From Winogradskyella wandonensis (GTDB lineage Bacteria > Bacteroidota > Bacteroidia > Flavobacteriales > Flavobacteriaceae), in assembly GCF_004346845.1 (NCBI RefSeq), contig NZ_SMGI01000001.1, positions 372,001 to 436,000 on the forward strand: a stretch of 64,000 nucleotides of DNA, given 5' to 3'. Of this stretch, positions 1 to 64,000 are shown one piece after another. The notes below the pieces were generated by a model. The model worked only from the letters and a program-made list of their open reading frames with translations. It searched no databases and was not told the DNA's origin. A program made the position numbers and the translations under genes. Within the stretch, counting starts at the first letter, position 1. Each line of letters starts with the position of its first letter.

Positions 1-2
1 CT

Positions 3-557
3 TCTGGTGTTTCGATTTCTAAAGTAGGCGATAAAATTCCAGCGCATTATAGCTATTTTAAAATAAGTGACCAATTAGACACTGGAAATGTCCTCCTTAA
101 GACATCTATTTTTTCTGAGATAGGTCTTTTTGATAGACAATTTGAAAAACAACGGATGGGAGATGGCGAGTTTGGTTTGCGTGCTTTTTTAAATGGTTAC
201 AAGAATGTATCAAATCCACATGCTAAACGCTTACATTTAAAAGTGGGTTCTGGTGGTTTGCGTGAAATGGGGAGTTGGGATGCTTTTAGAACTAAAAATC
301 TGTTTCAACCAAGACCAATACCAAGTGTGCTCTATTTTTTTAGACGTTATTTTGGTGATAAACGAAGTTTATTATCCGTTTTAAGGACAGTCCCAATTTC
401 AGTAGTGCCTTATAAGTACAAAAGCAATAAACCAATGTTGATTTTAAGTAGTTTAATTGCTTTAGTTTTATCTCCATTAATCCTTTTTCAAATTATAAAA
501 TCATGGCGATTGTCATCAGTGAAACTTAAGGAAGGACCAAAAATTGAAATGCTCTAA
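3..557 (+). CDS. glycosyltransferase family 2, C-terminal part (5'-truncated by window edge)
   Basis: The reading frame is open from the first bases of the window to the TAA at 555-557, so the N-terminal nucleotide-sugar binding half lies outside. What remains looks like the end of a GT-A fold enzyme: a segment with a Phe-Asp pair, then MGDGEFGLRA near base 156, which resembles the acidic acceptor-side motif (ED/GD.ELG.R) of GT2 enzymes. A hydrophobic stretch near the C-terminus could anchor it to the membrane. The stop overlaps the next start (TAATG), so it is translationally coupled to the following GT4 gene. It would act in surface polysaccharide assembly; the donor sugar cannot be told. 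An internal ATG at 156 is not a real start. Confidence 0.75.
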   Translation, partial: SGVSISKVGDKIPAHYSYFKISDQLDTGNVLLKTSIFSEIGLFDRQFEKQRMGDGEFGLRAFLNGYKNVSNPHAKRLHLKVGSGGLREMGSWDAFRTKNLFQPRPIPSVLYFFRRYFGDKRSLLSVLRTVPISVVPYKYKSNKPMLILSSLIALVLSPLILFQIIKSWRLSSVKLKEGPKIEML

Positions 558-1663
558 TGCCTGATACAACCAAACATATTGTTCTTTTAACTTCTGAGTT
601 TCCGCCATTACCTGGGGGCATAGGTAATCACGCCTATAATTTAGCAGAATATTTATCACATTTTGGGTACAAGGTTTCTGTAATTGCAGACCAACGAGAT
701 ACGTCGCAGAATGAAATGGAATTCGACAGAAAATTAAAAAGCAATATTTATCGTGTGGCTTTGATGTTTCCTCGATTTCTAATGTATTTAAAACGTATTT
801 GGTACTGTTACAAGTTGTCTAAAACAGCTGATACACTTATATGTTCTGGAAAGTTTCCACTTTGGATAGGTGCTTTTTTAAAGCCTTTTGTATCCGTAGA
901 GTTAATTGCTGTCATTCACGGTACGGAAGTTAATTTTTCAAATAATAGCCTGCGGAAATCTATAAATTGGTCATTAAAACGTTTTGATAAAGTCATTGCA
1001 GTTTCAAATTTCACAAAGTCTTTAGTTGGTGATTTGGACCTTAAGAATGTTGAGGTGATTCCAAATGGCTATGCACTGTCTGAGTCTCATTCTAGTACTG
1101 ATAGCAAGATTCAAATAGAAGGACATCCAAAATTACTAACTGTTGGTAATGTTACCGAACGAAAAGGGCAGGCCACTGTTATAAAGCATCTACCAAAACT
1201 CAAGAAAGTTTATCCAAATATTCATTACCACTGTGTGGGTTTAAAAACTGAAGCTGAAAATCTGTTGGCTTTAGCTAAATCACTTAATGTCTCTAATCAT
1301 GTGACGTTTCATGGCCATGTATCACAAGAGCAGCTCAACGGTTTTTATGAAAGCTCAGATATTTGTGTGATGTTAAGTCAGACTACAGACACAGGTGATG
1401 TCGAAGGTTTTGGTATTGCGTTAATAGAAGCCAATCATTTTGGTTTACCGACTATCGGTTCAAAATGGTGCGGTATTGAGGATGCTATTGACGATGGTAT
1501 ATCGGGTCTTTTGATTGATGCTACTAAATCTGAAGATTTTGTCGATGCAGTTAAGACCATTTTTAATGGTTCTGAGGATTTTTCAGAAAACGCGAAGCTT
1601 TGGGCAGAACAACATCACTGGCATCATATTATAAAACAGTATGTAGATTATATTGAAGCATGA
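557..1663 (+). CDS. glycosyltransferase family 4
   Basis: A 368-residue protein with a GT4 (GT-B) layout. The N-terminus carries SEFPPLPGGIGNHAYNLA, the glycine-rich acceptor-domain loop of GT4 enzymes. The middle has a VIPNGY-type linker. The C-terminal half has the E-x7-E region seen as GFGIALIEANHFGLPTIG, the nucleotide-sugar phosphate-binding site. No signal peptide is seen, so it is cytoplasmic or peripherally membrane-bound. It overlaps its upstream neighbour by one base and the next GT4 gene by four (ATGA), which indicates a tightly coupled operon. The role is transfer of one sugar to a lipid-linked exopolysaccharide or O-antigen repeat unit; donor and linkage are unknown. Confidence 0.88.
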   Translation: MPDTTKHIVLLTSEFPPLPGGIGNHAYNLAEYLSHFGYKVSVIADQRDTSQNEMEFDRKLKSNIYRVALMFPRFLMYLKRIWYCYKLSKTADTLICSGKFPLWIGAFLKPFVSVELIAVIHGTEVNFSNNSLRKSINWSLKRFDKVIAVSNFTKSLVGDLDLKNVEVIPNGYALSESHSSTDSKIQIEGHPKLLTVGNVTERKGQATVIKHLPKLKKVYPNIHYHCVGLKTEAENLLALAKSLNVSNHVTFHGHVSQEQLNGFYESSDICVMLSQTTDTGDVEGFGIALIEANHFGLPTIGSKWCGIEDAIDDGISGLLIDATKSEDFVDAVKTIFNGSEDFSENAKLWAEQHHWHHIIKQYVDYIEA

Positions 1664-2784
1664 AACTGGTTATTATATCACATACCGAGCATTATAAAAC
1701 TTCTGATGGCGATATTGTTGGTTGGAGTCCTACTGTGAATGAAATTAATCATTTAGCGCCTCATTTTAGTTCTATTACTCATGTGGCCATGCTTCATAAC
1801 ACCAAAGCACCTAAAAGTGTTTTAAACTATTCTGAATCTAATATCAAATTTGTTGCATTACCTGCTTTAGGAGGTACTTCAGTTTTGAGTAAATTAAAGT
1901 TACTATTTTACATTCCTAAGATTATCTCTATAGTAAGAAAGGCATTAAAAGATGCTGATGCGTTTCAACTGCGAACACCTACGGGTATCGGTGTGTTTCT
2001 AATTCCGTATTTAACCTTTTTCTCTACGAAAAAAGGTTGGTATAAGTATGCCGGTAATTGGAATCAGTTACATCCACCTTTAGGCTATAGATTACAACGA
2101 TGGCTATTAAAACGGCAGCATCGCATTGTAACGATTAATGGGGCTTGGGCTAAGCAACCTAAACATTGTCTTACGTTTGAAAATCCTTGCTTAACTGATG
2201 CTGATATAGACGTTGGACGGCAGGTCGTCTCTGAAAAGCACTTGGACGACCGTCTAAATTTTTGTTATGTCGGGCGTTTGGAAACGCCTAAAGGCGTAGG
2301 CCGAATTATAGATGCCTTTAATCAGTTATCTGAAGCGCATAAGGCAAAAGTCGGTATTGTGCATTTCGTTGGCGACGGTAAAGAAAAACAAGATTTTGAA
2401 GCTCTTACAAAATCTACAGGTATTGATTTTGTTTTTCACGGTTATTTGGATAGAGTTGATGTCTTTGAAATCTATAAGGCTAGTCATTTTTTCTTAATGC
2501 CTACAAGTGCCTCAGAAGGATTTCCAAAAGTCATTGCTGAGGCTTCCAACTTTGGTTGTGTTCCTGTTGTTTCTTCGGTATCTGCAATTTCACAATATGT
2601 TACTCATGCCGTTAATGGTTATGTCCTTTCATCAATTACTAGCGAGAGATTAAAAACTGAATTAGAGCGAATTTTTAAACTAACTCCAGATGCGTATTCT
2701 ACGCTTATGCACAATGCTAATTTTATAAAGACTTTTACTTTTAATCATTATACACAGCGAATATTAATAGAAATCTTATCTTGA
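1660..2784 (+). CDS. glycosyltransferase family 4
   Basis: A 374-residue GT-B fold enzyme. The N-terminal half is divergent. The C-terminal Glycos_transf_1 domain is clear: CYVGRLETPKGV starts it and a SEGFPKVIAEASNFGCVPV segment supplies the EX7E-type donor site. The start overlaps the upstream stop by four bases (ATGA) and the gene is followed after seven bases by the polymerase/ligase-like gene, so it is part of the same polysaccharide operon. It probably adds a further sugar to the repeat unit. Donor and acceptor specificity cannot be read from the sequence. Confidence 0.85.
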   Translation: MKLVIISHTEHYKTSDGDIVGWSPTVNEINHLAPHFSSITHVAMLHNTKAPKSVLNYSESNIKFVALPALGGTSVLSKLKLLFYIPKIISIVRKALKDADAFQLRTPTGIGVFLIPYLTFFSTKKGWYKYAGNWNQLHPPLGYRLQRWLLKRQHRIVTINGAWAKQPKHCLTFENPCLTDADIDVGRQVVSEKHLDDRLNFCYVGRLETPKGVGRIIDAFNQLSEAHKAKVGIVHFVGDGKEKQDFEALTKSTGIDFVFHGYLDRVDVFEIYKASHFFLMPTSASEGFPKVIAEASNFGCVPVVSSVSAISQYVTHAVNGYVLSSITSERLKTELERIFKLTPDAYSTLMHNANFIKTFTFNHYTQRILIEILS

Positions 2785-2791
2785 GGCTACT

Positions 2792-4162
2792 TTGAGACCG
2801 CGATTATTACAAACCAATTCTTACATACAGCTTGTATTATTACATGTTGGACTCGGTATTGTGTTTTTTGTATTTAAGCCCTTTGCAAAATTGTTCTTCT
2901 TGGTGATTATGGGTTATTTTTTATACCGCATTTTAATGTCTAATTCTAGACAATTGACCATGAATGTTTTGTTGGGCTGTGCATATTTCTGTGGTGCGGA
3001 AATTCTGTTCCGTATGACTAAAGGTGGCTTGGCTTATGAAGCTTCAAAATATCTAGTCATACTTTTTGTTTTGATAGGTATGTTTTATCGTGGTGTTTCT
3101 GGCAAAGGCTATGCTTATTTTATTTATTTGATTTTACTTGTACCTTCTATTATCGTAGCCTCTTTTACACTGTCTTATGGAGCAAATTTTAGAACTAATA
3201 TTCTTTTTGTGCTAAGTGGTCCCATTTCGCTGGGTCTTGCCGCGCTATTTTGTTATAATCGACGAATTACCCACCAAGAGTTGCATAAGGTGATTCTTTA
3301 TATTCTTTTACCTATTATTTCTACAACCACGTATTTGTTTTTGTATACACCCTCAATTAAAGATCGTTTGAGTGGAACGGCGTCTAATTTTGCGTTATCT
3401 GGAGGGTTTGGTCCTAATCAGGTGTCCACCATCCTAGGACTCGGTATTTTTTGTATTGTTGTGCGTTTGGTATTAAAATCGCCAAATCTATTTATAAAAA
3501 TAATAAATCTAACTATTTTGGGAGCGATGACCTTTAGAGCCATTGTTACCTTTAGTCGAGGTGGTGTTATAGCGGCTGCATTAGTCATCGCTGCCTTTTT
3601 TGCTACCGTTGTTTTAAAAGTCCGATTAAAACGATTTATACCTTTGGTAGCCTCAATATTCTTATTGGTAAGTATTCTAGGTGTTACCTGGGTAATAAGT
3701 TCTAACCAGACTCGTGGTTTAATTGATAAGCGTTACGCTAATCAAGATGCTTTGGGTCGTGAAAAAAAAGATTTAACCACTGGACGTTGGCAGTTGTTTG
3801 AAGATGAAATCGAGGGCTTTATAGAAAGTCCATTTTTTGGTATTGGGGCTTCTAGAGTTAAAGATAAGCGTATACAGGAGACGGGTCAAGTACTACCCTC
3901 ACACAATGAGGTAGGACGTTTGTTATCTGAGCATGGTCTTTTAGGTATTATATGTTTACTTATTTTAATTTTTAAACCCTTGGCTTTTAGAACTAATAAT
4001 CGGCGGAATGTTTTTTTCTTTTCGTTCTTGGCCTTTTGGTTTGCAACCATAAATCATTCTGGTATGCGTATTGCTGCACCGGCTGTACTCTACGCTTTAG
4101 CCTTATTAAATGTCGTTTATGAAAAATCTCCTATACATAGGAAACAACTTAAAAACTCCTAA
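2792..4162 (+). CDS. O-antigen ligase/polymerase (Wzy/WaaL-like) membrane protein
   Basis: A 456-residue protein made almost entirely of hydrophobic segments, about ten to twelve membrane spans. A larger polar loop begins around residue 300 and contains ALGREKKDLTTGRWQLF, FFGIGASRV and then PSHNEVGRLLSEHG; this R...G.G....H.....L pattern is typical of the Wzy_C periplasmic loop. The family polymerises or ligates lipid-linked polysaccharide repeat units in the periplasm; which of the two cannot be decided here. The start is taken as TTG at 2792 because it lies seven bases after the previous stop and keeps the first membrane helix; there is no ATG early in this frame. The 3' end overlaps the following GT4 gene. 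Confidence 0.8.
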   Translation: MRPRLLQTNSYIQLVLLHVGLGIVFFVFKPFAKLFFLVIMGYFLYRILMSNSRQLTMNVLLGCAYFCGAEILFRMTKGGLAYEASKYLVILFVLIGMFYRGVSGKGYAYFIYLILLVPSIIVASFTLSYGANFRTNILFVLSGPISLGLAALFCYNRRITHQELHKVILYILLPIISTTTYLFLYTPSIKDRLSGTASNFALSGGFGPNQVSTILGLGIFCIVVRLVLKSPNLFIKIINLTILGAMTFRAIVTFSRGGVIAAALVIAAFFATVVLKVRLKRFIPLVASIFLLVSILGVTWVISSNQTRGLIDKRYANQDALGREKKDLTTGRWQLFEDEIEGFIESPFFGIGASRVKDKRIQETGQVLPSHNEVGRLLSEHGLLGIICLLILIFKPLAFRTNNRRNVFFFSFLAFWFATINHSGMRIAAPAVLYALALLNVVYEKSPIHRKQLKNS

Positions 4163-5132
4163 ATCTAATTTATCGACGATACAGGTGCTGGGTAAACGTT
4201 TAGAGCAAGAGGGCCATTCATTCCGTTATGCCTCATCCTACCGAAATACTGGATTGCGATTGGTTTCTATGCTTTGGAACTGTTTACGGTATTCTCGATG
4301 GGCTGATGCCGTATTAATTGATACTTATAGTACAAGAAATTTTTATTATGCTTTGCTATGCAGTCAGTTATGTCGTCTATTAGGTGTTCCATACTTACCA
4401 ATTTTACATGGCGGAAATTTACCTAAACGACTTAAAGACTATCCAAAATTGTCTCAATTGATCTTTAAATACAGTTACAAAAACATCTCGCCATCGTTGT
4501 ACATGAAAGATCAGTTTAAAGATTTTGGTTTTGATTCTGACTATATTCCTAATGCCATTCAGCTTAAAAATTATGAAGTCGTACCTAAATCTCTTGATAG
4601 CATTCGTTTGCTTTGGGTTCGCTCATTTTCTAAGATTTATAATCCTGAAATGGCGATACATGTTTTGAAGGCTTTACAAGATAAAGGGTATCCTGCAGAA
4701 CTTTGCATGGTAGGTCCTGATGTAGATGGGAGTTTAAAAACCGTCAAAACTATGGCAAAAGAAATAGGTGTTTTTCCAACATTTACTGGGAAACTTTCGA
4801 AGGCGCAATGGATTACATTATCCAAAGGTTATACTATTTTTATAAATACGGCCAATTTTGATAATATGCCTGTTAGTGTCATAGAGGCTATGGCTTTAGG
4901 TTTTCCTATAGTATCTACAAATGTTGGTGGTATGCCTAATTTAATAGAAGACGGTCGTTATGGATTTTTAGTCGATAAGGGCGATGTCAACGCCATGACT
5001 AATGCCATACTTAGGATTTTTGAGGACAATCAGTTGCAGCAAGATTTTAGTGCTGAAGCGCGGTTAAAAGCAGAGTCTTTAGATTGGAATACCATAAAAT
5101 TAAAATGGTATCAGATTTTAAAATCGGTTTGA
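4119..5132 (+). CDS. glycosyltransferase family 4
   Basis: A GT4 enzyme of about 337 residues. MKNLLYIGNNL begins the first Rossmann strand, PYLPILHGGNLP follows, and the C-terminal domain contains NMPVSVIEAMALGFPIVSTN with the EX7E donor-binding glutamates and GG(M/V)PNLIEDGRYGFLV. The start at 4119 is preferred over the ATG at 4110 because it begins directly at the beta strand; either way the gene overlaps the end of the polymerase/ligase gene by about 44-53 bases in another frame, long for a coupled pair. Probable role: one sugar transfer in repeat-unit assembly on the cytoplasmic face of the membrane. Confidence 0.86.
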   Translation: MKNLLYIGNNLKTPKSNLSTIQVLGKRLEQEGHSFRYASSYRNTGLRLVSMLWNCLRYSRWADAVLIDTYSTRNFYYALLCSQLCRLLGVPYLPILHGGNLPKRLKDYPKLSQLIFKYSYKNISPSLYMKDQFKDFGFDSDYIPNAIQLKNYEVVPKSLDSIRLLWVRSFSKIYNPEMAIHVLKALQDKGYPAELCMVGPDVDGSLKTVKTMAKEIGVFPTFTGKLSKAQWITLSKGYTIFINTANFDNMPVSVIEAMALGFPIVSTNVGGMPNLIEDGRYGFLVDKGDVNAMTNAILRIFEDNQLQQDFSAEARLKAESLDWNTIKLKWYQILKSV

Positions 5133-5135
5133 CTA

Positions 5136-5165
5136 TTTGTAAATAGCCAAAGAGGTTTATCTTTA
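5136..5165 (+). promoter_or_regulatory. candidate Bacteroidetes promoter inside the polysaccharide cluster
   Basis: TTTG at 5136-5139, an 18-base spacer and TATCTTTA at 5158-5165 fit the Bacteroidetes -33/-7 consensus (TTTG, then TAnnTTTG) with one mismatch. Transcription would start near 5169-5171, after the ATG at 5165, so the element also argues that translation of the next gene starts at 5183. Confidence 0.4.
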
Positions 5166-5182
5166 TGCTATCGAATATTATA

Positions 5183-6577
5183 ATGAAACAGCATAGCACC
5201 ATTCATTTTGAAATATCTGAGCGTAAAGTTCTTTTGCGAATCGTTGATATACTAATGGTTTTTTTAGGAATTTTTATACTCTCCAACTATTTCCAATTCG
5301 AGTATTTAAGTCTAGCTCCAGCTAATGCTGTTCCACTTGTTGTTTTAGCCATTTACATCTCTTTGTTTGGAACTATTTTTGAGATTTATGATTTGCAACA
5401 AGCCAGCAAGCTCGACGTAAGTTTTAAGAATATTGTTATCTGTATGTCTACGGTGATGCTGTTCTATCTTTTAACGCCTTTTGTGACACCTGTATTGCCA
5501 GAAGCTCGGTTACAAATCATCTATTTCTATGTTGTACTAATTGCTTCTGTTTTTTTATGGCGTTTTTTATATAACACGCTTATCGCGTCGCCACGATTTT
5601 TTAAGCATATTCTTTTGGTAGGCGAGCTTTCTACTATAGATAATGTCTTATCGACGCTTCTTTCGGCAGACTCTAATTATAAGTTTATAGGATTTATTAA
5701 TAGCGAAGGAACTTCTGAAGAATCTATTAAATATAAAGGGCTAACCGAATATCACACCAAGCAGCTTTCTAATGTTATATTAGATGAAAAAATTTCTGAA
5801 ATTATTATTTCTACGGCTAATGCCGAAAACATCACACCCGAGTTATACCATGAGCTCATGCTGCTATTAGAACGTGGCTTTAAAATAAGAGAATATACTC
5901 AGGTTTATGAGGAGGTTACGAATAAGGTTCCGATTCAGCATGTTGGTAAAGATTTTTATAAGTACTTTCCTTTTAGCCGAAATAATGAGAATAAGCTATA
6001 TCTATTTTTTCAACGATTGTTTGATATTATTTTTTCAGTCTGTGGGCTGTCTTTCATGCTACTTATTATTCCGTTTATCTTTTTGGGAAATTTAATAGGA
6101 AATAAGGGGCCGCTTTTTTACACACAAGAACGTATAGGACGAAACAGCACATTGTTTACCATATTAAAATTTAGAACTATGGTAACAAATGCGGAAGACG
6201 GAAAGGCGCAATGGGCAACAAAAAACGATACAAGAATTACAACCTTTGGTAAGTTTTTAAGACGTTCTCGTTTGGATGAAATTCCTCAGTTTATCAATGT
6301 TTTAAAGGGAGAAATGAGTATTATTGGTCCACGGCCAGAGCGACCGTTTTTTGTGGCAGAATTATCGCGGTCTATACCGTTTTATGAAACGCGTCATATC
6401 GTAAAACCTGGTTTAACAGGTTGGGCACAAGTAAACTCGCGTTATGGTGGATCTGTTGAAGAGAGTCTCACAAAACTTCAGTACGATCTTTATTATATAA
6501 AACACCGTAGCCCATTTCTTGATTTAAATATCATTTTAAAAACGTTGAGTACTGTGTTGTACTATCGCGGGCAGTAG
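5183..6577 (+). CDS. exopolysaccharide biosynthesis polyprenyl glycosylphosphotransferase (WcaJ/WbaP-like)
   Basis: A protein of about 464 residues in the polyisoprenyl-phosphate hexose-1-phosphate transferase family, which starts repeat-unit synthesis by moving a sugar-1-phosphate to undecaprenyl phosphate. Four N-terminal membrane segments are followed by a CoA-binding-like domain, a fifth hydrophobic segment (SVCGLSFMLLIIPFIFLGN) and the catalytic bacterial sugar transferase domain with YTQERIGRN, LKFRTMV, RRSRLDEIPQFINVLKG and IGPRPERP, ending in KPGLTGWAQVN and LYYIKHRS. An upstream in-frame ATG at 5165 would add six residues, but a promoter-like element ends there. It is the last gene of the polysaccharide run. 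Substrate (glucose, galactose or another hexose) is unknown. Confidence 0.88.
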   Translation: MKQHSTIHFEISERKVLLRIVDILMVFLGIFILSNYFQFEYLSLAPANAVPLVVLAIYISLFGTIFEIYDLQQASKLDVSFKNIVICMSTVMLFYLLTPFVTPVLPEARLQIIYFYVVLIASVFLWRFLYNTLIASPRFFKHILLVGELSTIDNVLSTLLSADSNYKFIGFINSEGTSEESIKYKGLTEYHTKQLSNVILDEKISEIIISTANAENITPELYHELMLLLERGFKIREYTQVYEEVTNKVPIQHVGKDFYKYFPFSRNNENKLYLFFQRLFDIIFSVCGLSFMLLIIPFIFLGNLIGNKGPLFYTQERIGRNSTLFTILKFRTMVTNAEDGKAQWATKNDTRITTFGKFLRRSRLDEIPQFINVLKGEMSIIGPRPERPFFVAELSRSIPFYETRHIVKPGLTGWAQVNSRYGGSVEESLTKLQYDLYYIKHRSPFLDLNIILKTLSTVLYYRGQ

Positions 6578-6578
6578 A

Positions 6579-6784
6579 GTGGAAGTTGGAAGTTCGGAGT
6601 TGGCTTCTCGATGCTTCGACTGGGCTCAGCACAAGTACATTCCGACGCTACGTTTGGAACACTCGAAGTGATGATAGGATTTATTGTTCTGACACGAATT
6701 TCAAGAATTACTCTTATGGGTTAAAGTTGGAAGCTAGAAGCTAGAAGATAGAAGATAGAAGATAGAAGTTGAAAGTTAGAAGTT
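6579..6784. repeat. intergenic region with degenerate heptamer tracts and one CGACTG element
   Basis: This gap between two convergent genes has no coding signal. It opens with a short degenerate tract of GTTGGAA-like heptamers (about 6579-6604), carries one arm of the dispersed element with core TTCGACTGGGCTCAGC (about 6605-6632), and closes with eight head-to-tail heptamers at 6726-6781: GTTGGAA, GCTAGAA twice, GATAGAA three times, GTTGAAA, GTTAGAA. The same heptamer family recurs at 19789-19871. Confidence 0.8.
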
Positions 6785-6802
6785 TGGTGTTAATAACTAC
6801 AA

Positions 6803-7978
6803 TTAGACCACGGATTGTTTTAGTACATAGACGTATCTCACTATCAATGCCAAGAGCAATGGCAGAAAGGCTAGTGCGAATACTTGCACACCAATTACCC
6901 AATGGAGACACATTAGGCAAAGCATTATCAACAAGAATTTTAAATAGCCTCTAAACCATTTCTTAGTTTTTTTAGTACTTAATTGTGCAATAACAAACAC
7001 ATTTAGCGGAAATGCCCAAAGCAAATTGTAATTATAACCTGTTACGCTATGATTTGTACCAAACCACAAGAAGAGTAATACAAACCCAGAAATACCAGTA
7101 ATGATAAAAAGTGCTACGTCTAACCATTTTGTTAATCTCTGGTTTTTATAATCTCTGTAGGTTATGTAAATAATTAAAAATGCTAACAGTAACGTGACTA
7201 CAATTGGACTGAACAATAGGTTAGAGGTATACTTGGTATCTGTCTGGGATTTATAAATCGTAGTGCTACTTTTTACTAGAGGCTCGTTGTTTAGAGAAGC
7301 GTTTTCGAAATGCTTTTTTATATATCTGGGTAAAAACATTTGCTCTTCCTTGCTTGCAACTCTGTCTGTTAACGAGCCAAGTGCAATGTCAATCCCAAAA
7401 CTGCCCCATGTGTTATGCCCTACATGTTCGTGAATTAAATCTCTAAAGGTTTTATTGTCTTGATTTTTTAATGCGTTATAAACTACTTTATTGTTAGTAG
7501 CTGTATTAACTACATCTCTAATCTTTGTTGCGCAATTATCGTAAAAGAAATCGTAGAGGTATTTGCGGTTTTCTGGTTTATAATTGTTTATTAAGTAGTT
7601 ATATAAGTCTTGTTTTTGGACTGGTGATAGATTTAACTTTTGTTCTTCAATCGTTCTGTCGTAATACCTGTAGGTTTCCAAAAAATCAGAAAAATTACGC
7701 TTACCGATGAGGTAGTTTAGTTTTCCTTGAACAAATTTTAAGTAGAAATTCGGTGCGTTAAAATCATATCGCCCATAGTCGTAAATAACGTCTAGTCCTA
7801 TAGTTCTATCTTTAATTCTAAATGCATTATGACCAAAAGCGTCGTTGAGATTATCACCTTGACCGATAGTTAATACTGAGATTTCGGCTTGTGGTGATAA
7901 CTGAAATTGTTGGGAAACACTAGTGTTTGTTAAAAAAAAGAAAGCGCATAGAAAAGAGAGGAAAGAAAAGTTATTCAT
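6803..7978 (-). CDS. Lnb N-terminal periplasmic domain (DUF4105) membrane protein
   Basis: A protein of about 391 residues. An N-terminal signal peptide (MNNFSFLSFLCAFFFLTNTSVSQ) leads into a DUF4105/Lnb domain with GQGDNLNDAFGHNAFRI, YDYGRYDF and the hallmark YDFFYDNCATKIRD. The C-terminal third holds about five hydrophobic segments. The domain is therefore outside the cytoplasmic membrane, and its conserved His, Asn and Cys suggest a hydrolase-like fold, but no activity is established. The start is set at 7978 because the longer frame to 8014 runs through a dispersed CGACTG repeat and puts a charged stretch before the signal peptide. It follows a PorV-like gene on the same strand. Confidence 0.75.
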   Translation of the reverse strand: MNNFSFLSFLCAFFFLTNTSVSQQFQLSPQAEISVLTIGQGDNLNDAFGHNAFRIKDRTIGLDVIYDYGRYDFNAPNFYLKFVQGKLNYLIGKRNFSDFLETYRYYDRTIEEQKLNLSPVQKQDLYNYLINNYKPENRKYLYDFFYDNCATKIRDVVNTATNNKVVYNALKNQDNKTFRDLIHEHVGHNTWGSFGIDIALGSLTDRVASKEEQMFLPRYIKKHFENASLNNEPLVKSSTTIYKSQTDTKYTSNLLFSPIVVTLLLAFLIIYITYRDYKNQRLTKWLDVALFIITGISGFVLLFLWFGTNHSVTGYNYNLLWAFPLNVFVIAQLSTKKTKKWFRGYLKFLLIMLCLMCLHWVIGVQVFALAFLPLLLALIVRYVYVLKQSVV

Positions 7979-7983
7979 TTTAA

Positions 7984-8103
7984 GAGATTTCTCGACTGTC
8001 GCTCGAAATGACAATCATTTATAAATTTAGTTAATAGATTTTTTGATATGAGACCTCCCGACTGCACTTCGACATGCTCAGTGACCTCGCTCGAGGTGAC
8101 CAT
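7984..8103. repeat. two copies of the dispersed CGACTG/GCTCGA palindromic element
   Basis: Between two - strand genes lie TTCTCGACTGTCGCTCGAAA (inside 7984-8013) and a longer copy at about 8050-8103 with CCCGACTGCACTTCGACATG and then CCTCGCTCGAGGTGAC. Both match the CGACTGCGCTC core seen at 15248-15318, 20375-20449 and 52942-52972. They lie in the leader of the DUF4105 gene and may affect transcript ends or stability. Confidence 0.7.
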
Positions 8104-8128
8104 CTTTTTCGGAAAATAGTTAATAATT

Positions 8129-9223
8129 CTACCTAAAAATACTGAAATCTATTTTTACTGAAAACACATTAGAATACAAGGCCGCACTTTGGTCGCCAAT
8201 ATCTGTAAATGCATAATCGATTTCAATACCCTTATATTTAAACCCTACTCCAAAATTAGGCTGAAAGGTTAGATTTTCAGAATTATCGATTTGTAGCTCG
8301 TTTTGAAAATTACCAACTCCTGCGCGTAGAAATACCAAATCTGTATATCCAAACTGAAAGCCTAACGCCGGTGCAATACTTGCAAAAGAGGTAGAAATTA
8401 TATCGTTAGTTTCAGCAAATCTTGCATTAAGGTTAAAGGCCGCTAGTAAGGTGTAATCGTAATGGAATGTCCATTCTTTGGACATGCCAAGCTCCAATTT
8501 TGGTAAAGTTAATTCCGATTTTTCTGGTAAGGTCTGGTTTTGTCCGTCAATGGCACCGCTAATTTTCTCAAATTCGTCTTCGTCAATGGTCCATGAATTG
8601 TAGGTAGTGGTAATGTCTCTAGCCATTACTCCAAATTTCCAATTGTTATCACTTTCAAACTGAATTCCAGCATCAAAACCAAATCCCCAAGCTGATGCAA
8701 AATCGCCAATAACACGGCGAATAACTTTTGCATTAATACCATAATTTAACCCATCAATAGGAAGTTTTCTGGCATAAGAAAATGTTACGCCATAATCTGC
8801 GGTAGAAAATATATTAATGCGGTCGTAGTTTATATTTCCTTGTTCATCGATGAGTTGTGTCGTGTCTAATATGTCATCTACACCAAAGCGAATTACGGAT
8901 AATCCAATGGCACTTCTGTCGTCAAGCGGCATTGCAAATCCTATGTAATTGTAGTTGGCAATATTTGCAAAATAACTAGAGTGCATTAGTGCTAGTTCTT
9001 TGTCTTCAATATTAACTAAACCTGCCGGATTCCAATACCCAGAATTTACATTTCTGGTATGCGATGTTACAGCGTTGCTCATACCAAGTGCAGCAGCATC
9101 TACACCAATATTCATAAATTCATTGGAGTATTTTCTGGCTGTTTGCCCAAAACTAGTTAATGACAAGCAGATGAAGAGAATTACTAGGTAATTTTTCAAG
9201 AGCAATTTTTTACAAAGATGCAC
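8129..9223 (-). CDS. PorV/PorQ-family outer-membrane protein (PorV2-like)
   Basis: A 364-residue outer-membrane beta-barrel protein of the FadL-like PorV/PorQ group. It has a signal peptide ending at TSFGQ, then FMNIGVDAAALGMSNAV and NSGYWNPAGL, the start typical of PorV-type proteins (NPAGL box), and alternating beta-strand segments to a terminal aromatic residue (FSIFR). PorV carries type IX secretion cargo to the PorU sortase; this paralogue group is less well defined. It sits 124 bases downstream of a large T9SS cargo gene on the same strand, which suggests a working link with that cargo. Which paralogue it is cannot be fixed without a tree. Confidence 0.72.
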   Translation of the reverse strand: MHLCKKLLLKNYLVILFICLSLTSFGQTARKYSNEFMNIGVDAAALGMSNAVTSHTRNVNSGYWNPAGLVNIEDKELALMHSSYFANIANYNYIGFAMPLDDRSAIGLSVIRFGVDDILDTTQLIDEQGNINYDRINIFSTADYGVTFSYARKLPIDGLNYGINAKVIRRVIGDFASAWGFGFDAGIQFESDNNWKFGVMARDITTTYNSWTIDEDEFEKISGAIDGQNQTLPEKSELTLPKLELGMSKEWTFHYDYTLLAAFNLNARFAETNDIISTSFASIAPALGFQFGYTDLVFLRAGVGNFQNELQIDNSENLTFQPNFGVGFKYKGIEIDYAFTDIGDQSAALYSNVFSVKIDFSIFR

Positions 9224-9241
9224 ATTATTTTGTTTTTATTA

Positions 9242-9331
9242 AACTCTAAAACCTTAGAGTTATTGTGTATTACAAACTTTGTATTATAATAAATGCAAAC
9301 GCCCATTAACTAGCTATTCACCAGGCGTTTG
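9242..9331 (-). terminator. two hairpins between the T9SS cargo gene and the PorV-like gene
   Basis: CAAACGCC (9296-9303) pairs with GGCGTTTG (9324-9331) around a 20-base loop, and AACTCTAA (9242-9249) pairs with TTAGAGTT (9254-9261) around four bases. Read on the - strand both follow the cargo gene stop. Neither is followed by a good T-run, so they may attenuate or protect the transcript rather than end it. Confidence 0.3.
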
Positions 9332-9347
9332 TTAAATGCGTATAACT

Positions 9348-12300
9348 TTAATTTTGTTTGATTATTTTTTTTGTGATTAGTCTGCCAGAAGTATGTATTT
9401 GAACTATATATACGGACTCAGCTAAATGACCAATACTAAAACTCGTTTCTCTTCTGTTTAAATTATTTTGAATAATCACTTTTCGTCCACTTAAATCATA
9501 GACTTCTACTTTGTTCATAGAAACGGACGCGTTTATAGTCACATAATCTTCAGTAGGATTGGGAGATATGTGAATTGAATTCTCTAGGTTGTTAAAGTCT
9601 TCTACGGATAATGCAGAGTTTCTAAAAATCACTTGATAATCTTCCACTTCACCAAAAAAGCCTCCACAAGGTTGAATGGTGTTATTATATATGTTACTGA
9701 AGCGTATTCGAGATACTTGGTCTAAAATGGCGTCGTTGGGTACTGTAAAGCTTCCAGTTGCTGTATTAGAGACGTAGTTAGACATGCTAATTTCTTCAGT
9801 AGCATCAAACTCCGCATTTTTATTAAAATCAATCCAAGCAGCGGCTACATCCGGTCCAAAAACTGCGGGCATGCTCATGGTTACTGTATAGGTTTGTCCT
9901 ACTTCTAATTCTACAGGTGCTAAGGCGTCAAAAAACTGGTAGTAGTTCTGTCCGGAATTGTTTGTAAAATTATTTCCTATGGTCACTTGGCTAATGTAAT
10001 CGCTACCTGTACCATTCCATCCTTGGGACGCACAATACTCAAATGGTCTTACTTGGTACATAAATTTATACGTTTCTGAGACGTCTCCGTTAGACCCTGT
10101 TGCTTTTACCTTAAAAAATATCTGATCACCAACCGCGCCGTTTGGTAATGGTAGGTCTGACCGCCAACGATTACCCCCAAAATTAGACATTGAAATCGTA
10201 CTATCGAAATTTTGATTATTTATGCTATATTTTACCTCTACAGCTGTTAAGGACCCCGCATAATCTATAAAAGACGTAACGTACTGATCTACGCCTTCTT
10301 TAGGTTTGTTTAAGGTTGGTGCATCTGTTATTTCAGTTTTAATAATGGATGGAAAACTTTCTCTATCAACTAAATCGAATTCCCATAGACCGCGACCCCA
10401 AGTTGCGGCCTTTAGTGTATTTGCACCATGATTAATCTCTAATTCTTGGATAGCCACGTTGGGAAGGTCCGTGTTGTAAATAGTCCAAACTGTGCCGTTG
10501 AGTGGCTTATAGAAGACGCCAACTTCTGTGCCTATGTAGATGTTTGGATTAGAATTTTGCTCTATCACTACCGTATGCACAGGAATGTCGTTTAAATTGT
10601 ATGATATATTGGTCCAAGATAATCCGCCATTTGTTGTTCTAAATACTTTCTGGTTATTATTTTGGTAAGACGCGTTTACGACTATAATATCATCATCGTT
10701 ATTAGGATTGAAAGCAATATCTTCTATAGCAAGATTTGGTAAATTATTTTTAATGCTAAAGAATGTTGCTCCACCATCTATGGATTTTTCGATTTCACTA
10801 GTCCGTGATGCCACAATAATGTTAGAGTTATTTTGCGCTATTTCTGCATTTCTAATCTGCCACCAGTAATTATCAGGGTTAGATGCCAAAAAATTTGTTG
10901 TACCCACGTAGTTGTAGGTTAATCCAAAATCGTCACTAGTATATACACCATTTCTAAACTCGTACAGCTTAAAATGATTATTTGGGTCGAAGGCTAAGGG
11001 AGCTTCCCACCAACCATCGACTGAATTAGAGGAAATGCTAGCAACGGACTGCCCACCATTATCGGAGCGTATTCTACCGCCAAATTGGATACTGCCCACC
11101 ATATAATCGGGATTAAGTGGTAAAATAACACCTTCCATGCCATCTGCGCCATAGATTTCGAGCCATTCTGTTTCGTTTTTTACGGTTGTCCCATTGTCTT
11201 GTGACCCAGAAATGGTAACCGCATTGTGAGATTGACTTGCGCCTAATTTGTAATTTTCACGTATTCTAGGGGATGAATTTAGCATTAGATTAGTCCATGT
11301 TACTCCACCATCACTACTCTTTGCTAATGTGCCATCTGTACCAACATAGAAAACACCATTAACAGACTCCGAAACTCTAGTGTCTGCATGGACATATGCT
11401 GTGCTATTAAAATAATTATCTTGTAGCGTTCCATTGCCGTTCATAGAATTATAAAGATTCCAATTGGTTCTTTGTACAAAATTAGCTTGTGTACTTGTCT
11501 TATTTGCTAAATCGACATAGCCAACAATAAGATTTTCGCTATCTGTACTGTTTACCGAGAAACCGCCAATCCCGAAGCCATGTGTTGCAAACGATGTAAA
11601 GCTTAATCCGTTATTAGAAGATTTAAAAACTTGAGTTCCATTGGCAAAAAATACGCTATTTGGTTCGTCTGGCGTTACATCAATTAAAGCAGCGCTGTTA
11701 GTGGTAGAAACTGTTGTTGTTGTAAAACTATTGCCTGTATCTGTGGAACGGTATAAAAAATCTCTAAAATTGTTTTTTTGGTTCAATGCATACATGGTTG
11801 ATGCATTTGTAGGGTGAAATTTAAACTGTTTAAAGTCTCCTGTTGTAACTACCTGCGACCAGGTTAAAAAATTATCAGTTGTTTTAAAAATCCCGCGATT
11901 TGTGCCAACCATTATTAGATTTGGAATTGTTGGGTGCAGATCTACTGTAAAAATTTTGAAATTAGAGCCCAAACCACCAAAGCCTAAATTTGTTGGATTA
12001 AACGCTGTTTCCGTAAACGTATCACCGCCATTGTAAGATTCGTAAATACCGTAAGAATAACCATTTCTAGAATTACGAACATTTATATAAATATGGTCGC
12101 TATTATTTGGGTCTACAGATAGTGTATTGACACCCGTCGCAGGTAAAAATTCAGTATCTGTACTTGTCCAAGTATTACCGCCGTCGATTGTTTTCCATAA
12201 GCCACCACTTCTAGAGCCTGCATATATCTTTAGAGGGTTAGATGGGTCTACATAAAAGTCTTCAACTCGTCCCATTCCTGCGGCATAATGTCCAGTAATA

Positions 12301-12674
12301 TTTTCCACTAAAAAAGGTCCAACTTCTCTCCATCCACCAACACTATTCTCGCGCATGGATGCAATATCATTTTCTTGCAAATATGCATTGTACTGTTTTG
12401 TAGCAAATGCAGGATTAACGGAAAGTCTATTACCAGTAGGATAGTATTTATGTTCGTTAGCAACGACCCACCTCATAAAATCTTTATAACCAGAGCCTTT
12501 TGCATATTTATCAATGGTATTAAAATAAGCTTCGGCTTCGTTAACTACATCGTAGAAGTTTACCGAATAATCATTCATTAAATCTTTATAGCGTTGTCCA
12601 CTAGCTGTGATGCTTACAGCAAGGGCAAATAGGATTATAAGGACTAACTTTTTGGGGAGTTTTTTGACATTCAT
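9348..12674 (-). CDS. secreted BNR/VPS10-like beta-propeller protein with GEVED domain and T9SS type A sorting domain
   Basis: An 1108-residue exported protein. After a signal peptide (cut near ITASGQ) comes a long propeller region with Asp-box motifs such as TIDGGNTW, SSDGGVTW, SIDGGATF and TTNGGLSW. Around residues 880-1030 is a GEVED domain ending CGGFFGEVEDYQV. The last ~80 residues are a type IX secretion sorting domain: ISPNPTEDYVTI, VEVYDLSGRKV, then LAESVYIVQI and a basic Lys-Ile-rich end. It is therefore exported by Sec, moved through the outer membrane by T9SS and attached to the surface or released. Asp-box propellers often bind or cleave glycans or proteins, but no catalytic residues are identifiable. 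The gene precedes a PorV-like gene. Confidence 0.88.
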   Translation of the reverse strand: MNVKKLPKKLVLIILFALAVSITASGQRYKDLMNDYSVNFYDVVNEAEAYFNTIDKYAKGSGYKDFMRWVVANEHKYYPTGNRLSVNPAFATKQYNAYLQENDIASMRENSVGGWREVGPFLVENITGHYAAGMGRVEDFYVDPSNPLKIYAGSRSGGLWKTIDGGNTWTSTDTEFLPATGVNTLSVDPNNSDHIYINVRNSRNGYSYGIYESYNGGDTFTETAFNPTNLGFGGLGSNFKIFTVDLHPTIPNLIMVGTNRGIFKTTDNFLTWSQVVTTGDFKQFKFHPTNASTMYALNQKNNFRDFLYRSTDTGNSFTTTTVSTTNSAALIDVTPDEPNSVFFANGTQVFKSSNNGLSFTSFATHGFGIGGFSVNSTDSENLIVGYVDLANKTSTQANFVQRTNWNLYNSMNGNGTLQDNYFNSTAYVHADTRVSESVNGVFYVGTDGTLAKSSDGGVTWTNLMLNSSPRIRENYKLGASQSHNAVTISGSQDNGTTVKNETEWLEIYGADGMEGVILPLNPDYMVGSIQFGGRIRSDNGGQSVASISSNSVDGWWEAPLAFDPNNHFKLYEFRNGVYTSDDFGLTYNYVGTTNFLASNPDNYWWQIRNAEIAQNNSNIIVASRTSEIEKSIDGGATFFSIKNNLPNLAIEDIAFNPNNDDDIIVVNASYQNNNQKVFRTTNGGLSWTNISYNLNDIPVHTVVIEQNSNPNIYIGTEVGVFYKPLNGTVWTIYNTDLPNVAIQELEINHGANTLKAATWGRGLWEFDLVDRESFPSIIKTEITDAPTLNKPKEGVDQYVTSFIDYAGSLTAVEVKYSINNQNFDSTISMSNFGGNRWRSDLPLPNGAVGDQIFFKVKATGSNGDVSETYKFMYQVRPFEYCASQGWNGTGSDYISQVTIGNNFTNNSGQNYYQFFDALAPVELEVGQTYTVTMSMPAVFGPDVAAAWIDFNKNAEFDATEEISMSNYVSNTATGSFTVPNDAILDQVSRIRFSNIYNNTIQPCGGFFGEVEDYQVIFRNSALSVEDFNNLENSIHISPNPTEDYVTINASVSMNKVEVYDLSGRKVIIQNNLNRRETSFSIGHLAESVYIVQIHTSGRLITKKIIKQN

Positions 12675-12721
12675 ATGTTTAGAAATGCTATTTTTTTAGA
12701 TTAAGTGCCAATAATAACGAC

Positions 12722-12729
12722 CAAAGGTA
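12722..12729 (-). promoter_or_regulatory. -7 element (TACCTTTG) for the T9SS cargo gene
   Basis: On the - strand TACCTTTG is a perfect TAnnTTTG match, 48 bases before the ATG at 12674. No clear TTTG is found at the usual -33 distance, only an A/T-rich run. Confidence 0.4.
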
Positions 12730-12878
12730 GTGAATTTGTTAAAAATATCTTAAGCCCTAGGTCTAAAATTTGTTCGATATTGAGAGTCAATTGTATGGAT
12801 ATCTGTCAATAGAATAGATTTTATTATCTTCAATTAAACTAAAATTCTTTTCTATTTTTACAGAAATTAAAAAAGTAG

Positions 12879-13631
12879 ATGAAACAACATATCCCTAATG
12901 TTATAACAGGACTTAATTTATTATCTGGATGTATAGCTGTACTATTTGCAGTGAATACACATTATGTAGGTGCGGCTTTGTTTGTGTTTTTAGGTATCTT
13001 TTTTGATTTTTTTGATGGTTTAGCAGCACGTAAACTAAATGTGCAAAGTACGCTCGGAATTCAATTAGACTCTTTAGCCGACATGGTAACTAGTGGCGTA
13101 GTACCTGGTATTGTTATGTATGGTTTAATAAATGAAGCGTTAGGCGGTGGTAATATTTTTGTGGTAGAAGATACATGGAACCAATCTATGCGTTGGAGTG
13201 GCGGTGAGTTACGTCCTTTAGCTCTTATTGGTTTTTTAATCACGATAGCTTCTGCATACCGATTAGGTAAATTTAATTTGGACGAAGACCAACAAACCTA
13301 TTTTAAAGGTTTGCCAACACCTGCAAATACCTTACTGGTATTATCTTTGCCTTTAATTTTACATTTTCAGTATTCGATAACTGTTTCAAATTTATTTACA
13401 AACGTTTGGTTTTTAATTGCATTGACGGTATTGAGTTCTTTTTTGCTTAATTCTAACATTAAACTGTTTGCTTTAAAATTTAAGACTTGGAGTTTTCAGG
13501 ATAATATTATACGGTATGTGTTCTTATTATTAAGTCTTGCACTAATTATAATCTTTCATTTTATAGCTATACCACTTATTATTCTTTTATACGTTATCGT
13601 CTCATTATTTAATCAAAAATCAATCACATAA
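12879..13631 (+). CDS. pssA: CDP-diacylglycerol-serine O-phosphatidyltransferase
   Basis: A 250-residue CDP-alcohol phosphatidyltransferase with about seven membrane spans. The family signature D-x2-D-G-x2-A-R-x8-G-x3-D-x3-D is complete: D43, D46-G47, A50-R51, G60, D64 and D68. The four aspartates bind the metal pair. MKQHIPNVITGLNLLSGC is the usual start of Bacteroidetes PssA, which makes phosphatidylserine, the precursor of phosphatidylethanolamine. A PgsA-type product is possible but this start and length favour PssA. The TerC gene follows after six bases on the same strand, so the two may be co-transcribed. Confidence 0.87.
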   Translation: MKQHIPNVITGLNLLSGCIAVLFAVNTHYVGAALFVFLGIFFDFFDGLAARKLNVQSTLGIQLDSLADMVTSGVVPGIVMYGLINEALGGGNIFVVEDTWNQSMRWSGGELRPLALIGFLITIASAYRLGKFNLDEDQQTYFKGLPTPANTLLVLSLPLILHFQYSITVSNLFTNVWFLIALTVLSSFLLNSNIKLFALKFKTWSFQDNIIRYVFLLLSLALIIIFHFIAIPLIILLYVIVSLFNQKSIT

Positions 13632-13637
13632 TCACTT

Positions 13638-14444
13638 ATGGCTGAAGTTATTTTTACGCTGCTTATGCTTGTTATGCTACAAGCTGTTTTAGGATTTGAC
13701 AATCTTCTTTATATCTCTCTTGAATCTAAAAAAGCACCTGAAAGCGACAGAAAACGTGTGCGCAAAGTAGGTATCTTAATAGCTATCGGCTTACGAATTG
13801 TTTTATTGTTTTTGTTGGTATCTTTAATTGGGTATTTTCAAAATCCTTTTTCATTTTTAACTGGTAAGATTGAAGATGTTTTAGAGTTTGCGTTTAATGG
13901 ACATAGTATTATTGTTTTAGCAGGAGGCGGATTTATAATTTATACAGCGATAAAAGAAATTTGGCATATGATTTCTTTAAAAGATTTAGATGTTGATGTT
14001 GAAGACAAATCCAAAGGCACTAAATCCTCTAATGCAGTAATTACGAGCATTGTTATTATGAATTTGGTGTTCTCTTTCGATTCAATTTTGGCTGCTATTG
14101 GATTAACAAACGAATTGGATAATTCTACCACAGCTTTTATTGTTATGGCGATTGCTATTGTAGCTAGTGGTTTACTGATGCTCTTTTTAGCAGACCGTAT
14201 TTCTACTTTCTTGGCTAAAAATAGAATGTATGAGGTACTTGGGTTATTTATTCTTTTTATTGTTGGTATTATGCTAGTTACCGAAGGAGGTCATTTAGCG
14301 CATCTAAAGCTATTTGGAAATGAAATTGTACCAATGAGTAAGACTACGTTCTATTTTGTTATTGTGGTATTAGTTATTGTTGACATTGTACAAAGTAAAT
14401 ATCAAAAGAAGTTATTGAAAGAAAGTGCTAATGGAGGCGAATAA
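13638..14444 (+). CDS. TerC-family integral membrane protein
   Basis: A 268-residue polytopic membrane protein of the TerC group with about seven spans. LGFDNLLYISLE near residues 18-29 carries the conserved Asp21-Asn22, and a second half-repeat has MNLVFSFDSILAAIGLT with its own Asp; these acidic residues within helices are the family hallmark and are thought to bind metal. Related proteins handle Mn2+ or act at the exit of secreted proteins. Two charged cytoplasmic loops separate the halves. It lies six bases after pssA and converges on lptB. Substrate is not determinable from sequence. Confidence 0.8.
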   Translation: MAEVIFTLLMLVMLQAVLGFDNLLYISLESKKAPESDRKRVRKVGILIAIGLRIVLLFLLVSLIGYFQNPFSFLTGKIEDVLEFAFNGHSIIVLAGGGFIIYTAIKEIWHMISLKDLDVDVEDKSKGTKSSNAVITSIVIMNLVFSFDSILAAIGLTNELDNSTTAFIVMAIAIVASGLLMLFLADRISTFLAKNRMYEVLGLFILFIVGIMLVTEGGHLAHLKLFGNEIVPMSKTTFYFVIVVLVIVDIVQSKYQKKLLKESANGGE

Positions 14445-14453
14445 GGCTTGTTC

Positions 14454-15197
14454 CTATTCGAAATCAAGTTTCTTTTTACGTAACTCAAAGTTTTTACCGA
14501 GATAGACTTTACGCACCATTTCGTCTTCAGCCAATTCTTCGGGTTTTCCAGCTTTTAAGATGCCACCTTCAAACATAAGGTAAGTTCTGTCTGTAATGGC
14601 TAGGGTTTCTTGTACGTTGTGGTCGGTAATTAAAATACCAATATTCTTTTTGGTCAATTGTGCCACAATACGCTGAATATCTTCTACCGCTACAGGGTCA
14701 ACACCCGCAAATGGCTCATCTAGTAAAATAAAGTTGGGGTCAGTAGCTAAAGCGCGAGCAATTTCTGTACGACGACGCTCGCCTCCAGATAAGAGGTCAC
14801 CACGAGATTTACGGATATGGCCTAAACCAAACTCTTCGATAAGTGACTCCATTTTATCATGTTGCTCTTTTTTACTCAGTTTCGTCATTTGTAGTACACT
14901 AAGAATATTATCTTCGATGCTCAACTTTCTAAAAACTGAAGCCTCTTGAGCTAAATAACCAATACCATTTTGAGCACGTTTGTACATTGGGTATTTGGTA
15001 ATGTTTTTATCGTCTAAATAGATATTACCGCCGTTTGGTTTTATAATACCAACAATCATGTAAAAGGATGTGGTTTTACCAGCACCGTTTGGTCCTAACA
15101 ACCCCACAATCTCTCCTTGATTAACCTCAAGAGAGACATCTTTTACCACTTTTCGTCCGCTATAGGACTTCATTAAATTTTCGGCGTGTAATTTCAT
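14454..15197 (-). CDS. lptB: LPS export ABC transporter ATP-binding protein
   Basis: A 247-residue ABC ATPase with every motif: Walker [10 protein letters not shown] (residues 35-43), Q-loop YLAQEASVF, signature LSGGE (136-140), Walker B FILLDEP with D160-E161, and switch His193. [10 protein letters not shown] and DEPFAGVDP are characteristic of LptB. It drives LptFG to extract LPS from the inner membrane and push it along the Lpt bridge. The LptFG and LptC genes are not in the window. It ends 10 bases from the convergent TerC stop. Nearby kdsD, also envelope-related, is on the same strand. Confidence 0.9.
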
Positions 15198-15247
15198 AGA
15201 CTAATTTCTAAACCAAGAACGGTAAAAATACAATTTTCGTGTAATTC

Positions 15248-15318
15248 TGTCACCTTGAGCGCAGTCGAAAGGTTTTTGAATTATAATTTTAAAGGTTTCG
15301 ACTGCGCTCAACCTGACA
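15248..15318. repeat. dispersed palindromic element, complete inverted pair
   Basis: A 23-base arm at 15248-15270 (core TGAGCGCAGTCGAAA) is repeated in inverted orientation at 15296-15318 (core TTTCGACTGCGCTCA), matching at 21 of 23 positions around a 25-base A/T-rich centre. It could fold into a long hairpin between the AhpD-like gene and lptB. This is the best-preserved copy in the window. Confidence 0.85.
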
Positions 15319-15332
15319 ATGTCTTTTAAAAC

Positions 15333-15683
15333 TTAATCGTTTTGATTTTCTAATGCTTCCCAATATTCGTATGCACGTCTTAAATGTGGAATAACAATGG
15401 TGCCACCGACTAAAGTAGCAATCCCTAAAGCTTCGGAAACTTCTTCTTTACTTAAACCTTCGTTGTAAGCTGTTTCAAGATGGTAACGAATGCAATCGTC
15501 ACAACGTAATACTGCGGAGGCTACAAGACCAAGAAGCTCTTTGGTTTTTACATCTAAAGCACCAGCTTGATAGGCGTTAGTATCTAGATTAAAAATACGT
15601 TTGATAATCTTGTTGTTATCGGCTAAAATTTTATCGTTCATTTTAGAACGATAGTCATTAAATTCTTTTACTATATCAGACAT
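15333..15683 (-). CDS. carboxymuconolactone decarboxylase / AhpD-like protein
   Basis: A 116-residue protein of the AhpD/CMD fold. The motif CDDCIRYH gives C61, C64 and H68, the C-x2-C-x3-H redox centre of AhpD-like proteins, followed by the usual helix LSKEEVSEALGIATLVGG. Members are small cytoplasmic thiol reductases or peroxidases, often acting with lipoyl partners; true decarboxylases lack this CxxC. The gene starts two bases after the tatC stop and likely shares its transcript. Physiological partner unknown. Confidence 0.8.
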   Translation of the reverse strand: MSDIVKEFNDYRSKMNDKILADNNKIIKRIFNLDTNAYQAGALDVKTKELLGLVASAVLRCDDCIRYHLETAYNEGLSKEEVSEALGIATLVGGTIVIPHLRRAYEYWEALENQND

Positions 15684-15685
15684 TT

Positions 15686-16516
15686 TTATGCTTTTGCTTT
15701 TTGTTCTTTTCGTTTTTGATTCCTTACAACTATTCGGGAGATAAAAATACTCACTTGGTATAATATTAGTATCGGAACAGCCACAATAACCTGACTTGCT
15801 ATATCTGGAGGCGTAATTACTGCTGAAATAATTAATACAATAACCAAGGCAAATTTTCTATACTTCTTTAATACTTCTGGGGTTACTAGACCTATTTTGG
15901 TTAAGAAGTAAATGACAATAGGCAATTCGAACACCAAACCTGAAGCTAAAGATGATGACCTAACAACAGCGATAACCGAATTTAAATCAAAATCATTGAC
16001 CACTAAATCGCTAATACTATAATTGGCTAAAAAGTTGAATGATAAAGGTGTTATTACATAGTAACCAAATAATACACCAACAAAAAAGAGTAATGAGGCT
16101 ATAACAATAAAGCCTCTAGATGTTTTACGCTCATTGGGTTTTAAACCTGGACTTATAAATCGCCATAGTTGATATAAAACATAAGGAAAAGCAATAACAA
16201 AACCTGCATATATTGCCGTCCAAATATGTGCTGAGAATTGTCCTGCAACGGTTCTGTTTTGCAAATCAAATGGAAATCTGTCTGCACAAAACGTTGTGTC
16301 TTTTATGCCTATAGTTTGAGACATTTGGCAGAGCCATTCGTAAGTAGGAAAGCTCATTTCTGTAGGTCCAAAAATGATTACATCAAATAAAATTCCAGGC
16401 ATGCAAAACGCTACAATACCAGCTAAGAGCACAGCTATAGTGATTCTAATTAAATGCCATCTTAAATCTTCGAGATGGTCTAAAAAAGACATTTCATCTA
16501 CATTTTTCTTTGCCAT
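15686..16516 (-). CDS. tatC: twin-arginine translocase subunit TatC
   Basis: A 276-residue membrane protein with six predicted spans. The N-terminal cytoplasmic stretch MSFLDHLEDLRWHLIR carries the conserved FLDHLEELR-type signal-peptide binding motif, followed later by SPGLKPNERK and VLKKYRKFALV in the other cytoplasmic loops. TatC recognises twin-arginine signals and, with TatA, exports folded proteins. An insertion between the first two helices, with two cysteines, forms a longer periplasmic loop than in E. coli TatC. The gene abuts kdsD (shared base) and the AhpD-like gene; no TatA gene is within the window. Confidence 0.92.
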   Translation of the reverse strand: MAKKNVDEMSFLDHLEDLRWHLIRITIAVLLAGIVAFCMPGILFDVIIFGPTEMSFPTYEWLCQMSQTIGIKDTTFCADRFPFDLQNRTVAGQFSAHIWTAIYAGFVIAFPYVLYQLWRFISPGLKPNERKTSRGFIVIASLLFFVGVLFGYYVITPLSFNFLANYSISDLVVNDFDLNSVIAVVRSSSLASGLVFELPIVIYFLTKIGLVTPEVLKKYRKFALVIVLIISAVITPPDIASQVIVAVPILILYQVSIFISRIVVRNQKRKEQKAKA

Positions 16517-17481
16517 TATATAATGCCTTCTTTTATTAAATCATGTAAATGAACCACACCGGCATATTTGCCATTTTTTTCTACAAGTAATTGTGAAATT
16601 CCATATTCTTCCATTAATTCTTTAGCATCAACGGCCATTGCATCTTCGTCTATGGTTTTTGGATTACTGCCCATGATGTCTTTGGCTGTTAATTCTGAAA
16701 TCTCATCACTTTTACTCAGCATTCGTCTTAAGTCACCATCTGTGATAATACCCACAATTTTAGAATCCTCTGTAACAGCAGTTACGCCGAGCATTTTTTC
16801 AGAGATTTCTATAATAACTTCCTTAAGCGTTGCATTTAATGAGACTTGTGGTTTTTGATTTACTGAAGATAAGTCGTTTACTCTTAAATATAAACGCTTT
16901 CCTAAAGCACCACCTGGATGGTATTTTGCAAAGTCTCTACTAGAAAATCCTCTAAGTTTTAATAGTGAAACCGCAAGTGCATCACCCATTACCAATTGCG
17001 CTGTCGTGCTTGTTGTGGGTGCTAAATTATTAGGACAAGCTTCCTGCTCAACATAAGCGTTCAGAACAAAATCTGCTTGCTGACCTAAAAACGACTCTTT
17101 GTTACCGGTAATGGCAATCATTTTGTTTTTGGCATTTTTTATTAAAGGCACTAAAACTTTAATCTCTGGTGTGTTTCCACTTTTAGAGATACAAATCACC
17201 ACATCGTCTTCTAATATTAATCCTAAATCGCCATGGATAGCATCCGCAGCATGCATAAAAACGGCAGGCGTTCCTGTAGAATTTAGTGTCGCAACAATTT
17301 TGTTTGCGATAATGGCACTTTTTCCTATTCCTGTAATAATAACCCGACCTTTAGAGCTGTAAATAAGCTCGGTAGCCTTTGCAAAATCGTCTGTTAGTAG
17401 ATTGGCTAGATTAGCAATAGCCTTGCTTTCCATCGTAATTGTCTCTTTGGCGATATCGAGTATAGATGCTTTTTTTTCCAA
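16516..17481 (-). CDS. kdsD: arabinose-5-phosphate isomerase (SIS + CBS pair)
   Basis: A 321-residue protein with an N-terminal SIS sugar-isomerase domain (about 35-170: GRVIITGIGKSAIIANKI, ISKSGNTPEI) and two CBS domains (about 205-321: ATLKEVIIEISEKMLGV, EDAMAVDAKELMEEY). This is the KdsD/KpsF/GutQ arrangement, which converts ribulose-5-phosphate to arabinose-5-phosphate, the first step of Kdo synthesis for LPS. It overlaps tatC by one base and is divergent from recQ. The CBS pair probably senses a nucleotide or sugar ligand. GutQ- or KpsF-like paralogy cannot be excluded. Confidence 0.9.
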   Translation of the reverse strand: MEKKASILDIAKETITMESKAIANLANLLTDDFAKATELIYSSKGRVIITGIGKSAIIANKIVATLNSTGTPAVFMHAADAIHGDLGLILEDDVVICISKSGNTPEIKVLVPLIKNAKNKMIAITGNKESFLGQQADFVLNAYVEQEACPNNLAPTTSTTAQLVMGDALAVSLLKLRGFSSRDFAKYHPGGALGKRLYLRVNDLSSVNQKPQVSLNATLKEVIIEISEKMLGVTAVTEDSKIVGIITDGDLRRMLSKSDEISELTAKDIMGSNPKTIDEDAMAVDAKELMEEYGISQLLVEKNGKYAGVVHLHDLIKEGII

Positions 17482-17544
17482 AATAGTCTTCTAGTTTGAA
17501 TAATCGTTTTGATATAAAGATTTTTATTATCTTTAAACTTCACG

Positions 17545-17552
17545 CAAAGGTA
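17545..17552 (-). promoter_or_regulatory. -7 element (TACCTTTG) for the kdsD-tatC transcript
   Basis: On the - strand TACCTTTG is a perfect TAnnTTTG match about 64 bases before the kdsD ATG. The -33 element is unclear. In the same gap, on the + strand, TATCTTTA at 17528-17535 is a one-mismatch candidate for recQ. Confidence 0.35.
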
Positions 17553-17576
17553 AATTAAAATTAGCAATAGGGATTA

Positions 17577-19781
17577 ATGAGTGTTGCACAAATTAACTTG
17601 CATTCAGAACTTAAAAAATATTTTGGATTTTCGGAATTCAAGGGATTGCAAGAAGACGTTATAAGAAATGTTGTAGCTGGTAATAATACATTTGTAATTA
17701 TGCCTACAGGAGGCGGAAAATCGCTCTGTTATCAGCTTCCTGCACTTATAAAAGAAGGAACAGCGATAGTGGTTTCTCCACTAATTGCATTAATGAAAAA
17801 TCAAGTCGATGCCATACGTGGTGTTTCCGATAACGATGGTGTTGCTCACGTTTTAAATTCGTCTTTAAATAAAACCGAAGTTAAGCGTGTAAAAGAAGAT
17901 ATTACCAATGGTATTACCAAATTACTTTATGTTGCTCCAGAATCGTTAACCAAGGAAGAGCATGTTGATTTTCTTAGAACGGTGACCATTTCCTTTATGG
18001 CGGTTGATGAGGCACATTGTATTAGCGAATGGGGACACGATTTTAGACCAGAGTACAGAAATCTAAAACATATAATTAAGCGTATAGGCGATAATATTCC
18101 TATCGTTGGATTAACAGCAACGGCTACGCCGAAAGTACAAGAAGATATTTTAAAGAGTTTGGGAATCCAAGATGCGGTTACATTTAAAGCGTCTTTTAAT
18201 AGACCAAACTTATATTACGAAGTACGTCCAAAAACCAAAAATGTTGATGCAGATATTATTCGTTTTATAAAGCAAAATGAAGGTAAATCTGGTATTGTGT
18301 ATTGTCTTAGCCGTAAACGTGTAGAAGAATTAGCACAAGTTCTGCAGGTTAACGGAATAAAAGCAGTGCCCTATCATGCGGGTCTAGATGCAAAAACACG
18401 AGTGAAGCATCAAGATATGTTTTTGATGGAAGATACGGATGTTGTTGTTGCAACTATAGCTTTTGGTATGGGTATCGATAAGCCAGATGTGCGTTTTGTT
18501 ATTCATCACGATATTCCTAAAAGTATCGAAAGCTATTACCAAGAAACAGGACGTGCGGGACGCGATGGTGGAGAAGGCCACTGCTTGGCATACTATGCTT
18601 ATAAAGATATCGAAAAGCTCGAAAAATTTATGGCTGGTAAGCCTGTTGCAGAGCAAGAAATTGGTCATGCTTTGCTTCAAGAAGTTGTGGCTTTCGCCGA
18701 AACTTCTATTTCTAGACGTAAATTTATTCTGCATTATTTTGGCGAAGAATTCGATAACGAAACTGGCGAAGGTGGCGATATGGACGATAATGTTCGTTTT
18801 CCGAAACCGCAAAAAGAAGCTAAAGACGACGTTAAAGTTGTTTTAGATGTTGTAAAAAAGACCAACCAAAAGTATAAGGCTAAAGATTTGGTAAAAGTTA
18901 TTGTTGGTAAGTCTAACGCTTTAGTATCCTCTCATAAGACAGATCAACAAGATTTCTTTGGGATTGGTAAAGACAAGGAACCGCGTTATTGGATGGCCTT
19001 AATTCGCCAAATTCTGGTAGCAAAATTGCTTAAAAAAGACATAGAGACTTACGGTGTGTTGCGTATTACAAAAGAAGGCGAAGATTTTCTAAAAAATCCG
19101 CAAAGCTTTATGATGGCCGAAGACCACGTTTTCGATGAGCATACGGACGACAGCATCATCACCAATGCCAAATCTAGCTCTGCTGGAGTAGTCGATGAAA
19201 AACTCATGGGCATGCTAAAAGATTTGCGCAAGTCTAGTGCTAAGCGTTTAGGCGTGCCGCCTTTTGTTATTTTTCAAGATCCTTCTCTAGAGGATATGGC
19301 GCTTAAATACCCAATAACACTAGAAGAATTATCTAACGTCCATGGGGTTGGTGAAAGCAAGGCAAAGAAATATGGTAGGGATTTTATAGCACTTATAAAG
19401 GATTATGTAGAAGAAAACGATATCATTAGACCAGAGGATATGGTTGTAAAGTCCACTGGAAGCAATTCTGGTATAAAATTGTATATCATCCAGAATGTTG
19501 ATAGAAAATTGCCCTTAGACGATATTGCCTCTGCAAAAGGTATGGAAATGCCAGAGTTTATAAAAGAGATGGAGGCTATCGTATTCTCAGGAACAAAGCT
19601 AGATATTTCTTATTGGATAGATGAAATTTTAGATGAAGACCAACAAGAAGAGATTCACGACTACTTTATGGAATCTGAAACCGATAAAATAGACGTTGCT
19701 ATTGACGAGTTTGATGGCGATTACGATGACGAAGAACTCCGCTTGTATCGTATTAAGTTTATTAGTGAGGTGGCGAATTAG
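17577..19781 (+). CDS. recQ: ATP-dependent DNA helicase RecQ
   Basis: A 734-residue RecQ helicase. Motif I is MPTGGGKS (to S49), the DEAH box is D144-E145-A146-H147, and motif VI is YQETGRAGRDG (about 321-331). A RecQ C-terminal winged helix and an HRDC domain (about 535-615) follow, then a helix-turn-helix-like tail. It unwinds recombination and fork intermediates. Oddly, the zinc site of E. coli RecQ (four cysteines after RR..L..FGE) is absent: the equivalent stretch, S379 to about D404, is rich in Gly and Asp, and no cysteine occurs after residue 336. The gene is divergent from kdsD. Confidence 0.92.
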   Translation: MSVAQINLHSELKKYFGFSEFKGLQEDVIRNVVAGNNTFVIMPTGGGKSLCYQLPALIKEGTAIVVSPLIALMKNQVDAIRGVSDNDGVAHVLNSSLNKTEVKRVKEDITNGITKLLYVAPESLTKEEHVDFLRTVTISFMAVDEAHCISEWGHDFRPEYRNLKHIIKRIGDNIPIVGLTATATPKVQEDILKSLGIQDAVTFKASFNRPNLYYEVRPKTKNVDADIIRFIKQNEGKSGIVYCLSRKRVEELAQVLQVNGIKAVPYHAGLDAKTRVKHQDMFLMEDTDVVVATIAFGMGIDKPDVRFVIHHDIPKSIESYYQETGRAGRDGGEGHCLAYYAYKDIEKLEKFMAGKPVAEQEIGHALLQEVVAFAETSISRRKFILHYFGEEFDNETGEGGDMDDNVRFPKPQKEAKDDVKVVLDVVKKTNQKYKAKDLVKVIVGKSNALVSSHKTDQQDFFGIGKDKEPRYWMALIRQILVAKLLKKDIETYGVLRITKEGEDFLKNPQSFMMAEDHVFDEHTDDSIITNAKSSSAGVVDEKLMGMLKDLRKSSAKRLGVPPFVIFQDPSLEDMALKYPITLEELSNVHGVGESKAKKYGRDFIALIKDYVEENDIIRPEDMVVKSTGSNSGIKLYIIQNVDRKLPLDDIASAKGMEMPEFIKEMEAIVFSGTKLDISYWIDEILDEDQQEEIHDYFMESETDKIDVAIDEFDGDYDDEELRLYRIKFISEVAN

Positions 19782-19788
19782 TATTTTA

Positions 19789-19871
19789 GTTAGAAGTTAG
19801 AAGTTAGAAGTTAGAAGTTAGAAGTTAGAAGTTAGAAGTTGGAAGTTAGAAGTTAGAAGTTGGAAGTTAGC
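19789..19871. repeat. tandem heptamer array, (GTTAGAA)n
   Basis: Eleven full heptamers run from 19789 to 19865: seven GTTAGAA, one GTTGGAA, two GTTAGAA, one GTTGGAA, then a partial GTTAGC. The array begins eight bases after the recQ stop and ends nine bases before the stop of the convergent small gene. The period is seven, so it could not keep frame if translated, and it lies outside both genes. Confidence 0.95.
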
Positions 19872-19879
19872 TTTGTTGA

Positions 19880-20323
19880 TTATTTCTCCTCATACTTCGT
19901 AAACAAAATATCCTGCTTTTTAGCTTTTAGCTGTATGCTTGTAATTCTGCTATTTTGTAGTGTTTTGATATCTGCTTCTTCTATTTGGAAATCTATTTTA
20001 GTGATGCTTCGATTTGAAACGTTCGAATAATCAGATTCTAATTCAGACATATCAGAATTCAATTGCAATTCTATATTGTCACCTTTTAAGATTAATCTAG
20101 CTCCTTTTAAAGTTTTAATATGAAATTGTCCCACAACCACAGTTTGGAAAAAATAATAACCACCTAACTCATTCAGTCCTGCATATAAAACGTTGTTTTC
20201 AGAAATACCAAAAGGTTTTTGCTCTATATCGTTTATTATTGCTTCAGTATGGTCATCTACGTGTAGTTTTTCCATTGCTCTGATGTTTCCCATGCTAGCG
20301 AGTATTTTGGTGATAAATTTCAT
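19880..20323 (-). CDS. hypothetical protein
   Basis: A 147-residue protein that I do not recognise. It has no signal peptide or membrane segment. The N-terminus is amphipathic (ITKILASMGNIRAMEKLHVDDHTEAI); the rest alternates polar and hydrophobic residues in short strands (FHIKTLKGARLILKGDNIELQLNSD), suggesting a small beta-rich fold. Codon use and composition match the neighbours. It converges on recQ across the heptamer array and is bounded upstream by a dispersed palindrome. Function unknown. Confidence 0.6.
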   Translation of the reverse strand: MKFITKILASMGNIRAMEKLHVDDHTEAIINDIEQKPFGISENNVLYAGLNELGGYYFFQTVVVGQFHIKTLKGARLILKGDNIELQLNSDMSELESDYSNVSNRSITKIDFQIEEADIKTLQNSRITSIQLKAKKQDILFTKYEEK

Positions 20324-20374
20324 ATTAGTTAGTTTTCAACAAAACTAAAAGATTAATTCAATTTTGAAAACAAA

Positions 20375-20449
20375 CGTCACACTGAGCTTGTCGAAGTGTA
20401 ATAAAAAGTAGTTTTAAGTTGCACGGTTTCGATAAGCTCACCCTGACAG
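20375..20449. repeat. dispersed palindromic element, inverted pair
   Basis: An arm with ACTGAGCTTGTCGAAGTG (about 20375-20398) is mirrored by GGTTTCGATAAGCTCACC and CTGACA (about 20424-20449). The arms are the same element family as at 15248-15318 but with AAGCTC in place of GCGCTC. It lies in the 249-base gap between a hypothetical gene and the divergent PPIase gene; nothing else is seen there apart from the PPIase promoter. Confidence 0.75.
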
Positions 20450-20539
20450 ATGACTAAGTATTTTAATCTGTATTTACGAATAGCAATTGCTCATTACAAC
20501 AAATCGTAAGTCTAAATTCGTCAATCGTCATTCATTTGT

Positions 20540-20547
20540 TATCTTTG
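20540..20547 (+). promoter_or_regulatory. -7 element (TATCTTTG) of the PPIase gene
   Basis: A perfect TAnnTTTG match 26 bases before the ATG at 20573, giving a leader of about 20 bases. A matching -33 TTTG is not evident. Confidence 0.45.
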
Positions 20548-20572
20548 CAGCCTTAAATAAAACACAGAAGAG

Positions 20573-21505
20573 ATGCAAGACGGTTTATACGCAAAATTCA
20601 ATACATCAAAAGGGGAAATTTTAGTCAATCTTGAATTTGAAAAAACACCAGGTACAGTAGGTAACTTTGTAGCTTTAGCAGAAGGAAATTTAGAAAATTC
20701 GGCTAAACCTCAAGGAACACCTTATTATGATGGTTTAAAATTTCATAGAGTTATTCCAGATTTTATGATTCAAGGTGGTTGCCCTTTAGGAACGGGTACT
20801 GGTAATCCAGGATATAAGTTCGATGATGAGATTCATCCAGATTTAAAACATGATGGTCCAGGAGTATTGTCTATGGCAAATGCAGGTCCAGGCACAAACG
20901 GAAGTCAGTTTTTTATCACACACATTGCTACAGATTGGTTAGACGGCAAACACACTGTTTTTGGAAAAGTAGCTGAAGGACAAGATGTGGTTGATGCAGT
21001 AGCTCAAGGTGATACGATTGAAAGTATAGAGATTGTAAGAGTAGGTAAAGCTGCTGAAAACTTTAATGCTGTTGAAGCCTTTAGAGTTTTTGAAGGTGCT
21101 AGAGAGAAAAGGGTTGCTGCAGAACGCGAAGCTAGACGCACTGAGTTAGATAAATTAGCTGCTGGTTTTGAAGAAACAGCTTCAGGCTTACGTTACCAAA
21201 TCCTTCAAAAAGGAGACGGTAAAAAAGCTGAAAAAGGCAACATGGTTTCTGTACATTACAAAGGTCAGTTAGCTGACGGCACTGTATTTGATTCATCTTA
21301 CAAAAGAAATGCGCCTTTAGACTTTCAAGTTGGTGTAGGACAAGTAATCTCGGGTTGGGACGAAGGTATTTGTCTCTTAAATGTAGGAGATAAAGCACGT
21401 TTAGTTATTCCTAGTGATTTAGGTTACGGTAGTGCAGGCGCAGGTGGCGTTATACCACCAAATGCAACCCTAGTATTCGATGTTGAATTAATGGATGTAA
21501 AGTAA
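20573..21505 (+). CDS. dual-domain peptidylprolyl isomerase (cyclophilin-FKBP fusion)
   Basis: A 310-residue protein joining two unrelated proline isomerases. Residues about 1-150 are a cyclophilin: [13 protein letters not shown] holds the catalytic Arg, and [17 protein letters not shown] and [12 protein letters not shown] follow. A charged helical linker (about 160-200, [16 protein letters not shown]) leads to an FKBP domain (about 205-310) with [27 protein letters not shown] and [27 protein letters not shown]. No signal peptide is seen, so it is probably cytoplasmic and helps fold proteins. Cyclophilin-FKBP chimaeras are known from flavobacteria. It has its own promoter and terminator. Confidence 0.92.
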
Positions 21506-21561
21506 GTAGATAACCTTTTTTTTATAAATCATTAGTAATCAAATTGTTGAGATACTAAAAA

Positions 21562-21592
21562 AACGCTTCAAAATGTCTTGAAGCGTTTTTTT
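21562..21592 (+). terminator. rho-independent terminator of the PPIase gene
   Basis: AACGCTTCAA (21562-21571) pairs perfectly with TTGAAGCGTT (21578-21587) around a six-base loop and is followed by a run of T. Confidence 0.85.
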
Positions 21593-21672
21593 ATTTCATC
21601 TTTTCTGCAAAATTAATATACTCAGTTAATTTTTTGTGTACATTAGATTTTTATTGATAGTCCCCCAACCCA

Positions 21673-22095
21673 ATGATAACAGTGAAAAGTTCAGTATTTT
21701 CTAGTAAGATTCTTAAGGAATTAAGCTACGATTTTGGAGATGTTTATATATTCGATGGCTTTGTAGTCTCGGAAATTAATAGTGGCGTTACTATTACTTG
21801 GGACGACCACGCCAAACAAATTGTAGACGATGTTACTTCTTTTTTAAATACTGATGGTAGCGATTTGGTATATATCTCTAATCGGATTAATTCTTACGCG
21901 GTAAAGCCCAACGATTGGTTAAAGTTTTTTACAAATAGTTATTCTCTTAAGGGCTATGGTGTTGTGGCAAATACAAAAGGGAGTATTATGAATACCGTTA
22001 TAGAAAATCTTTTCTTTAATAAAAAAATACAGCGGTTTAATAGTTTAGAAGCAGCTGTACAATGGGCCAAGGATAGAGTTTTGGTAGACATTTAA
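21673..22095 (+). CDS. STAS/SpoIIAA-like small protein
   Basis: A 140-residue soluble protein. Alternating strands and helices (VYIFDGFVVSEINSGVTITW, DLVYISNRINSY, GYGVVANTK, LEAAVQWAKDRV) resemble the STAS/SpoIIAA-like fold often seen as small stand-alone proteins in flavobacteria, but no catalytic or phosphorylation residue is evident. The gene is monocistronic, with a terminator 25 bases after the stop. Its role is unknown; the fold call is from pattern only. Confidence 0.55.
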   Translation: MITVKSSVFSSKILKELSYDFGDVYIFDGFVVSEINSGVTITWDDHAKQIVDDVTSFLNTDGSDLVYISNRINSYAVKPNDWLKFFTNSYSLKGYGVVANTKGSIMNTVIENLFFNKKIQRFNSLEAAVQWAKDRVLVDI

Positions 22096-22119
22096 ACGTA
22101 ACAAATTTAATAAATAGTC

Positions 22120-22144
22120 GTCTCACTTATAGTGAGACTTTTTT
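22120..22144 (+). terminator. rho-independent terminator
   Basis: GTCTCAC (22120-22126), loop TTATA, GTGAGAC (22132-22138), then six T. It ends the STAS-like gene and shows that the in-frame TTG at 22143 cannot be the start of the following gene. Confidence 0.85.
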
Positions 22145-22166
22145 GCCAATACCAATCCATATTTTT

Positions 22167-22862
22167 ATGAAACCTAAATTCTTATTTCTAATATTAATTT
22201 GTGCTATCTTTTTTTCTGCTTGTTCATCGTCCGTTGACTATTCGGATGCTTTCAAAAAGCAAACTCAAGGTAAATATTTATTCAACGCCGATGATATTAT
22301 AACTATTTCCTATGAAGATAATCAGCTTTATATGGATTGGCGTGGTGTAAAGACTAAGCCAGTGGTTACAGATACAAACGAGTTTTTTGTGCCAGATTTG
22401 TACAAAAAATTACGTTTTGCCACGCATCCACAAACCAATAAACACTATTTAGCTGTGGTTTCTGAGACTAATCCAGATAGTTTAAGTTACGATTATTTAA
22501 AAGTTGCAGATGACTATAAAACACCTAGCGAATATCTAGATGCAAAAGATTGGGATAGCGCTTTAGAAGGATTTTTAAAAATAAAAGCAGAGGACTCTAC
22601 AAGTGAATTTATAAATCAATACAAGTTCAATCGACTGGGCTATAAGTATATAAGAGAAAAGAATTTCGATGATGCTATAGGCGTTTTAATGATGAATACA
22701 AAACTGCATCCTAACAGTCCAAATACCTATGATAGCTTAGGGCAGGCTTACTTAGTGTCTGGAGATAGTTTAAATGCTTACGAGAATTACAAAAAGGCTT
22801 ACAACCTAAATAAAGGAAACAAAAGAGCTAGACGCTACATCGATGCTTTTGAGAAGAACTAA
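22167..22862 (+). CDS. TPR-containing lipoprotein
   Basis: A protein of about 231 residues. MKPKFLFLILICAIFFSAC is a lipoprotein signal peptide with the lipobox FSAC, so the mature protein starts at Cys and is tethered to a membrane. The first half is a beta-rich region of unknown type. The C-terminal ~90 residues hold tetratricopeptide-like helices (NFDDAIGVLMMNTKLHPNSPNTYDSLGQAYL; LNAYENYKKAYNLNKGN). The start is 22167 because the longer frame begins inside a terminator T-run. Function unknown; TPRs suggest a protein-binding role. Confidence 0.68.
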   Translation: MKPKFLFLILICAIFFSACSSSVDYSDAFKKQTQGKYLFNADDIITISYEDNQLYMDWRGVKTKPVVTDTNEFFVPDLYKKLRFATHPQTNKHYLAVVSETNPDSLSYDYLKVADDYKTPSEYLDAKDWDSALEGFLKIKAEDSTSEFINQYKFNRLGYKYIREKNFDDAIGVLMMNTKLHPNSPNTYDSLGQAYLVSGDSLNAYENYKKAYNLNKGNKRARRYIDAFEKN

Positions 22863-22902
22863 AAGCAATGATTAAAAGGATTACGACTATTTTTTTATAG
22901 TT

Positions 22903-22931
22903 AAAAAGCACTTTTAAAGGGTGCTTTTTTT
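22903..22931 (+). terminator. rho-independent terminator
   Basis: AAAAAGCAC (22903-22911) pairs with GTGCTTTTT at 22921-22929 around a nine-base loop, followed by T. It closes the TPR lipoprotein gene and separates it from the 2TM operon. Confidence 0.75.
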
Positions 22932-22982
22932 AGTATCTTACATTTCATCCTAAAAAAACTACAATTGAGTAACTATTGATTT

Positions 22983-23459
22983 ATGAAACTAAAAAGCCTT
23001 TGCATATTTGTATCAAATAAAAAGATAAACGTGGTGTCAACACTTGTAAAAATTTTAGTAATTCTAGTATTTACCATTACTGTAGCTCATGCACAAAAGG
23101 AAAATACGCAAGACATTATTGTTAACATTAGTGGCCTAGACAATGATAAGGGAAGACTTTTAGTTGGACTTTATAATTCTGAAGCTAATTTTTTAGACCA
23201 ACGATTTATGTCAGTTATTGGAGAAATTTCTAACAAAACAGGAAAGGTGGTCTTTACAGACGTACCAGAAGGTATTTATGCCGTATCATTTATTCACGAC
23301 GAGAATAACAATGGTAAAATGGATACTAATTTCTTGGGTATTCCTAAAGAAGATTATGGTTGCTCCAATAATGCTAGAGGCACCATGGGACCTCCAAAAT
23401 GGAAAGACGCTAAGTTTGAACTTAAAGGCGAAAGCAAAATAATTACGATAACGCTTTAG
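22983..23459 (+). CDS. DUF2141 domain protein, secreted
   Basis: A 158-residue protein with a hydrophobic signal segment (LVKILVILVFTITVAHAQ) and a DUF2141 domain: GRLLVGLYNSEANF, then VPEGIYAVSFIHDENNNGKMDTNFLGIPKEDYG, with its conserved HDEN..GKMD and YG.S.N features. The family is an Ig-like periplasmic or secreted fold with no assigned activity. It heads a run of seven closely spaced genes ending in a LytTR regulator, so it may be a sensed or regulated envelope component of that system. The 26-base gap to the next gene favours co-transcription. Confidence 0.78.
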   Translation: MKLKSLCIFVSNKKINVVSTLVKILVILVFTITVAHAQKENTQDIIVNISGLDNDKGRLLVGLYNSEANFLDQRFMSVIGEISNKTGKVVFTDVPEGIYAVSFIHDENNNGKMDTNFLGIPKEDYGCSNNARGTMGPPKWKDAKFELKGESKIITITL

Positions 23460-23485
23460 AAATCATCAATCAAATCAATATAAAA

Positions 23486-24109
23486 ATGAAAAATTTACTC
23501 ATACTCCTCGTAATACTATTAACTGGTATTACAGATGCTCAGACCAATTTTGAAAAAGGTATGGACAAAGCTTTTCAGCTTTGGAACGCAGATAAAACCG
23601 AAGAAGCACAAAACTTATTTGAGCGTATTGCCAATGCCGAAAAAAAGAACTGGCTACCGCACTATTATATTGCACAAATCAACAGTCTAAAAAGTTGGAA
23701 TGAGAAAGACGAAACTGTATTAAAAGCACAATTAGATAAAGCACAAGAACATCTAAATATTGCTATGGCTCTTAGCCCCAATAATCCAGAATTACTAGTG
23801 ATGCAAGGACAGATTTATACCAATTGGGTTGCCTTTGACGGTAGAACTTACGGAATGAAATATGCTGCAAAGGTTTCAGAATTGTATGCAAAAGCTTACG
23901 CGCTAGCACCAAAAAATCCTAGAGTAGTAATGTGTAAGGCAGATTGGGCCATGGGTTCGGCGCGTTATTTTGGCCAAGACCCAACACCATTTTGTAAAGA
24001 GCTAGAAGGTTCTATAGACTTATTCGATTCGTTTGAGCCTGAAAGTAAATACCATCCTAATTGGGGTAAAAACAGGGCGCAAGAAGCTGTAAAGCCTTGT
24101 AAAGAGTAA
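23486..24109 (+). CDS. exported TPR-like protein
   Basis: A 207-residue protein with a signal peptide (MKNLLILLVILLTGITDAQ) and helical repeats of TPR type (FEKGMDKAFQLWNADKTEEA; AQEHLNIAMALSPNNPELLV; AKVSELYAKAYALAPKNPRV). Two or three repeats fill the mature protein. Exported proteins of this kind are often annotated only as tetratricopeptide proteins. It lies between the DUF2141 gene and the 2TM histidine kinase with gaps of about 25 bases, so it belongs to the same putative operon and may act in the periplasm with it. No enzyme motif is seen. Confidence 0.68.
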   Translation: MKNLLILLVILLTGITDAQTNFEKGMDKAFQLWNADKTEEAQNLFERIANAEKKNWLPHYYIAQINSLKSWNEKDETVLKAQLDKAQEHLNIAMALSPNNPELLVMQGQIYTNWVAFDGRTYGMKYAAKVSELYAKAYALAPKNPRVVMCKADWAMGSARYFGQDPTPFCKELEGSIDLFDSFEPESKYHPNWGKNRAQEAVKPCKE

Positions 24110-24134
24110 AATCTAAACTATAGAAATTAAAATT

Positions 24135-25490
24135 ATGTTTAAGTCTATTAAAAGTTTAATCATTGTATTTGTTATCGGTTGCTTTGTACTGGTATTTTCA
24201 AATATCCTAAAAGGATTTTGGTTTCAGTATAGTAGTGTAAAATCGTTCTTAATAGACTTTAGTTTTACAATGCTTTACACCTTTGTGTTAAGTTATGTAA
24301 ACACGATTTATTTCAATTACATTAAGAAACAAACTTTTAGTAGTTACGATGTTCTTAAACGTATTCTTTATGGTATTGCAGGCGCAACAGTTATAACGGC
24401 TCTGTCTATCTTTTTGATTAGAATATTAACCGAGACTTTAATTTTCGGGAATTCTATAGAGGAGTTTTTAAAGACAGAGAGTTATAATCAATATGGTTTT
24501 GGTATATGGATAACGCTCACCATAGTATCGTTTTTCTATGTTATTTATTTCTATAACCGTTATCAAAAAACTAAAATAAAAGAGCAGAAAGTTATTGCTG
24601 GTGCTGCAAGTGCAAAGTTTGATGCTTTAAAGAATCAGTTAGACCCACACTTTTTGTTTAATAGCTTAAATGTTTTAACAAGTTTAATCGAAGAGAATCC
24701 AGAAAGCGCCCAAAAGTTTACAACCTCTTTATCTAAAGTATATCGGTATGTTTTAGAGCAAAAAAATAAAGATTTAGTCACTGTAGACGAGGAGTTGCAA
24801 TTTGCAAAGACCTATATGTCTTTGCTAAAAATGCGTTTCGAGGACAGTATTATTTTTGAAATACCTGAAGAGGCTTCAAATCCTGAAAGTAGAGTGGTAC
24901 CCTTATCATTACAACTACTTTTAGAAAATGCGGTAAAGCATAACATGGTAACATCGAGTAAGCCATTACATATCAAAATTTATGAAGATGGTGGTTACTT
25001 AGTAGTCATGAACAATCTACAGCCTAAACAAATTGTAAAAAAGTGTAGCGGCGTAGGTCTAGAAAATATTAAGCAACGTTATAAGTTGCTATCAAATAAA
25101 AAAGTTATCATCAATCAACGAGCAGAGGATTTTGCAGTAGCCATACCAATGCTCACAAAACAAGTATCAATCATGAGACAATCACAATTACCTCAAAACA
25201 GGCTAGACGAGAGTTACGTCAAAGCCCGTAAACGTTTAGAAGAACTCAAGGCCTTTTATGGCAGCTTAGTATCGTACTGTTTAGTTATTCCTTTTTTAAT
25301 ATTTATCTGGTACAGATACTCAAGTCATACCATACAATGGTTTTGGTTTCCTATGTTAGGTTGGGGATTAAGTTTATGCTTTCAAGCCTATAAGGTATTT
25401 ATAGGAGATGGTGCTTTTGGTGCACGTTGGGAAGAACGCAAAATACAAGAGTATATGCGTAAAGAAGAAGAAAATAACCGTTGGAATTAA
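24135..25490 (+). CDS. LytS-type histidine kinase with C-terminal 2TM domain
   Basis: A 451-residue membrane kinase. Four membrane spans fill residues about 8-145. The kinase core follows: phospho-acceptor His172 in LDPHFLFNSLNVL, then an ATPase domain with LLLENAVKHN (N-box) and GVGLENIKQRY. A 2TM domain is fused after the kinase (about 355-451): ESYVKARKRLEELKAFYGSL, two membrane helices, and RWEERKIQEYM. The kinase is therefore held in the membrane at both ends, unlike ordinary LytS-type kinases. The LytTR regulator at 26527 is the probable partner. Signal unknown. Confidence 0.85.
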   Translation: MFKSIKSLIIVFVIGCFVLVFSNILKGFWFQYSSVKSFLIDFSFTMLYTFVLSYVNTIYFNYIKKQTFSSYDVLKRILYGIAGATVITALSIFLIRILTETLIFGNSIEEFLKTESYNQYGFGIWITLTIVSFFYVIYFYNRYQKTKIKEQKVIAGAASAKFDALKNQLDPHFLFNSLNVLTSLIEENPESAQKFTTSLSKVYRYVLEQKNKDLVTVDEELQFAKTYMSLLKMRFEDSIIFEIPEEASNPESRVVPLSLQLLLENAVKHNMVTSSKPLHIKIYEDGGYLVVMNNLQPKQIVKKCSGVGLENIKQRYKLLSNKKVIINQRAEDFAVAIPMLTKQVSIMRQSQLPQNRLDESYVKARKRLEELKAFYGSLVSYCLVIPFLIFIWYRYSSHTIQWFWFPMLGWGLSLCFQAYKVFIGDGAFGARWEERKIQEYMRKEEENNRWN

Positions 25491-25501
25491 AAGAGCGTAT
25501 T

Positions 25502-25825
25502 ATGAAAAATCAAGAATCACATTTAAAACTTCAACGTGCAAAACGAAAACTAGAACGCTTAAAAGGGTTTTACAGACACTTAATGATTTTTACAATTATC
25601 AACTTAGTTATTATATGGCTTAGAGTAAACGATAATCTTGATAGCTGGGATAGTTTTATAACAGAATTATGGAGCCTACATACTTTAAGTACGTTCATAG
25701 TTTGGGGAGCCATCTTGTGTGTACATGCCTTTTCAGTTTTTCTCCTTCCAAACCTGTTGGGTTACGATTGGGAAGAGCGCAAAATTGAACAGTTTATGCA
25801 AGAAGAATTAAATAAAAACAAGTAG
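25502..25825 (+). CDS. 2TM domain-containing protein (first of three)
   Basis: About 107 residues. It has the domain order of the kinase tail: a basic amphipathic helix (LQRAKRKLERLKGFYRHL), two membrane helices (IFTIINLVIIWLRV; TFIVWGAILCVHAFSVFLL) and a cytoplasmic motif YDWEERKIEQFMQEE. The start is 25502 since the frame from 25481 overlaps the kinase end. The protein is a short inner-membrane domain with the same ends as its neighbours and may oligomerise with the kinase. No activity is known for the family (Pfam 2TM). Confidence 0.8.
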   Translation: MKNQESHLKLQRAKRKLERLKGFYRHLMIFTIINLVIIWLRVNDNLDSWDSFITELWSLHTLSTFIVWGAILCVHAFSVFLLPNLLGYDWEERKIEQFMQEELNKNK

Positions 25826-25829
25826 CATC

Positions 25830-26189
25830 ATGGAAAAATATAGTATAGAACCCTATAAAGAAGAACAATCTCCTCTGAAGGATTTTAGAGAAGAAGAAGC
25901 ATACCTAAGAGCAAAAAAGCGAGTAGAAGCCATTTCAGGGTTTTATTGGCATTTGGCATCTTATGTTATTGTCAATGTGTTTTTAATATTACTCATAGGT
26001 TTTAATGCAGGTTTCTCCGGATTTGGTCCTTATGCCACAGCCTTCTTTTGGGGTATTGGACTTTTATTTCATTTTATAGGCGTATTTGGTTTCAATTTTC
26101 TTTTAGGGAAAAATTGGGAACAGCGTAAAATTGAAGAATTTATGCAAAAAGAACGTGAAAAAGACAGTAAATTCAATGGCTATGAATAA
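25830..26189 (+). CDS. 2TM domain-containing protein (second of three)
   Basis: A 119-residue inner-membrane protein. After a polar start it has EEAYLRAKKRVEAISGFYWHL, two membrane helices (SYVIVNVFLILLIGFNAGF; ATAFFWGIGLLFHFIGVFGF) and NWEQRKIEEFMQKERE. It starts four bases after the previous stop and its end overlaps the third 2TM gene, so the array is translationally coupled. It shares the aromatic-His, W.[GA] and WEeRKI..FM positions with the other copies but has diverged elsewhere, indicating an old duplication. Function unknown. Confidence 0.82.
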   Translation: MEKYSIEPYKEEQSPLKDFREEEAYLRAKKRVEAISGFYWHLASYVIVNVFLILLIGFNAGFSGFGPYATAFFWGIGLLFHFIGVFGFNFLLGKNWEQRKIEEFMQKEREKDSKFNGYE

Positions 26190-26496
26190 TAAGGAACAAG
26201 AAGAATTATATTATATCGAGGCTAAAAAAAGAGTGTCTCAACTCAAATGGTTTTACATTCATTTAGCGGCTTATTTAGTCGTAGTTACTTTTGTCATCTG
26301 GAATCTTTTTATTATCGAAGATACACCATATACTAATGCCATTTTAGCCGTTAATTATACCACAGTTATTGTTTGGGGATTTTTTGTTGTTCTCAATGCT
26401 ATCAAAGTATTTAAAGGTCGTAGTCTTTTTAATAAAAAATGGGAAGAGAAAAAGATAAAAGAGTTTATGGGTGAAAACCATAAAACTTGGGAATAA
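26176..26496 (+). CDS. 2TM domain-containing protein (third of three)
   Basis: About 106 residues: EELYYIEAKKRVSQLKWFYIHLA, two membrane helices (YLVVVTFVIWNLFII; TVIVWGFFVVLNAIKVF) and KWEEKKIKEFMGE. The start is 26176 or 26182; the frame from 26131 overlaps the previous gene too far. It overlaps the second 2TM gene by about 14 bases and is followed after 30 bases by the LytTR regulator. With the kinase tail this makes four 2TM domains in one transcript. It may act as an anchor, adaptor or decoy for the kinase. Confidence 0.8.
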   Translation: MAMNNKEQEELYYIEAKKRVSQLKWFYIHLAAYLVVVTFVIWNLFIIEDTPYTNAILAVNYTTVIVWGFFVVLNAIKVFKGRSLFNKKWEEKKIKEFMGENHKTWE

Positions 26497-26526
26497 CTTA
26501 AGACATAAAAATTATAATTGTAACGT

Positions 26527-27282
26527 ATGAAGGTTATTATAATCGAAGACGAAAAACCATCGGCACGCCGATTACAGCGTATGCTTAACGCTATAGATGT
26601 AAATGCAGAAACTATGCTTCACTCTGTGGAAGAAGCTGTTAGTTGGTTTAAAGATAATCCACATCCCGACTTAATCTTTTTGGATATACAGTTAAGTGAT
26701 GGTTTGTCATTTGAAATTTTTGATACTGTAGAAATTAAGTCTGCCGTTATTTTTACAACAGCTTTTGATGAGTATGCGCTTCAGGCTTTTAAACTGAATA
26801 GTATTGATTATTTACTGAAGCCTATAGACGAGGACGATTTAAAAACGGCTGTAGATAAATTTCAAGAAAGAGCACCGCAACAACAAGCTGTAACTCTAGA
26901 TTTTAATGACATTAAAAATTTGCTCGTAAACCCAATTGAACGCGAATACAAAAAACGCTTCTCCGTTAAAGTTGGTCAACACTTAAAGCTTATAAATATT
27001 GAAGATATAGAATGTGTTTACAGCGAAAATAAAGGCACTTATGCTTATACAAAAGATGGCAGAAATTATTTACTCGATACCACGTTAGACCAACTAGAAA
27101 ATGACTTAGAGCCTCATGTTTTTTTTAGAGTAAGTCGTAAGTTTTATGTAAATATTAATGCTATTAAAGATATGGTAAGCTACACAAATTCTAGGCTTCA
27201 GATAAAATTAAACACGTTTAAAGAACAAAAGATAATCGTTGCGCGAGAGCGTGTTAAGGATTTTAAAAATTGGTTAGAATAA
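26527..27282 (+). CDS. LytTR-family response regulator
   Basis: A 251-residue two-domain regulator. The receiver (1-~118) has the acidic pocket E7-D8, phospho-acceptor D53 in IFLDIQLSDG, and K98 in YLLKP. The LytTR DNA-binding domain (~145-251) includes FSVKVGQHLKLINIEDI, a strand with SENKGTYAYTKDGRNYLLD, and FFRVSRKFYVNINAIKDM. LytTR proteins bind direct repeats upstream of target genes. The 2TM kinase encoded five genes upstream is the likely partner. It converges on, and overlaps by nine bases, the J-domain gene. Confidence 0.9.
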   Translation: MKVIIIEDEKPSARRLQRMLNAIDVNAETMLHSVEEAVSWFKDNPHPDLIFLDIQLSDGLSFEIFDTVEIKSAVIFTTAFDEYALQAFKLNSIDYLLKPIDEDDLKTAVDKFQERAPQQQAVTLDFNDIKNLLVNPIEREYKKRFSVKVGQHLKLINIEDIECVYSENKGTYAYTKDGRNYLLDTTLDQLENDLEPHVFFRVSRKFYVNINAIKDMVSYTNSRLQIKLNTFKEQKIIVARERVKDFKNWLE

Positions 27283-27705
27283 ATCGAAAACATCACCGAT
27301 TGTGTCACCAATGATGTCTCCAAAATCATCAAACATACCAAACATTCCAACATCAAAAAATAGGTCGAGTAAGAGTAAATCCGTTAAATCCGACTCCCAT
27401 GATTTTTTAGATTTCTTTTTGGCTTCTTTTTTCCAATCTTCGTAGGTTTCCTCTTCTTTTTGACTAATGACCATAGGTACGGTGCTAGAAAAACTTTTTT
27501 CTAGCATTATGTCATAAGCTTCGCGCTTTTTCTCATCTGACAACACATTAAAGGCTTCAATCAACACATCGAATTTTTCTCTAGCTTCTGGAGTTTTATT
27601 ATTTTCAGGATGATAAAGTGCTATTTCTTTTCTAAATGCCTTCTTTATGGTTTCTAGATTAGCGTCTTTGGCAACGCCAAGTATAGAGTAGTAGTCAGTT
27701 ATCAT
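27274..27705 (-). CDS. J-domain protein with HPE instead of HPD
   Basis: A 143-residue protein. Residues about 3-70 are a J-domain: YYSILGVAKDANLETIKKAFRKEIALYHPENN and EAFNVLSDEKKREAYD. The catalytic tripeptide, normally His-Pro-Asp, is H32-P33-E34. The C-terminal part is acidic then hydrophobic (LLLLDLFFDVGMFGMFDDFGD) and may bind a membrane or partner. With HPD lost, stimulation of DnaK ATPase is doubtful, although Glu keeps the charge. It is neither DnaJ nor CbpA because it lacks the zinc and client domains. The LETM1-like gene upstream is on the same strand. Confidence 0.82.
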   Translation of the reverse strand: MITDYYSILGVAKDANLETIKKAFRKEIALYHPENNKTPEAREKFDVLIEAFNVLSDEKKREAYDIMLEKSFSSTVPMVISQKEEETYEDWKKEAKKKSKKSWESDLTDLLLLDLFFDVGMFGMFDDFGDIIGDTIGDVFDLF

Positions 27706-27754
27706 TATGGTAGAATTTACCTAATAAGTCACATTGCAAATCAATTTGTTACAA

Positions 27755-28927
27755 CTAATCTTCGTCAATTCTATTCTCATCAAATGCAGACGGCAATAGC
27801 TTTGGAATAAATTTTACGAAAAGCGGTAATAAAAGCATACCTCCAGGAAGCATAAAGATAGCCAGACTTGGTATGGATTTAAAAATATCTAAAAGCTGAT
27901 TCTGTATTTTTTTCTGTTCCTCTTCGGTTAAGTTGCGTTTTGTAGATTGGGTTAACAGATAAATGGCTTCTTTGCTTTGAGACAGCTCTTTAGTAAGTCT
28001 TTTGCTGTTTCGTTTTATAAGTCGCGTAACTATACTACTGCTATTGTCATAAAAACTTTGGGCCAGATTCTTAGCGCTTAAAAACGCTATTTTATCGCGA
28101 TTTTTTTCGTAAAACGCATTAATATCATCTATGGATTGAATAAGAATATGTGAGTCTATATCTAAGTCTTGCCGCAGTTGGTTGAGGTATAGGTATTCGT
28201 TTTTATCTATTTGCTTATCACTCCAAGACGCCATACATACAATATCTACAACATATCGTTTTTCTAAGGTTCCAGAGATAGAAGCAGCAACCTGGTCTTT
28301 AGATAATTGTACCTCTTTTTTGTGCCTTAATGAAGCTTCAAAAAGCTTAATTAGGTTTTGGTCGTATTCTGTTTTGTTGGTTTTAGAATCTAAAACAGTA
28401 AATACGATGGTTTCTAATGCAGATTCAAAATTAGAGATGTATGTCTTTGTATTTTCTTTTTCTGTTAAAAATCTATGGTAACCGATGATGTCTATAAACA
28501 AAAATGCATTAATCAAAAAATAGTTGAAATTCTTGGTAATGATATTATCATCAATATGAATACGTTTATGAATAATTTGTTCTAACAACTTATCGCTACT
28601 TGGCTCCCCAAAGAGTTCTGATAAAAACGAACGTTTATGCTCGTCAGTAGCTTTGTAATAATCAACTACACTATCTAGAAAATTACCTTCGGCCGTTTCA
28701 AGACTAAAGATGTAGTAGAATGCAGTAATTAGATTGACTTTACAGCGTTCTTCCTCATTAAAATCGGTATCATCGACTAAATCGCAGATACAATTGATAT
28801 TGCTACCATAAATAAACCCAGTGGCTTTTAATCTTTTGTAGAAGGAAGCCTTGTCTAATTGCAAGACAGTACTCTCAGGTAAAAAGGTGAGTAGTTTCTT
28901 TATCCAACCAGTTGCTGAAGGATTCAT
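27755..28927 (-). CDS. LETM1-related protein
   Basis: A 390-residue protein. The N-terminal two thirds are helical and acidic with TerB-like features (YVVDIVCMASWSDKQIDKNEYLYLNQLRQDL). The C-terminal ~80 residues are LETM1-like: RLIKRNSKRLTKELSQSKEAIYLL, then IPSLAIFMLPGGMLLLPLFVKFIPKLLP. That last motif, a hydrophobic PGG...LP segment, is the LETM1 core seen in mitochondrial ion-exchange proteins. Bacterial relatives are annotated as biofilm-associated in flavobacteria, but a mechanism is not established. It lies upstream of the J-domain gene on the same strand. One membrane segment only is expected. Confidence 0.6.
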   Translation of the reverse strand: MNPSATGWIKKLLTFLPESTVLQLDKASFYKRLKATGFIYGSNINCICDLVDDTDFNEEERCKVNLITAFYYIFSLETAEGNFLDSVVDYYKATDEHKRSFLSELFGEPSSDKLLEQIIHKRIHIDDNIITKNFNYFLINAFLFIDIIGYHRFLTEKENTKTYISNFESALETIVFTVLDSKTNKTEYDQNLIKLFEASLRHKKEVQLSKDQVAASISGTLEKRYVVDIVCMASWSDKQIDKNEYLYLNQLRQDLDIDSHILIQSIDDINAFYEKNRDKIAFLSAKNLAQSFYDNSSSIVTRLIKRNSKRLTKELSQSKEAIYLLTQSTKRNLTEEEQKKIQNQLLDIFKSIPSLAIFMLPGGMLLLPLFVKFIPKLLPSAFDENRIDED

Positions 28928-29005
28928 TTTAAGATTTTTTATAAAATTAAAAAAGCTACTTAATAAGCAGCTCTTTTTTAAACGTTATTTTTATTGCGCT
29001 ATCGA

Positions 29006-29590
29006 CTATTCAATAATTCCAGCACAACTCACTCTTGCACCAGCAGCACCAGACGGTTGCGATGTAAAATCGTCAGTACCTTGGTGTACAATAACCGCTT
29101 TACCAACAATGTCTTTAGTCTCATCTCCGCAACCAATACACCATTGATCTGTTGAAAACTCGACAGTACCAACGCCATCTGCAGCGACTTCAAAATTTCC
29201 TATGTCACCTTTGTGATAACCAGCTTCATCACCCCATTTTCCATGTGGTTGAGCTGTAGGATTCCAATGCCCTCCAGTAGATTTTCCGTCTGCAGAAGAG
29301 CAATCCGCAGTTTGATGAATGTGTATGGCATGAGAACCTTCTGTAAGTCCAGTCATGTTTGCTGTCATGGAAACGGTTCCGTCTGATTCTTGGAATGTTA
29401 CCGTGCCTTCTACGTTACTATCGCTTTTAGGTGATAGGTTAATCGTCATTTTTTTTGTTGTACTTTCTGGAGTTTTTACTTCTTCAACTTCAACTTCTTC
29501 AACAACTTCTTCAGTTTTTTTATTGTCTTTACATGCTATAAAAGAAATTAAAGCCATAAAGATTACGATTGGTTTTAAATATTTCATCAT
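29006..29590 (-). CDS. sodC: superoxide dismutase [Cu-Zn], lipoprotein
   Basis: A 194-residue SodC. A lipoprotein signal (lipobox IAC before Lys-Asp) and an acidic linker precede the enzyme domain. Cu/Zn ligands are visible: HAIHIHQ (copper), GGHWNP and PHG (zinc, bridging), GDIGNF (zinc Asp) and VIVHQGTDD (copper). A long acidic Glu-Val linker of about 15 residues lies between Cys and domain. It removes superoxide at the cell envelope. The downstream neighbour lies 78 bases away. A TTTG-N20-TAACTTTA promoter precedes it. Confidence 0.93.
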   Translation of the reverse strand: MMKYLKPIVIFMALISFIACKDNKKTEEVVEEVEVEEVKTPESTTKKMTINLSPKSDSNVEGTVTFQESDGTVSMTANMTGLTEGSHAIHIHQTADCSSADGKSTGGHWNPTAQPHGKWGDEAGYHKGDIGNFEVAADGVGTVEFSTDQWCIGCGDETKDIVGKAVIVHQGTDDFTSQPSGAAGARVSCAGIIE

Positions 29591-29609
29591 CTATTTTTTT
29601 GGTTTTGAG

Positions 29610-29641
29610 TAAAGTTACGCAGATTGATTGTGCTTTGCAAA
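29610..29641 (-). promoter_or_regulatory. promoter of sodC
   Basis: On the - strand TTTG (29641-29638), a 20-base spacer and TAACTTTA (29617-29610) fit the Bacteroidetes consensus with one mismatch in the -7 element. The leader to the ATG would be about 15 bases. Confidence 0.5.
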
Positions 29642-29714
29642 TTCTTTAATTCTCCTTTAACCATAGTTTTTGGTCAAATATGCCTCGCCGAAGATTATTA
29701 GCAAACAAAAGAGT

Positions 29715-30134
29715 TTATTCTATCCTCGTTTGTGATGATTTGTATCTGTTTATGGCGTAAATGATACTTCGCCTTTTGCCTGGCGTAAGAGCTTCAAATA
29801 TGTTGTAAGCCTCGTAATCTGTGAGCATCACTGCTTCGAATTCTTCACATGGGATAACACCGTATTTAGTAGTATCTTCAGAGAGTTGCATTTCTAAGTT
29901 ATCAGTAGATGTAAGATTAAGTTCTTTCTGTTTTGTTTTACTAAAATAGATTCTAAAAACACCTGTTTTTTCTCGTCTTAACGCAGCATAAAATTCAATG
30001 GTTTTAGAATTAAAATTGGCTTTAACTTTAATTCGGTTTTGTTTTAATTTATAGAATACCTCTGCATAAAGTTTAGGGATTATTACACTTTGCTTATCTG
30101 CCAAACTAACTTTAAATACTTCAGTTTTAATCAT
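29715..30134 (-). CDS. YdeI/OmpD-associated-like protein (DUF1905-type)
   Basis: About 139 residues. The N-terminal half resembles DUF1905 (SVIIPKLYAEVFYKLKQNRIKVKANFNSKTI; FYAALRREKTGVFRIYFSK). The C-terminal half has the YdeI/OmdA pattern EAYNIFEALTPGKRRSIIYAINRYKSSQTRIE, close to the F..L.pgkRR..i.wI..ak..eTR.RRI signature, but it ends right after TRIE, shorter than relatives. The start is set at 30134; the frame to 30191 would run through the shared intergenic region with the Fnr-like box. A second, unrelated YdeI-type gene occurs at 59460. Cytoplasmic; biochemical role unknown. Confidence 0.6.
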   Translation of the reverse strand: MIKTEVFKVSLADKQSVIIPKLYAEVFYKLKQNRIKVKANFNSKTIEFYAALRREKTGVFRIYFSKTKQKELNLTSTDNLEMQLSEDTTKYGVIPCEEFEAVMLTDYEAYNIFEALTPGKRRSIIYAINRYKSSQTRIE

Positions 30135-30158
30135 AGCGAAAAGAGGTAAATCTATTAC

Positions 30159-30172
30159 ATGACAAATATCAT
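30159..30172. promoter_or_regulatory. Fnr-like palindrome upstream of hemN
   Basis: ATGAC-AAAT-ATCAT (14 bp). Its centre (30165.5) is 29.5 bases before TAATTTTG at 30195-30202, a perfect -7 element for hemN, and no TTTG occurs at the -33 position, the arrangement of an activator-dependent promoter. The leader to the hemN ATG is about 14 bases. It is also 24 bases from the divergent YdeI-like start. Confidence 0.65.
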
Positions 30173-30194
30173 ATTTTATTCGATGCCACACCGC

Positions 30195-30202
30195 TAATTT
30201 TG
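30195..30202 (+). promoter_or_regulatory. -7 element (TAATTTTG) of hemN
   Basis: Perfect TAnnTTTG match 18 bases before the hemN ATG. The -33 element is missing, and the Fnr-like palindrome lies where an activator would be. Confidence 0.55.
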
Positions 30203-30219
30203 ATTATCAATTCATAGGT

Positions 30220-31584
30220 ATGTGCAAATCACTAGTTAATAAATATAACGTAGCGGGTCCTCGTTACACAAGTTATCCAACCGTTCCGTATTGGAATGTA
30301 GATACGTTTTCTCAGAAAAAATGGGAATCATCGATAATACAATCTTTTAACGAAAGTAATGCACAAGAAGGTTTAAGCATCTACATACATTTACCATTTT
30401 GCGAAAGTCTGTGTACCTTTTGTGGTTGCCATAAGCGTATTACAAAACGTCACGAATTGGAGTTGCCATACATAAAAGCAGTATTAAAAGAATGGCAATT
30501 GTACCTTAAGCTTTTTAAAGGACGACCAAATATAAAAGAGCTCCATCTAGGTGGTGGTACACCAACATTTTTCTCACCAGAAAATTTAGAGTTCTTAATT
30601 TCTGAAATATTAATGACATCTAATCTTGCAGAGGATTATGAATTTAGCTTTGAAGGGCATCCTAACAATACCACTAAAGAACACTTGCAAACTTTATTTA
30701 ATTTAGGTTTTAGACGCGTTAGTTATGGCGTACAAGATTATAATATAGATGTACAAAAAGCCATACATCGTGTACAGCCTTTTGAAAACGTACAAAAAGT
30801 AACTGAATTAGCAAGAGAAATTGGTTATACTTCTGTGGGGCACGACATTATATTTGGCTTGCCATTTCAGACTAAAGAAGATGTTATAGGTACCATTATG
30901 AAAACAGGAATGCTAAAACCAAACCGAATTGCATTCTACAGCTATGCCCACGTGCCATGGATAAAGGGTAATGGTCAGCGCGGATTTAGAGACGAAGATG
31001 TGCCAAAAGGAGAAGAAAAACGAGAGCAGTACGAAACAGGTAAGACCATGTTACAAAACATAGGTTACACAGAAATTGGTATGGATCATTTTGCACTGCC
31101 TAACGATTCCCTGTACAAGTCTATGATTAACAAAACACTGCATAGGAACTTTATGGGTTATACCGCTTCGAAAACGCAAGCTATGATTGGGCTTGGTGTA
31201 TCTTCCATAAGCGATAGTTGGTATGGATTTGCACAAAACGTTAAGTCGATTGAAGAGTATTACCATTTATTAAAAGAAAATATTATTCCTGTTTTTAAGG
31301 GGCATATATTAAATACAGAAGATTTAAAAATAAGAAAGCACATTCTTAATTTAATGTGTAATTTTAAAACGCATTGGGATACCGAGGACTTATATTTTGA
31401 AGAAATCCCGGAAATTATTATTAAACTTAAAGAATTAGAACATGATGGTTTACTTGCCTTTGTAGATAACGGGTTGATTGTTACCGAGAAAGGAAAACCA
31501 TTCATTAGAAATATAAGTATGGCATTTGATTTATTATTACAGCGTAAACGCCCCGATAGTCAGTTGTTTTCAATGACCATATAA
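30220..31584 (+). CDS. hemN: oxygen-independent coproporphyrinogen III oxidase
   Basis: A 454-residue radical-SAM enzyme that converts coproporphyrinogen III to protoporphyrinogen IX without oxygen. The [4Fe-4S] site is C61-x3-C65-x2-C68, followed by C70 as in HemN. HLGGGTPTFFSP, then FEGHPNNTT and YGVQDYN are the SAM-binding features, and RIAFYSYAHVPW and DHFALPND match HemN rather than the HemW group. A helical C-terminal domain is present. Its promoter carries the Fnr-like palindrome, so expression is likely induced at low oxygen. The UspA gene follows after 24 bases. Confidence 0.93.
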   Translation: MCKSLVNKYNVAGPRYTSYPTVPYWNVDTFSQKKWESSIIQSFNESNAQEGLSIYIHLPFCESLCTFCGCHKRITKRHELELPYIKAVLKEWQLYLKLFKGRPNIKELHLGGGTPTFFSPENLEFLISEILMTSNLAEDYEFSFEGHPNNTTKEHLQTLFNLGFRRVSYGVQDYNIDVQKAIHRVQPFENVQKVTELAREIGYTSVGHDIIFGLPFQTKEDVIGTIMKTGMLKPNRIAFYSYAHVPWIKGNGQRGFRDEDVPKGEEKREQYETGKTMLQNIGYTEIGMDHFALPNDSLYKSMINKTLHRNFMGYTASKTQAMIGLGVSSISDSWYGFAQNVKSIEEYYHLLKENIIPVFKGHILNTEDLKIRKHILNLMCNFKTHWDTEDLYFEEIPEIIIKLKELEHDGLLAFVDNGLIVTEKGKPFIRNISMAFDLLLQRKRPDSQLFSMTI

Positions 31585-31608
31585 TTACTAATCTTAAAAC
31601 AATTAAAA

Positions 31609-32442
31609 ATGAAAAAAATACTAGTACCCGTCGATTTTTCAGAGCACTCAGAAAATGCTCTTGAAACAGCAGCAGCCATTGCAAAAAAGCATGGTTCAGA
31701 ACTTTATGTTCTTCATATGTTGGAGCTCTCTAACGCTATTTATACAGCAAGTACAGCCGCTCTAAACGAGGAAGGTGTATTCTATTTTAAACTTGCAGAA
31801 AAGAAAATGAATACATTTCTAGATAGAAATTTTCTTGATGGTGTAGATGTAACTCCAGTAATAAAGCATTTTAAAGTATTTAAAGAAATTAATGAGGTAA
31901 TTAATGCCCATCAAATCGATTTAGTGGTTATGGGGTCTCATGGCACCAGTGGCGTAAAGGATGTCATAATTGGTTCTAATGCAGAGCGTGTGGTACGTTA
32001 TTCCGAAGTGCCAGTTCTTATAGTAAAGCACAATCCAATTTTAGTAGAGTTTAATACGGGAATATTTGCAAGCGACTTCTCCGAAGATGCCATCGAAGCC
32101 TATCTAAGAGCAAAAGCAACCTTTAAGAAATTAGATTCTAAAATGCACCTAATTTATGTAAACACACCAGATAATGGTTTTAAAAGTTCTACTGAAATAG
32201 ATGTTTTAGTAACTAAGTTTCTAAGGAAAGCAGATGGCGATTTAGAGAACTACTCTAATGTTAATGTCGTGTCCGATTATTCTGTAGAAAAAGGAATCCT
32301 AAACTTTGCAAACAGCATTGGTGCAGATTTAGTTGCTGTTGCAACACATGGTCGCAGAGGCTTGGCTCACTTTTTCGAAGGTAGTATATCAGAAGATATA
32401 GCCAACCACTCGACATTGCCAGTAATGACATTTAAAATTTAA
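31609..32442 (+). CDS. tandem universal stress protein
   Basis: A 277-residue protein with two UspA domains. Domain 1 (about 1-145) starts MKKILVPVDFSEHSENAL and has the nucleotide site GSHGTSGVKDVIIGSNAERVV, a good G-x2-G-x9-G-S/N match. Domain 2 (about 146-277) has FASDFSEDAIEAY and THGRRGLAHFFEGSISEDI, the same loop with changes. It is cytoplasmic and probably binds ATP. It lies directly behind hemN and in front of a strong terminator, so it may be part of the low-oxygen regulon, as many UspA genes are. Partner unknown. Confidence 0.85.
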   Translation: MKKILVPVDFSEHSENALETAAAIAKKHGSELYVLHMLELSNAIYTASTAALNEEGVFYFKLAEKKMNTFLDRNFLDGVDVTPVIKHFKVFKEINEVINAHQIDLVVMGSHGTSGVKDVIIGSNAERVVRYSEVPVLIVKHNPILVEFNTGIFASDFSEDAIEAYLRAKATFKKLDSKMHLIYVNTPDNGFKSSTEIDVLVTKFLRKADGDLENYSNVNVVSDYSVEKGILNFANSIGADLVAVATHGRRGLAHFFEGSISEDIANHSTLPVMTFKI

Positions 32443-32497
32443 TACTTGACTCTTTTTTTAATGTTTGGTTAGTATTTTTTTTAGAATCAAGTGTAAT

Positions 32498-32531
32498 AAC
32501 GCCAAAGTTTAATCAGCTTTGGCGTTTTTTT
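32498..32531 (+). terminator. rho-independent terminator of hemN-usp
   Basis: AACGCCAAAG (32498-32507) and CTTTGGCGTT (32517-32526) form a perfect 10-base stem with a nine-base loop, followed by a T-run. On the - strand no T-run follows, so it serves only the + strand. Confidence 0.88.
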
Positions 32532-32575
32532 ATAATTTAAAATTTGAATAGAATGTGGAATTGAAAAGCTTATAC

Positions 32576-33277
32576 CTAATGGCAATTTAATTGCCCTGAA
32601 GCCATCTCTACAAAAGGTTCTGGTGAGATATAGGGAATGCCTAAACCTAAACCTCTAAGAATAAATAAGGCTCCAATAATTACAACAAAAACAGGAACTG
32701 CTTTCTGTATGCGCTGTTTAATTGTACTGTTTAAAAACTTACCAAAATAAATGGCTGAGGTCATTAACGGGATAGTCCCAATACCAAAAATTAGCATATA
32801 TAAACTTCCCCAAGTAAGACTTCCTGTGGCTATTGCTCCAAAAACTGCCATATATACTAATCCACAAGGCAAAAATCCATTTAAAAAACCAATGGTTAAA
32901 AAGGTATCGGCACTTTTCTTTTTTAATGCTGCACCTAATGACGATTTTACCTTGCTTATAATTCGATGAAGCGGTTTAGAGAGATTGTATTTATAAATTG
33001 TCTTGTAAGGCATTAAGACTAAAACAATCATTAAAACACCAATAACTATAGACAATTGTTGTTGAAAGCCAAAAATATTTAAACTTTTACCGATAATGCC
33101 AAAGATTAGCCCAATAAGGCTATAAGCCAATAAACGACCTAAGTGATACATAAAAATTTGTGAAACTTTTTTAAACGAGTTTGTTCGGTCCACAGGTAGC
33201 ATAAACGCAATAGGACCACACATGCCAACGCAGTGTAAACTCCCTAATAATCCTAATGCAAACGCTGTGGCTACCAT
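32576..33277 (-). CDS. TauE/SafE-like (UreH-type) membrane protein at the end of the cco operon
   Basis: A 233-residue protein with six or seven membrane helices. LGLLGSLHCVGMCGPIAFML carries the C..MCG.I motif of the UreH/TauE-SafE/DsbD-like group. GFLNGFLPCGLVYMAVFGAI repeats a proline-cysteine motif (LPCG) in the second half. Proteins of this type beside CcoGH are linked to cbb3 oxidase assembly, perhaps moving electrons or copper across the membrane; the activity here is not proven. It starts five bases after ccoH and is the last gene of the operon. An ordinary sulfite exporter is less likely in this context. Confidence 0.78.
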   Translation of the reverse strand: MVATAFALGLLGSLHCVGMCGPIAFMLPVDRTNSFKKVSQIFMYHLGRLLAYSLIGLIFGIIGKSLNIFGFQQQLSIVIGVLMIVLVLMPYKTIYKYNLSKPLHRIISKVKSSLGAALKKKSADTFLTIGFLNGFLPCGLVYMAVFGAIATGSLTWGSLYMLIFGIGTIPLMTSAIYFGKFLNSTIKQRIQKAVPVFVVIIGALFILRGLGLGIPYISPEPFVEMASGQLNCH

Positions 33278-33282
33278 AAATA

Positions 33283-33729
33283 TTAATAGCTTAATTGGTC
33301 TTTATACATAAACGCTTCGTCTTTATAAGTCCAGTCTATCTTAATGTTCCAGCGACCATCTAACAAGCGATTGTCAGGTATGAGCAAGTTGTGATTAGAC
33401 AATGAAATAGGAATCTCAAAATCTAGTTGCTTATTAGATGGTCTATATAGGAACACTTTTCCTTTTATGCTTGTAATGTCTAAGTCTTTTGGAAAGGCTA
33501 AAAGAATACCATCTTCTGTCTTTTTCCAGGTGATATTTTCTGAAAGCTTTTTGGCATTTTCAACCTTATTAATATCGTTCTGATATTTTAATTCTTGTTG
33601 GTAATAATCATCTGTTACCAAGTCGTGATTGTATTTAGAATCTGTACTCATACTAATCACGAAATACATTATAAATGCTATAAATCCTATAAACGCAATG
33701 ACGATTGCTGTGCCCCAATTTATTTTCAT
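33283..33729 (-). CDS. ccoH: CcoH/FixH-family protein
   Basis: A 148-residue protein with one N-terminal membrane helix (WGTAIVIAFIGFIAFIMYFVI), then DLVTDDYYQQELKYQNDINK, the FixH region, and an Ig-like beta domain in the periplasm. FixH/CcoH is needed to assemble or stabilise cbb3 oxidase; bacterial homologues are variable, so the call rests on the helix plus the YYQ-E-Y-D-N-K motif and the operon. It starts 10 bases after ccoG and the TauE-like gene follows. Confidence 0.82.
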   Translation of the reverse strand: MKINWGTAIVIAFIGFIAFIMYFVISMSTDSKYNHDLVTDDYYQQELKYQNDINKVENAKKLSENITWKKTEDGILLAFPKDLDITSIKGKVFLYRPSNKQLDFEIPISLSNHNLLIPDNRLLDGRWNIKIDWTYKDEAFMYKDQLSY

Positions 33730-33739
33730 ATCTTATATT

Positions 33740-35164
33740 TTAATTATAGCTACGAGGTCCTAAAAAACCAACAGTTGTGGTTTCAACTAACTCCTCGTTA
33801 CTGTATATATCTATTGTTAACTTATTTTTATCGCCGGATACGTCTTTGCGATATAATTCTATAAACAATGTACCTTCGGCAATGTCTTGCGCTTTTAATA
33901 CCATCGCATCAGAATTTGAAACGAGTTTTACTTCGCCTTCCATATTTCTTATTCTAAAGCTTATATTTTGGATATCTTCCGACGTTTTATTTACCAGTTT
34001 GTAGGTGTACACATTACTTATAATATCTTCTCCTTTTTGCTCGTAAAGTTGGCCTGGTAATCTAAGAATATTAGCTTCCACGTCATTTCTTAGAGCCAGC
34101 ATACCTAATAAAACTCCAGAGAGAATAACAAGGACTGTGATGTATCCTTTCATTCTTGCAGTTAGCTTAAACTCAGTTTTATTTTCGATGTTTTCCTCGC
34201 TAGCATAACGGATGAGACCTTTAGGAAGATTAATTTTTTCCATAATTGTATCGCACTCATCGATACATGCTGTGCAATTAACGCACTCTAATTGCGTACC
34301 GTTTCTAATATCTATTCCGGTAGGGCAGACGTGTACGCATTGAAAACAATCAATACAGTCGCCATGACCTAAAGCTTGGCGGTCTTCATTTTTTCGGAAC
34401 GATTTACGCCCGTTTTCTCCTTCGCCTCTTTTGTGGTCATACGCCACGACAATAGATTTGGTATCTAATAATACACCTTGTAAGCGCCCGTATGGACAGG
34501 CAATAATGCAAACTTGTTCTCTAAACCAGGCGAAAACAAAATAAAATACACCTGTAAAAATTATTAGTGGTATAAGTGTGCTAAGGTGCTTAAACGGACC
34601 TTCGATAATATACTTTATAAGCTTATCACCACTTATAAGATAGGCTAAAAATACGTTAGCTATTAAAAATGATATAACTAAGAATATAAACCACTTTAGT
34701 AGGCGTTTTCTAATTTTTTCTGAATCCCATTTTTGTTTTGCAAGTTTACGCTGCTTGTTTCTATCGCCATCAATCCAAAACTCAATACGTCTAAAGACCA
34801 TTTCCATAAAAATGGTTTGAGGACAAAACCACCCGCAAAAAATACGCCCAAAACCTACGGTAAACAACGTAATAAAGACAACAAGAATTATCATTGATAT
34901 AACGAACAAATGAAAATCTTGTGGCCAGAACGGAAAGCCAAAAATATTAAAGCGACGCTCTAATACATTGAACATCAAAAACTGATTGCCATTAATTTTT
35001 ATAAATGGCGAGGCAAATAAAAAGGCTAATAAAAAATAGCTTAATAATTTACGTTTTTCCCAAAGTGGTCCGGATGGTTTTTTAGGAAATATCCAGTTGC
35101 GCTTTCCTTCTTCATTGATGGTAGCGATAGAATCTCTAAAAACTTCGTTTGAAGGGGTTTCCAT
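33740..35164 (-). CDS. ccoG: cytochrome c oxidase accessory protein CcoG
   Basis: A protein of about 474 residues in the CcoG/FixG/RdxA family. Several N-terminal membrane helices include FGRIFCGWFCPQTIFMEMVFRRIE. The cytoplasmic ferredoxin region has CIDCFQCVHVCPTGIDIRNG and CVNCTACIDEC, two [4Fe-4S] clusters, and later IIACPYGRLQG appears in the loop. CcoG is a Cu2+ reductase needed for copper delivery to the cbb3 oxidase. The periplasmic Ig-like end (about 370-470) is typical. The start is taken as METPSNEV at 35164. It sits between ccoP and ccoH. Confidence 0.9.
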   Translation of the reverse strand: METPSNEVFRDSIATINEEGKRNWIFPKKPSGPLWEKRKLLSYFLLAFLFASPFIKINGNQFLMFNVLERRFNIFGFPFWPQDFHLFVISMIILVVFITLFTVGFGRIFCGWFCPQTIFMEMVFRRIEFWIDGDRNKQRKLAKQKWDSEKIRKRLLKWFIFLVISFLIANVFLAYLISGDKLIKYIIEGPFKHLSTLIPLIIFTGVFYFVFAWFREQVCIIACPYGRLQGVLLDTKSIVVAYDHKRGEGENGRKSFRKNEDRQALGHGDCIDCFQCVHVCPTGIDIRNGTQLECVNCTACIDECDTIMEKINLPKGLIRYASEENIENKTEFKLTARMKGYITVLVILSGVLLGMLALRNDVEANILRLPGQLYEQKGEDIISNVYTYKLVNKTSEDIQNISFRIRNMEGEVKLVSNSDAMVLKAQDIAEGTLFIELYRKDVSGDKNKLTIDIYSNEELVETTTVGFLGPRSYN

Positions 35165-35207
35165 GTTTTTACGCAACTGGCGATTTGGCTGTTTTTATAA
35201 ATTAACC

Positions 35208-36194
35208 TTAGTTTTCTGTAGCACTTACAACTTCTACGGCTTCAGTACTTTCTGTACTGCTGTTTTCTTCTGTTTTTTCCTCTGTTTCTTTGTTAGTTTC
35301 TTGGTCTGTTGCAGACTCATCTATCCAAATCTCACCTTCGGCAGCTTTGGCCTCTGCAGGTGTTGTGCCTTGAAATTGTAACACATAGCTTGCTACTTGT
35401 GCCATTTCAGAAGGCTTTAAACCTTCTTTCTTCCAAGAGACCATACCTTTACCAGAGCGTCCACCTTCAGAAATAGTTTTGAACACATTTTTTATACCAC
35501 CGCCAAGAATCCAATACTCATCGGTAAGATTTGGTCCAATACCACCACCGCCATCAGCTTTGTGACACACGGCGCATTTGGAGACAAAAATATTTTCACC
35601 AGCTTTTAAGTCAGACGCTTCAGTTAAAAGTACTACTGTATTTACATCTACTAAATCTTTGGCATTTTTCTTATACTCTTCTATCGCGCGTTGTGCTTCG
35701 GCATACTCAATTTCATATTCTGCAAATTGGTCATCTGCATTAAGCACATGATATCTAATCATATAAACGACTCCGAATATAATTGTAACGTAAAAGCTAT
35801 AGACCCACCAAGGTGGAAGATTATTATCGAGCTCTTTTATGCCATCGTAGTTATGGTCTAAAATAATTTCGCCTTCTTCTTCAATAGGCTTAGAACCGAC
35901 TAGTTTTTTGTATGCGTTCTTAAACCATAATACTAGTTTAGACGGTGCTTCTTGTTGCGCATCGTATCTTGCTTTGGCTTCTTCGTCTAAACTTTGATAC
36001 AAGACGTTTTCCATAGCGCCAACAATACCTTCTATGGCAATTAGAATTAAGAGTACCAATAGTAAGAAAGCTAAAACCACTGGTTTTTCCATAAAGGCTG
36101 GTTGGTCTCCAGACTCTACAAAGTATTCGACAAGTCCTGCTATAATAAAGAATACAAGAGGAACTCTTATGTATGATGGGATTAATTTTCTCAT
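35208..36194 (-). CDS. ccoP: cbb3-type cytochrome c oxidase subunit III, single heme c
   Basis: A 328-residue CcoP. It has membrane helices near 11-27 and 38-58, a charged loop, then a helix after DNNLPPWWVYSFYVTIIFGVVY (about 123-144), the FixP domain, and one cytochrome c domain: C207-x2-C210-H211 with Met251 as likely axial ligand. Proteobacterial CcoP has two heme c sites; here only one. The C-terminal ~40 residues are Glu/Thr-rich and unlike other CcoP. It passes electrons to the CcoNO core. It overlaps ccoQ by four bases. Confidence 0.9.
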   Translation of the reverse strand: MRKLIPSYIRVPLVFFIIAGLVEYFVESGDQPAFMEKPVVLAFLLLVLLILIAIEGIVGAMENVLYQSLDEEAKARYDAQQEAPSKLVLWFKNAYKKLVGSKPIEEEGEIILDHNYDGIKELDNNLPPWWVYSFYVTIIFGVVYMIRYHVLNADDQFAEYEIEYAEAQRAIEEYKKNAKDLVDVNTVVLLTEASDLKAGENIFVSKCAVCHKADGGGGIGPNLTDEYWILGGGIKNVFKTISEGGRSGKGMVSWKKEGLKPSEMAQVASYVLQFQGTTPAEAKAAEGEIWIDESATDQETNKETEEKTEENSSTESTEAVEVVSATEN

Positions 36195-36376
36195 GATAAT
36201 GTATCGTTTTGGTTGTCTAATGGTAAGTTACTCACCGTATTGATGTAGTCTTTCTTAGCGGTAAATACCCAGTAAAAAAGAGTGACAAAAAAGATGAAAA
36301 ATATAAGTAAGGATATCAAAGGGTATATTTCTATACCTGTGATACTTTCCATATGTCCTTTTACAAATTTTAGCAT
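36191..36376 (-). CDS. ccoQ: CcoQ-like small subunit
   Basis: A 61-residue protein with one membrane helix (PLISLLIFFIFFVTLFYWVFTA) and a polar C-terminus with KKDYINTVSNLPLDND-like residues. Its size, single helix and place between ccoNO and ccoP fit CcoQ, the small cbb3 subunit that helps complex stability. Sequence alone would not identify it. It starts five bases after the ccoNO stop and overlaps the ccoP start by four bases. Confidence 0.72.
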   Translation of the reverse strand: MLKFVKGHMESITGIEIYPLISLLIFFIFFVTLFYWVFTAKKDYINTVSNLPLDNQNDTLS

Positions 36377-36381
36377 GGCTT

Positions 36382-38574
36382 TTAGTTTTGAGCGGTTTCT
36401 TCTATGATTTCTTTTACTTTTATATCAGTGCCTAAGCGCTGTAAGTAGGCAATAATCGCAACAATTTCACGATTTTTCATTTCTACAAAATCAGCACCAG
36501 CGGCTGCTTTATCTGCTTCGTAACTTTTTACAAAGTCTGGGTCGTCGTAAAGATTTTTCTCGATTTGTGCACCTTGTGCTAGCATAGATTGCTGTGCGTT
36601 GTCAATGTCCTCTTGAGTGTAAGGTACACCTAATGTTACCATGGCTTCCATTTTCTTTTCGGTCATGGATTTATCGAGTTCATCTCTAATAAGCCACTGA
36701 TATCTCGGCATAATAGATTCTTCATTCATAGCTTGCGGGTCGTAAAGGTGACTTAGATGCCAGCTATCTGTGTACTTTCCGCCAACACGGTGTAAATCTG
36801 GTCCGGTACGTTTACTTCCCCATAAGAATGGGTGGTCATAGACATATTCACCTGCTTTAGAATACTCACCATAACGCTCCACTTCACTTCTAAACGGTCT
36901 TACCATTTGCGAGTGACAGCCAACACAACCTTCACGGATGTAGATATCTCTACCTTCTAATTCTAGCGGTGTGTATGGTTTTACACTGCTAATTGTTGGA
37001 ATATTAGACTCTACGACTAACGTTGGTATAATCTGAACAATACCTCCAATTAAGATAGCTACGGTTGCATAAATGGTTAATAAAACAGGTTTACGCTCTA
37101 ACCAAGTGTGCCATCCTTCTCCAGCTACTCGGCCTTTAGACACACGTTTTAGAGCCGGAGCTTCTGCTAATTCGTCCGTAACTGTTTCGCCAGAACGTCT
37201 TACAGTTACAATAACGTTATACACTAGAATAAGCATACCTGCGATGTATAGTGTACCACCAATAGCTCTCATCCAGTACATTGGCATAATTTGGGTTACA
37301 GTTTCTAAAAAGTTACCGTAAACTATCGTCCCGTCTGGTTGAAACTGTTTCCACATACTTGCTTGTGTAAATCCAGCAACATACATTGGTAAGGCGTATA
37401 ATATAATACCTAGAGTACCTATCCAGAAGTGTAAGTTGGCTAAACCTATTGAATGGAGTTTGGTTTTAAATAATCTTGGGATTAACCAATAAATCATACC
37501 AAAGGCCAAGAAGCCATTCCAAGCTAATGCACCGACGTGTACGTGTGCAATAATCCAATCGGTAAAGTGTGCAATAGCATTTACATTTTTAAGCGAAAGC
37601 ATAGGTCCTTCGAAGGTGGCCATACCATAACCTGTAATGGCAACAACCATAAATTTTAGAACTGGGTCTGTACGAACCTTGTCCCACGCACCTCGTAAGG
37701 TTAATAATCCATTAATCATACCACCCCAAGATGGTGCAATAAGCATTACAGAGAATGCTACACCTAAATGTTGCGCCCATTCTGGTAAAGCTGTATATAA
37801 TAAGTGGTGTGGTCCGGCCCAGATGTAAATGAATATTAATGACCAAAAGTGAACTATGGAAAGCCTGTAAGAATATACTGGTCTATTAGCGGCTTTAGGT
37901 ACAAAATAGTACATTAAACCTAAGAACGGTGTTGTTAAGAAAAATGCTACAGCATTGTGTCCGTACCACCATTGTACTAAAGCATCTTGTACACCAGCAT
38001 AAACAGAGTAACTTTTTAAACCACTAACTGGCAATTCTAAACTGTTAAAAATATGAAGTACCGCTACAGTAACAAACGTAGCTAGATAAAACCATATCGC
38101 TACGTATAAATGGCGTTGACGACGTTTTAGTATAGTACCAATAAGATTAACACCAAAAGCTACCCAGATTAATGCTATAGCAATATCGAAAGGCCACTCT
38201 AGCTCAGCGTATTCTTTTGAGGTTGTATAACCCAAAGGCAAGGTAATAGCTGCGCCAACAATAAGTAATTGCCAAGCCCAGAAATTAAAATTACTTAGAA
38301 AGTCGCTAAACATTCTTGCCTTAAGTAAACGTTGTGTCGAGTAGTAAACACCTGCAAAAATGGCGTTACCCACAAAGGCAAAAATCACAGCGTTTGTATG
38401 CAGTGGTCGTAAACGTCCAAAGCTTAACCAGGATATGCCATCGGTCATGTTTGGGAATAAAAACATAAATGCCAGTATAAGCCCTACCAGCATTCCAACA
38501 ACTCCCCAAAGTATGGTGGCATAGAGGAATTTTTTAACGACTTTGTTATCGTAATAAAATTGTTGAATTTCCAT
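36382..38574 (-). CDS. ccoNO: fused cbb3 cytochrome oxidase subunits I and II
   Basis: A 730-residue fusion. The N-terminal ~480 residues are CcoN: twelve helices, heme-copper His ligands in RPLHTNAVIFAFVG, WWYGHNAVAFFLTTP, GPHHLLYTALPEW and IAHVHVGALAWNGF. The C-terminal part (from about 500) is CcoO: one helix, then REGCVGCHSQMVRPF with C550-x2-C553-H554 as heme c site and ESIMPRYQWL. CcoN binds heme b, the b3-CuB centre and reduces oxygen; CcoO feeds electrons. In proteobacteria they are separate genes; the fusion is common in Bacteroidetes. It follows ccoS by 16 bases. Confidence 0.93.
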   Translation of the reverse strand: MEIQQFYYDNKVVKKFLYATILWGVVGMLVGLILAFMFLFPNMTDGISWLSFGRLRPLHTNAVIFAFVGNAIFAGVYYSTQRLLKARMFSDFLSNFNFWAWQLLIVGAAITLPLGYTTSKEYAELEWPFDIAIALIWVAFGVNLIGTILKRRQRHLYVAIWFYLATFVTVAVLHIFNSLELPVSGLKSYSVYAGVQDALVQWWYGHNAVAFFLTTPFLGLMYYFVPKAANRPVYSYRLSIVHFWSLIFIYIWAGPHHLLYTALPEWAQHLGVAFSVMLIAPSWGGMINGLLTLRGAWDKVRTDPVLKFMVVAITGYGMATFEGPMLSLKNVNAIAHFTDWIIAHVHVGALAWNGFLAFGMIYWLIPRLFKTKLHSIGLANLHFWIGTLGIILYALPMYVAGFTQASMWKQFQPDGTIVYGNFLETVTQIMPMYWMRAIGGTLYIAGMLILVYNVIVTVRRSGETVTDELAEAPALKRVSKGRVAGEGWHTWLERKPVLLTIYATVAILIGGIVQIIPTLVVESNIPTISSVKPYTPLELEGRDIYIREGCVGCHSQMVRPFRSEVERYGEYSKAGEYVYDHPFLWGSKRTGPDLHRVGGKYTDSWHLSHLYDPQAMNEESIMPRYQWLIRDELDKSMTEKKMEAMVTLGVPYTQEDIDNAQQSMLAQGAQIEKNLYDDPDFVKSYEADKAAAGADFVEMKNREIVAIIAYLQRLGTDIKVKEIIEETAQN

Positions 38575-38590
38575 AGTTAGTGTAATTGAT

Positions 38591-38767
38591 TTATTTAGTT
38601 GAATTATTTTCTTTTTCAGCTTTTACGAGTTCATCCTCAAAAAGCATGCGCACAGACGGTGTATAACTATCATCGTATTGCCCAGATTTTACAGCAAAAA
38701 CAAAGACTGCAAAGAATACAATAGCAACAATAATGCTTACAGCAAGTAAAATATATATAACGCTCAT
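38591..38767 (-). CDS. ccoS: cbb3-type oxidase assembly protein CcoS
   Basis: A 58-residue gene below the usual size limit. It starts with MSVIYILLAVSIIVAIVFF, a single membrane helix, then AVKSGQYDDSYTPSVRMLFEDE; a G.(Y/F)DD...P..R.L.(F/D)E pattern is the CcoS hallmark. CcoS is a small inner-membrane protein needed for cofactor (heme and copper) insertion in cbb3 oxidase. The 16-base gap to ccoNO, the single-helix form and the promoter directly upstream make it the first gene of the operon. Confidence 0.88.
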   Translation of the reverse strand: MSVIYILLAVSIIVAIVFFAVFVFAVKSGQYDDSYTPSVRMLFEDELVKAEKENNSTK

Positions 38768-38787
38768 ACCTATTTGAAGTTATGGCT

Positions 38788-38795
38788 CAAAAATA
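38788..38795 (-). promoter_or_regulatory. -7 element (TATTTTTG) of the cco operon
   Basis: Perfect TAnnTTTG match on the - strand, 20 bases before the ccoS ATG. At the -33 position there is no TTTG. The Fnr-like palindrome centre lies 29.5 bases upstream of the first base, as at hemN. Confidence 0.55.
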
Positions 38796-38817
38796 CTGTT
38801 GAACCTTTTTTAAAAAC

Positions 38818-38831
38818 ATGACTTTTATCAT
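38818..38831. promoter_or_regulatory. Fnr-like palindrome upstream of the cco operon
   Basis: ATGAC-TTTT-ATCAT (14 bp), centre 38824.5, in the 79-base gap between the ccoI stop and ccoS. Spacing to TATTTTTG is 29.5 bases, identical to the hemN promoter. This puts it near -41 from the predicted transcription start. Confidence 0.65.
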
Positions 38832-38846
38832 ATCTAATTAATTTTC

Positions 38847-41219
38847 TCATTTTAATCGTCGGCCTAAAAGATTAGTTGCAATCGTTGTAAAGACTACAAT
38901 ACTAATCGAACTTAAAGGCATTAATATCGCCGCAATAACCGGCGCTAACTGTCCAGTTACAGCAAAATATAGGCCTATAACATTATAGAAAAATGATAGT
39001 AAAAAACTCCATTTAATTATCGAAATAGCCGATTTTGAAGCTTTTATATAGCTGTATAATTTTTTAAATTTTGAAGCATCTAAAATAGCATCACAAGCTG
39101 GCGAAAAGACATTAACATCTTCGGATATAACAATACCAACATTGCTTTGGGCTAACGCACCAGCGTCATTTAGACCATCACCAATCATGGCAACTTTAGC
39201 ACCTTCTTTTTGGTGAAATTTTATATACTCTAGCTTATCATTTGGCTTCTGGTTAAAAATCAATTTTGTTTTAGAGGGTAATAGTTTTTTTAAATTTTCA
39301 AGCTCACCTTCATTATCGCCTGAAAGAATGGCTAAATCAAAATCCTTTTTTAATTGTTTAAATAATTTTGAAACACCTTCACGATAGCTATTATAAAAGG
39401 TAAATTTTCCCTTATATGTATTGTTGCTACTGATGTGTACAGCGGTGTTTAGAGCAACTTCCGCAGTTGTATTTCCTACAAAATTTGACGAGCCAATCTT
39501 TAGTTCTGTATTTTTATGTTTGGCTTCTATGCCTTTTCCGACGTGTTCTTCAAATTTGTCTAGACTTACTATGCCATTTGTTTTTAGAATCTCATAGAGT
39601 GAGCGACTTAAGGGATGACTAGAACCTCGAAGTGAGCTTTTTAATACCGTAACTTCAGTTTCAGAAAGTAAATCACCTTCGTATTCTGCGTTATTGGTTT
39701 TATTTGATGTTATGGTTCCGGTCTTATCGAATATAATTGTATCAACCTGAGCTAATTGCTCTATAACACTTGCATTTTTTATGTAGAATTTTAGTTTACC
39801 AAAAATTCGTAATAAATTCCCAAAAGTAAATGGCGCAGACAAGGCAATAGCACAAGGACAAGCAATGATAAGCACTGCAGTAAATACATTTAAAGCTTTA
39901 GACGCGTCTCTAAAAAGCCAGTAGCTGGTGGCAATAATTGCTATGGCTAATAGTGTTATCGTAAAATGTTTACTAATGGTATTTGTAATGTTTTTAAAGC
40001 CGTCTTCTTTGTTTTTATTGAAGACATCATTGCTCCACAATTGCGTGAGGTAACTCTGTTCTACAGGTTTTAGCACCTCTAATTCTATAATTCCAGCCGT
40101 CTGTTTACCACCGGCAAAGAGCTTGTCTCCAGAATGTTTAGTTACGGGTTGCGACTCTCCAGAAACAAAGCTGTAATCTATTTTAGCACGTCCATTAATT
40201 AAAATACCATCAACAGGGATAAGCTCTTCATTTCGTATAAGTAATCGGTCTCCTTTTTTAATATCATAAACTTGTACGCTAGATTCTTTCCCATTGTCTA
40301 TTTTGGTCACAGCGATAGGAAAATACGATTTGTAGTCGCGCTCAAAAGATAAAAAGTCGTAGGTTTTTTGCTGAAAATATTTTCCGACTAATAAGAAAAA
40401 TACAAGTCCTGCGAGACTATCGAAAAATCCAGAACCTAAATCAAGAGCAATTTCAAACGTACTTCTTATAAATAACACCGAAACGCCTAATGCTATCGGT
40501 ACATCGATATTAAGAAGTCTTGCTTTTAGTCCTTTATAGGCAGAAGAAAAGTAGTCTTGAGCCGAATAAAATACAACGGGCAATGATAAGCCAAACATGA
40601 GCCAGCGAAAGAGATGTTTGTATTGCTCTAACCAAAATTCATTGACTTCAAAATATTCTGGAAAGGACAAGAACATAATGTTTCCAAAACCAAATCCCGC
40701 AACGCCCAGTTTGTATATTAAAGAACGATTAATCTGTTTTTTACTTGTTCCGAAATCTTCTAGACTTATATAAGGTTCATAGCCAATTTTGTTAAGTAAT
40801 AGAACAACTGATTTTAGGCTTGTTTCTTGGTTTTTATAGGTAACTCTGACGGTTTTTTTACCAAAATTCACCTGAGAATCCGTAATGCTAGGATTTAGTT
40901 TGTTTAGATTTTCTAAAATCCAAATACAAGAACTACAGTGGATATGCGGTATGTAAAGTGTTGCTATCTCTAGATTATCGCTCTTAAATTCAGTAAGTTT
41001 ATCAATAATAGTTTCTTGAGATAGGAAATCGTATTTCCCTTCAATTTCTTTTGGAGTAGCCCCAGGCGAATTTTGTAAATCGTAATAACACGTTAAATCG
41101 TTTTCATTAAAAATTTCGAAAACTGTTTTACAGCCGTTACAACAAAAACGTTTTTCTTGATAATCTATGGGTGAATTCCCACAATCGTCACCACAATGAT
41201 AACATGTGTTTGTATTCAT
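38847..41219 (-). CDS. ccoI: copper-translocating P-type ATPase of cbb3 assembly
   Basis: A 790-residue P1B-type ATPase. An N-terminal treble of Cys pairs (CYHCG, FCCNGCKTVF) forms a zinc-ribbon-like module. A metal-binding domain with H-C95-S-S-C98 follows, then an eight-helix core with A-domain VSGESQP, metal-site ACPCAIALSAP, phosphorylation DKTGT and hinge GDGLNDAGAL. The C-x2-C HMA plus the extra cysteine module is typical of FixI/CcoI, which supplies copper to the oxidase. It sits upstream of ccoS on the same strand and is divergent from the Fnr gene, with an Fnr-like box between. Confidence 0.9.
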   Translation of the reverse strand: MNTNTCYHCGDDCGNSPIDYQEKRFCCNGCKTVFEIFNENDLTCYYDLQNSPGATPKEIEGKYDFLSQETIIDKLTEFKSDNLEIATLYIPHIHCSSCIWILENLNKLNPSITDSQVNFGKKTVRVTYKNQETSLKSVVLLLNKIGYEPYISLEDFGTSKKQINRSLIYKLGVAGFGFGNIMFLSFPEYFEVNEFWLEQYKHLFRWLMFGLSLPVVFYSAQDYFSSAYKGLKARLLNIDVPIALGVSVLFIRSTFEIALDLGSGFFDSLAGLVFFLLVGKYFQQKTYDFLSFERDYKSYFPIAVTKIDNGKESSVQVYDIKKGDRLLIRNEELIPVDGILINGRAKIDYSFVSGESQPVTKHSGDKLFAGGKQTAGIIELEVLKPVEQSYLTQLWSNDVFNKNKEDGFKNITNTISKHFTITLLAIAIIATSYWLFRDASKALNVFTAVLIIACPCAIALSAPFTFGNLLRIFGKLKFYIKNASVIEQLAQVDTIIFDKTGTITSNKTNNAEYEGDLLSETEVTVLKSSLRGSSHPLSRSLYEILKTNGIVSLDKFEEHVGKGIEAKHKNTELKIGSSNFVGNTTAEVALNTAVHISSNNTYKGKFTFYNSYREGVSKLFKQLKKDFDLAILSGDNEGELENLKKLLPSKTKLIFNQKPNDKLEYIKFHQKEGAKVAMIGDGLNDAGALAQSNVGIVISEDVNVFSPACDAILDASKFKKLYSYIKASKSAISIIKWSFLLSFFYNVIGLYFAVTGQLAPVIAAILMPLSSISIVVFTTIATNLLGRRLK

Positions 41220-41274
41220 TCAACTTGCTTATTTATACCTGGCACAAATTTCAGAATATGAAGGTGTTAAAAAC

Positions 41275-41288
41275 ATGATAAAAATCAT
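41275..41288. promoter_or_regulatory. Fnr-like palindrome between ccoI and the Fnr gene (perfect copy)
   Basis: ATGAT-AAAA-ATCAT, two perfect half-sites, centre 41281.5. Toward ccoI it is 30.5 bases before GAAATTTG (a -7 candidate with one changed base at 41251-41244). Toward the Fnr gene it is 16.5 bases before TATTTTTG at 41298, covering the usual -33 region, so it may activate ccoI and control the Fnr gene itself. Confidence 0.65.
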
Positions 41289-41297
41289 ATAAATCAT

Positions 41298-41305
41298 TAT
41301 TTTTG
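41298..41305 (+). promoter_or_regulatory. -7 element (TATTTTTG) of the Crp/Fnr gene
   Basis: Perfect TAnnTTTG match 23 bases before the ATG of the Fnr-like gene. The Fnr-like palindrome overlaps its -33 position, a typical place for repression or autoregulation. Confidence 0.5.
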
Positions 41306-41327
41306 AATAATCACTAAATCAATAGGT

Positions 41328-42005
41328 ATGAGTAAATGTGAATCATGTATTGTTAAAGAATTTAATTCTTTAAAATCTTTAACGCGGGATGAACTTGTGC
41401 GTATTTCCGCTTGTAAAACGGGTAAGACTTATGATAAAGGTCGCGTTATTTTTGAAGAAGGTGAAACAATAAATGGTGTGTATTGCGTTAAAGATGGGGT
41501 TTGTAAATTAACTAAGCTAAGTGAAAATGGTAAAGACCAAGTTGTTAAACTTGTGGTAAAAGGTGGTCTTTTAGGTAAGCGTTCGTTGGTTACCAATGAG
41601 TCTTCTAGCTTAACAGCAACAGCACTTACCGAAATGGAGATGTGTTTTATACCAAAGGCTGAGATTATGGACGATTTACAAAAGAATGCAAATTTTACGC
41701 TAGATGTTTTACAAAAGATGACGGAAGACTTAAAAGAATCCGAACATTCTATAGTAAATATGGCGCAAAAACCTGTTAAGAAAAGAATGGCTGAGGCTTT
41801 ACTCTATATCCATGATAGTTTTGGTACAGATGAAGATGGTTATTTAACCATCGTATTATCTAGAGAAGATTATGCGAGTATTGTGGGTACTGCTACTGAA
41901 TCTGCAATTCGGATTTTGTCTCAGTTTAAAAAAGAAGGGCTTATAAGTACTTCGGGAAAGCGTATAAGAATAGAAGACGCTAACGCTCTTAAATGGGTTG
42001 AATAA
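41328..42005 (+). CDS. Crp/Fnr-family transcriptional regulator
   Basis: A 225-residue regulator. A cyclic-nucleotide-like sensor domain (about 30-140) is followed by a winged helix domain. N-terminal cysteines occur at C4, C7, C29, C53 and C59; the CxxC at the very start recalls FNR, but spacing differs from the C20-C23-C29-C122 set. The recognition helix ESAIRILSQF aligns with ETISRLLGRF of E. coli FNR, keeping Glu and Arg but replacing Ser212 by Ile. It sits beside the cco genes and three ATGAY-N4-ATCAT boxes. It is thus a likely oxygen or redox regulator of cbb3 and hemN; ligand or cluster is not known. Confidence 0.88.
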   Translation: MSKCESCIVKEFNSLKSLTRDELVRISACKTGKTYDKGRVIFEEGETINGVYCVKDGVCKLTKLSENGKDQVVKLVVKGGLLGKRSLVTNESSSLTATALTEMEMCFIPKAEIMDDLQKNANFTLDVLQKMTEDLKESEHSIVNMAQKPVKKRMAEALLYIHDSFGTDEDGYLTIVLSREDYASIVGTATESAIRILSQFKKEGLISTSGKRIRIEDANALKWVE

Positions 42006-42026
42006 AGGTATTAAGTCATGAAAAAT

Positions 42027-42061
42027 AAAAGCCGATAACTTATAATTATCGGCTTTTTTTC
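42027..42061. terminator. rho-independent terminator after the Crp/Fnr gene
   Basis: AAAAGCCGATAA (42027-42038) and TTATCGGCTTTT (42046-42057) form a perfect 12-base stem, followed by T on the + strand and by T (A before the stem) on the - strand. It sits between two convergent stops (42005 and 42069) and may work in both directions. Confidence 0.9.
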
Positions 42062-42068
42062 TATTGTA

Positions 42069-44024
42069 TTATTTCGATTCTGCTTCGATTTTTTTATCCG
42101 CTTCAGGCTCGTCACCATCTTTAGGAGGGCTCTCTTTTTTAAGGTATTTATCCAAAAATTGAACAATACGCTCATTAGCTTTAATCTGATTTTCCTTTTT
42201 CACAAAACCATGACCTTCATCTTCAAATAAAACATATTCCACTGGAACACCATTTTTACGGACACCTTCAACGATTTCGTCAGACTCTACTTGCAATACT
42301 CTAGGGTCTTTTGATCCTTGTAATACAATTAAGGGTTTGGTAACTTTATCTGTATGGAATAGAGGTGATATACGTTTTAAACGTACAGAATCTGCCGAAA
42401 ATGGGTCACCCAATTCTTTGTATAACGATTCTCTAAACGACTCCCAGTATGGTGGAATACTTTTTAATGTTCGCATCCAATTAGTTACTCCAAAAAGGTT
42501 TACACCAACAGCAAATTCTTCCGGTGTGTACGTTAGTGCGGCCATTGTCATGTAACCACCATAAGACCCACCAATGATTCCTATTTTACTACCATCAATC
42601 TCAGCTTGTTCTGCCAACCAATTTTTTCCTTCTACACAATCTTGAAGGTCTTTTTCGCCATGATTTAAGTCATCCATTTGATAAAACGTCTTTCCGTAAC
42701 CACTGCTTCCGCGATTATTAACAGCCAAAACCGCATAACCTTGATTAACCATATACTGAATCAGTGAGCTAAAGTTTTGGCGCGTTTGTCCGCCTGGCCC
42801 GCCATGTACCCAAACCATTGCAGGCACTTTGTTTTCTGCCGATGCTTGATGCGGTAAATAATAAATAGCAGGAATTTCTACACCATCAAAAGACTTATAG
42901 CGAATTACCTTTGCTGTCACTAGGTCGCCTGCATCTATATCTTTATTTAGCACATTGCTTAGTCTGTGTTGTTCTTTTGTTTCTAAATTGTAAGTGTACA
43001 AATCTGAAGGTGCATTAGAACCGCCTACATACATGCGCATCCAATTTTCGTCGCTACTAAAACCAACACTTGTTATACTTTTACCATCAAAATCTGGTAA
43101 ATCTATCGGAGTCATTGTTTTTGTGTCTAAAACTTCGATAGCGTTTTTACCGTCTTCATTGACGTAAACAACCATGTAGTTGCCATCTTCTGTAAAGCCA
43201 CTACCCATGATGTCCCAGTCTTTTTCAACAACTTTATTCTTTTCTCCTGTAGAAAGGTCGTAAGACATTAGGTAAGCAAATTCGCTACCATCGTCTGTAG
43301 TGTAATAGAACTTTGAATTATCTACTGCGAAGTCTTGAGCAGAATTAGCACTCTGATTGTCATTGATTTTTACTTTTTCTTTAGTTGTAGAATTATAAAG
43401 AAACAAATCGCTATCGTTGGTATTTATAGACTTTGATAATGCAAAATAATTTTCGTCATTCGACATGCCAGAAAATGTGAGGTTATCATTGTTTTGATAA
43501 ATCATTTCAGAAGAATAGTCCTCTAAATTCATTTTATACACATCAAAAAATCTAGGGTCTCTCTTGTTAGAACCGTAATACAGGCTTTTATTGTCTTTAG
43601 ACCAGCCATAAAAGCTAGATTTAGCCCCTTTTTCTGGGGTAATATCTTTTATGTTACCTTCTAAATCTCTAACAAAGAGATGGTCAATTTCGTCTCCGTT
43701 TCCATCAGCACTAAGTAGCATTCTATTGTCTTTAGGAAAGAAAGCCTCCGCAAAAATTGAAGTACTATCTGATGCCGTAATTGGTGTCATTTCGCCGCCA
43801 TTTGACGGAATCGTGTACACATTATAAATTCCTGAACGATTACTAGAGACTAGCAATTGTGAGTTGTCGTATGAAAAACTGCCACCTCCAATGGCTTCGT
43901 TATCCATAAATTGTTCAATGGTGTATTGCTTGACTTCTTTCTTTGCTAGGTCTGAGTTTTTAGCCTCATCCTTGCACGAAAAAAGTAAAATAGCCATACA
44001 TAAGCCAAAAAGTTTTGTTTTCAT
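42069..44024 (-). CDS. S9-family (prolyl oligopeptidase-type) peptidase, lipoprotein
   Basis: A 651-residue exported peptidase. The signal peptide ends at a lipobox (LLFSC), so it is membrane-anchored. Residues about 40-380 form a beta-propeller of WD40/TolB-like blades that gates the active site. The C-terminal alpha/beta-hydrolase domain has nucleophile S487 in GGSYGGYM, the Asp in GSKDPRV and the His in DEGHGF. It cleaves peptides, probably as DPP4- or acylaminoacyl-type; which is not clear. The C-terminus has an acidic, Lys-rich tail. The gene starts 22 bases after the BNR gene and is likely co-transcribed with it. Confidence 0.88.
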   Translation of the reverse strand: MKTKLFGLCMAILLFSCKDEAKNSDLAKKEVKQYTIEQFMDNEAIGGGSFSYDNSQLLVSSNRSGIYNVYTIPSNGGEMTPITASDSTSIFAEAFFPKDNRMLLSADGNGDEIDHLFVRDLEGNIKDITPEKGAKSSFYGWSKDNKSLYYGSNKRDPRFFDVYKMNLEDYSSEMIYQNNDNLTFSGMSNDENYFALSKSINTNDSDLFLYNSTTKEKVKINDNQSANSAQDFAVDNSKFYYTTDDGSEFAYLMSYDLSTGEKNKVVEKDWDIMGSGFTEDGNYMVVYVNEDGKNAIEVLDTKTMTPIDLPDFDGKSITSVGFSSDENWMRMYVGGSNAPSDLYTYNLETKEQHRLSNVLNKDIDAGDLVTAKVIRYKSFDGVEIPAIYYLPHQASAENKVPAMVWVHGGPGGQTRQNFSSLIQYMVNQGYAVLAVNNRGSSGYGKTFYQMDDLNHGEKDLQDCVEGKNWLAEQAEIDGSKIGIIGGSYGGYMTMAALTYTPEEFAVGVNLFGVTNWMRTLKSIPPYWESFRESLYKELGDPFSADSVRLKRISPLFHTDKVTKPLIVLQGSKDPRVLQVESDEIVEGVRKNGVPVEYVLFEDEGHGFVKKENQIKANERIVQFLDKYLKKESPPKDGDEPEADKKIEAESK

Positions 44025-44046
44025 ATTCTTGTTGATTAGTTTATAT

Positions 44047-47000
44047 TTAGTCTATACCAAATGTTTTGGTTTCTTTAAATGGATTGGTCTGAAGCGTTTT
44101 CATTTCTGCTTCATAGTTCTTCCATCGGTTATTGAAAAATGCATTGGTTTCACTTAGTAATTCTTTTACAGCATCTTTCGCATGCTTTATCAGCGTGGTT
44201 TCTGTTGTAGTTAAGCCATTTTGACTACCTGCAATGTAACCTCTAGCAGTTCCTAAACGCTGAAGTGCAGTGACCTCAGGATTACGGGTAATACCTTGAC
44301 GCTTGTCTTCTTTACCAAAGAATTTATCTAGAAGGGTGTCAATAGATTTTACAACAGAATCTGAAGCTTCAATCTGAGTCTTATAAGCTTCTTTATCTAG
44401 TTTTTTCAATTCAGATTTATATTTTGAAGCAATATCTTTACTTTCAACCAGTTGTTTTGAAGCATCAGCAAGTGTTTGATAAATTTTTTCCAATTCTTTT
44501 GAAGCTGCATAAATCTCGTTAATATTTTTCTGAGATACATTAAGTCTAGGGTCAGATTCAACTTTAACCGTAGTCTCAGAAGTTTGGTCGCCGTAATGCA
44601 ATACCGCTTTGTATGTTCCTGGTTTTACGGAAACACCGCTTGGTTCTCTTGTCGATTTTCTGATACGTCTAGATGGTCTGTCTACGCCAGCTTCATCCAT
44701 ATACCATGTCCAACGGTGTAGACCATTTTCTTTTGGTGCTTTTTGCTTCAACGTTCTGATAAGACGTGAGCTATCGTAAATTTTTAATTGAAGTGAATCC
44801 CACTTGACTTTCCCTTCATCTTTTTCGTTGCTCTCATCTTTATCCTTTTTCTCTTTTTTTGGCAATTCCTTTTTATTAAACATATAAGCAAACCTAGCAC
44901 CACCAGGTCTATTTTCGCCATGATACATGGCATCTGCACCAAAACGACTTCCTGTTGGTTGTTGGTATGCTGCTTGATATGCCGTTGGCGGATTAAATAA
45001 TTTAATATTTGAAGATAATGTCGATGAATTTTTCGCTATTTCTCTTAACGGTCTAATATCATCTAAAACCCAAGCGGCGCGGCCAAAAGTACCAATTACT
45101 AAATCGTGCTCACGTGGATGGATTACTAAATCTTTTACAGAGGTTGTAGGGAAACCGTTAGTCCATTTGGTCCATTTTTCGCCTGCGTTTATGGATACAT
45201 ACAAACCATCATCTGTGCCTAGAAACATTAAGTTTGGTTCTTCTAAATCTTCAACAATGGCTAGTGTGTAACTTTGCACATCATTTTCATCTACAATGCG
45301 CTCCCAAGTTTTACCATAATTTTTAGTTCTATACGCATAAGGCGTGTAATTAAAACGTCTATAATCATTTGCGATTAAAAGTGCTTCGCCTTTGTTTTTA
45401 TTAGACGCTTTTATTTGCGCAACCCAACTTCCTTTTGGTAAACCTTTTATATTATTAGTGACTTCGTTCCAAGACTCGCCACCATTTGTGGTGTAGTGTA
45501 CACGTCCATCGTCTGTTCCTGCCCAAATCATATCTTTTTCTACTGGTGATGGTTCAATCACTAAAATAGTACAGTGATTTTCAGCACCAGTTGCGTCCAT
45601 GGTTAGTCCACCACTTTCGGATTGTTTTTGTTTTTCTGGGTCGTTAGTAGATAAATCTGGAGAAATTACGGTCCAAGTTTCCCCTTTGTCTGTCGATTTG
45701 TGCACAAACTGACTTCCGAAGTAAATGGTGCTATTGTCAAAAGGGTCGATGTTTATGGCTGAATTCCAATTGAATCTTAAACGCACATCAGCATCAGGAT
45801 GTGTTGGTTTTACGCCGTAGTTATTTCCTGTTTGCCAATCGTACCGTGTCACATTTCCTTGCTGACTCATTGACCATCCGTAACGGCTATCTTCTCTGTC
45901 TGGTACCACATCAAAACCATCGCCAAAACTAATTTCTTGCCAATAGCTATTTCTAATGCCTTGTGCGCGCCAGACATAAGCCGGACCTCGCCACGAACCG
46001 TTATCTTGCATTCCGCCGTAAACATTGTAAGGATATTCGTTATCTACATTAATATGATAGAATTGAGCTACAGGTAAATTGCCAATAAAACGCCAAGATT
46101 TTCCGCCATCTTTGGTAATATTCATTCCACCATCGTTACCATCAATCATAAAACTTCCGTCTTCAGGATGAATCCACCATGCATGGTGATCTGGATGTAC
46201 ACCATTGCTTACACCATAAGCAGGCATCAATTGACTGAAATTTTTACCACCATCTTCAGAAACATTCACGTAAGTAAACACGGAGTACACACGGTTTTCA
46301 TTTTGTGGGTCCACATAGATTTCAGAATAATAGAATGGTCGGTTACCAATATCACTTTTATTATTAATCATTTTCCAGCTAAAACCACCATCTTCACTTT
46401 TGTATAGCGCATTCTTTTTTGCTTCAACTAAGGCATAAACGATGTTAGGTTTGTTAGGTGCAATAGCGATACCAATACGACCTAAATCTCCTTTTGGTAA
46501 TCCGTCTTCATCCGTTAATTTTTTCCATGTTTTTCCACCATCATGCGTCATATGCAATCCTGAGCCTTTTCCACCAGAATTAAAAAACCATGGGTCGCGC
46601 TTGTGTTCCCACATAGCCACAAATAATTTATTTGGGTTAGTTGGGTCCATTACCATATCCGCAACACCAGTTTTATTATTGGCAAAAAGGATTTTATTCC
46701 ACGTTTTTCCGCCATCAGTCGTTTTAAAAACACCGCGCTCTGGGTGCTCGCCCCAAGGTGAACCAATGGCGCCAACATACACTACATCAGGATTTGTTGG
46801 GTCTACAATTATTCTGTGGATATGGCGGGTTTTTTCTAAGCCCATTGCCATCCATGTTTTTCCGCCATCTAGGGATTTGTAAACACCGTAACCGCCATTA
46901 AGTGAGTTACGTGGATTACCTTCTCCTGTACCCACCCAAATGACACTTGGGTTAGATTGCTGAATTTCTACTGCTCCGATTGAAGCCGTTAATTCTTTAT

Positions 47001-47238
47001 CGAAAATAGGTTCCCATTTTATGCCACCAGAAGTCGATTTCCATAGACCACCAGAAGCTGTACCAACATACATAATGTCGGGGTTGCTGTTTACAACATC
47101 AATAGCTGTTACACGACCAGACATACCGCCAGGTCCAATATTTCTAGGTTTCATGTTTTTTACCATGTCCATAGAAAAATCTTGTGCAGAAAGAAGTGTT
47201 ACGCAGATAAGCATAACAACAGAGAAAAATTGTTTCAT
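44047..47238 (-). CDS. exported BNR/VPS10-like beta-propeller protein
   Basis: A 1063-residue exported protein. The signal peptide ends after LLSAQ. Two sortilin-like propellers follow, with at least ten Asp-box motifs such as SLDGGKTW, TTDGGKTW, THDGGKTW, SEDGGFSW, TKDGGKSW and STDKGETW. Around residues 775-900 comes a fibronectin-like beta domain, then a helical region to the end. There is no T9SS sorting domain, so it is probably periplasmic or outer-membrane attached, unlike the other propeller at 9348. The role is unknown; relatives are annotated as glycosyl hydrolases without proof. It lies behind the LytTR regulator. Confidence 0.82.
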   Translation of the reverse strand: MKQFFSVVMLICVTLLSAQDFSMDMVKNMKPRNIGPGGMSGRVTAIDVVNSNPDIMYVGTASGGLWKSTSGGIKWEPIFDKELTASIGAVEIQQSNPSVIWVGTGEGNPRNSLNGGYGVYKSLDGGKTWMAMGLEKTRHIHRIIVDPTNPDVVYVGAIGSPWGEHPERGVFKTTDGGKTWNKILFANNKTGVADMVMDPTNPNKLFVAMWEHKRDPWFFNSGGKGSGLHMTHDGGKTWKKLTDEDGLPKGDLGRIGIAIAPNKPNIVYALVEAKKNALYKSEDGGFSWKMINNKSDIGNRPFYYSEIYVDPQNENRVYSVFTYVNVSEDGGKNFSQLMPAYGVSNGVHPDHHAWWIHPEDGSFMIDGNDGGMNITKDGGKSWRFIGNLPVAQFYHINVDNEYPYNVYGGMQDNGSWRGPAYVWRAQGIRNSYWQEISFGDGFDVVPDREDSRYGWSMSQQGNVTRYDWQTGNNYGVKPTHPDADVRLRFNWNSAINIDPFDNSTIYFGSQFVHKSTDKGETWTVISPDLSTNDPEKQKQSESGGLTMDATGAENHCTILVIEPSPVEKDMIWAGTDDGRVHYTTNGGESWNEVTNNIKGLPKGSWVAQIKASNKNKGEALLIANDYRRFNYTPYAYRTKNYGKTWERIVDENDVQSYTLAIVEDLEEPNLMFLGTDDGLYVSINAGEKWTKWTNGFPTTSVKDLVIHPREHDLVIGTFGRAAWVLDDIRPLREIAKNSSTLSSNIKLFNPPTAYQAAYQQPTGSRFGADAMYHGENRPGGARFAYMFNKKELPKKEKKDKDESNEKDEGKVKWDSLQLKIYDSSRLIRTLKQKAPKENGLHRWTWYMDEAGVDRPSRRIRKSTREPSGVSVKPGTYKAVLHYGDQTSETTVKVESDPRLNVSQKNINEIYAASKELEKIYQTLADASKQLVESKDIASKYKSELKKLDKEAYKTQIEASDSVVKSIDTLLDKFFGKEDKRQGITRNPEVTALQRLGTARGYIAGSQNGLTTTETTLIKHAKDAVKELLSETNAFFNNRWKNYEAEMKTLQTNPFKETKTFGID

Positions 47239-47303
47239 TATAATTTTGGGTTAGTTTGCGTAAAGCCTAAAATTAGTGAATGACGGCTTTATATTAGTTG
47301 TAT

Positions 47304-48008
47304 TTATGTTAAAAATTTATTTGTAAAATCACTCTTGTAAGCTCTTCCGATAGGTATTTTTTTATCGTACTGGAGATATACACGATTTCCGCTAATCTTT
47401 TCAATTTTATTGGTGTTGATGATGTAAGATTTGTGCACTCTAGCAAATTGATTAGTGTCTAGGCGTTTTATCCATTCAGTTAATGAGTCTGAAGATAATA
47501 GCTTCTTATTTTCTGTATAGATTTCTACATAATCAGCATCAGATTTTATGTAAATGATATCGTCAATTTTTAGGCGTACAAGTTCGTAACCAGATTTTAT
47601 AAAAATCTCTTTCTTTTGATTGGGTTCATTTTTAGAATCATTGGTAGAATTACTCTCCAACATTTGAGATGCCTTTGTAATTGCTTGGATAAACCTTGGA
47701 AAAGAAAATGGTTTTAAAAGATAATCTACCACATTGAGTTCGTAACTTTCTAAGGCATAATCTGGGAAAGCCGTTGTTAAGATAACTTTTGGAGGATTTG
47801 ACAGACTTTTTAAAAAGTCAATACCAGAAAGTTTGGGTAAATGAATATCTAAAAAAATGACATCTACTTGTTGTGTTTTTATAGTTTCTAGTGCTTCTAT
47901 AGCATCCGAAAAAGTCCCAACGAGCGATAAGCTTTTAGCATCTTCGATATATTTTTTTAAAATACGTTGCGCTGGTAATTGGTCTTCTATAATAATACAG
48001 TTCATCAT
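47304..48008 (-). CDS. LytTR-family response regulator (module A)
   Basis: A 234-residue regulator. The receiver has the E-D acidic pair (E8-D9), D54 in IFLDIHLPKLSG as phospho-acceptor and DYLLKPF. The LytTR DNA-binding domain begins near KEIFIKSGYELVRLKIDDI and ends with HKSYIINTNKI and IPIGRAYKSDF. The start overlaps the kinase stop by one base, so kinase and regulator are one transcript. It probably controls the divergent outer-membrane receptor gene at 49225 and may also act on the genes behind it (BNR protein, S9 peptidase). Confidence 0.9.
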   Translation of the reverse strand: MMNCIIIEDQLPAQRILKKYIEDAKSLSLVGTFSDAIEALETIKTQQVDVIFLDIHLPKLSGIDFLKSLSNPPKVILTTAFPDYALESYELNVVDYLLKPFSFPRFIQAITKASQMLESNSTNDSKNEPNQKKEIFIKSGYELVRLKIDDIIYIKSDADYVEIYTENKKLLSSDSLTEWIKRLDTNQFARVHKSYIINTNKIEKISGNRVYLQYDKKIPIGRAYKSDFTNKFLT

Positions 48009-49030
48009 TAATTCTCGTTGAGATTAATTTCCAATTTCACCTCATAGATAGAGTTATCTGATTTTATGTCTAATTGATGCTTGTTTGGGTAGATAAGTTC
48101 TAATCGTTTTTTTACATTTTTCAAACCAATGCCGTGTGGTAAATTATCGACATTAGACGCTTCACTATAAGTATTAGAGCACTCAAAAGTTAAATAACCT
48201 TCGTCAGTAACTTTAAGATTTATAGTAATAGAGATGCTTTTGGTTTGACTAGATGCGCTATGCTTAAAGGCATTCTCTATAAATACTGTAAGTATAAGTG
48301 GCGCAATTTTGTAATTCGATGGGATTTCTTCCACATTAAAATTAACTGTACCACGACCTTCAACTTGAAACTTACTGAGGTTAATGTAATTTTTAAGTTG
48401 CTCAATTTCCTTTCCTAAAGGCACAAATTTTGCTTTACATTCATAAAGCATATATCTTAAAACTGTAGATAATTCTAGAATAATTTCGGGTGTTTTTGGT
48501 GACTGTTCAATAGCGTGTGCATACAAGTTATTAATGTTATTGAACAAAAAGTGAGGATTAATCTGAGATTTTAAAAATTGAAGTTCACTTTCTTTTACTG
48601 AGTTTTTTAGTTTCTGAACTTCTCTCTGCTGTGTTAAAGCATCCCATGCAAATTTAAAACCAACTAAAATGGTAAGTGTAGGTAGTGTATTCAATAGATT
48701 ATAAAAAATATTAGAAAAACGACGACCGCGCGTATCTGGATAAAATATTTTTTCTAAAATCAATTCTTCAACAAGTATCACAGCAACTGCAATTAGCCCA
48801 GTACTTATAGCAAAGAGAATGTATTTACGTTTATACAAAAAATTTGGAAGACATACGTAATTGATGATTAAACCAGCAATAGCAAAATTTAAATAGAATA
48901 ATATTTGATGTGCTTCTAATCCAGGAATCCGCTTATCAAAGGCATAGAAAATAAAGACTACGACATTAAGGCATAGTATAAAAACTAATTCTTTAGACGA
49001 AAATTTGTTAGAGTTAATGACATCCTTCAT
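48008..49030 (-). CDS. LytS-type histidine kinase (module A)
   Basis: A 340-residue kinase with four N-terminal membrane helices (about 15-125). The catalytic part has phospho-acceptor H160 in INPHFLFNNINNLYAHA, then LRYMLYE, N-box IENAFKHS and G-box GIGLKNVKKRLELIYP. No periplasmic sensor domain is seen, so the signal is probably sensed within the membrane. It shares a base with the regulator and is divergent from the outer-membrane beta-barrel gene starting at 49225. Confidence 0.9.
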   Translation of the reverse strand: MKDVINSNKFSSKELVFILCLNVVVFIFYAFDKRIPGLEAHQILFYLNFAIAGLIINYVCLPNFLYKRKYILFAISTGLIAVAVILVEELILEKIFYPDTRGRRFSNIFYNLLNTLPTLTILVGFKFAWDALTQQREVQKLKNSVKESELQFLKSQINPHFLFNNINNLYAHAIEQSPKTPEIILELSTVLRYMLYECKAKFVPLGKEIEQLKNYINLSKFQVEGRGTVNFNVEEIPSNYKIAPLILTVFIENAFKHSASSQTKSISITINLKVTDEGYLTFECSNTYSEASNVDNLPHGIGLKNVKKRLELIYPNKHQLDIKSDNSIYEVKLEINLNEN

Positions 49031-49098
49031 GCTTTAAAAATAACGATTTAGGTGATTATTCTTTAATAGTTTCTAGAAACAACCAATATTTCAGACCC

Positions 49099-49128
49099 AA
49101 CAACAATAAGTATGCTATAAACAACAAT
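49099..49128. promoter_or_regulatory. direct repeat upstream of the module A receptor gene (candidate LytTR site)
   Basis: AACAACAAT occurs at 49099-49107 and at 49120-49128, 21 bases apart (two helical turns) with a 12-base spacer. LytTR operators are 9-base direct repeats with a 12-13 base spacer, so spacing and length match exactly; the sequence itself is only partly like the known consensus (GTT core on the other strand). It lies between the kinase and the outer-membrane receptor gene. Confidence 0.45.
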
Positions 49129-49224
49129 TGTGCGGTTAGACCTAAAAGTGTTGTCGTTTACAGGTTTTGGTTTTACATGGTCTCACAACATCTTTACTTT
49201 TACAAAAAAATCCAACAAAACGCT

Positions 49225-51681
49225 ATGAAAAAAATTCTAACATTATTATTAGGTTTTACGTTTACGTTTATTCAAGCTCAAGAGCGTTCTCAAGCTAGTG
49301 AAGTTAAAATAACGGGTAAAGTCGTAGAGGCATCTAACGGTCGGTCGTTAGAATACTCAACAATTGTTGTATTAAATCCTGAAGGAAAAGTAATTACTGG
49401 TGGTATTGCAGATATCGATGGTAATTACAGTATTCTCGTAGCTCCAGGTACATACGATGTTAAGTTTGAATTTATAGGATTTAAAACGAAGACCTTAAAA
49501 AATCAGAATATTGTAAAAGATACAACTTTACCAACCGTAAAATTAGAAATTGATTCGGAGTCTTTAGACGAAGTTGTGGTAACAGCAAAAACAACCGAAG
49601 TACAAATTAGATTAGATAAAAAAGTTTACAATATTGGTAAAGATTTAACGACTGGCGGCGCCACAGTAGGCGATGCACTTGGCAATGTACCGTCGGTAAC
49701 AGTAGATGCGGATGGTGCCATAGCACTGCGTGGTAATGGTAATGTTAGAATTTTAATTAACGGTAGACCATCAGCTATCGCAGGTTTTGGTTCTACAGAT
49801 GCTTTACAATCACTTCCTGCAGATGCGATTGAGCGTGTAGAGGTGATTACATCGCCATCGGCTAGATACGATGCAGAAGGTACAGCTGGTATTTTAAATA
49901 TTATTTTAAAGCGAGAAAAAACACTAGGCTTTAATGGTTCTGTACAGACTTTTGTGCGCTATCCTTGGGGAGCAGGTGTTACGGGTAATGTAAATCTACG
50001 AACAGAGAAATTCAATATTTTCAACACAACCAGTTATAATAGAAGAACATCTCCGGGACAAGCTTTTTTTAGAAATCAGTTTTTCTCAAACCAAGTTGTA
50101 AATCCTATAGTGATAGAAAATAGAGATTTCGATAGATCAGATATTGGCTTTAATACCAATATTGGAGCAGAATATTTTATAAATGATAAGTCGTCTATCA
50201 CAGGGTCATTTTTTATTTCTAATGGTAAAGACGATGATGAAACTATAAATAATACAGATGAATTTGACCCTAATGATGATTTAGCTTTTAACCGAATTAG
50301 AACCGAATATGAAACGGAAGACGATAACAATTATCAGTTTTCTCTAAATTACATAAATCGATTTAATGATAGTGGTCATCAACTTACAGCAGACCTTCAA
50401 TATGGCGTTGATGACCAAGAGGAAACGGCTTTAATTGATGAGCTAAATACATTTCCTTCTGAAGAAATTTTACCTTCTGAACTTATACGTACAATAGAAG
50501 ATGGAAATGAATTTTTAGCACAGGTCGATTACGTGTATCCAATTGGTGAAAATGCACAATTTGAAGCTGGATACCGAGGTAATTTTGAAACGACAACCAC
50601 AGATTTTTTGGTTACAGAACAAGCTACAGCAGGTGGTGAGTTTATTACAAACGAAGATTTAACCAACATATTTACCTATAAAGAAGGCATCAATGCGGTG
50701 TATACTCAATACGGAAATAAATTTGGTAAATTTTCTTTTTTAGCAGGATTACGTTTTGAGCACACGCGGCTAGCAGGAACGGTAGAAGGCGATGGAAACA
50801 ATGATGTCGTAATCGATTTCGATAACTCATATCCAGGGTTGTTTCCCACGTTAAATTTAAATTACGAAATCAACGATTCTGAAAACTTCACATTTGGATA
50901 CAATCGAAGAATAAATAGGCCTCGAGGAAGATCTGTTAATCCATTTCCATCGCGTTCTAGTGAGGCCAATATTTTTCAAGGAAACCCAAGCTTAAATCCT
51001 GCTTTTGCAAATGCTTTTGACCTAGGTTACTTAAAACGGTGGGGAAAAACCTTAACCTTTACAACATCTGTTTACTATCAATACGAAACAGATGCCTTTG
51101 AGCGTATCCAAGAAGACACAGGAGAAGAAACTCCAAATGGTATTCCAATCATTAGAACTATTCCTATAAATTTAAGTACTAATGAGCGTATCGGTTTTGA
51201 GGCTGGTCTACTTTACAATCCATTAAAATGGTTACAAATTAATGGTAGTTTTAACTTCTTTCAATTTAATACAAAAGGTGCTTTTAATGGTATAGATTAC
51301 GGTACTAAAAATACCAGTTACTTTTCAAGATTAAGTGCAAAAGTAGATTTCACAAAAGACTTTCAATTTCAGACTAACGCCATTTATAGAGGTCCACGAA
51401 ATAATGCACAGACCGAAACAAAAAGCATTTTATTTCTTAATATGGCATTAAGTAAAGATGTTTTAAAAGGAAATGGTACAATAGCACTTAATGTAAGAGA
51501 CGTTTTTAACTCTAGAAAACGTATATCTCTTACAGAGGCAGAAACCTTTAGAAGCGATAGCGAATTTCAGTTTAGAGTACGTACTATCAATGCATCTTTC
51601 GTCTTTAGATTTAATCAGAAAAAAGAACGACAAAAAGGTTCTAGAGATGATAATGATGGTGGTGAAGATGATGATTTCTAA
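49225..51681 (+). CDS. outer-membrane beta-barrel receptor (CarboxypepD_reg-like, TonB-dependent type), module A
   Basis: A protein of about 818 residues. The signal peptide (MKKILTLLLGFTFTFIQAQ) is followed by a carboxypeptidase-regulatory-like domain (KITGKVVEASNGRSLEYSTI, about 25-105), a plug region (DALGNVPSVTVDADGAIALRG; ILINGRPSA) and a C-terminal barrel of about 22 strands (outer membrane beta-barrel family, TonB-like). No TonB box is obvious. The tail is a short acidic Asp-rich run. The start is 49225; the frame from 49177 precedes the signal peptide. It is divergent from the kinase gene. Substrate unknown. Confidence 0.85.
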   Translation: MKKILTLLLGFTFTFIQAQERSQASEVKITGKVVEASNGRSLEYSTIVVLNPEGKVITGGIADIDGNYSILVAPGTYDVKFEFIGFKTKTLKNQNIVKDTTLPTVKLEIDSESLDEVVVTAKTTEVQIRLDKKVYNIGKDLTTGGATVGDALGNVPSVTVDADGAIALRGNGNVRILINGRPSAIAGFGSTDALQSLPADAIERVEVITSPSARYDAEGTAGILNIILKREKTLGFNGSVQTFVRYPWGAGVTGNVNLRTEKFNIFNTTSYNRRTSPGQAFFRNQFFSNQVVNPIVIENRDFDRSDIGFNTNIGAEYFINDKSSITGSFFISNGKDDDETINNTDEFDPNDDLAFNRIRTEYETEDDNNYQFSLNYINRFNDSGHQLTADLQYGVDDQEETALIDELNTFPSEEILPSELIRTIEDGNEFLAQVDYVYPIGENAQFEAGYRGNFETTTTDFLVTEQATAGGEFITNEDLTNIFTYKEGINAVYTQYGNKFGKFSFLAGLRFEHTRLAGTVEGDGNNDVVIDFDNSYPGLFPTLNLNYEINDSENFTFGYNRRINRPRGRSVNPFPSRSSEANIFQGNPSLNPAFANAFDLGYLKRWGKTLTFTTSVYYQYETDAFERIQEDTGEETPNGIPIIRTIPINLSTNERIGFEAGLLYNPLKWLQINGSFNFFQFNTKGAFNGIDYGTKNTSYFSRLSAKVDFTKDFQFQTNAIYRGPRNNAQTETKSILFLNMALSKDVLKGNGTIALNVRDVFNSRKRISLTEAETFRSDSEFQFRVRTINASFVFRFNQKKERQKGSRDDNDGGEDDDF

Positions 51682-51735
51682 AAGAGATGTTAATGCTTTC
51701 GTTAGGAGTTGAAAAAGCGGTATTTTTATACTGCT

Positions 51736-52878
51736 ATGAAAACAAGAAAATCAGGATTCGTATTTAAGACCTACGAAGCACCAAATCAATCGCCTTTTGA
51801 AAAGCTTTTTGAAATTTTCAAGGAGCTCATCACTTATACATCTGGCGATTTTGATGAAGCTATTGATTGGTTGCGTCAACTCGATAAAGAGTACGAGCTC
51901 ACCACACCAGATTACACTATTGATGATTTTATTGAAGACCTTAAAAATAAAGGGTATATCCGTGAAGAAATAGACCCAACGGGCGAAGGCGACGGTGAAG
52001 GTGATGGCAAAGGTAAATTTGCAATTACAGCTAAGACCGAGCGTGCCATACGTCAACAAGCTTTAGACCACATTTTTGGAAAAATAAAACGAAGCGGCGC
52101 AGGAAACCACAAAAGTAAAGGCGTTGGCATAGGCGATGAGCATACTGGCGATTTTAGAGCTTACCAATTTGGAGATGCTTTAGAAAAAGTATCGATGACC
52201 GAAAGTTTACGAAATGCACAAATCAATAATGGTCTTGGCGACTTCAGTTTAACTGAAGATGATTTGGTGGTAGAAGAAACATTGCACAAAAGCCAGATGA
52301 GTACGGTGTTGATGATAGATATTAGCCACAGTATGATTTTGTATGGCGAAGACCGTATCACGCCAGCAAAAAAAGTCGCCATGGCATTGTCGGAATTAAT
52401 CACAACGCGCTATCCAAAGGATTCTATAGAAATTCTAGTTTTCGGAAACGATGCTTGGCCGATAAAAATTAAAGATTTGCCATATCTTAAAGTTGGCCCA
52501 TATCACACCAATACAGTTGCAGGATTGCAGTTGGCGATGGATATGTTGCGCAGAAAACGAAACACCAACAAACAGATTTTTATGATTACTGATGGTAAAC
52601 CAAGTTGTTTGCGTCTACCAGATGGTCAGTATTATAAAAACTCTAATGGTCTCGACCCTTATATTACCAACAAATGTTATGCTATGGCGCAGCAGGCGAG
52701 ACGTTTGCACATACCAATCACTACATTTATGATTGCAGAAGACCCATATTTAATGCAGTTTGTACGTGAGTTTACACAAGCCAATCGCGGTAAAGCATTC
52801 TATACAGGATTGAAAGGTTTGGGTGAAATGATTTTTGAAGATTACGAGAATAATAGAAAGAAAAGGATTAAGGGTTAA
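51736..52878 (+). CDS. VWA-domain protein (CoxE/MoxR-partner type)
   Basis: About 380 residues. The N-terminal half is helical with a Gly-Asp-rich loop near residue 84 (PTGEGDGEGDGKG). The C-terminal half is a von Willebrand A domain: D195-x-S197-x-S199 forms the MIDAS in MIDISHSM and TDGKPS supplies the last Asp. Start is 51736, since a longer frame begins with TTG. Such VWA proteins pair with MoxR ATPases as chaperone or metal-insertion factors. The MoxR gene lies 108 bases downstream on the same strand, with two repeats between. Confidence 0.8.
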   Translation: MKTRKSGFVFKTYEAPNQSPFEKLFEIFKELITYTSGDFDEAIDWLRQLDKEYELTTPDYTIDDFIEDLKNKGYIREEIDPTGEGDGEGDGKGKFAITAKTERAIRQQALDHIFGKIKRSGAGNHKSKGVGIGDEHTGDFRAYQFGDALEKVSMTESLRNAQINNGLGDFSLTEDDLVVEETLHKSQMSTVLMIDISHSMILYGEDRITPAKKVAMALSELITTRYPKDSIEILVFGNDAWPIKIKDLPYLKVGPYHTNTVAGLQLAMDMLRRKRNTNKQIFMITDGKPSCLRLPDGQYYKNSNGLDPYITNKCYAMAQQARRLHIPITTFMIAEDPYLMQFVREFTQANRGKAFYTGLKGLGEMIFEDYENNRKKRIKG

Positions 52879-52890
52879 AGCCCCATCTAG

Positions 52891-52972
52891 CTTCCCCGAA
52901 GGGGAAGAATAAATACTAATACTAATACTAAAATAATAATGCTGTCACATCGAGCGCAGTCGAGATGTCTCA
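52891..52972. repeat. intergenic repeats between the VWA and MoxR genes
   Basis: CTTCCCC-GAA-GGGGAAG at 52891-52907 is a perfect inverted repeat without a T-run. A tandem ACTAAT hexamer array (about three and a half units) follows at 52912-52932. A single arm of the dispersed palindromic element, TCGAGCGCAGTCGAGA, is at 52942-52972. Confidence 0.75.
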
Positions 52973-52986
52973 ATTGAAAAAAATAT

Positions 52987-54450
52987 ATGAAACTAGAACA
53001 AATTAAAACACTAGGAGAATTAAAACAGTCCGATTATCAACCAAAATCTATAAAGGATGAATTGCGTGATAATTTAATTGAAAACATAAAAAATAAAGTG
53101 ACCACGTTCGAAGGTATTCACGGTTATGAAAATACGGTGATTCCAGAGTTAGAACGGGCGATTTTGTCAAGACACAATATCAATTTATTGGGGTTAAGAG
53201 GTCAAGCAAAAACGCGATTGGCCCGAATGATGGTAAATCTGCTAGATGAGTATATTCCTGTAGTTGAAGGTTCTGAAATTAATGACGACCCATTACAACC
53301 CATTTCAAGATTTGCTACAGAATTAATCGCAGAAAAAGGAGATGATACACCAATCACTTGGTTACATAGAAACGAACGTTTTGCCGAGAAATTAGCAACG
53401 CCAGATGTTACGGTAGCAGATATTATTGGTGATGTTGACCCCATAAAAGCGGCGAATTTAAAATTAAGTTATGCCGATGATAGAGTGATTCATTACGGGA
53501 TGATTCCGAGAGCCAATCGCTGCATTTTTGTAATTAACGAATTACCAGATTTGCAAGCGCGTATTCAGGTCGCATTATTTAATATTCTGCAAGAAGGTGA
53601 TATTCAAATTAGAGGATTTAAATTGCGTTTACCTTTAGATATGCAGTTTGTTTTTACAGCAAATCCTGAAGACTATACCAATCGTGGTAGTATTGTAACA
53701 CCGCTGAAAGATAGAATAGGTTCACAAATTTTAACCCATTACCCAGATACGGTAGACACTGCAAAAACCATTACTGCGCAAGAAGCCAAGTTAGATGAGC
53801 GCCAAGCAACCACTGTTTATGTGCCTGAGCTGGCGAAAGATTTGTTAGAGCAGATTAGTTTTGAAGCTCGCGAAAGCGAATATGTCGATGTGAAAAGTGG
53901 CGTCAGTGCCCGAATGAGTATTACAGCTTTTGAAAATTTATTGAGTACAGCAGAGCGTCGTGCTTTATTGGCTGGTGATTCTGAAACCTCAGTTAGACTT
54001 TCAGATTTTATTGGTGTAATTCCTGCGATAACTGGTAAGGTAGAATTGGTGTATGAAGGCGAACAAGAAGGCGCTGATTTTGTAGCCAATGCATTAATAG
54101 ACGAAGCTATAAAAACTCTATTTCCAAAGTATTTCCCAAAGGTTGAAAAACTACAGAAACAAGATGAAGAAACACCTTATGACGATTTAATTTCTTGGTT
54201 CTTCAATTCGGATGGTTTTGAGCTTTTAGATGACGATAATGATTCAACCTATAAATCTAAACTCGATGAGGTAAAACCATTAGATGCACTTTTGGCAGAT
54301 TACCAACCAGATATAGACCAACGTGATGTCTATTTTGAAAAAGAATTCATACTATGGGGTTTAACCCAATTTAAGAAACTGAGTAAATACCGCTATTCAG
54401 ACGGTCTACAGTTTCAAGACCCTTACGGTAGTTTTATTAATGGATTATAA
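52987..54450 (+). CDS. MoxR/ChlI-like AAA+ ATPase
   Basis: A 487-residue AAA+ ATPase. Walker A is G69-x2-G-x-A-K75-T76 (GLRGQAKT), the MoxR form in which Ala precedes Lys. NRCIFVINELPDL is the Walker B/pre-sensor region and FTANPEDYTNRG resembles the sensor 1 loop of MoxR and magnesium-chelatase I. An RxR-type finger follows, and the C-terminal third is acidic (DDDNDSTYKS). It forms hexamers to work on a partner protein; the VWA protein just upstream fits the MoxR-VWA pair. Substrate unknown. Confidence 0.86.
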   Translation: MKLEQIKTLGELKQSDYQPKSIKDELRDNLIENIKNKVTTFEGIHGYENTVIPELERAILSRHNINLLGLRGQAKTRLARMMVNLLDEYIPVVEGSEINDDPLQPISRFATELIAEKGDDTPITWLHRNERFAEKLATPDVTVADIIGDVDPIKAANLKLSYADDRVIHYGMIPRANRCIFVINELPDLQARIQVALFNILQEGDIQIRGFKLRLPLDMQFVFTANPEDYTNRGSIVTPLKDRIGSQILTHYPDTVDTAKTITAQEAKLDERQATTVYVPELAKDLLEQISFEARESEYVDVKSGVSARMSITAFENLLSTAERRALLAGDSETSVRLSDFIGVIPAITGKVELVYEGEQEGADFVANALIDEAIKTLFPKYFPKVEKLQKQDEETPYDDLISWFFNSDGFELLDDDNDSTYKSKLDEVKPLDALLADYQPDIDQRDVYFEKEFILWGLTQFKKLSKYRYSDGLQFQDPYGSFINGL

Positions 54451-54482
54451 AAAAAGGGAAGCAGTTTTGCTTCCCTTTTTTT
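54448..54482. terminator. bidirectional rho-independent terminator
   Basis: AAAAAGGGAAGCA (54451-54463) and TGCTTCCCTTTTT (54468-54480) form a perfect 13-base stem with a four-base loop, with A and T runs flanking. It lies directly between convergent stops at 54450 and 54481, and starts overlapping the first stop. Confidence 0.92.
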
Positions 54483-55080
54483 AGTTTTTGGGTTCAAAAA
54501 CCCACCATACAACTCCGTTGCTAGGATTAAAGCTTAATTTTAAAGTACCGATTTCGGACTCAATTAAATATTTTCCTTGTATACGGATGTAATTATCTTC
54601 ATCATTAAGATAGGCTCTGTACTTAAGGTCTTCGTATATAAATGTAATTCCGTTACTAAGTTTAAATTTTAGATTTTTTTTACCTTCTATTTCTCTAGAG
54701 TCTGTAACAGAATAGTTGGCTGTAACACCATTACTTTTTATTGAATATTCATCGGAATGATTTTCTTTATAGCTAGAGGTTAATACTTTTTCTACGCGTC
54801 CTTCTTTTAGCTTAAAAACATCCGCTGAGTCCTTCCATGAAGGATAAACATAAAGTGTATAATTACCGTCAATATCTATTTCACCAGGGTCATCACTATT
54901 TTTGAAAATAATGTAGCCATGTTCATTTTTTAATTCAAATTCTGTGCCTGGTGGATACATTTCGTAATCATTCGCTTCGTTAGATTTTGTAATCTTCAAA
55001 TAAGTAGTTTGCGAGTATCCTGCGATACTGATAAATAAGCATAATACTAATGTTGTGAGTTTTGTTTTTTTAGTTTTCAT
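54481..55080 (-). CDS. hypothetical secreted protein
   Basis: A 199-residue protein that I do not recognise. The N-terminus is a signal peptide (LTTLVLCLFISIAGYSQ). The rest is polar and strand-rich (EFELKNEHGYIIFKNSDDPGEIDIDGNYTLYVYP), with repeated aromatic-Lys alternation, suggestive of a small beta-sandwich or jelly-roll outside the cytoplasm. It starts 20 bases after the outer-membrane receptor stop on the same strand, so the two form a pair; it might be a cognate surface-associated partner. No catalytic motif seen. Confidence 0.6.
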   Translation of the reverse strand: MKTKKTKLTTLVLCLFISIAGYSQTTYLKITKSNEANDYEMYPPGTEFELKNEHGYIIFKNSDDPGEIDIDGNYTLYVYPSWKDSADVFKLKEGRVEKVLTSSYKENHSDEYSIKSNGVTANYSVTDSREIEGKKNLKFKLSNGITFIYEDLKYRAYLNDEDNYIRIQGKYLIESEIGTLKLSFNPSNGVVWWVFEPKN

Positions 55081-55100
55081 AATTTCTATTTTTTACTAGT

Positions 55101-57500
55101 TTATATTCTATTTTTTTCGTCTTCAATTCCTGTTTTTCTTTTTTGAGCTTTTTTAATTTCATTTCTACCAAAATTATAAGTGAGATTAATGCGTACTTGT
55201 CTACTATCGTTACCACCATTACCATCAATAAATAAGTCTCCAAATTGTGTAGTCCCTCGCCATGGTGATGTAAATAAGATATCGTTAAAGGCTAATCTAG
55301 CGGTGAGTTTATCATCTAAAAATCGCTTTTGGAAAGCAATGTTTAATGCGCCTAAGCTCTCTGTTTCATAAGTTCCGCCCCAAACAGATGGCGAGTTAAA
55401 CCAACCTGAAATTTCTGCAGTAAGCCCTTTTGAAATCTTAAATGTATTTTGCGCATAAAGACTTAATGTATTTTGTTGTGTCTCTACAAAATCTGGATTT
55501 GTCGCTTCATAGATACTACGGTAAGCATTAAGACTTATATATACATTCCACCAATCATTAAACTTTGTGGGATACGATATACCAAGATTTATAATTTTTT
55601 GATTGGCTACATTTCTTTGGATAATGAAGTTGGTATTGTTTTGTCCTGCTTCAGTAATCTGAGCAAAGAAATCACTAACAAATGTATAGCTGATTGAGGT
55701 GGTTAGTCTGTAATTGTATGTGTGTGATAATTTTAAGTTATCTGTATATTGTGGCTGTAGAAACGGATTTCCTTGTCTAAAAGATAGCTCATCGATTCTG
55801 TACTGAAAAGGATTTAAACTTTGATAATTAGGACGCTGAATACGCTTACTATAATTTAGAGATAAAGTGTTTTTTCTATTAACTTGATACGTTATTCCGC
55901 CGCTAGGAAACCAATTGGTGTAGTTGCGTTCTACACGATTGTTTTGATTGGCTTGAAGACTTGTTAGTTGTCCGTCAGAAACTGTATTCTCCATTCGTAG
56001 ACCAAACTGAATATTTAGTTTTTGAAATTTTCTATTGTAGTTAAAATAGGCAGCATAGATTTGCTCATCATAATCAAAATCATTAGACTGAGATTCATCC
56101 AAATCATTTGCACCGTTAGTTCTATCAAAGGCATCAAAGCTATTTTCTGTATATACTTTAGAGTATTTAAAACCAGTACTTAAAACACCTTTAAGGAAGT
56201 TTTGTTTGTAATCTGCTTGTCCAGATAGGATAGAGATATCAATAGGTGTATCAAAAAATACAATGTTTTCACTGATTACTTGCGTTTCATCTCCATTAAA
56301 ATAGCGGTTGGGTTGTAAATTAAAACGTTCGCTATTGTATTTTCCATAATCTAAATCAATATTTAAAGAGTGTCCAAGGGTGTCTTTGAATCGGTAGTTG
56401 AGGTTAGTAAAAATATTTGAGGTTTTATTATCAGAATCACTTCCCGAGATTAATACTTCATCAGGATTTTGCTGTGTAATTGGTCGGATAGGCGTTCTCG
56501 AATCTGTCTCAGATGAAGAGTTGTTAAAGTTTCCAGTGGTTATGATACCAAATGTAGATTTGGCATTTGCATAGTAGTCAAAACCCAATCTTAAGTTATT
56601 ACTATTATTATCAAAAACACTATTTGAGCGCGCATCAAAGTTGATACTGTTTTGAGTTCGGTTAAGGTTTATAAAACTTGTACTCTTACCAAAATTGTTA
56701 CTATATGTACCATATAAACTTGTCTTTTTGTTTCTATTATTAAAAGATATAGAGTTGTTGTATCTCGCAAAATCTCCAACTGTGAGACCAGATGCAATAC
56801 TACCATTTGTTCCTAAGCTTTTATCTCGTTTTAATTTGATATTGATAATTCCAGCATTACCTTCAGCATCGTAACTCGAAGAAGGTTGTGTTATAATTTC
56901 TATATTGTCTATGTCGCTAGCCTGAAGCGTCTTTAAGAAGTTGACCAAATCCTGACCTCTAAGGACTGATGGTCTATCGTCTATATAGAATAATACACCT
57001 GCTTTTCCCTCTACAATGATACTATCTGAGTTGTCTATAATTATTCCTGGCGCTTTTCGTAATAGTTCAAATCCATTATCACCAATAGCATTAACTGTGT
57101 TGGCAACATTAAAAACAGTTTTATCTGCTTGTACTTGTATCATTGGCCTTTCCGCAACTATGGTTACTTCTTCTAAAGCTTCAGAATCATCTTGCATTAC
57201 TATTTGATCAAAAGTTTTGTTAGTATTCTCTAAATCAAAAGGCTCCGACTTATAATCTTTTAATCCCAAACTTGTTATGAGTAAATAGTAACTACCATTC
57301 TCAATAGATTTAAATAGAAATTCTCCTTTTTCATTAGAGAGTTCTCCTTTAATAAATCCATTGGTTTTAACATCTAAAAGCGAAATAATTGCAGCTTGAA
57401 CGGGTTGTTTGTTTTCTGTAACAATTTTACCGTTTATTGTGTTTTGTGACCATGTTACTCCAAAAACTAAGCTTAGGAGTACGAGAATAAAAGACTTCAT
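55101..57500 (-). CDS. outer-membrane beta-barrel receptor (CarboxypepD_reg-like, TonB-dependent type), module B
   Basis: A 799-residue outer-membrane protein with a signal peptide (VLLSLVFGVTWSQ), a CarboxypepD_reg-like domain (about 20-105), a plug (RKAPGIIIDNSDSIIVEGKAG; ITQPSSSYDAEGNAGIINIK) and a beta-barrel ending in VRINLTYNFGRNEIKK. It is similar in layout to the module A receptor and in turn to SusC-like proteins but without a SusD partner. The divergent kinase-regulator pair starts 188 bases away. It probably binds a peptide or sugar at the surface; cargo unknown. Confidence 0.85.
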   Translation of the reverse strand: MKSFILVLLSLVFGVTWSQNTINGKIVTENKQPVQAAIISLLDVKTNGFIKGELSNEKGEFLFKSIENGSYYLLITSLGLKDYKSEPFDLENTNKTFDQIVMQDDSEALEEVTIVAERPMIQVQADKTVFNVANTVNAIGDNGFELLRKAPGIIIDNSDSIIVEGKAGVLFYIDDRPSVLRGQDLVNFLKTLQASDIDNIEIITQPSSSYDAEGNAGIINIKLKRDKSLGTNGSIASGLTVGDFARYNNSISFNNRNKKTSLYGTYSNNFGKSTSFINLNRTQNSINFDARSNSVFDNNSNNLRLGFDYYANAKSTFGIITTGNFNNSSSETDSRTPIRPITQQNPDEVLISGSDSDNKTSNIFTNLNYRFKDTLGHSLNIDLDYGKYNSERFNLQPNRYFNGDETQVISENIVFFDTPIDISILSGQADYKQNFLKGVLSTGFKYSKVYTENSFDAFDRTNGANDLDESQSNDFDYDEQIYAAYFNYNRKFQKLNIQFGLRMENTVSDGQLTSLQANQNNRVERNYTNWFPSGGITYQVNRKNTLSLNYSKRIQRPNYQSLNPFQYRIDELSFRQGNPFLQPQYTDNLKLSHTYNYRLTTSISYTFVSDFFAQITEAGQNNTNFIIQRNVANQKIINLGISYPTKFNDWWNVYISLNAYRSIYEATNPDFVETQQNTLSLYAQNTFKISKGLTAEISGWFNSPSVWGGTYETESLGALNIAFQKRFLDDKLTARLAFNDILFTSPWRGTTQFGDLFIDGNGGNDSRQVRINLTYNFGRNEIKKAQKRKTGIEDEKNRI

Positions 57501-57585
57501 AATAGTTTGTTTTTAATTTCTGAAGCAAATTTGAAGCATTAACATATTCTATTCACGTCTAAACCGATAAGTAGGGAAATAGAGT

Positions 57586-57609
57586 GATGAGTGGCCAAGT
57601 CCATTCATC
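57586..57609. promoter_or_regulatory. inverted repeat between the module B receptor and its kinase
   Basis: GATGAGTGG (57586-57594), spacer CCAAGT, CCATTCATC (57601-57609); eight of nine positions are complementary. It lies midway in the gap between the receptor ATG and the kinase ATG and may be an operator for either direction. Confidence 0.4.
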
Positions 57610-57661
57610 GGGCTATGGGTCAACTCGTCTTTATTTGTTTAATTAATGATTAGACTTACAT

Positions 57662-57669
57662 TATATTTG
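57662..57669 (+). promoter_or_regulatory. -7 element (TATATTTG) of the module B kinase
   Basis: A perfect TAnnTTTG match 18 bases before the ATG at 57688. TTTG at 57634-57637 is 24 bases upstream, longer than the usual spacing. The element indicates that 57646 is not the translation start. Confidence 0.4.
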
Positions 57670-57687
57670 AGTCATATGAGTACAGTT

Positions 57688-58734
57688 ATGAAGAATATTA
57701 AATTAAAAGAATTAGTAATCATCTTTGGTTTTTACTTATTCTTTTCCGTTTTGTATCGTATTGTATTATGGTATAATATGATGAAGTTTAGAGAAGATGG
57801 TATCTGGGGCTGGGCAAATCCTGAAGGGTATTGGTACATGTCTGGTATGCAATACTTTTTTTATTTTTTAGCATCTATCGTGATTTGGTTCTTAGGAGTG
57901 AGGTTATTAAAAGATAGACCAAAACTTCTTCAAATAGCAGTTGTTGTAATCCTTATACCAATTACCGTATATTTTGTTAGAGAATGGCGTTATTTATTGC
58001 TGGATGCTATGGGTGAAACCCACTTAACTGGCACAGGTTCTGTTTGGGATTGGTATATCCCAACATTATTTATGATGATTCAGTTTGGCTGTTTCTTTGC
58101 ATACCGTTATTTCAAAGAAAACCAGCAAAAATTAAAAATAGAAGGCGAGTTGAAAACAGCTGCTTTAAAAAGCGAACTATCAGCTTTAAAAGCACAGTTA
58201 AATCCACATTTTCTCTACAATATTTTTAATACCATAAGCGCATCAGTACCTCCAGAAAATGAAAAAACAAGGCGTCTTATTGCAGAGCTTTCAGATTTGT
58301 TTAGATACCAATTAAAAGCCTCTCAAGTGGAAAAAGTGCCATTGCGGGAAGAGCTAGAGTTTGTAAATAAATATTTGGCTTTGGAGAAAGAACGATTCCA
58401 AGAACGCTTAAAAGTTAGTATTAATGTTGAGGAGAATTTACTAGATGAGATGGTTCCACCAATGCTGCTTCAGCCATTGGTTGAAAATTCAGTAAAGCAT
58501 GGTCTATCTTCTTTAATCGAAGGCGGAGAGATTTCTATTTCAATATTTAAAAAAGAAGACAAATTACATTTTGAAATTGCAGATACTGGCATTGGAATTG
58601 AAAATAAATTATCGGTTTTTGATAAAGGCATAGGGTTAACTAATACCAAATTGCGTTTAGAAAAAATGTATCAAACGACTCTAAATCTAAGTGATAATAG
58701 TCCTAAAGGCTTAAAAATTAGCTTTACTCTATGA
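57688..58734 (+). CDS. LytS-type histidine kinase (module B)
   Basis: A kinase of about 348 residues. Four membrane helices (about 8-143) are followed by the catalytic core with phospho-acceptor H174 in LNPHFLYNIFNTISASV, then RLIAELSDLFRYQL, N-box VENSVKHG, and G-boxes DTGIGIENK and GIGLTNTKLRLEKMY. It has a G1 box (DTGIG) that the other two kinases lack. The start 57688 (MKNIKLK) is preferred over 57646 or 57676 because a promoter -7 element lies at 57662-57669. It overlaps the regulator by four bases and is divergent from the receptor gene. Confidence 0.86.
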   Translation: MKNIKLKELVIIFGFYLFFSVLYRIVLWYNMMKFREDGIWGWANPEGYWYMSGMQYFFYFLASIVIWFLGVRLLKDRPKLLQIAVVVILIPITVYFVREWRYLLLDAMGETHLTGTGSVWDWYIPTLFMMIQFGCFFAYRYFKENQQKLKIEGELKTAALKSELSALKAQLNPHFLYNIFNTISASVPPENEKTRRLIAELSDLFRYQLKASQVEKVPLREELEFVNKYLALEKERFQERLKVSINVEENLLDEMVPPMLLQPLVENSVKHGLSSLIEGGEISISIFKKEDKLHFEIADTGIGIENKLSVFDKGIGLTNTKLRLEKMYQTTLNLSDNSPKGLKISFTL

Positions 58735-59459
58735 AAAAGGTAGTTATAATTGATGACGAAGCATCAGGACGTCAGTTGATAAAGCAATACCTAGAAGACT
58801 ACCCAGAATTAATCCTTCTTGGTGAAGCCAATAATGGTGTTGATGCTGTAAAAATTATTAATAAGTTTAAACCCGATTTGGTATTTTTGGATATTCAAAT
58901 GCCAGGAATGACCGGGTTTGATGTGCTCACACATTTAGAAGAGTTGCCTCAAATTATTTTCTCAACCGCTTACGACCAATATGCGCTTAAAGCCTTTGAA
59001 GTCCATGCTGTAGATTATCTCTTAAAACCTTATACTAAAGAACGTTTTAAAATGGCTGTAGACAAACTGAAAGAAAATGTACAAGTCAATAAGGCTAGAC
59101 CATTAGCAGAAAGTTTATTGATGGATACACCAATATATCCTGAACGTATTTTGGTCCAGAGCCAAAACAAATTGGTGACAATTGCAGTTGAAGATGTAAT
59201 TAGAATTGAAGCCTACGGAGATTATTCGAAGTTAGTGACTGAAGCAAAAACTTATGTGAGTAATTATGGAATCTCTACGCTAGAAGAAAAGTTGAATGAA
59301 TCTATTTTTATAAGAATACACCGTTCATCTATTATTAATCTCAATGCGGTAAAAGAGCTAAATAAGTACACAAAAAGTTACGATGTAACCATGAAAAACG
59401 GAGATGTAGTTAGGGTAAGTAGAGGTTATATGGAGAATATAAAAAAGCTAATGTTTTAG
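58731..59459 (+). CDS. LytTR-family response regulator (module B)
   Basis: A 242-residue regulator. The receiver has D8-D9, phospho-acceptor D54 in VFLDIQMPGMTG and DYLLKPY. The LytTR domain (about 140-242) has ILVQSQNKLVTIAVEDV, IRIHRSSIINLNAVKEL and VRVSRGYMENIKK. It overlaps the kinase by four bases, and its stop is immediately adjacent to the stop of the convergent YdeI-like gene. It probably regulates the divergent receptor gene. Confidence 0.9.
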   Translation: MKKVVIIDDEASGRQLIKQYLEDYPELILLGEANNGVDAVKIINKFKPDLVFLDIQMPGMTGFDVLTHLEELPQIIFSTAYDQYALKAFEVHAVDYLLKPYTKERFKMAVDKLKENVQVNKARPLAESLLMDTPIYPERILVQSQNKLVTIAVEDVIRIEAYGDYSKLVTEAKTYVSNYGISTLEEKLNESIFIRIHRSSIINLNAVKELNKYTKSYDVTMKNGDVVRVSRGYMENIKKLMF

Positions 59460-60032
59460 CTACCAAGCATTCCTACTTTTAATATTAGCCTCGCAGAGCC
59501 TTATGATTTCTGCAATTCTTTTTTGTTTGGTGTCTTCGCGCTTGGCACTATTTAACCAAGATAGATAACTTTTTCTGTAGCCTTTGGAGAAGTTTTGATA
59601 ATTTTCAAATGCTCGTGGATTTTTATCAAACGCTTGTTGAAGATTATCTGGTATGACGCCATTTTCAACATCATCCATCGCCGTCCAAGTTCCAGTTTTT
59701 TTGGCGAGGTCAATCATTTTATAACCTGCCTCTTGGATTAATCCTGCGGCTTCTAGTTCGTCAATATACTTTTTGTTGAGTGCACTCCAAGTACTCTTAG
59801 GATTACGTTGCGTGAAATATTGGATACGTTTTCCGCCACCAAGACTTTTTACAGTAGCATCAATCCATCCAAAGCAAAGCGCAACTTTTACAGCCTCTTC
59901 CCAACGCATGGTTGGTATTTTGGTTTCTAGTTTGTAAAACACCAGATAAACCGCTTTTTCCTTAGTATGATTAGCGAGGAGCCAATCGTACCATTCTACA
60001 TCACGTTGAAAATAGAGCTCTGGAAACTTCAT
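59460..60032 (-). CDS. YdeI/OmpD-associated family protein
   Basis: A 190-residue cytoplasmic protein of the YdeI family. LYFQRDVEWYDWLLANHTKE, then VALCFGWIDATVKSLGGGKRIQYFTQRNPKSTWSALNKKYIDEL, and FSKGYRKSYLSWLNSAKREDTKQKRIAEIIRLC form the complete family pattern, including the terminal Rx2RI-type helix. In E. coli the family is linked to antimicrobial peptide and acid response; the biochemical role is unknown. It sits one base after the convergent regulator gene, and M1 peptidase follows. Confidence 0.85.
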   Translation of the reverse strand: MKFPELYFQRDVEWYDWLLANHTKEKAVYLVFYKLETKIPTMRWEEAVKVALCFGWIDATVKSLGGGKRIQYFTQRNPKSTWSALNKKYIDELEAAGLIQEAGYKMIDLAKKTGTWTAMDDVENGVIPDNLQQAFDKNPRAFENYQNFSKGYRKSYLSWLNSAKREDTKQKRIAEIIRLCEANIKSRNAW

Positions 60033-60033
60033 T

Positions 60034-61668
60034 CTATTTTACTTTACTCAAATTGATGTAGAAGTCTCTATCGACTATAAAATCATCATTATCAATAGCC
60101 ATGGTTTTCCATTCAGAATTTGGAAATAGCCATTTTGGTTTACCGTCAATTTTAACTTCAACAGGCATATCAAAACCCTTTACAATATTGACATACCTAT
60201 ATTTTAGTTGATTGTCCTCAATTGTATATTCTAAAGTAGGAATGCGTGTATCTCTGAGATATTGATTAAAAAAGGCGGATAAATCTTTCTTTGTTTTATT
60301 ACTTATGTAGCTTTCAATTTGTGCAGTAGTTACGGTTTGATGATAAAACTCTTTATTTAAGCCTCGTAGAATTTCTCGCCATAGCGTATCATCTTCAATA
60401 AGCTGCCTGAGTGTATGTAACATATTCGCGCCTTTGTAATACATATCACCAGAGCCTTCGTTGTTTACATTATACTGACCAATCACAGGCCTGTCATTTC
60501 TAATATTAGCTCGCGTACCGATGACATAATCGGCAGAAGCTTCTTTTCCATAATAATAATCTAAAAACAGATTTTCCGAATAGGCTGTGAATCCTTCGTG
60601 AATCCACATGTCTGCAGCATCTTTGTAGGTGATGTTATTGGCAAACCACTCGTGACCAGCTTCGTGAATGATAATAAAATCGAATTTTAATCCCCAACCT
60701 GTACCAGATAAATCATTGCCTAAATATCCTTTTTTGTATTGATTACCATAAGTTACAGAGCTCTGGTGTTCCATACCAAGATATGGGACTTCAACAAGTT
60801 TAAAACTATCTTCATAAAACGGATAAGGACCAAACCAATGTTCGAAGGCTCTCATCATTTTTGGTGCGTCTTTAAAGTGCTCTTTTGCTTTTTCAAGATT
60901 ATCCTTTAACACCCAATAATCCATATCTAATTCGCCTTTTTCACCTTGATAGGTTTCAGAAAAATTGACATAGTCACCAATATTTATATTCACGCCGTAA
61001 TTATTAATTGGATTATTGACAAACCAGTGAGACTTTACTTTATTACCTAAATCTTCAAGTTTTCTTAGCCGGCCGTTTGAGACGTTCGTTAAGCCTTTAG
61101 GATTGGTCACGCTAATGAGCATACTATCGACTTCGTCATACATATGGTCTTTATTTGGCCACCAAACACTGGCGCCTAAACCTTGGTTAGATGTTGCGAT
61201 AAAGTGCTTGCCGTTAGCATCTTTTTTCCACGAAAAACCGCCATCCCAAGGAGCACGTTTAGCTTCGCGAGGATAGCCATCATAATAGATTGTTATGGAT
61301 TTTATAGCGTTAACGGGTTGTTCACTTTCAACTTTAATAAAATGAGCGTTTCCCTCAGTTCTAAACTCTAATTCATCACCATCCTGAATCACTTTCGTGA
61401 TTTTCATTGGCGCTTGTAAATCGATTTGAAGCTCTGGTTTAGCCTTTAAAACACGATAATTTATAGTGTTTTTTCCTGAAATGAATTTCTCTTCAGGCTT
61501 CACTTCAACATCGAGGTGATAATAGGTTAAATCCCACCACGCACGTTCTGGCGTAATGCTGCCACGCAAAGTATCTTGTCGCGTAAACGTTTCTTTTTTA
61601 GATAACAAACCTTGAGATGTACTTAGGCATGGGATGATAATTAGTAATGCAAGTAGAATTTTTTTCAT
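60034..61668 (-). CDS. M1-family metallopeptidase, secreted
   Basis: A 544-residue exported aminopeptidase-like protein. A signal peptide (cut near LSTSQG) precedes a beta domain and the catalytic domain. The zinc site is H335-E336-x2-H339-x18-E358 (HEAGHEW...HEG). GMEHQSSV near residue 299 is the GxMEN-equivalent substrate-binding motif in a variant form. The C-terminal helices end shortly after. M1 enzymes trim N-terminal residues of peptides; here in the periplasm or medium. It overlaps its neighbours by only a few bases and forms a peptidase run with M23 and M28 genes. Confidence 0.9.
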   Translation of the reverse strand: MKKILLALLIIIPCLSTSQGLLSKKETFTRQDTLRGSITPERAWWDLTYYHLDVEVKPEEKFISGKNTINYRVLKAKPELQIDLQAPMKITKVIQDGDELEFRTEGNAHFIKVESEQPVNAIKSITIYYDGYPREAKRAPWDGGFSWKKDANGKHFIATSNQGLGASVWWPNKDHMYDEVDSMLISVTNPKGLTNVSNGRLRKLEDLGNKVKSHWFVNNPINNYGVNINIGDYVNFSETYQGEKGELDMDYWVLKDNLEKAKEHFKDAPKMMRAFEHWFGPYPFYEDSFKLVEVPYLGMEHQSSVTYGNQYKKGYLGNDLSGTGWGLKFDFIIIHEAGHEWFANNITYKDAADMWIHEGFTAYSENLFLDYYYGKEASADYVIGTRANIRNDRPVIGQYNVNNEGSGDMYYKGANMLHTLRQLIEDDTLWREILRGLNKEFYHQTVTTAQIESYISNKTKKDLSAFFNQYLRDTRIPTLEYTIEDNQLKYRYVNIVKGFDMPVEVKIDGKPKWLFPNSEWKTMAIDNDDFIVDRDFYINLSKVK

Positions 61669-61669
61669 T

Positions 61670-62473
61670 TTATTTTTTTGAAATAATAAATCCTCGTTTT
61701 AATGTTTTTGCTGGAATAGAGTCTAAAATTACGGGAATTGATACTAATCCGTCTGCAGTTGGTTTGTAAACACCAAAATGTAAATGCGGAACGGTCGTCC
61801 ATCCCGTAAAACCTGATAATGCAATAGGTTGGTTGGCTTTGACGGAATCACCAATTTTTACCAAATTTCCATTTTGTTTTAGATGCACATATTGTGAAAA
61901 TGTGTTGTCTTCATGATAGAGCATCACATAATTTCCGTAATTTTTAAAATCTTCAGTAACTCCTTGTTTATTGTGTTTGGCGACAACATTAACTACAACC
62001 CCATCTCTTGCGGCTACTATAGTATCTCCAATAGCCATGTCAAAATCTATGCATTTTGAAGAAAAATCGCCTTTATGCGAAAAATCGCCATCATAGCCTT
62101 GAATTATTTTAGATTCGTAACCTTTCTGAAACGGAAGTGTATAAACATAATTTGTATCGTATTCTGTAAATGGATATCTGCCATAATAACCTAAAAATCT
62201 GTACTTTTTTAATACTGAATTGGAGTCTGTTTCCGTAAGACGATAACCAAAAATTTGTTGTTCTTCTTTGGATTCTAATTGTTTAAAAAGTGTTTCATCT
62301 GTTTTTCTATCAATGACTTTTATATACATTGGAGAAACTAAATGATTTTTAGAAATCACTAAAAGCGAATCTTTTTCAACCTTAAATTTTATAAAGTTTG
62401 GAGAGGTAAGTTTTTTTGAGCAACCTACCACCAATGAAATAAAAAATATGAACAGAAAGAAACACCGTTTCAT
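61670..62473 (-). CDS. M23-family peptidase-like lipoprotein
   Basis: A 267-residue lipoprotein with lipobox VGC followed by SKKL. An N-terminal beta domain leads into an M23 (LytM) domain with SHKGDFSSKCIDFDM, AARDGVVVNVV and PHLHFGVYKP. The zinc ligands of M23 are H...D and HxH: His in FSHKG, Asp in IDFD and HLH are visible. M23 enzymes cut peptidoglycan cross-links, though some members are inactive. The gene lies between the M1 and M28 genes and is likely on the same transcript. Confidence 0.82.
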   Translation of the reverse strand: MKRCFFLFIFFISLVVGCSKKLTSPNFIKFKVEKDSLLVISKNHLVSPMYIKVIDRKTDETLFKQLESKEEQQIFGYRLTETDSNSVLKKYRFLGYYGRYPFTEYDTNYVYTLPFQKGYESKIIQGYDGDFSHKGDFSSKCIDFDMAIGDTIVAARDGVVVNVVAKHNKQGVTEDFKNYGNYVMLYHEDNTFSQYVHLKQNGNLVKIGDSVKANQPIALSGFTGWTTVPHLHFGVYKPTADGLVSIPVILDSIPAKTLKRGFIISKK

Positions 62474-62478
62474 TTTTA

Positions 62479-63810
62479 CTAGCGAATAATTTTATTAGGG
62501 AACGTTACTAGACTTTCGTGACCATCTTTTCCAACGGCCGCAACCCCGAAAAAGAAATTATCGACCACGATACCATCCAAAGTATATTCACTAACATCTC
62601 CAACATAACGGCTATTGTCCCAAGTAGGCGAAGTTGTATCTCTCCAATAAATTTTGTAACCAACAGCGCCATCAACTTTATCCCAGCTAAATTTTGCAGA
62701 AGGCTGAACAATACCACCAATACCTACGTTTTTTGGTGCCGGTGGAGCAGAGGCAATGCTTGCTAAATTTATTGCGTTTACAGCGGTTAGCTTTTTACAA
62801 TACGGGAAGTTAACATGCTCAAAGGTATCACCGTAATCAATGCCATCTTCTGTACGAATGTCTTGATGTTGTTGCGTATAATTTTCGTGTGCTTCCATAA
62901 TACGGATTCCCGCAAAACCAACATCGTTGAAAGGTCTGTGGTGTCCGCCACGGCCAAATCGGTCTAAGCGGTAGACCATCATTGGATTCATCTCTGGCAT
63001 ATACGTCTTCACGGTTTTATGCACATAGCGCGCCAATTGACGTGAAATCCCATCAACTTCACCACCATAAAAACGTCTTGCACGACGTGCACGTTCACTT
63101 TCGTTTGCAGGTACTGGTTCTGAGAAAATTCTGAATGTGCGGTTGTCAATCACGCCATCAACGCCTTTAATATTTCCAATCATGTCGTTATTTAAAATTC
63201 CTACGATATCCCAATTGTTGTCTTGCGCGTATTTTGCTAAACCTTGACCACCAAACAAGCCTTGTTCTTCTCCAGAAAGACCTACGTAGATAATACTGCT
63301 ATCAAATTTGTATTTAGATAATACACGAGCGGCTTCTATAGCGCCAGCCATACCTGAAGCGTTATCGTTAGCGCCTGGTGAGTCTGAAGTGAAATCAGTT
63401 GGGTCTGACACTCGTGAATCGATATCACCACTCATGATAATAAAACGATTTGGATATTTTGTACCGCGTTGTATCGCTACGACATTAACTACCATAACGT
63501 CCTTGACAATACGTTGATTTCGGCCTTTTTCAACTAAATCTTGTTGATAGAATACCTCTAGGCAATCACCACAATCTTTAGAAATTTTATCAAACTCAGA
63601 CTTAATCCAACGCCGCGCTGCACCAATACCTCGTGTGTCTGATAAGGTGTCACTTAAGGTGTGACGTGTGCCAAAATCCGCAAGGGTTTTCACATCGTTT
63701 CTTAAGCGTTCTTCAGAAACAGCATCAATAATATCGTAAAGTTTTGGGTCGGTTTGTGCTTGATTTATTGTAAAGCCAAATAAGGCAAGTCCTAAAATAA
63801 TTTTTTTCAT
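62479..63810 (-). CDS. M28-family metallopeptidase with C-terminal Fn3-like domain
   Basis: A 443-residue exported peptidase (signal peptide to about residue 19). The M28 core has SGDIDSR with D129-x-D131, ANDNASG with D149, GEEQGLFG with E181-E182, LNNDMIGN and a late His in TQQHQD. The first zinc ligand is normally His (H-x-D); here it is Asp, giving D-x-D. A C-terminal fibronectin type III-like domain (about 350-440) includes KFSWDKVDGAVGYKIYWRD. Probably an aminopeptidase acting outside the cell. It is the first gene of the M28-M23-M1 run. Confidence 0.85.
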   Translation of the reverse strand: MKKIILGLALFGFTINQAQTDPKLYDIIDAVSEERLRNDVKTLADFGTRHTLSDTLSDTRGIGAARRWIKSEFDKISKDCGDCLEVFYQQDLVEKGRNQRIVKDVMVVNVVAIQRGTKYPNRFIIMSGDIDSRVSDPTDFTSDSPGANDNASGMAGAIEAARVLSKYKFDSSIIYVGLSGEEQGLFGGQGLAKYAQDNNWDIVGILNNDMIGNIKGVDGVIDNRTFRIFSEPVPANESERARRARRFYGGEVDGISRQLARYVHKTVKTYMPEMNPMMVYRLDRFGRGGHHRPFNDVGFAGIRIMEAHENYTQQHQDIRTEDGIDYGDTFEHVNFPYCKKLTAVNAINLASIASAPPAPKNVGIGGIVQPSAKFSWDKVDGAVGYKIYWRDTTSPTWDNSRYVGDVSEYTLDGIVVDNFFFGVAAVGKDGHESLVTFPNKIIR

Positions 63811-63832
63811 GAGAGTTAGTGTTTTGAAGCCT

Positions 63833-63858
63833 AAAAATAAGGCTTTCGCTAAAGCCTT
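63833..63858 (-). terminator. rho-independent terminator between the last gene and the M28 run
   Basis: On the - strand AAGGCTTT and AAAGCCTT (63839-63846, 63851-63858) form a perfect eight-base stem around a four-base loop, then ATTTTTAG. It ends the gene whose stop is at 63893. Confidence 0.8.
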
Positions 63859-63892
63859 GTGTTTAAAGATTTGTTAATACGTTAATCTGTTT

Positions 63893-64000
63893 TTAGTCGT
63901 CTATAAGTAAAAGCGTGCCAAAAATACTAGCATCAATCCAGCCACGGTTTTTATCTTCACCTTCAACTTTTACAGAGCCGATAAAGTTTTCGCGAGTGGC
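63893..64000 (-). CDS. C-terminal end of an unidentified protein (truncated by window edge)
   Basis: Thirty-five residues are visible, open to the window edge and ending at a stop at 63893-63895: ...GSVKVEGEDKNRGWIDASIF, then a hydrophobic tail TLLLIDD. The composition and strand match the peptidase run. A terminator follows it, so it is probably a separate unit from the M28 gene. The family cannot be told from this piece. Confidence 0.55.
   Translation of the reverse strand, partial: ATRENFIGSVKVEGEDKNRGWIDASIFGTLLLIDD

Follow-up and report, generated by a model that had tools for sequence, protein, structure and literature searches.

A conserved ATGAY-N4-RTCAT box at a fixed distance from TAnnTTTG promoters of Flavobacteriaceae, and its possible reading by two kinds of predicted oxygen-sensing regulator

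Background

A palindromic box, ATGAY-N4-RTCAT, is found at one fixed distance from TAnnTTTG promoter elements across the Flavobacteriaceae. Judged from promoter sequences, it is best read as the site of a class II activator, centred near -41.5. Two kinds of predicted oxygen-sensing regulator, an FNR-like protein (class A) and a fusion of a receiver domain to a Crp-type protein (the REC-Crp fusion, class C), appear to read this one box and to be able to stand in for each other. We consider the whole model, a class II box read by class A and by the fusion, quite probable. Established here computationally are the box with its fixed gap, how far it is conserved, which genes it accompanies and that it co-occurs with each regulator.

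Results

The box and its promoters in the window

The window is the whole stretch of 64,000 nucleotides of Winogradskyella wandonensis DNA that was analysed; its coding share is 93%. The genes of the locus are as follows.

30220..31584, + strand: hemN, oxygen-independent coproporphyrinogen III oxidase (TIGR00538, above cut-off)
33740..35176, - strand: ccoG accessory protein (TIGR02745, above cut-off)
35208..36194, - strand: ccoP-like cytochrome c subunit (TIGR00782, below cut-off)
36382..38574, - strand: fused ccoN/ccoO of the cbb3 oxidase (PRK14485, above cut-off)
38591..38767, - strand: ccoS-like ORF of 58 aa (sequence read by eye)
38847..41219, - strand: heavy-metal P-type ATPase, ccoI by context (below cut-offs)
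41328..42005, + strand: class A regulator, an FNR-like Crp/Fnr protein that likely reads the box (domain and sequence matches)

There are five exact matches to ATGAYNNNNRTCAT in the window, against a mean of 0.38 and a maximum of 2 in 100 dinucleotide shuffles. The earlier note had reported three palindromes, at 30159, 38818 and 41275, and all of them are where it placed them, as exact matches to ATGAY-N4-RTCAT. The other two matches (42660 and 50366) lie inside ORFs. The three boxes and their -7 elements are these.

30159..30172, + strand: box ATGACAAATATCAT of hemN (motif scan and promoter measurement)
30195..30202, + strand: hemN -7 element TAATTTTG, gap 22, 29.5 from the box centre
38818..38831, - strand: box ATGATAAAAGTCAT of the ccoS-ccoNO promoter (motif scan and promoter measurement)
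38788..38795, - strand: ccoS -7 element TATTTTTG, a perfect TAnnTTTG, 29.5 from the box centre
41275..41288, no strand assigned: ccoI/fnr box ATGATAAAAATCAT, used in both directions (motif scan)
41245..41252, - strand: weak ccoI-ward -7 element GAAATTTG, at 29.5 from the centre of the box
41298..41305, + strand: fnr-ward -7 element TATTTTTG, gap 9, 16.5 from the box

The distance of 29.5 from box centre to a perfect TAnnTTTG, claimed previously for hemN and ccoS, was measured at both. For ccoI the claim had been 30.5, which is a miscount of 29.5; the ccoI element does carry the single mismatch ascribed to it.

The box and its gap in the whole genome

The genome from which the window comes (2.96 Mb) holds 35 exact boxes, compared with 22 matches to the same pattern read backward. 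By our own ORF calls, 19 of the 35 are intergenic and 16 lie inside ORFs. The earlier note had proposed looking genome-wide for TAnnTTTG at 29-31 bp from the box. An element matching at 5/6 positions or better, 28.5-31.5 from the box, accompanies 14 of the 19 intergenic boxes but only one of the 16 ORF-internal ones; five intergenic boxes are without it. Twelve such elements stand at gap 22 (equal to 29.5), while the mean per gap is 0.95 (61 gaps, 35 sites), and five of the seven perfect composites with gaps of 12-40 have gap 22. Beside the intergenic boxes lie, as far as naming by eye goes, genes such as mdh, hemN, those of cco, a PPK2-type kinase and pfkA, and further hemA, tonB, YceI, UspA, MlaE and a DASS-type transporter.

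Conservation in the family and the phylum

One rival reading is that AT-rich intergenic DNA yields the pattern by chance. Across 199 Flavobacteriaceae genomes (198 genera), ATGAY-N4-RTCAT followed by TAnnTTTG at gaps of 12-40 gives 1001 composites, and a reversed-pattern control gives 141. At gap 22 alone there are 701 composites (reversed control 2), a 65-fold excess over the mean of 10.7 for the other 28 gaps, and 151 of the 199 genomes have at least one. The motif thus survives the concern, raised in the earlier note, that it might be equally frequent away from promoters. Among 80 named loci around fnr, 79 composites have gap 22, and six control palindromes gave none at that gap in the same loci. 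In most of these loci a gap-22 composite stands at a promoter of the ccoS-ccoNO type. Relatedness of orthologous promoters could be invoked as well, since it makes these 79 composites non-independent; yet the gap-22 excess in the 199 genomes involves many unrelated genes. We give practically no credence to chance or relatedness as the source of the pattern; as a full explanation they are ruled out by the control palindromes and the gap-22 excess, and chance with AT-richness also by the distribution of gaps in the window's own genome.

In the 80 named loci, boxes with one mismatch have TAnnTTTG at gap 22 in three cases, compared with 79 for exact boxes; hence the box is stringent. A second cluster of composites in these loci, at gaps 8-9 (31 composites), fits the fnr-ward orientation, for which a scan of the nearest boxes gives 30. 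On the scale of the phylum, a match was found in 55 of 296 genomes (rows counted by hand): 29/30 in the family, 5/6 in the order outside the family, 12/37 in the class outside the order, and 9/223 elsewhere in the phylum.

Several further observations may be mentioned. An identical box-to-promoter segment of 44 bases is present in genomes of three genera (G113, G030 and G387), perhaps on a mobile element. One genome outside the class (G459) has 18 gap-22 composites, and several genomes of family f22 have 1-4. A box also recurs at gaps of 36-38 ahead of a promoter containing AATTGTTATT, where an activator may take another position, farther upstream.

Geometry of the promoters

With the first T of TAnnTTTG assumed to be -12, the 80 gap-22 promoters sampled have the box at about -48 to -35, and their positions -33 to -30 are T-rich (60-81% T). 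TTTG with a spacer of 18-22 occurs in one of these 80, in agreement with the earlier claim that TTTG is absent at -33. In E. coli, FNR at class II promoters binds as a dimer to a site at about -41.5 that replaces the -35 element. The fixed gap of 22 and the scarcity of TTTG place the flavobacterial promoters in this category of a site near -41.5 in lieu of an upstream element. The earlier suggestion of a class II activator site near -41 extends in this way to the family, where both the geometry and the low-oxygen gene content hold, and the predicted role of the box in oxygen control is well supported by these sequence comparisons.

The box between ccoI and fnr deserves separate consideration. 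It is exact in 70 of the 80 named loci, has one mismatch in seven and is lacking in three. In 74 of the 77 loci with a box, a ccoI-ward -7 element (VAnnTTTG) matching at 5/6 positions or better stands at gap 22. What is conserved at ccoI (41245-41252 in the window) is thus a weak -7 element, in which the first T is usually absent; among the gap-22 rows listed, that T is the missing base in all except two with a perfect or a weaker element (gap 21 in L100 and L105; 4/6 in L051). In the direction of fnr, a gap of 9 would put the box on the core promoter, which suggests autorepression. Because a perfect fnr-ward TAnnTTTG at gap 8 or 9 was found for only 30 of the 77 boxes, autorepression of fnr from the shared box is a weakly supported suggestion.

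The FNR-like regulator encoded beside the box

The class A protein of the window has the cNMP_binding and Crp-type HTH domains that define the Crp/Fnr superfamily. It matches A. fischeri FNR chains (E 1e-17), scores 78.9 bits against the NCBIfam Fnr model PRK11161, below the cut-off of 228, and is 94% identical to the class A protein of the nearest named relative, a Winogradskyella. A fold search places FNR chains at ranks 18-24, behind better-scoring Crp types, and FNR is therefore not distinguished by the fold.

Residues C4, C7, C53, C106, E191, I194 and R195 are invariant in 80/80 named and 40/40 diverged class A relatives, taken by match coordinates. The 80 named loci were found with six peptide seeds, some of which contain the counted cysteines, and the 40 diverged proteins are therefore the cleaner test; C29 is kept in 7 of these 40 and C59 in 17. 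The recognition helix is E-S-A-I-R in the window, and E-x-x-I-R is found in all 120 relatives. In the structural model C53 lies on strand 50-56, C106 on strand 103-109, and E191 to R195 in helix 190-202. FNR-type oxygen sensors have a [4Fe-4S] cluster that is lost in oxygen; we infer that a cluster in class A would be held by C4, C7, C53 and C106.

E. coli FNR has cysteines CxxCx5C plus a central Cys, a helix E-x-x-S-R and the site TTGAT-N4-ATCAA. The flavobacterial system resembles it in the position of the site, in the FNR-like fold and in the conserved central Cys. It differs in that class A lacks the E. coli-type cysteine set, having no third N-terminal Cys at that spacing and an invariant Cys53 instead, and in that its helix has I in place of S. 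The outer base of the box is A where E. coli has T, as the earlier note had remarked; the canonical pattern TTGAY-N4-RTCAA has eight sites in the 80 loci and takes part in no composite.

A receiver fused to a Crp-type protein

Motif-rich genomes without class A encode a protein of 350-370 aa with receiver, cNMP-binding and HTH domains. A 349-aa fusion has PF00072, PF00027 and PF13545 in one protein, which is the receiver-plus-Crp/Fnr combination of the FixL/FixJ/FixK type, and the helix is E-[ST]-x-I-R in the copies read. The genome of the window has one as well:

contig 5, 74729-75775: class C fusion, adjoining PAS histidine kinase and UspA genes

Among solved structures, the first PAS domain of this kinase matches DosP best (E 7e-11) and then FixL (E 1e-8). 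In kinases found beside the fusion (20 fetched and this one), the axial-His column is H in 20/21, and a FixL-like distal GR[DEN] is present in 13/21 by hand count, the eight without it including our own. DosP and FixL are heme oxygen sensors, and the kinase, here called FixL-like, is a candidate for another. A search of phages with the fusion protein gave partial matches only, none covering 80%.

Which regulator reads the box?

The co-occurrence of regulators and boxes was compared in the 199 genomes. Class A was scored as present at E <= 1e-60 and class C at E <= 1e-70; the class C set excludes G002, where only the receiver is matched, but includes G194, which is truncated, and the class B set, described below, leaves out G186, where the hit is the class A gene. 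The number of exact gap-22 promoters (N22 promoters) per genome, uncorrected for kinship among the genomes, is as follows.

Both A and C: 6.98 (49 genomes, 49 with at least one)
A only: 3.21 (67 genomes, 62 with at least one)
C only: 3.46 (37 genomes, 33 with at least one)
Neither A nor C: 0.35 (46 genomes, 7 with at least one)

A linear fit, likewise uncorrected, assigns 3.0 promoters (SE 0.4) to A, 3.4 (SE 0.4) to C and 0.9 (SE 0.5) to B, with an intercept of 0.1. The effects are additive, with no clear interaction (0.7, SE 0.7). Exceptions exist: an exact N22 promoter is lacking in 9 of the 153 genomes that have A or C, and of the seven genomes that have such promoters with neither regulator, two have a completeness of 73% and 82% and one has class B. 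The regulator contrast is present in both genome-size classes. Genome size was considered as the reason for absent boxes and is ruled out, as N22 promoters are found in 2 of 12 genomes of at least 2.9 Mb with neither regulator versus 21 of 23 smaller ones with A or C.

Could class A alone read the box, with the REC-Crp fusion as a co-resident bystander? The class A gene does adjoin a box in the window, and hemN and cco have N22 promoters in all seven A-only genomes sampled. Genomes with the fusion alone, however, average 3.46 N22 promoters, compared with 0.35 in those with neither regulator, and in 7 of 20 such fusion-only genomes checked the match to the fusion gene ends 28-31 bases from an exact N22 promoter. 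We regard a reading by class A alone as improbable. The earlier note had attributed the boxes to the neighbouring Fnr; that attribution stands insofar as class A is a likely reader, but Fnr alone is incomplete, as class C predicts boxes about equally well.

Another candidate is class B, a Crp/Fnr protein of about 250 aa (L152:1399-2154) with E. coli-like CxxCx4C and a central Cys125, which may be a third reader. Its helix E-Q-V-I-R, its FNR-like cysteines and its small contribution in the fit would suit it as the real reader. Yet it is found in only 34 of 199 genomes and is absent from the genome of the window at E 1e-40, and the 36 genomes with A and C and no B still average 7.17 promoters. 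The two further Crp/Fnr proteins of the window's genome are without E-x-x-I-R. That class B or an unseen factor should be the real reader seems to us very improbable indeed.

Hence the reader in the window is most likely the FNR-like protein at 41328-42005, and the response-regulator/Crp fusion encoded elsewhere in the genome is likely a second reader. Comparison of box letters between A-only and C-only genomes (40 versus 40 promoters) revealed no difference within the box above the threshold of 0.3.

Target genes

Genes sampled downstream of gap-22 composites encode cbb3 oxidase, HemN, cytochrome c, UspA, Pta, NadA and others. Of the 128 C-only promoters, 40 were taken, from 9 genomes; of the 215 A-only promoters, likewise 40, from 7 genomes. 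Targets were named by eye; ten representatives were scanned against Pfam, and nine had a family and one had none. The C-only sample has UspA 11 times, cytochrome c 5, MlaE 3, cco 3, nadA 2, YceI 2 and hemN once, and the A-only sample has cco 7, hemN 7, thioredoxin-like proteins 5, pta 4 and cytochrome c 3, with no UspA. Among the promoters fetched from the nine C-only genomes, cco has the promoter in three and hemN in one. Some targets are common to both regulators, among them cco, hemN, cytochrome c and nadA, and others are private to one. One target without a Pfam family, some 600 aa long (L288 and relatives, starting ..HSFHIPVMGIGFTID..), occurs in both promoter sets.

Discussion

The mechanism that we propose is the following. 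A dimeric FNR-like activator would bind ATGAY-N4-RTCAT at about -41.5, 22 bases upstream of TAnnTTTG, and, once bound, would replace the missing TTTG -33 element and contact RNA polymerase. Class A would turn on hemN, ccoS-ccoNO and ccoI as oxygen falls, and would probably limit its own gene from the single ccoI/fnr box. The REC-Crp fusion, driven by the FixL-like PAS histidine kinase, would read the same box. If this is correct, a single site would receive two oxygen inputs, with each regulator sufficient in the absence of the other. Binding, activation, oxygen sensing, the start site and autorepression are each what we infer from the observations above.

A box shared by an FNR protein and a FixL-fed regulator is already known in rhizobia. 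FnrN and FixK of alphaproteobacteria recognise very similar sites, and FixLJ feeds FixK (PMC4999443); in R. leguminosarum, hFixL-FxkR-FixK and FnrN both drive fixNOQP (PMC7888657). The likeness to these anaerobox systems would comprise an Fe-S FNR, a FixL-fed Crp/Fnr protein, very similar sites and a cbb3 oxidase under their control, the flavobacterial side being deduced from sequence. There are differences too. Rhizobia have a TTGA-type box, and FixJ (or FxkR) is separate from FixK, whereas in flavobacteria one protein combines the receiver with the FixK-like part, ATGAY-N4-RTCAT precedes a Bacteroidota TAnnTTTG promoter, and the cysteine set is another one. In the one paper found on Crp/Fnr regulons of Flavobacteriales, a Crp/Fnr homologue of a genome of this order was considered and carbon sensing predicted, with the Bacteroides MalR matrix and not with ATGAY-N4-RTCAT (PMC8510549). 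Our literature search, for which most subscription journals were outside coverage, did not find the flavobacterial box, the fused regulator or the cysteine set in print.

A broader speculation, on which we are evenly balanced, is that this is a phylum-specific oxygen switch. It would combine one stringent box, an FNR-like sensor with altered ligands (Cys 4, 7, 53 and 106) and a one-protein FixJ-FixK fusion that takes its signal from a heme kinase. The regulators would have been swapped on the same promoters in the course of evolution, each adding targets of its own, UspA in the case of the fusion and pta in that of the FNR-like protein.

Flavobacteria are abundant degraders in the sea and in soil, and we found no promoter code for their oxygen control in print. 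Given a stringent box and one fixed gap, their low-oxygen regulons would become readable from sequence, and an activator promoter of the TAnnTTTG type is now available for laboratory testing. More generally, these bacteria may offer a case of two unrelated oxygen inputs using, and perhaps swapping, one DNA site.
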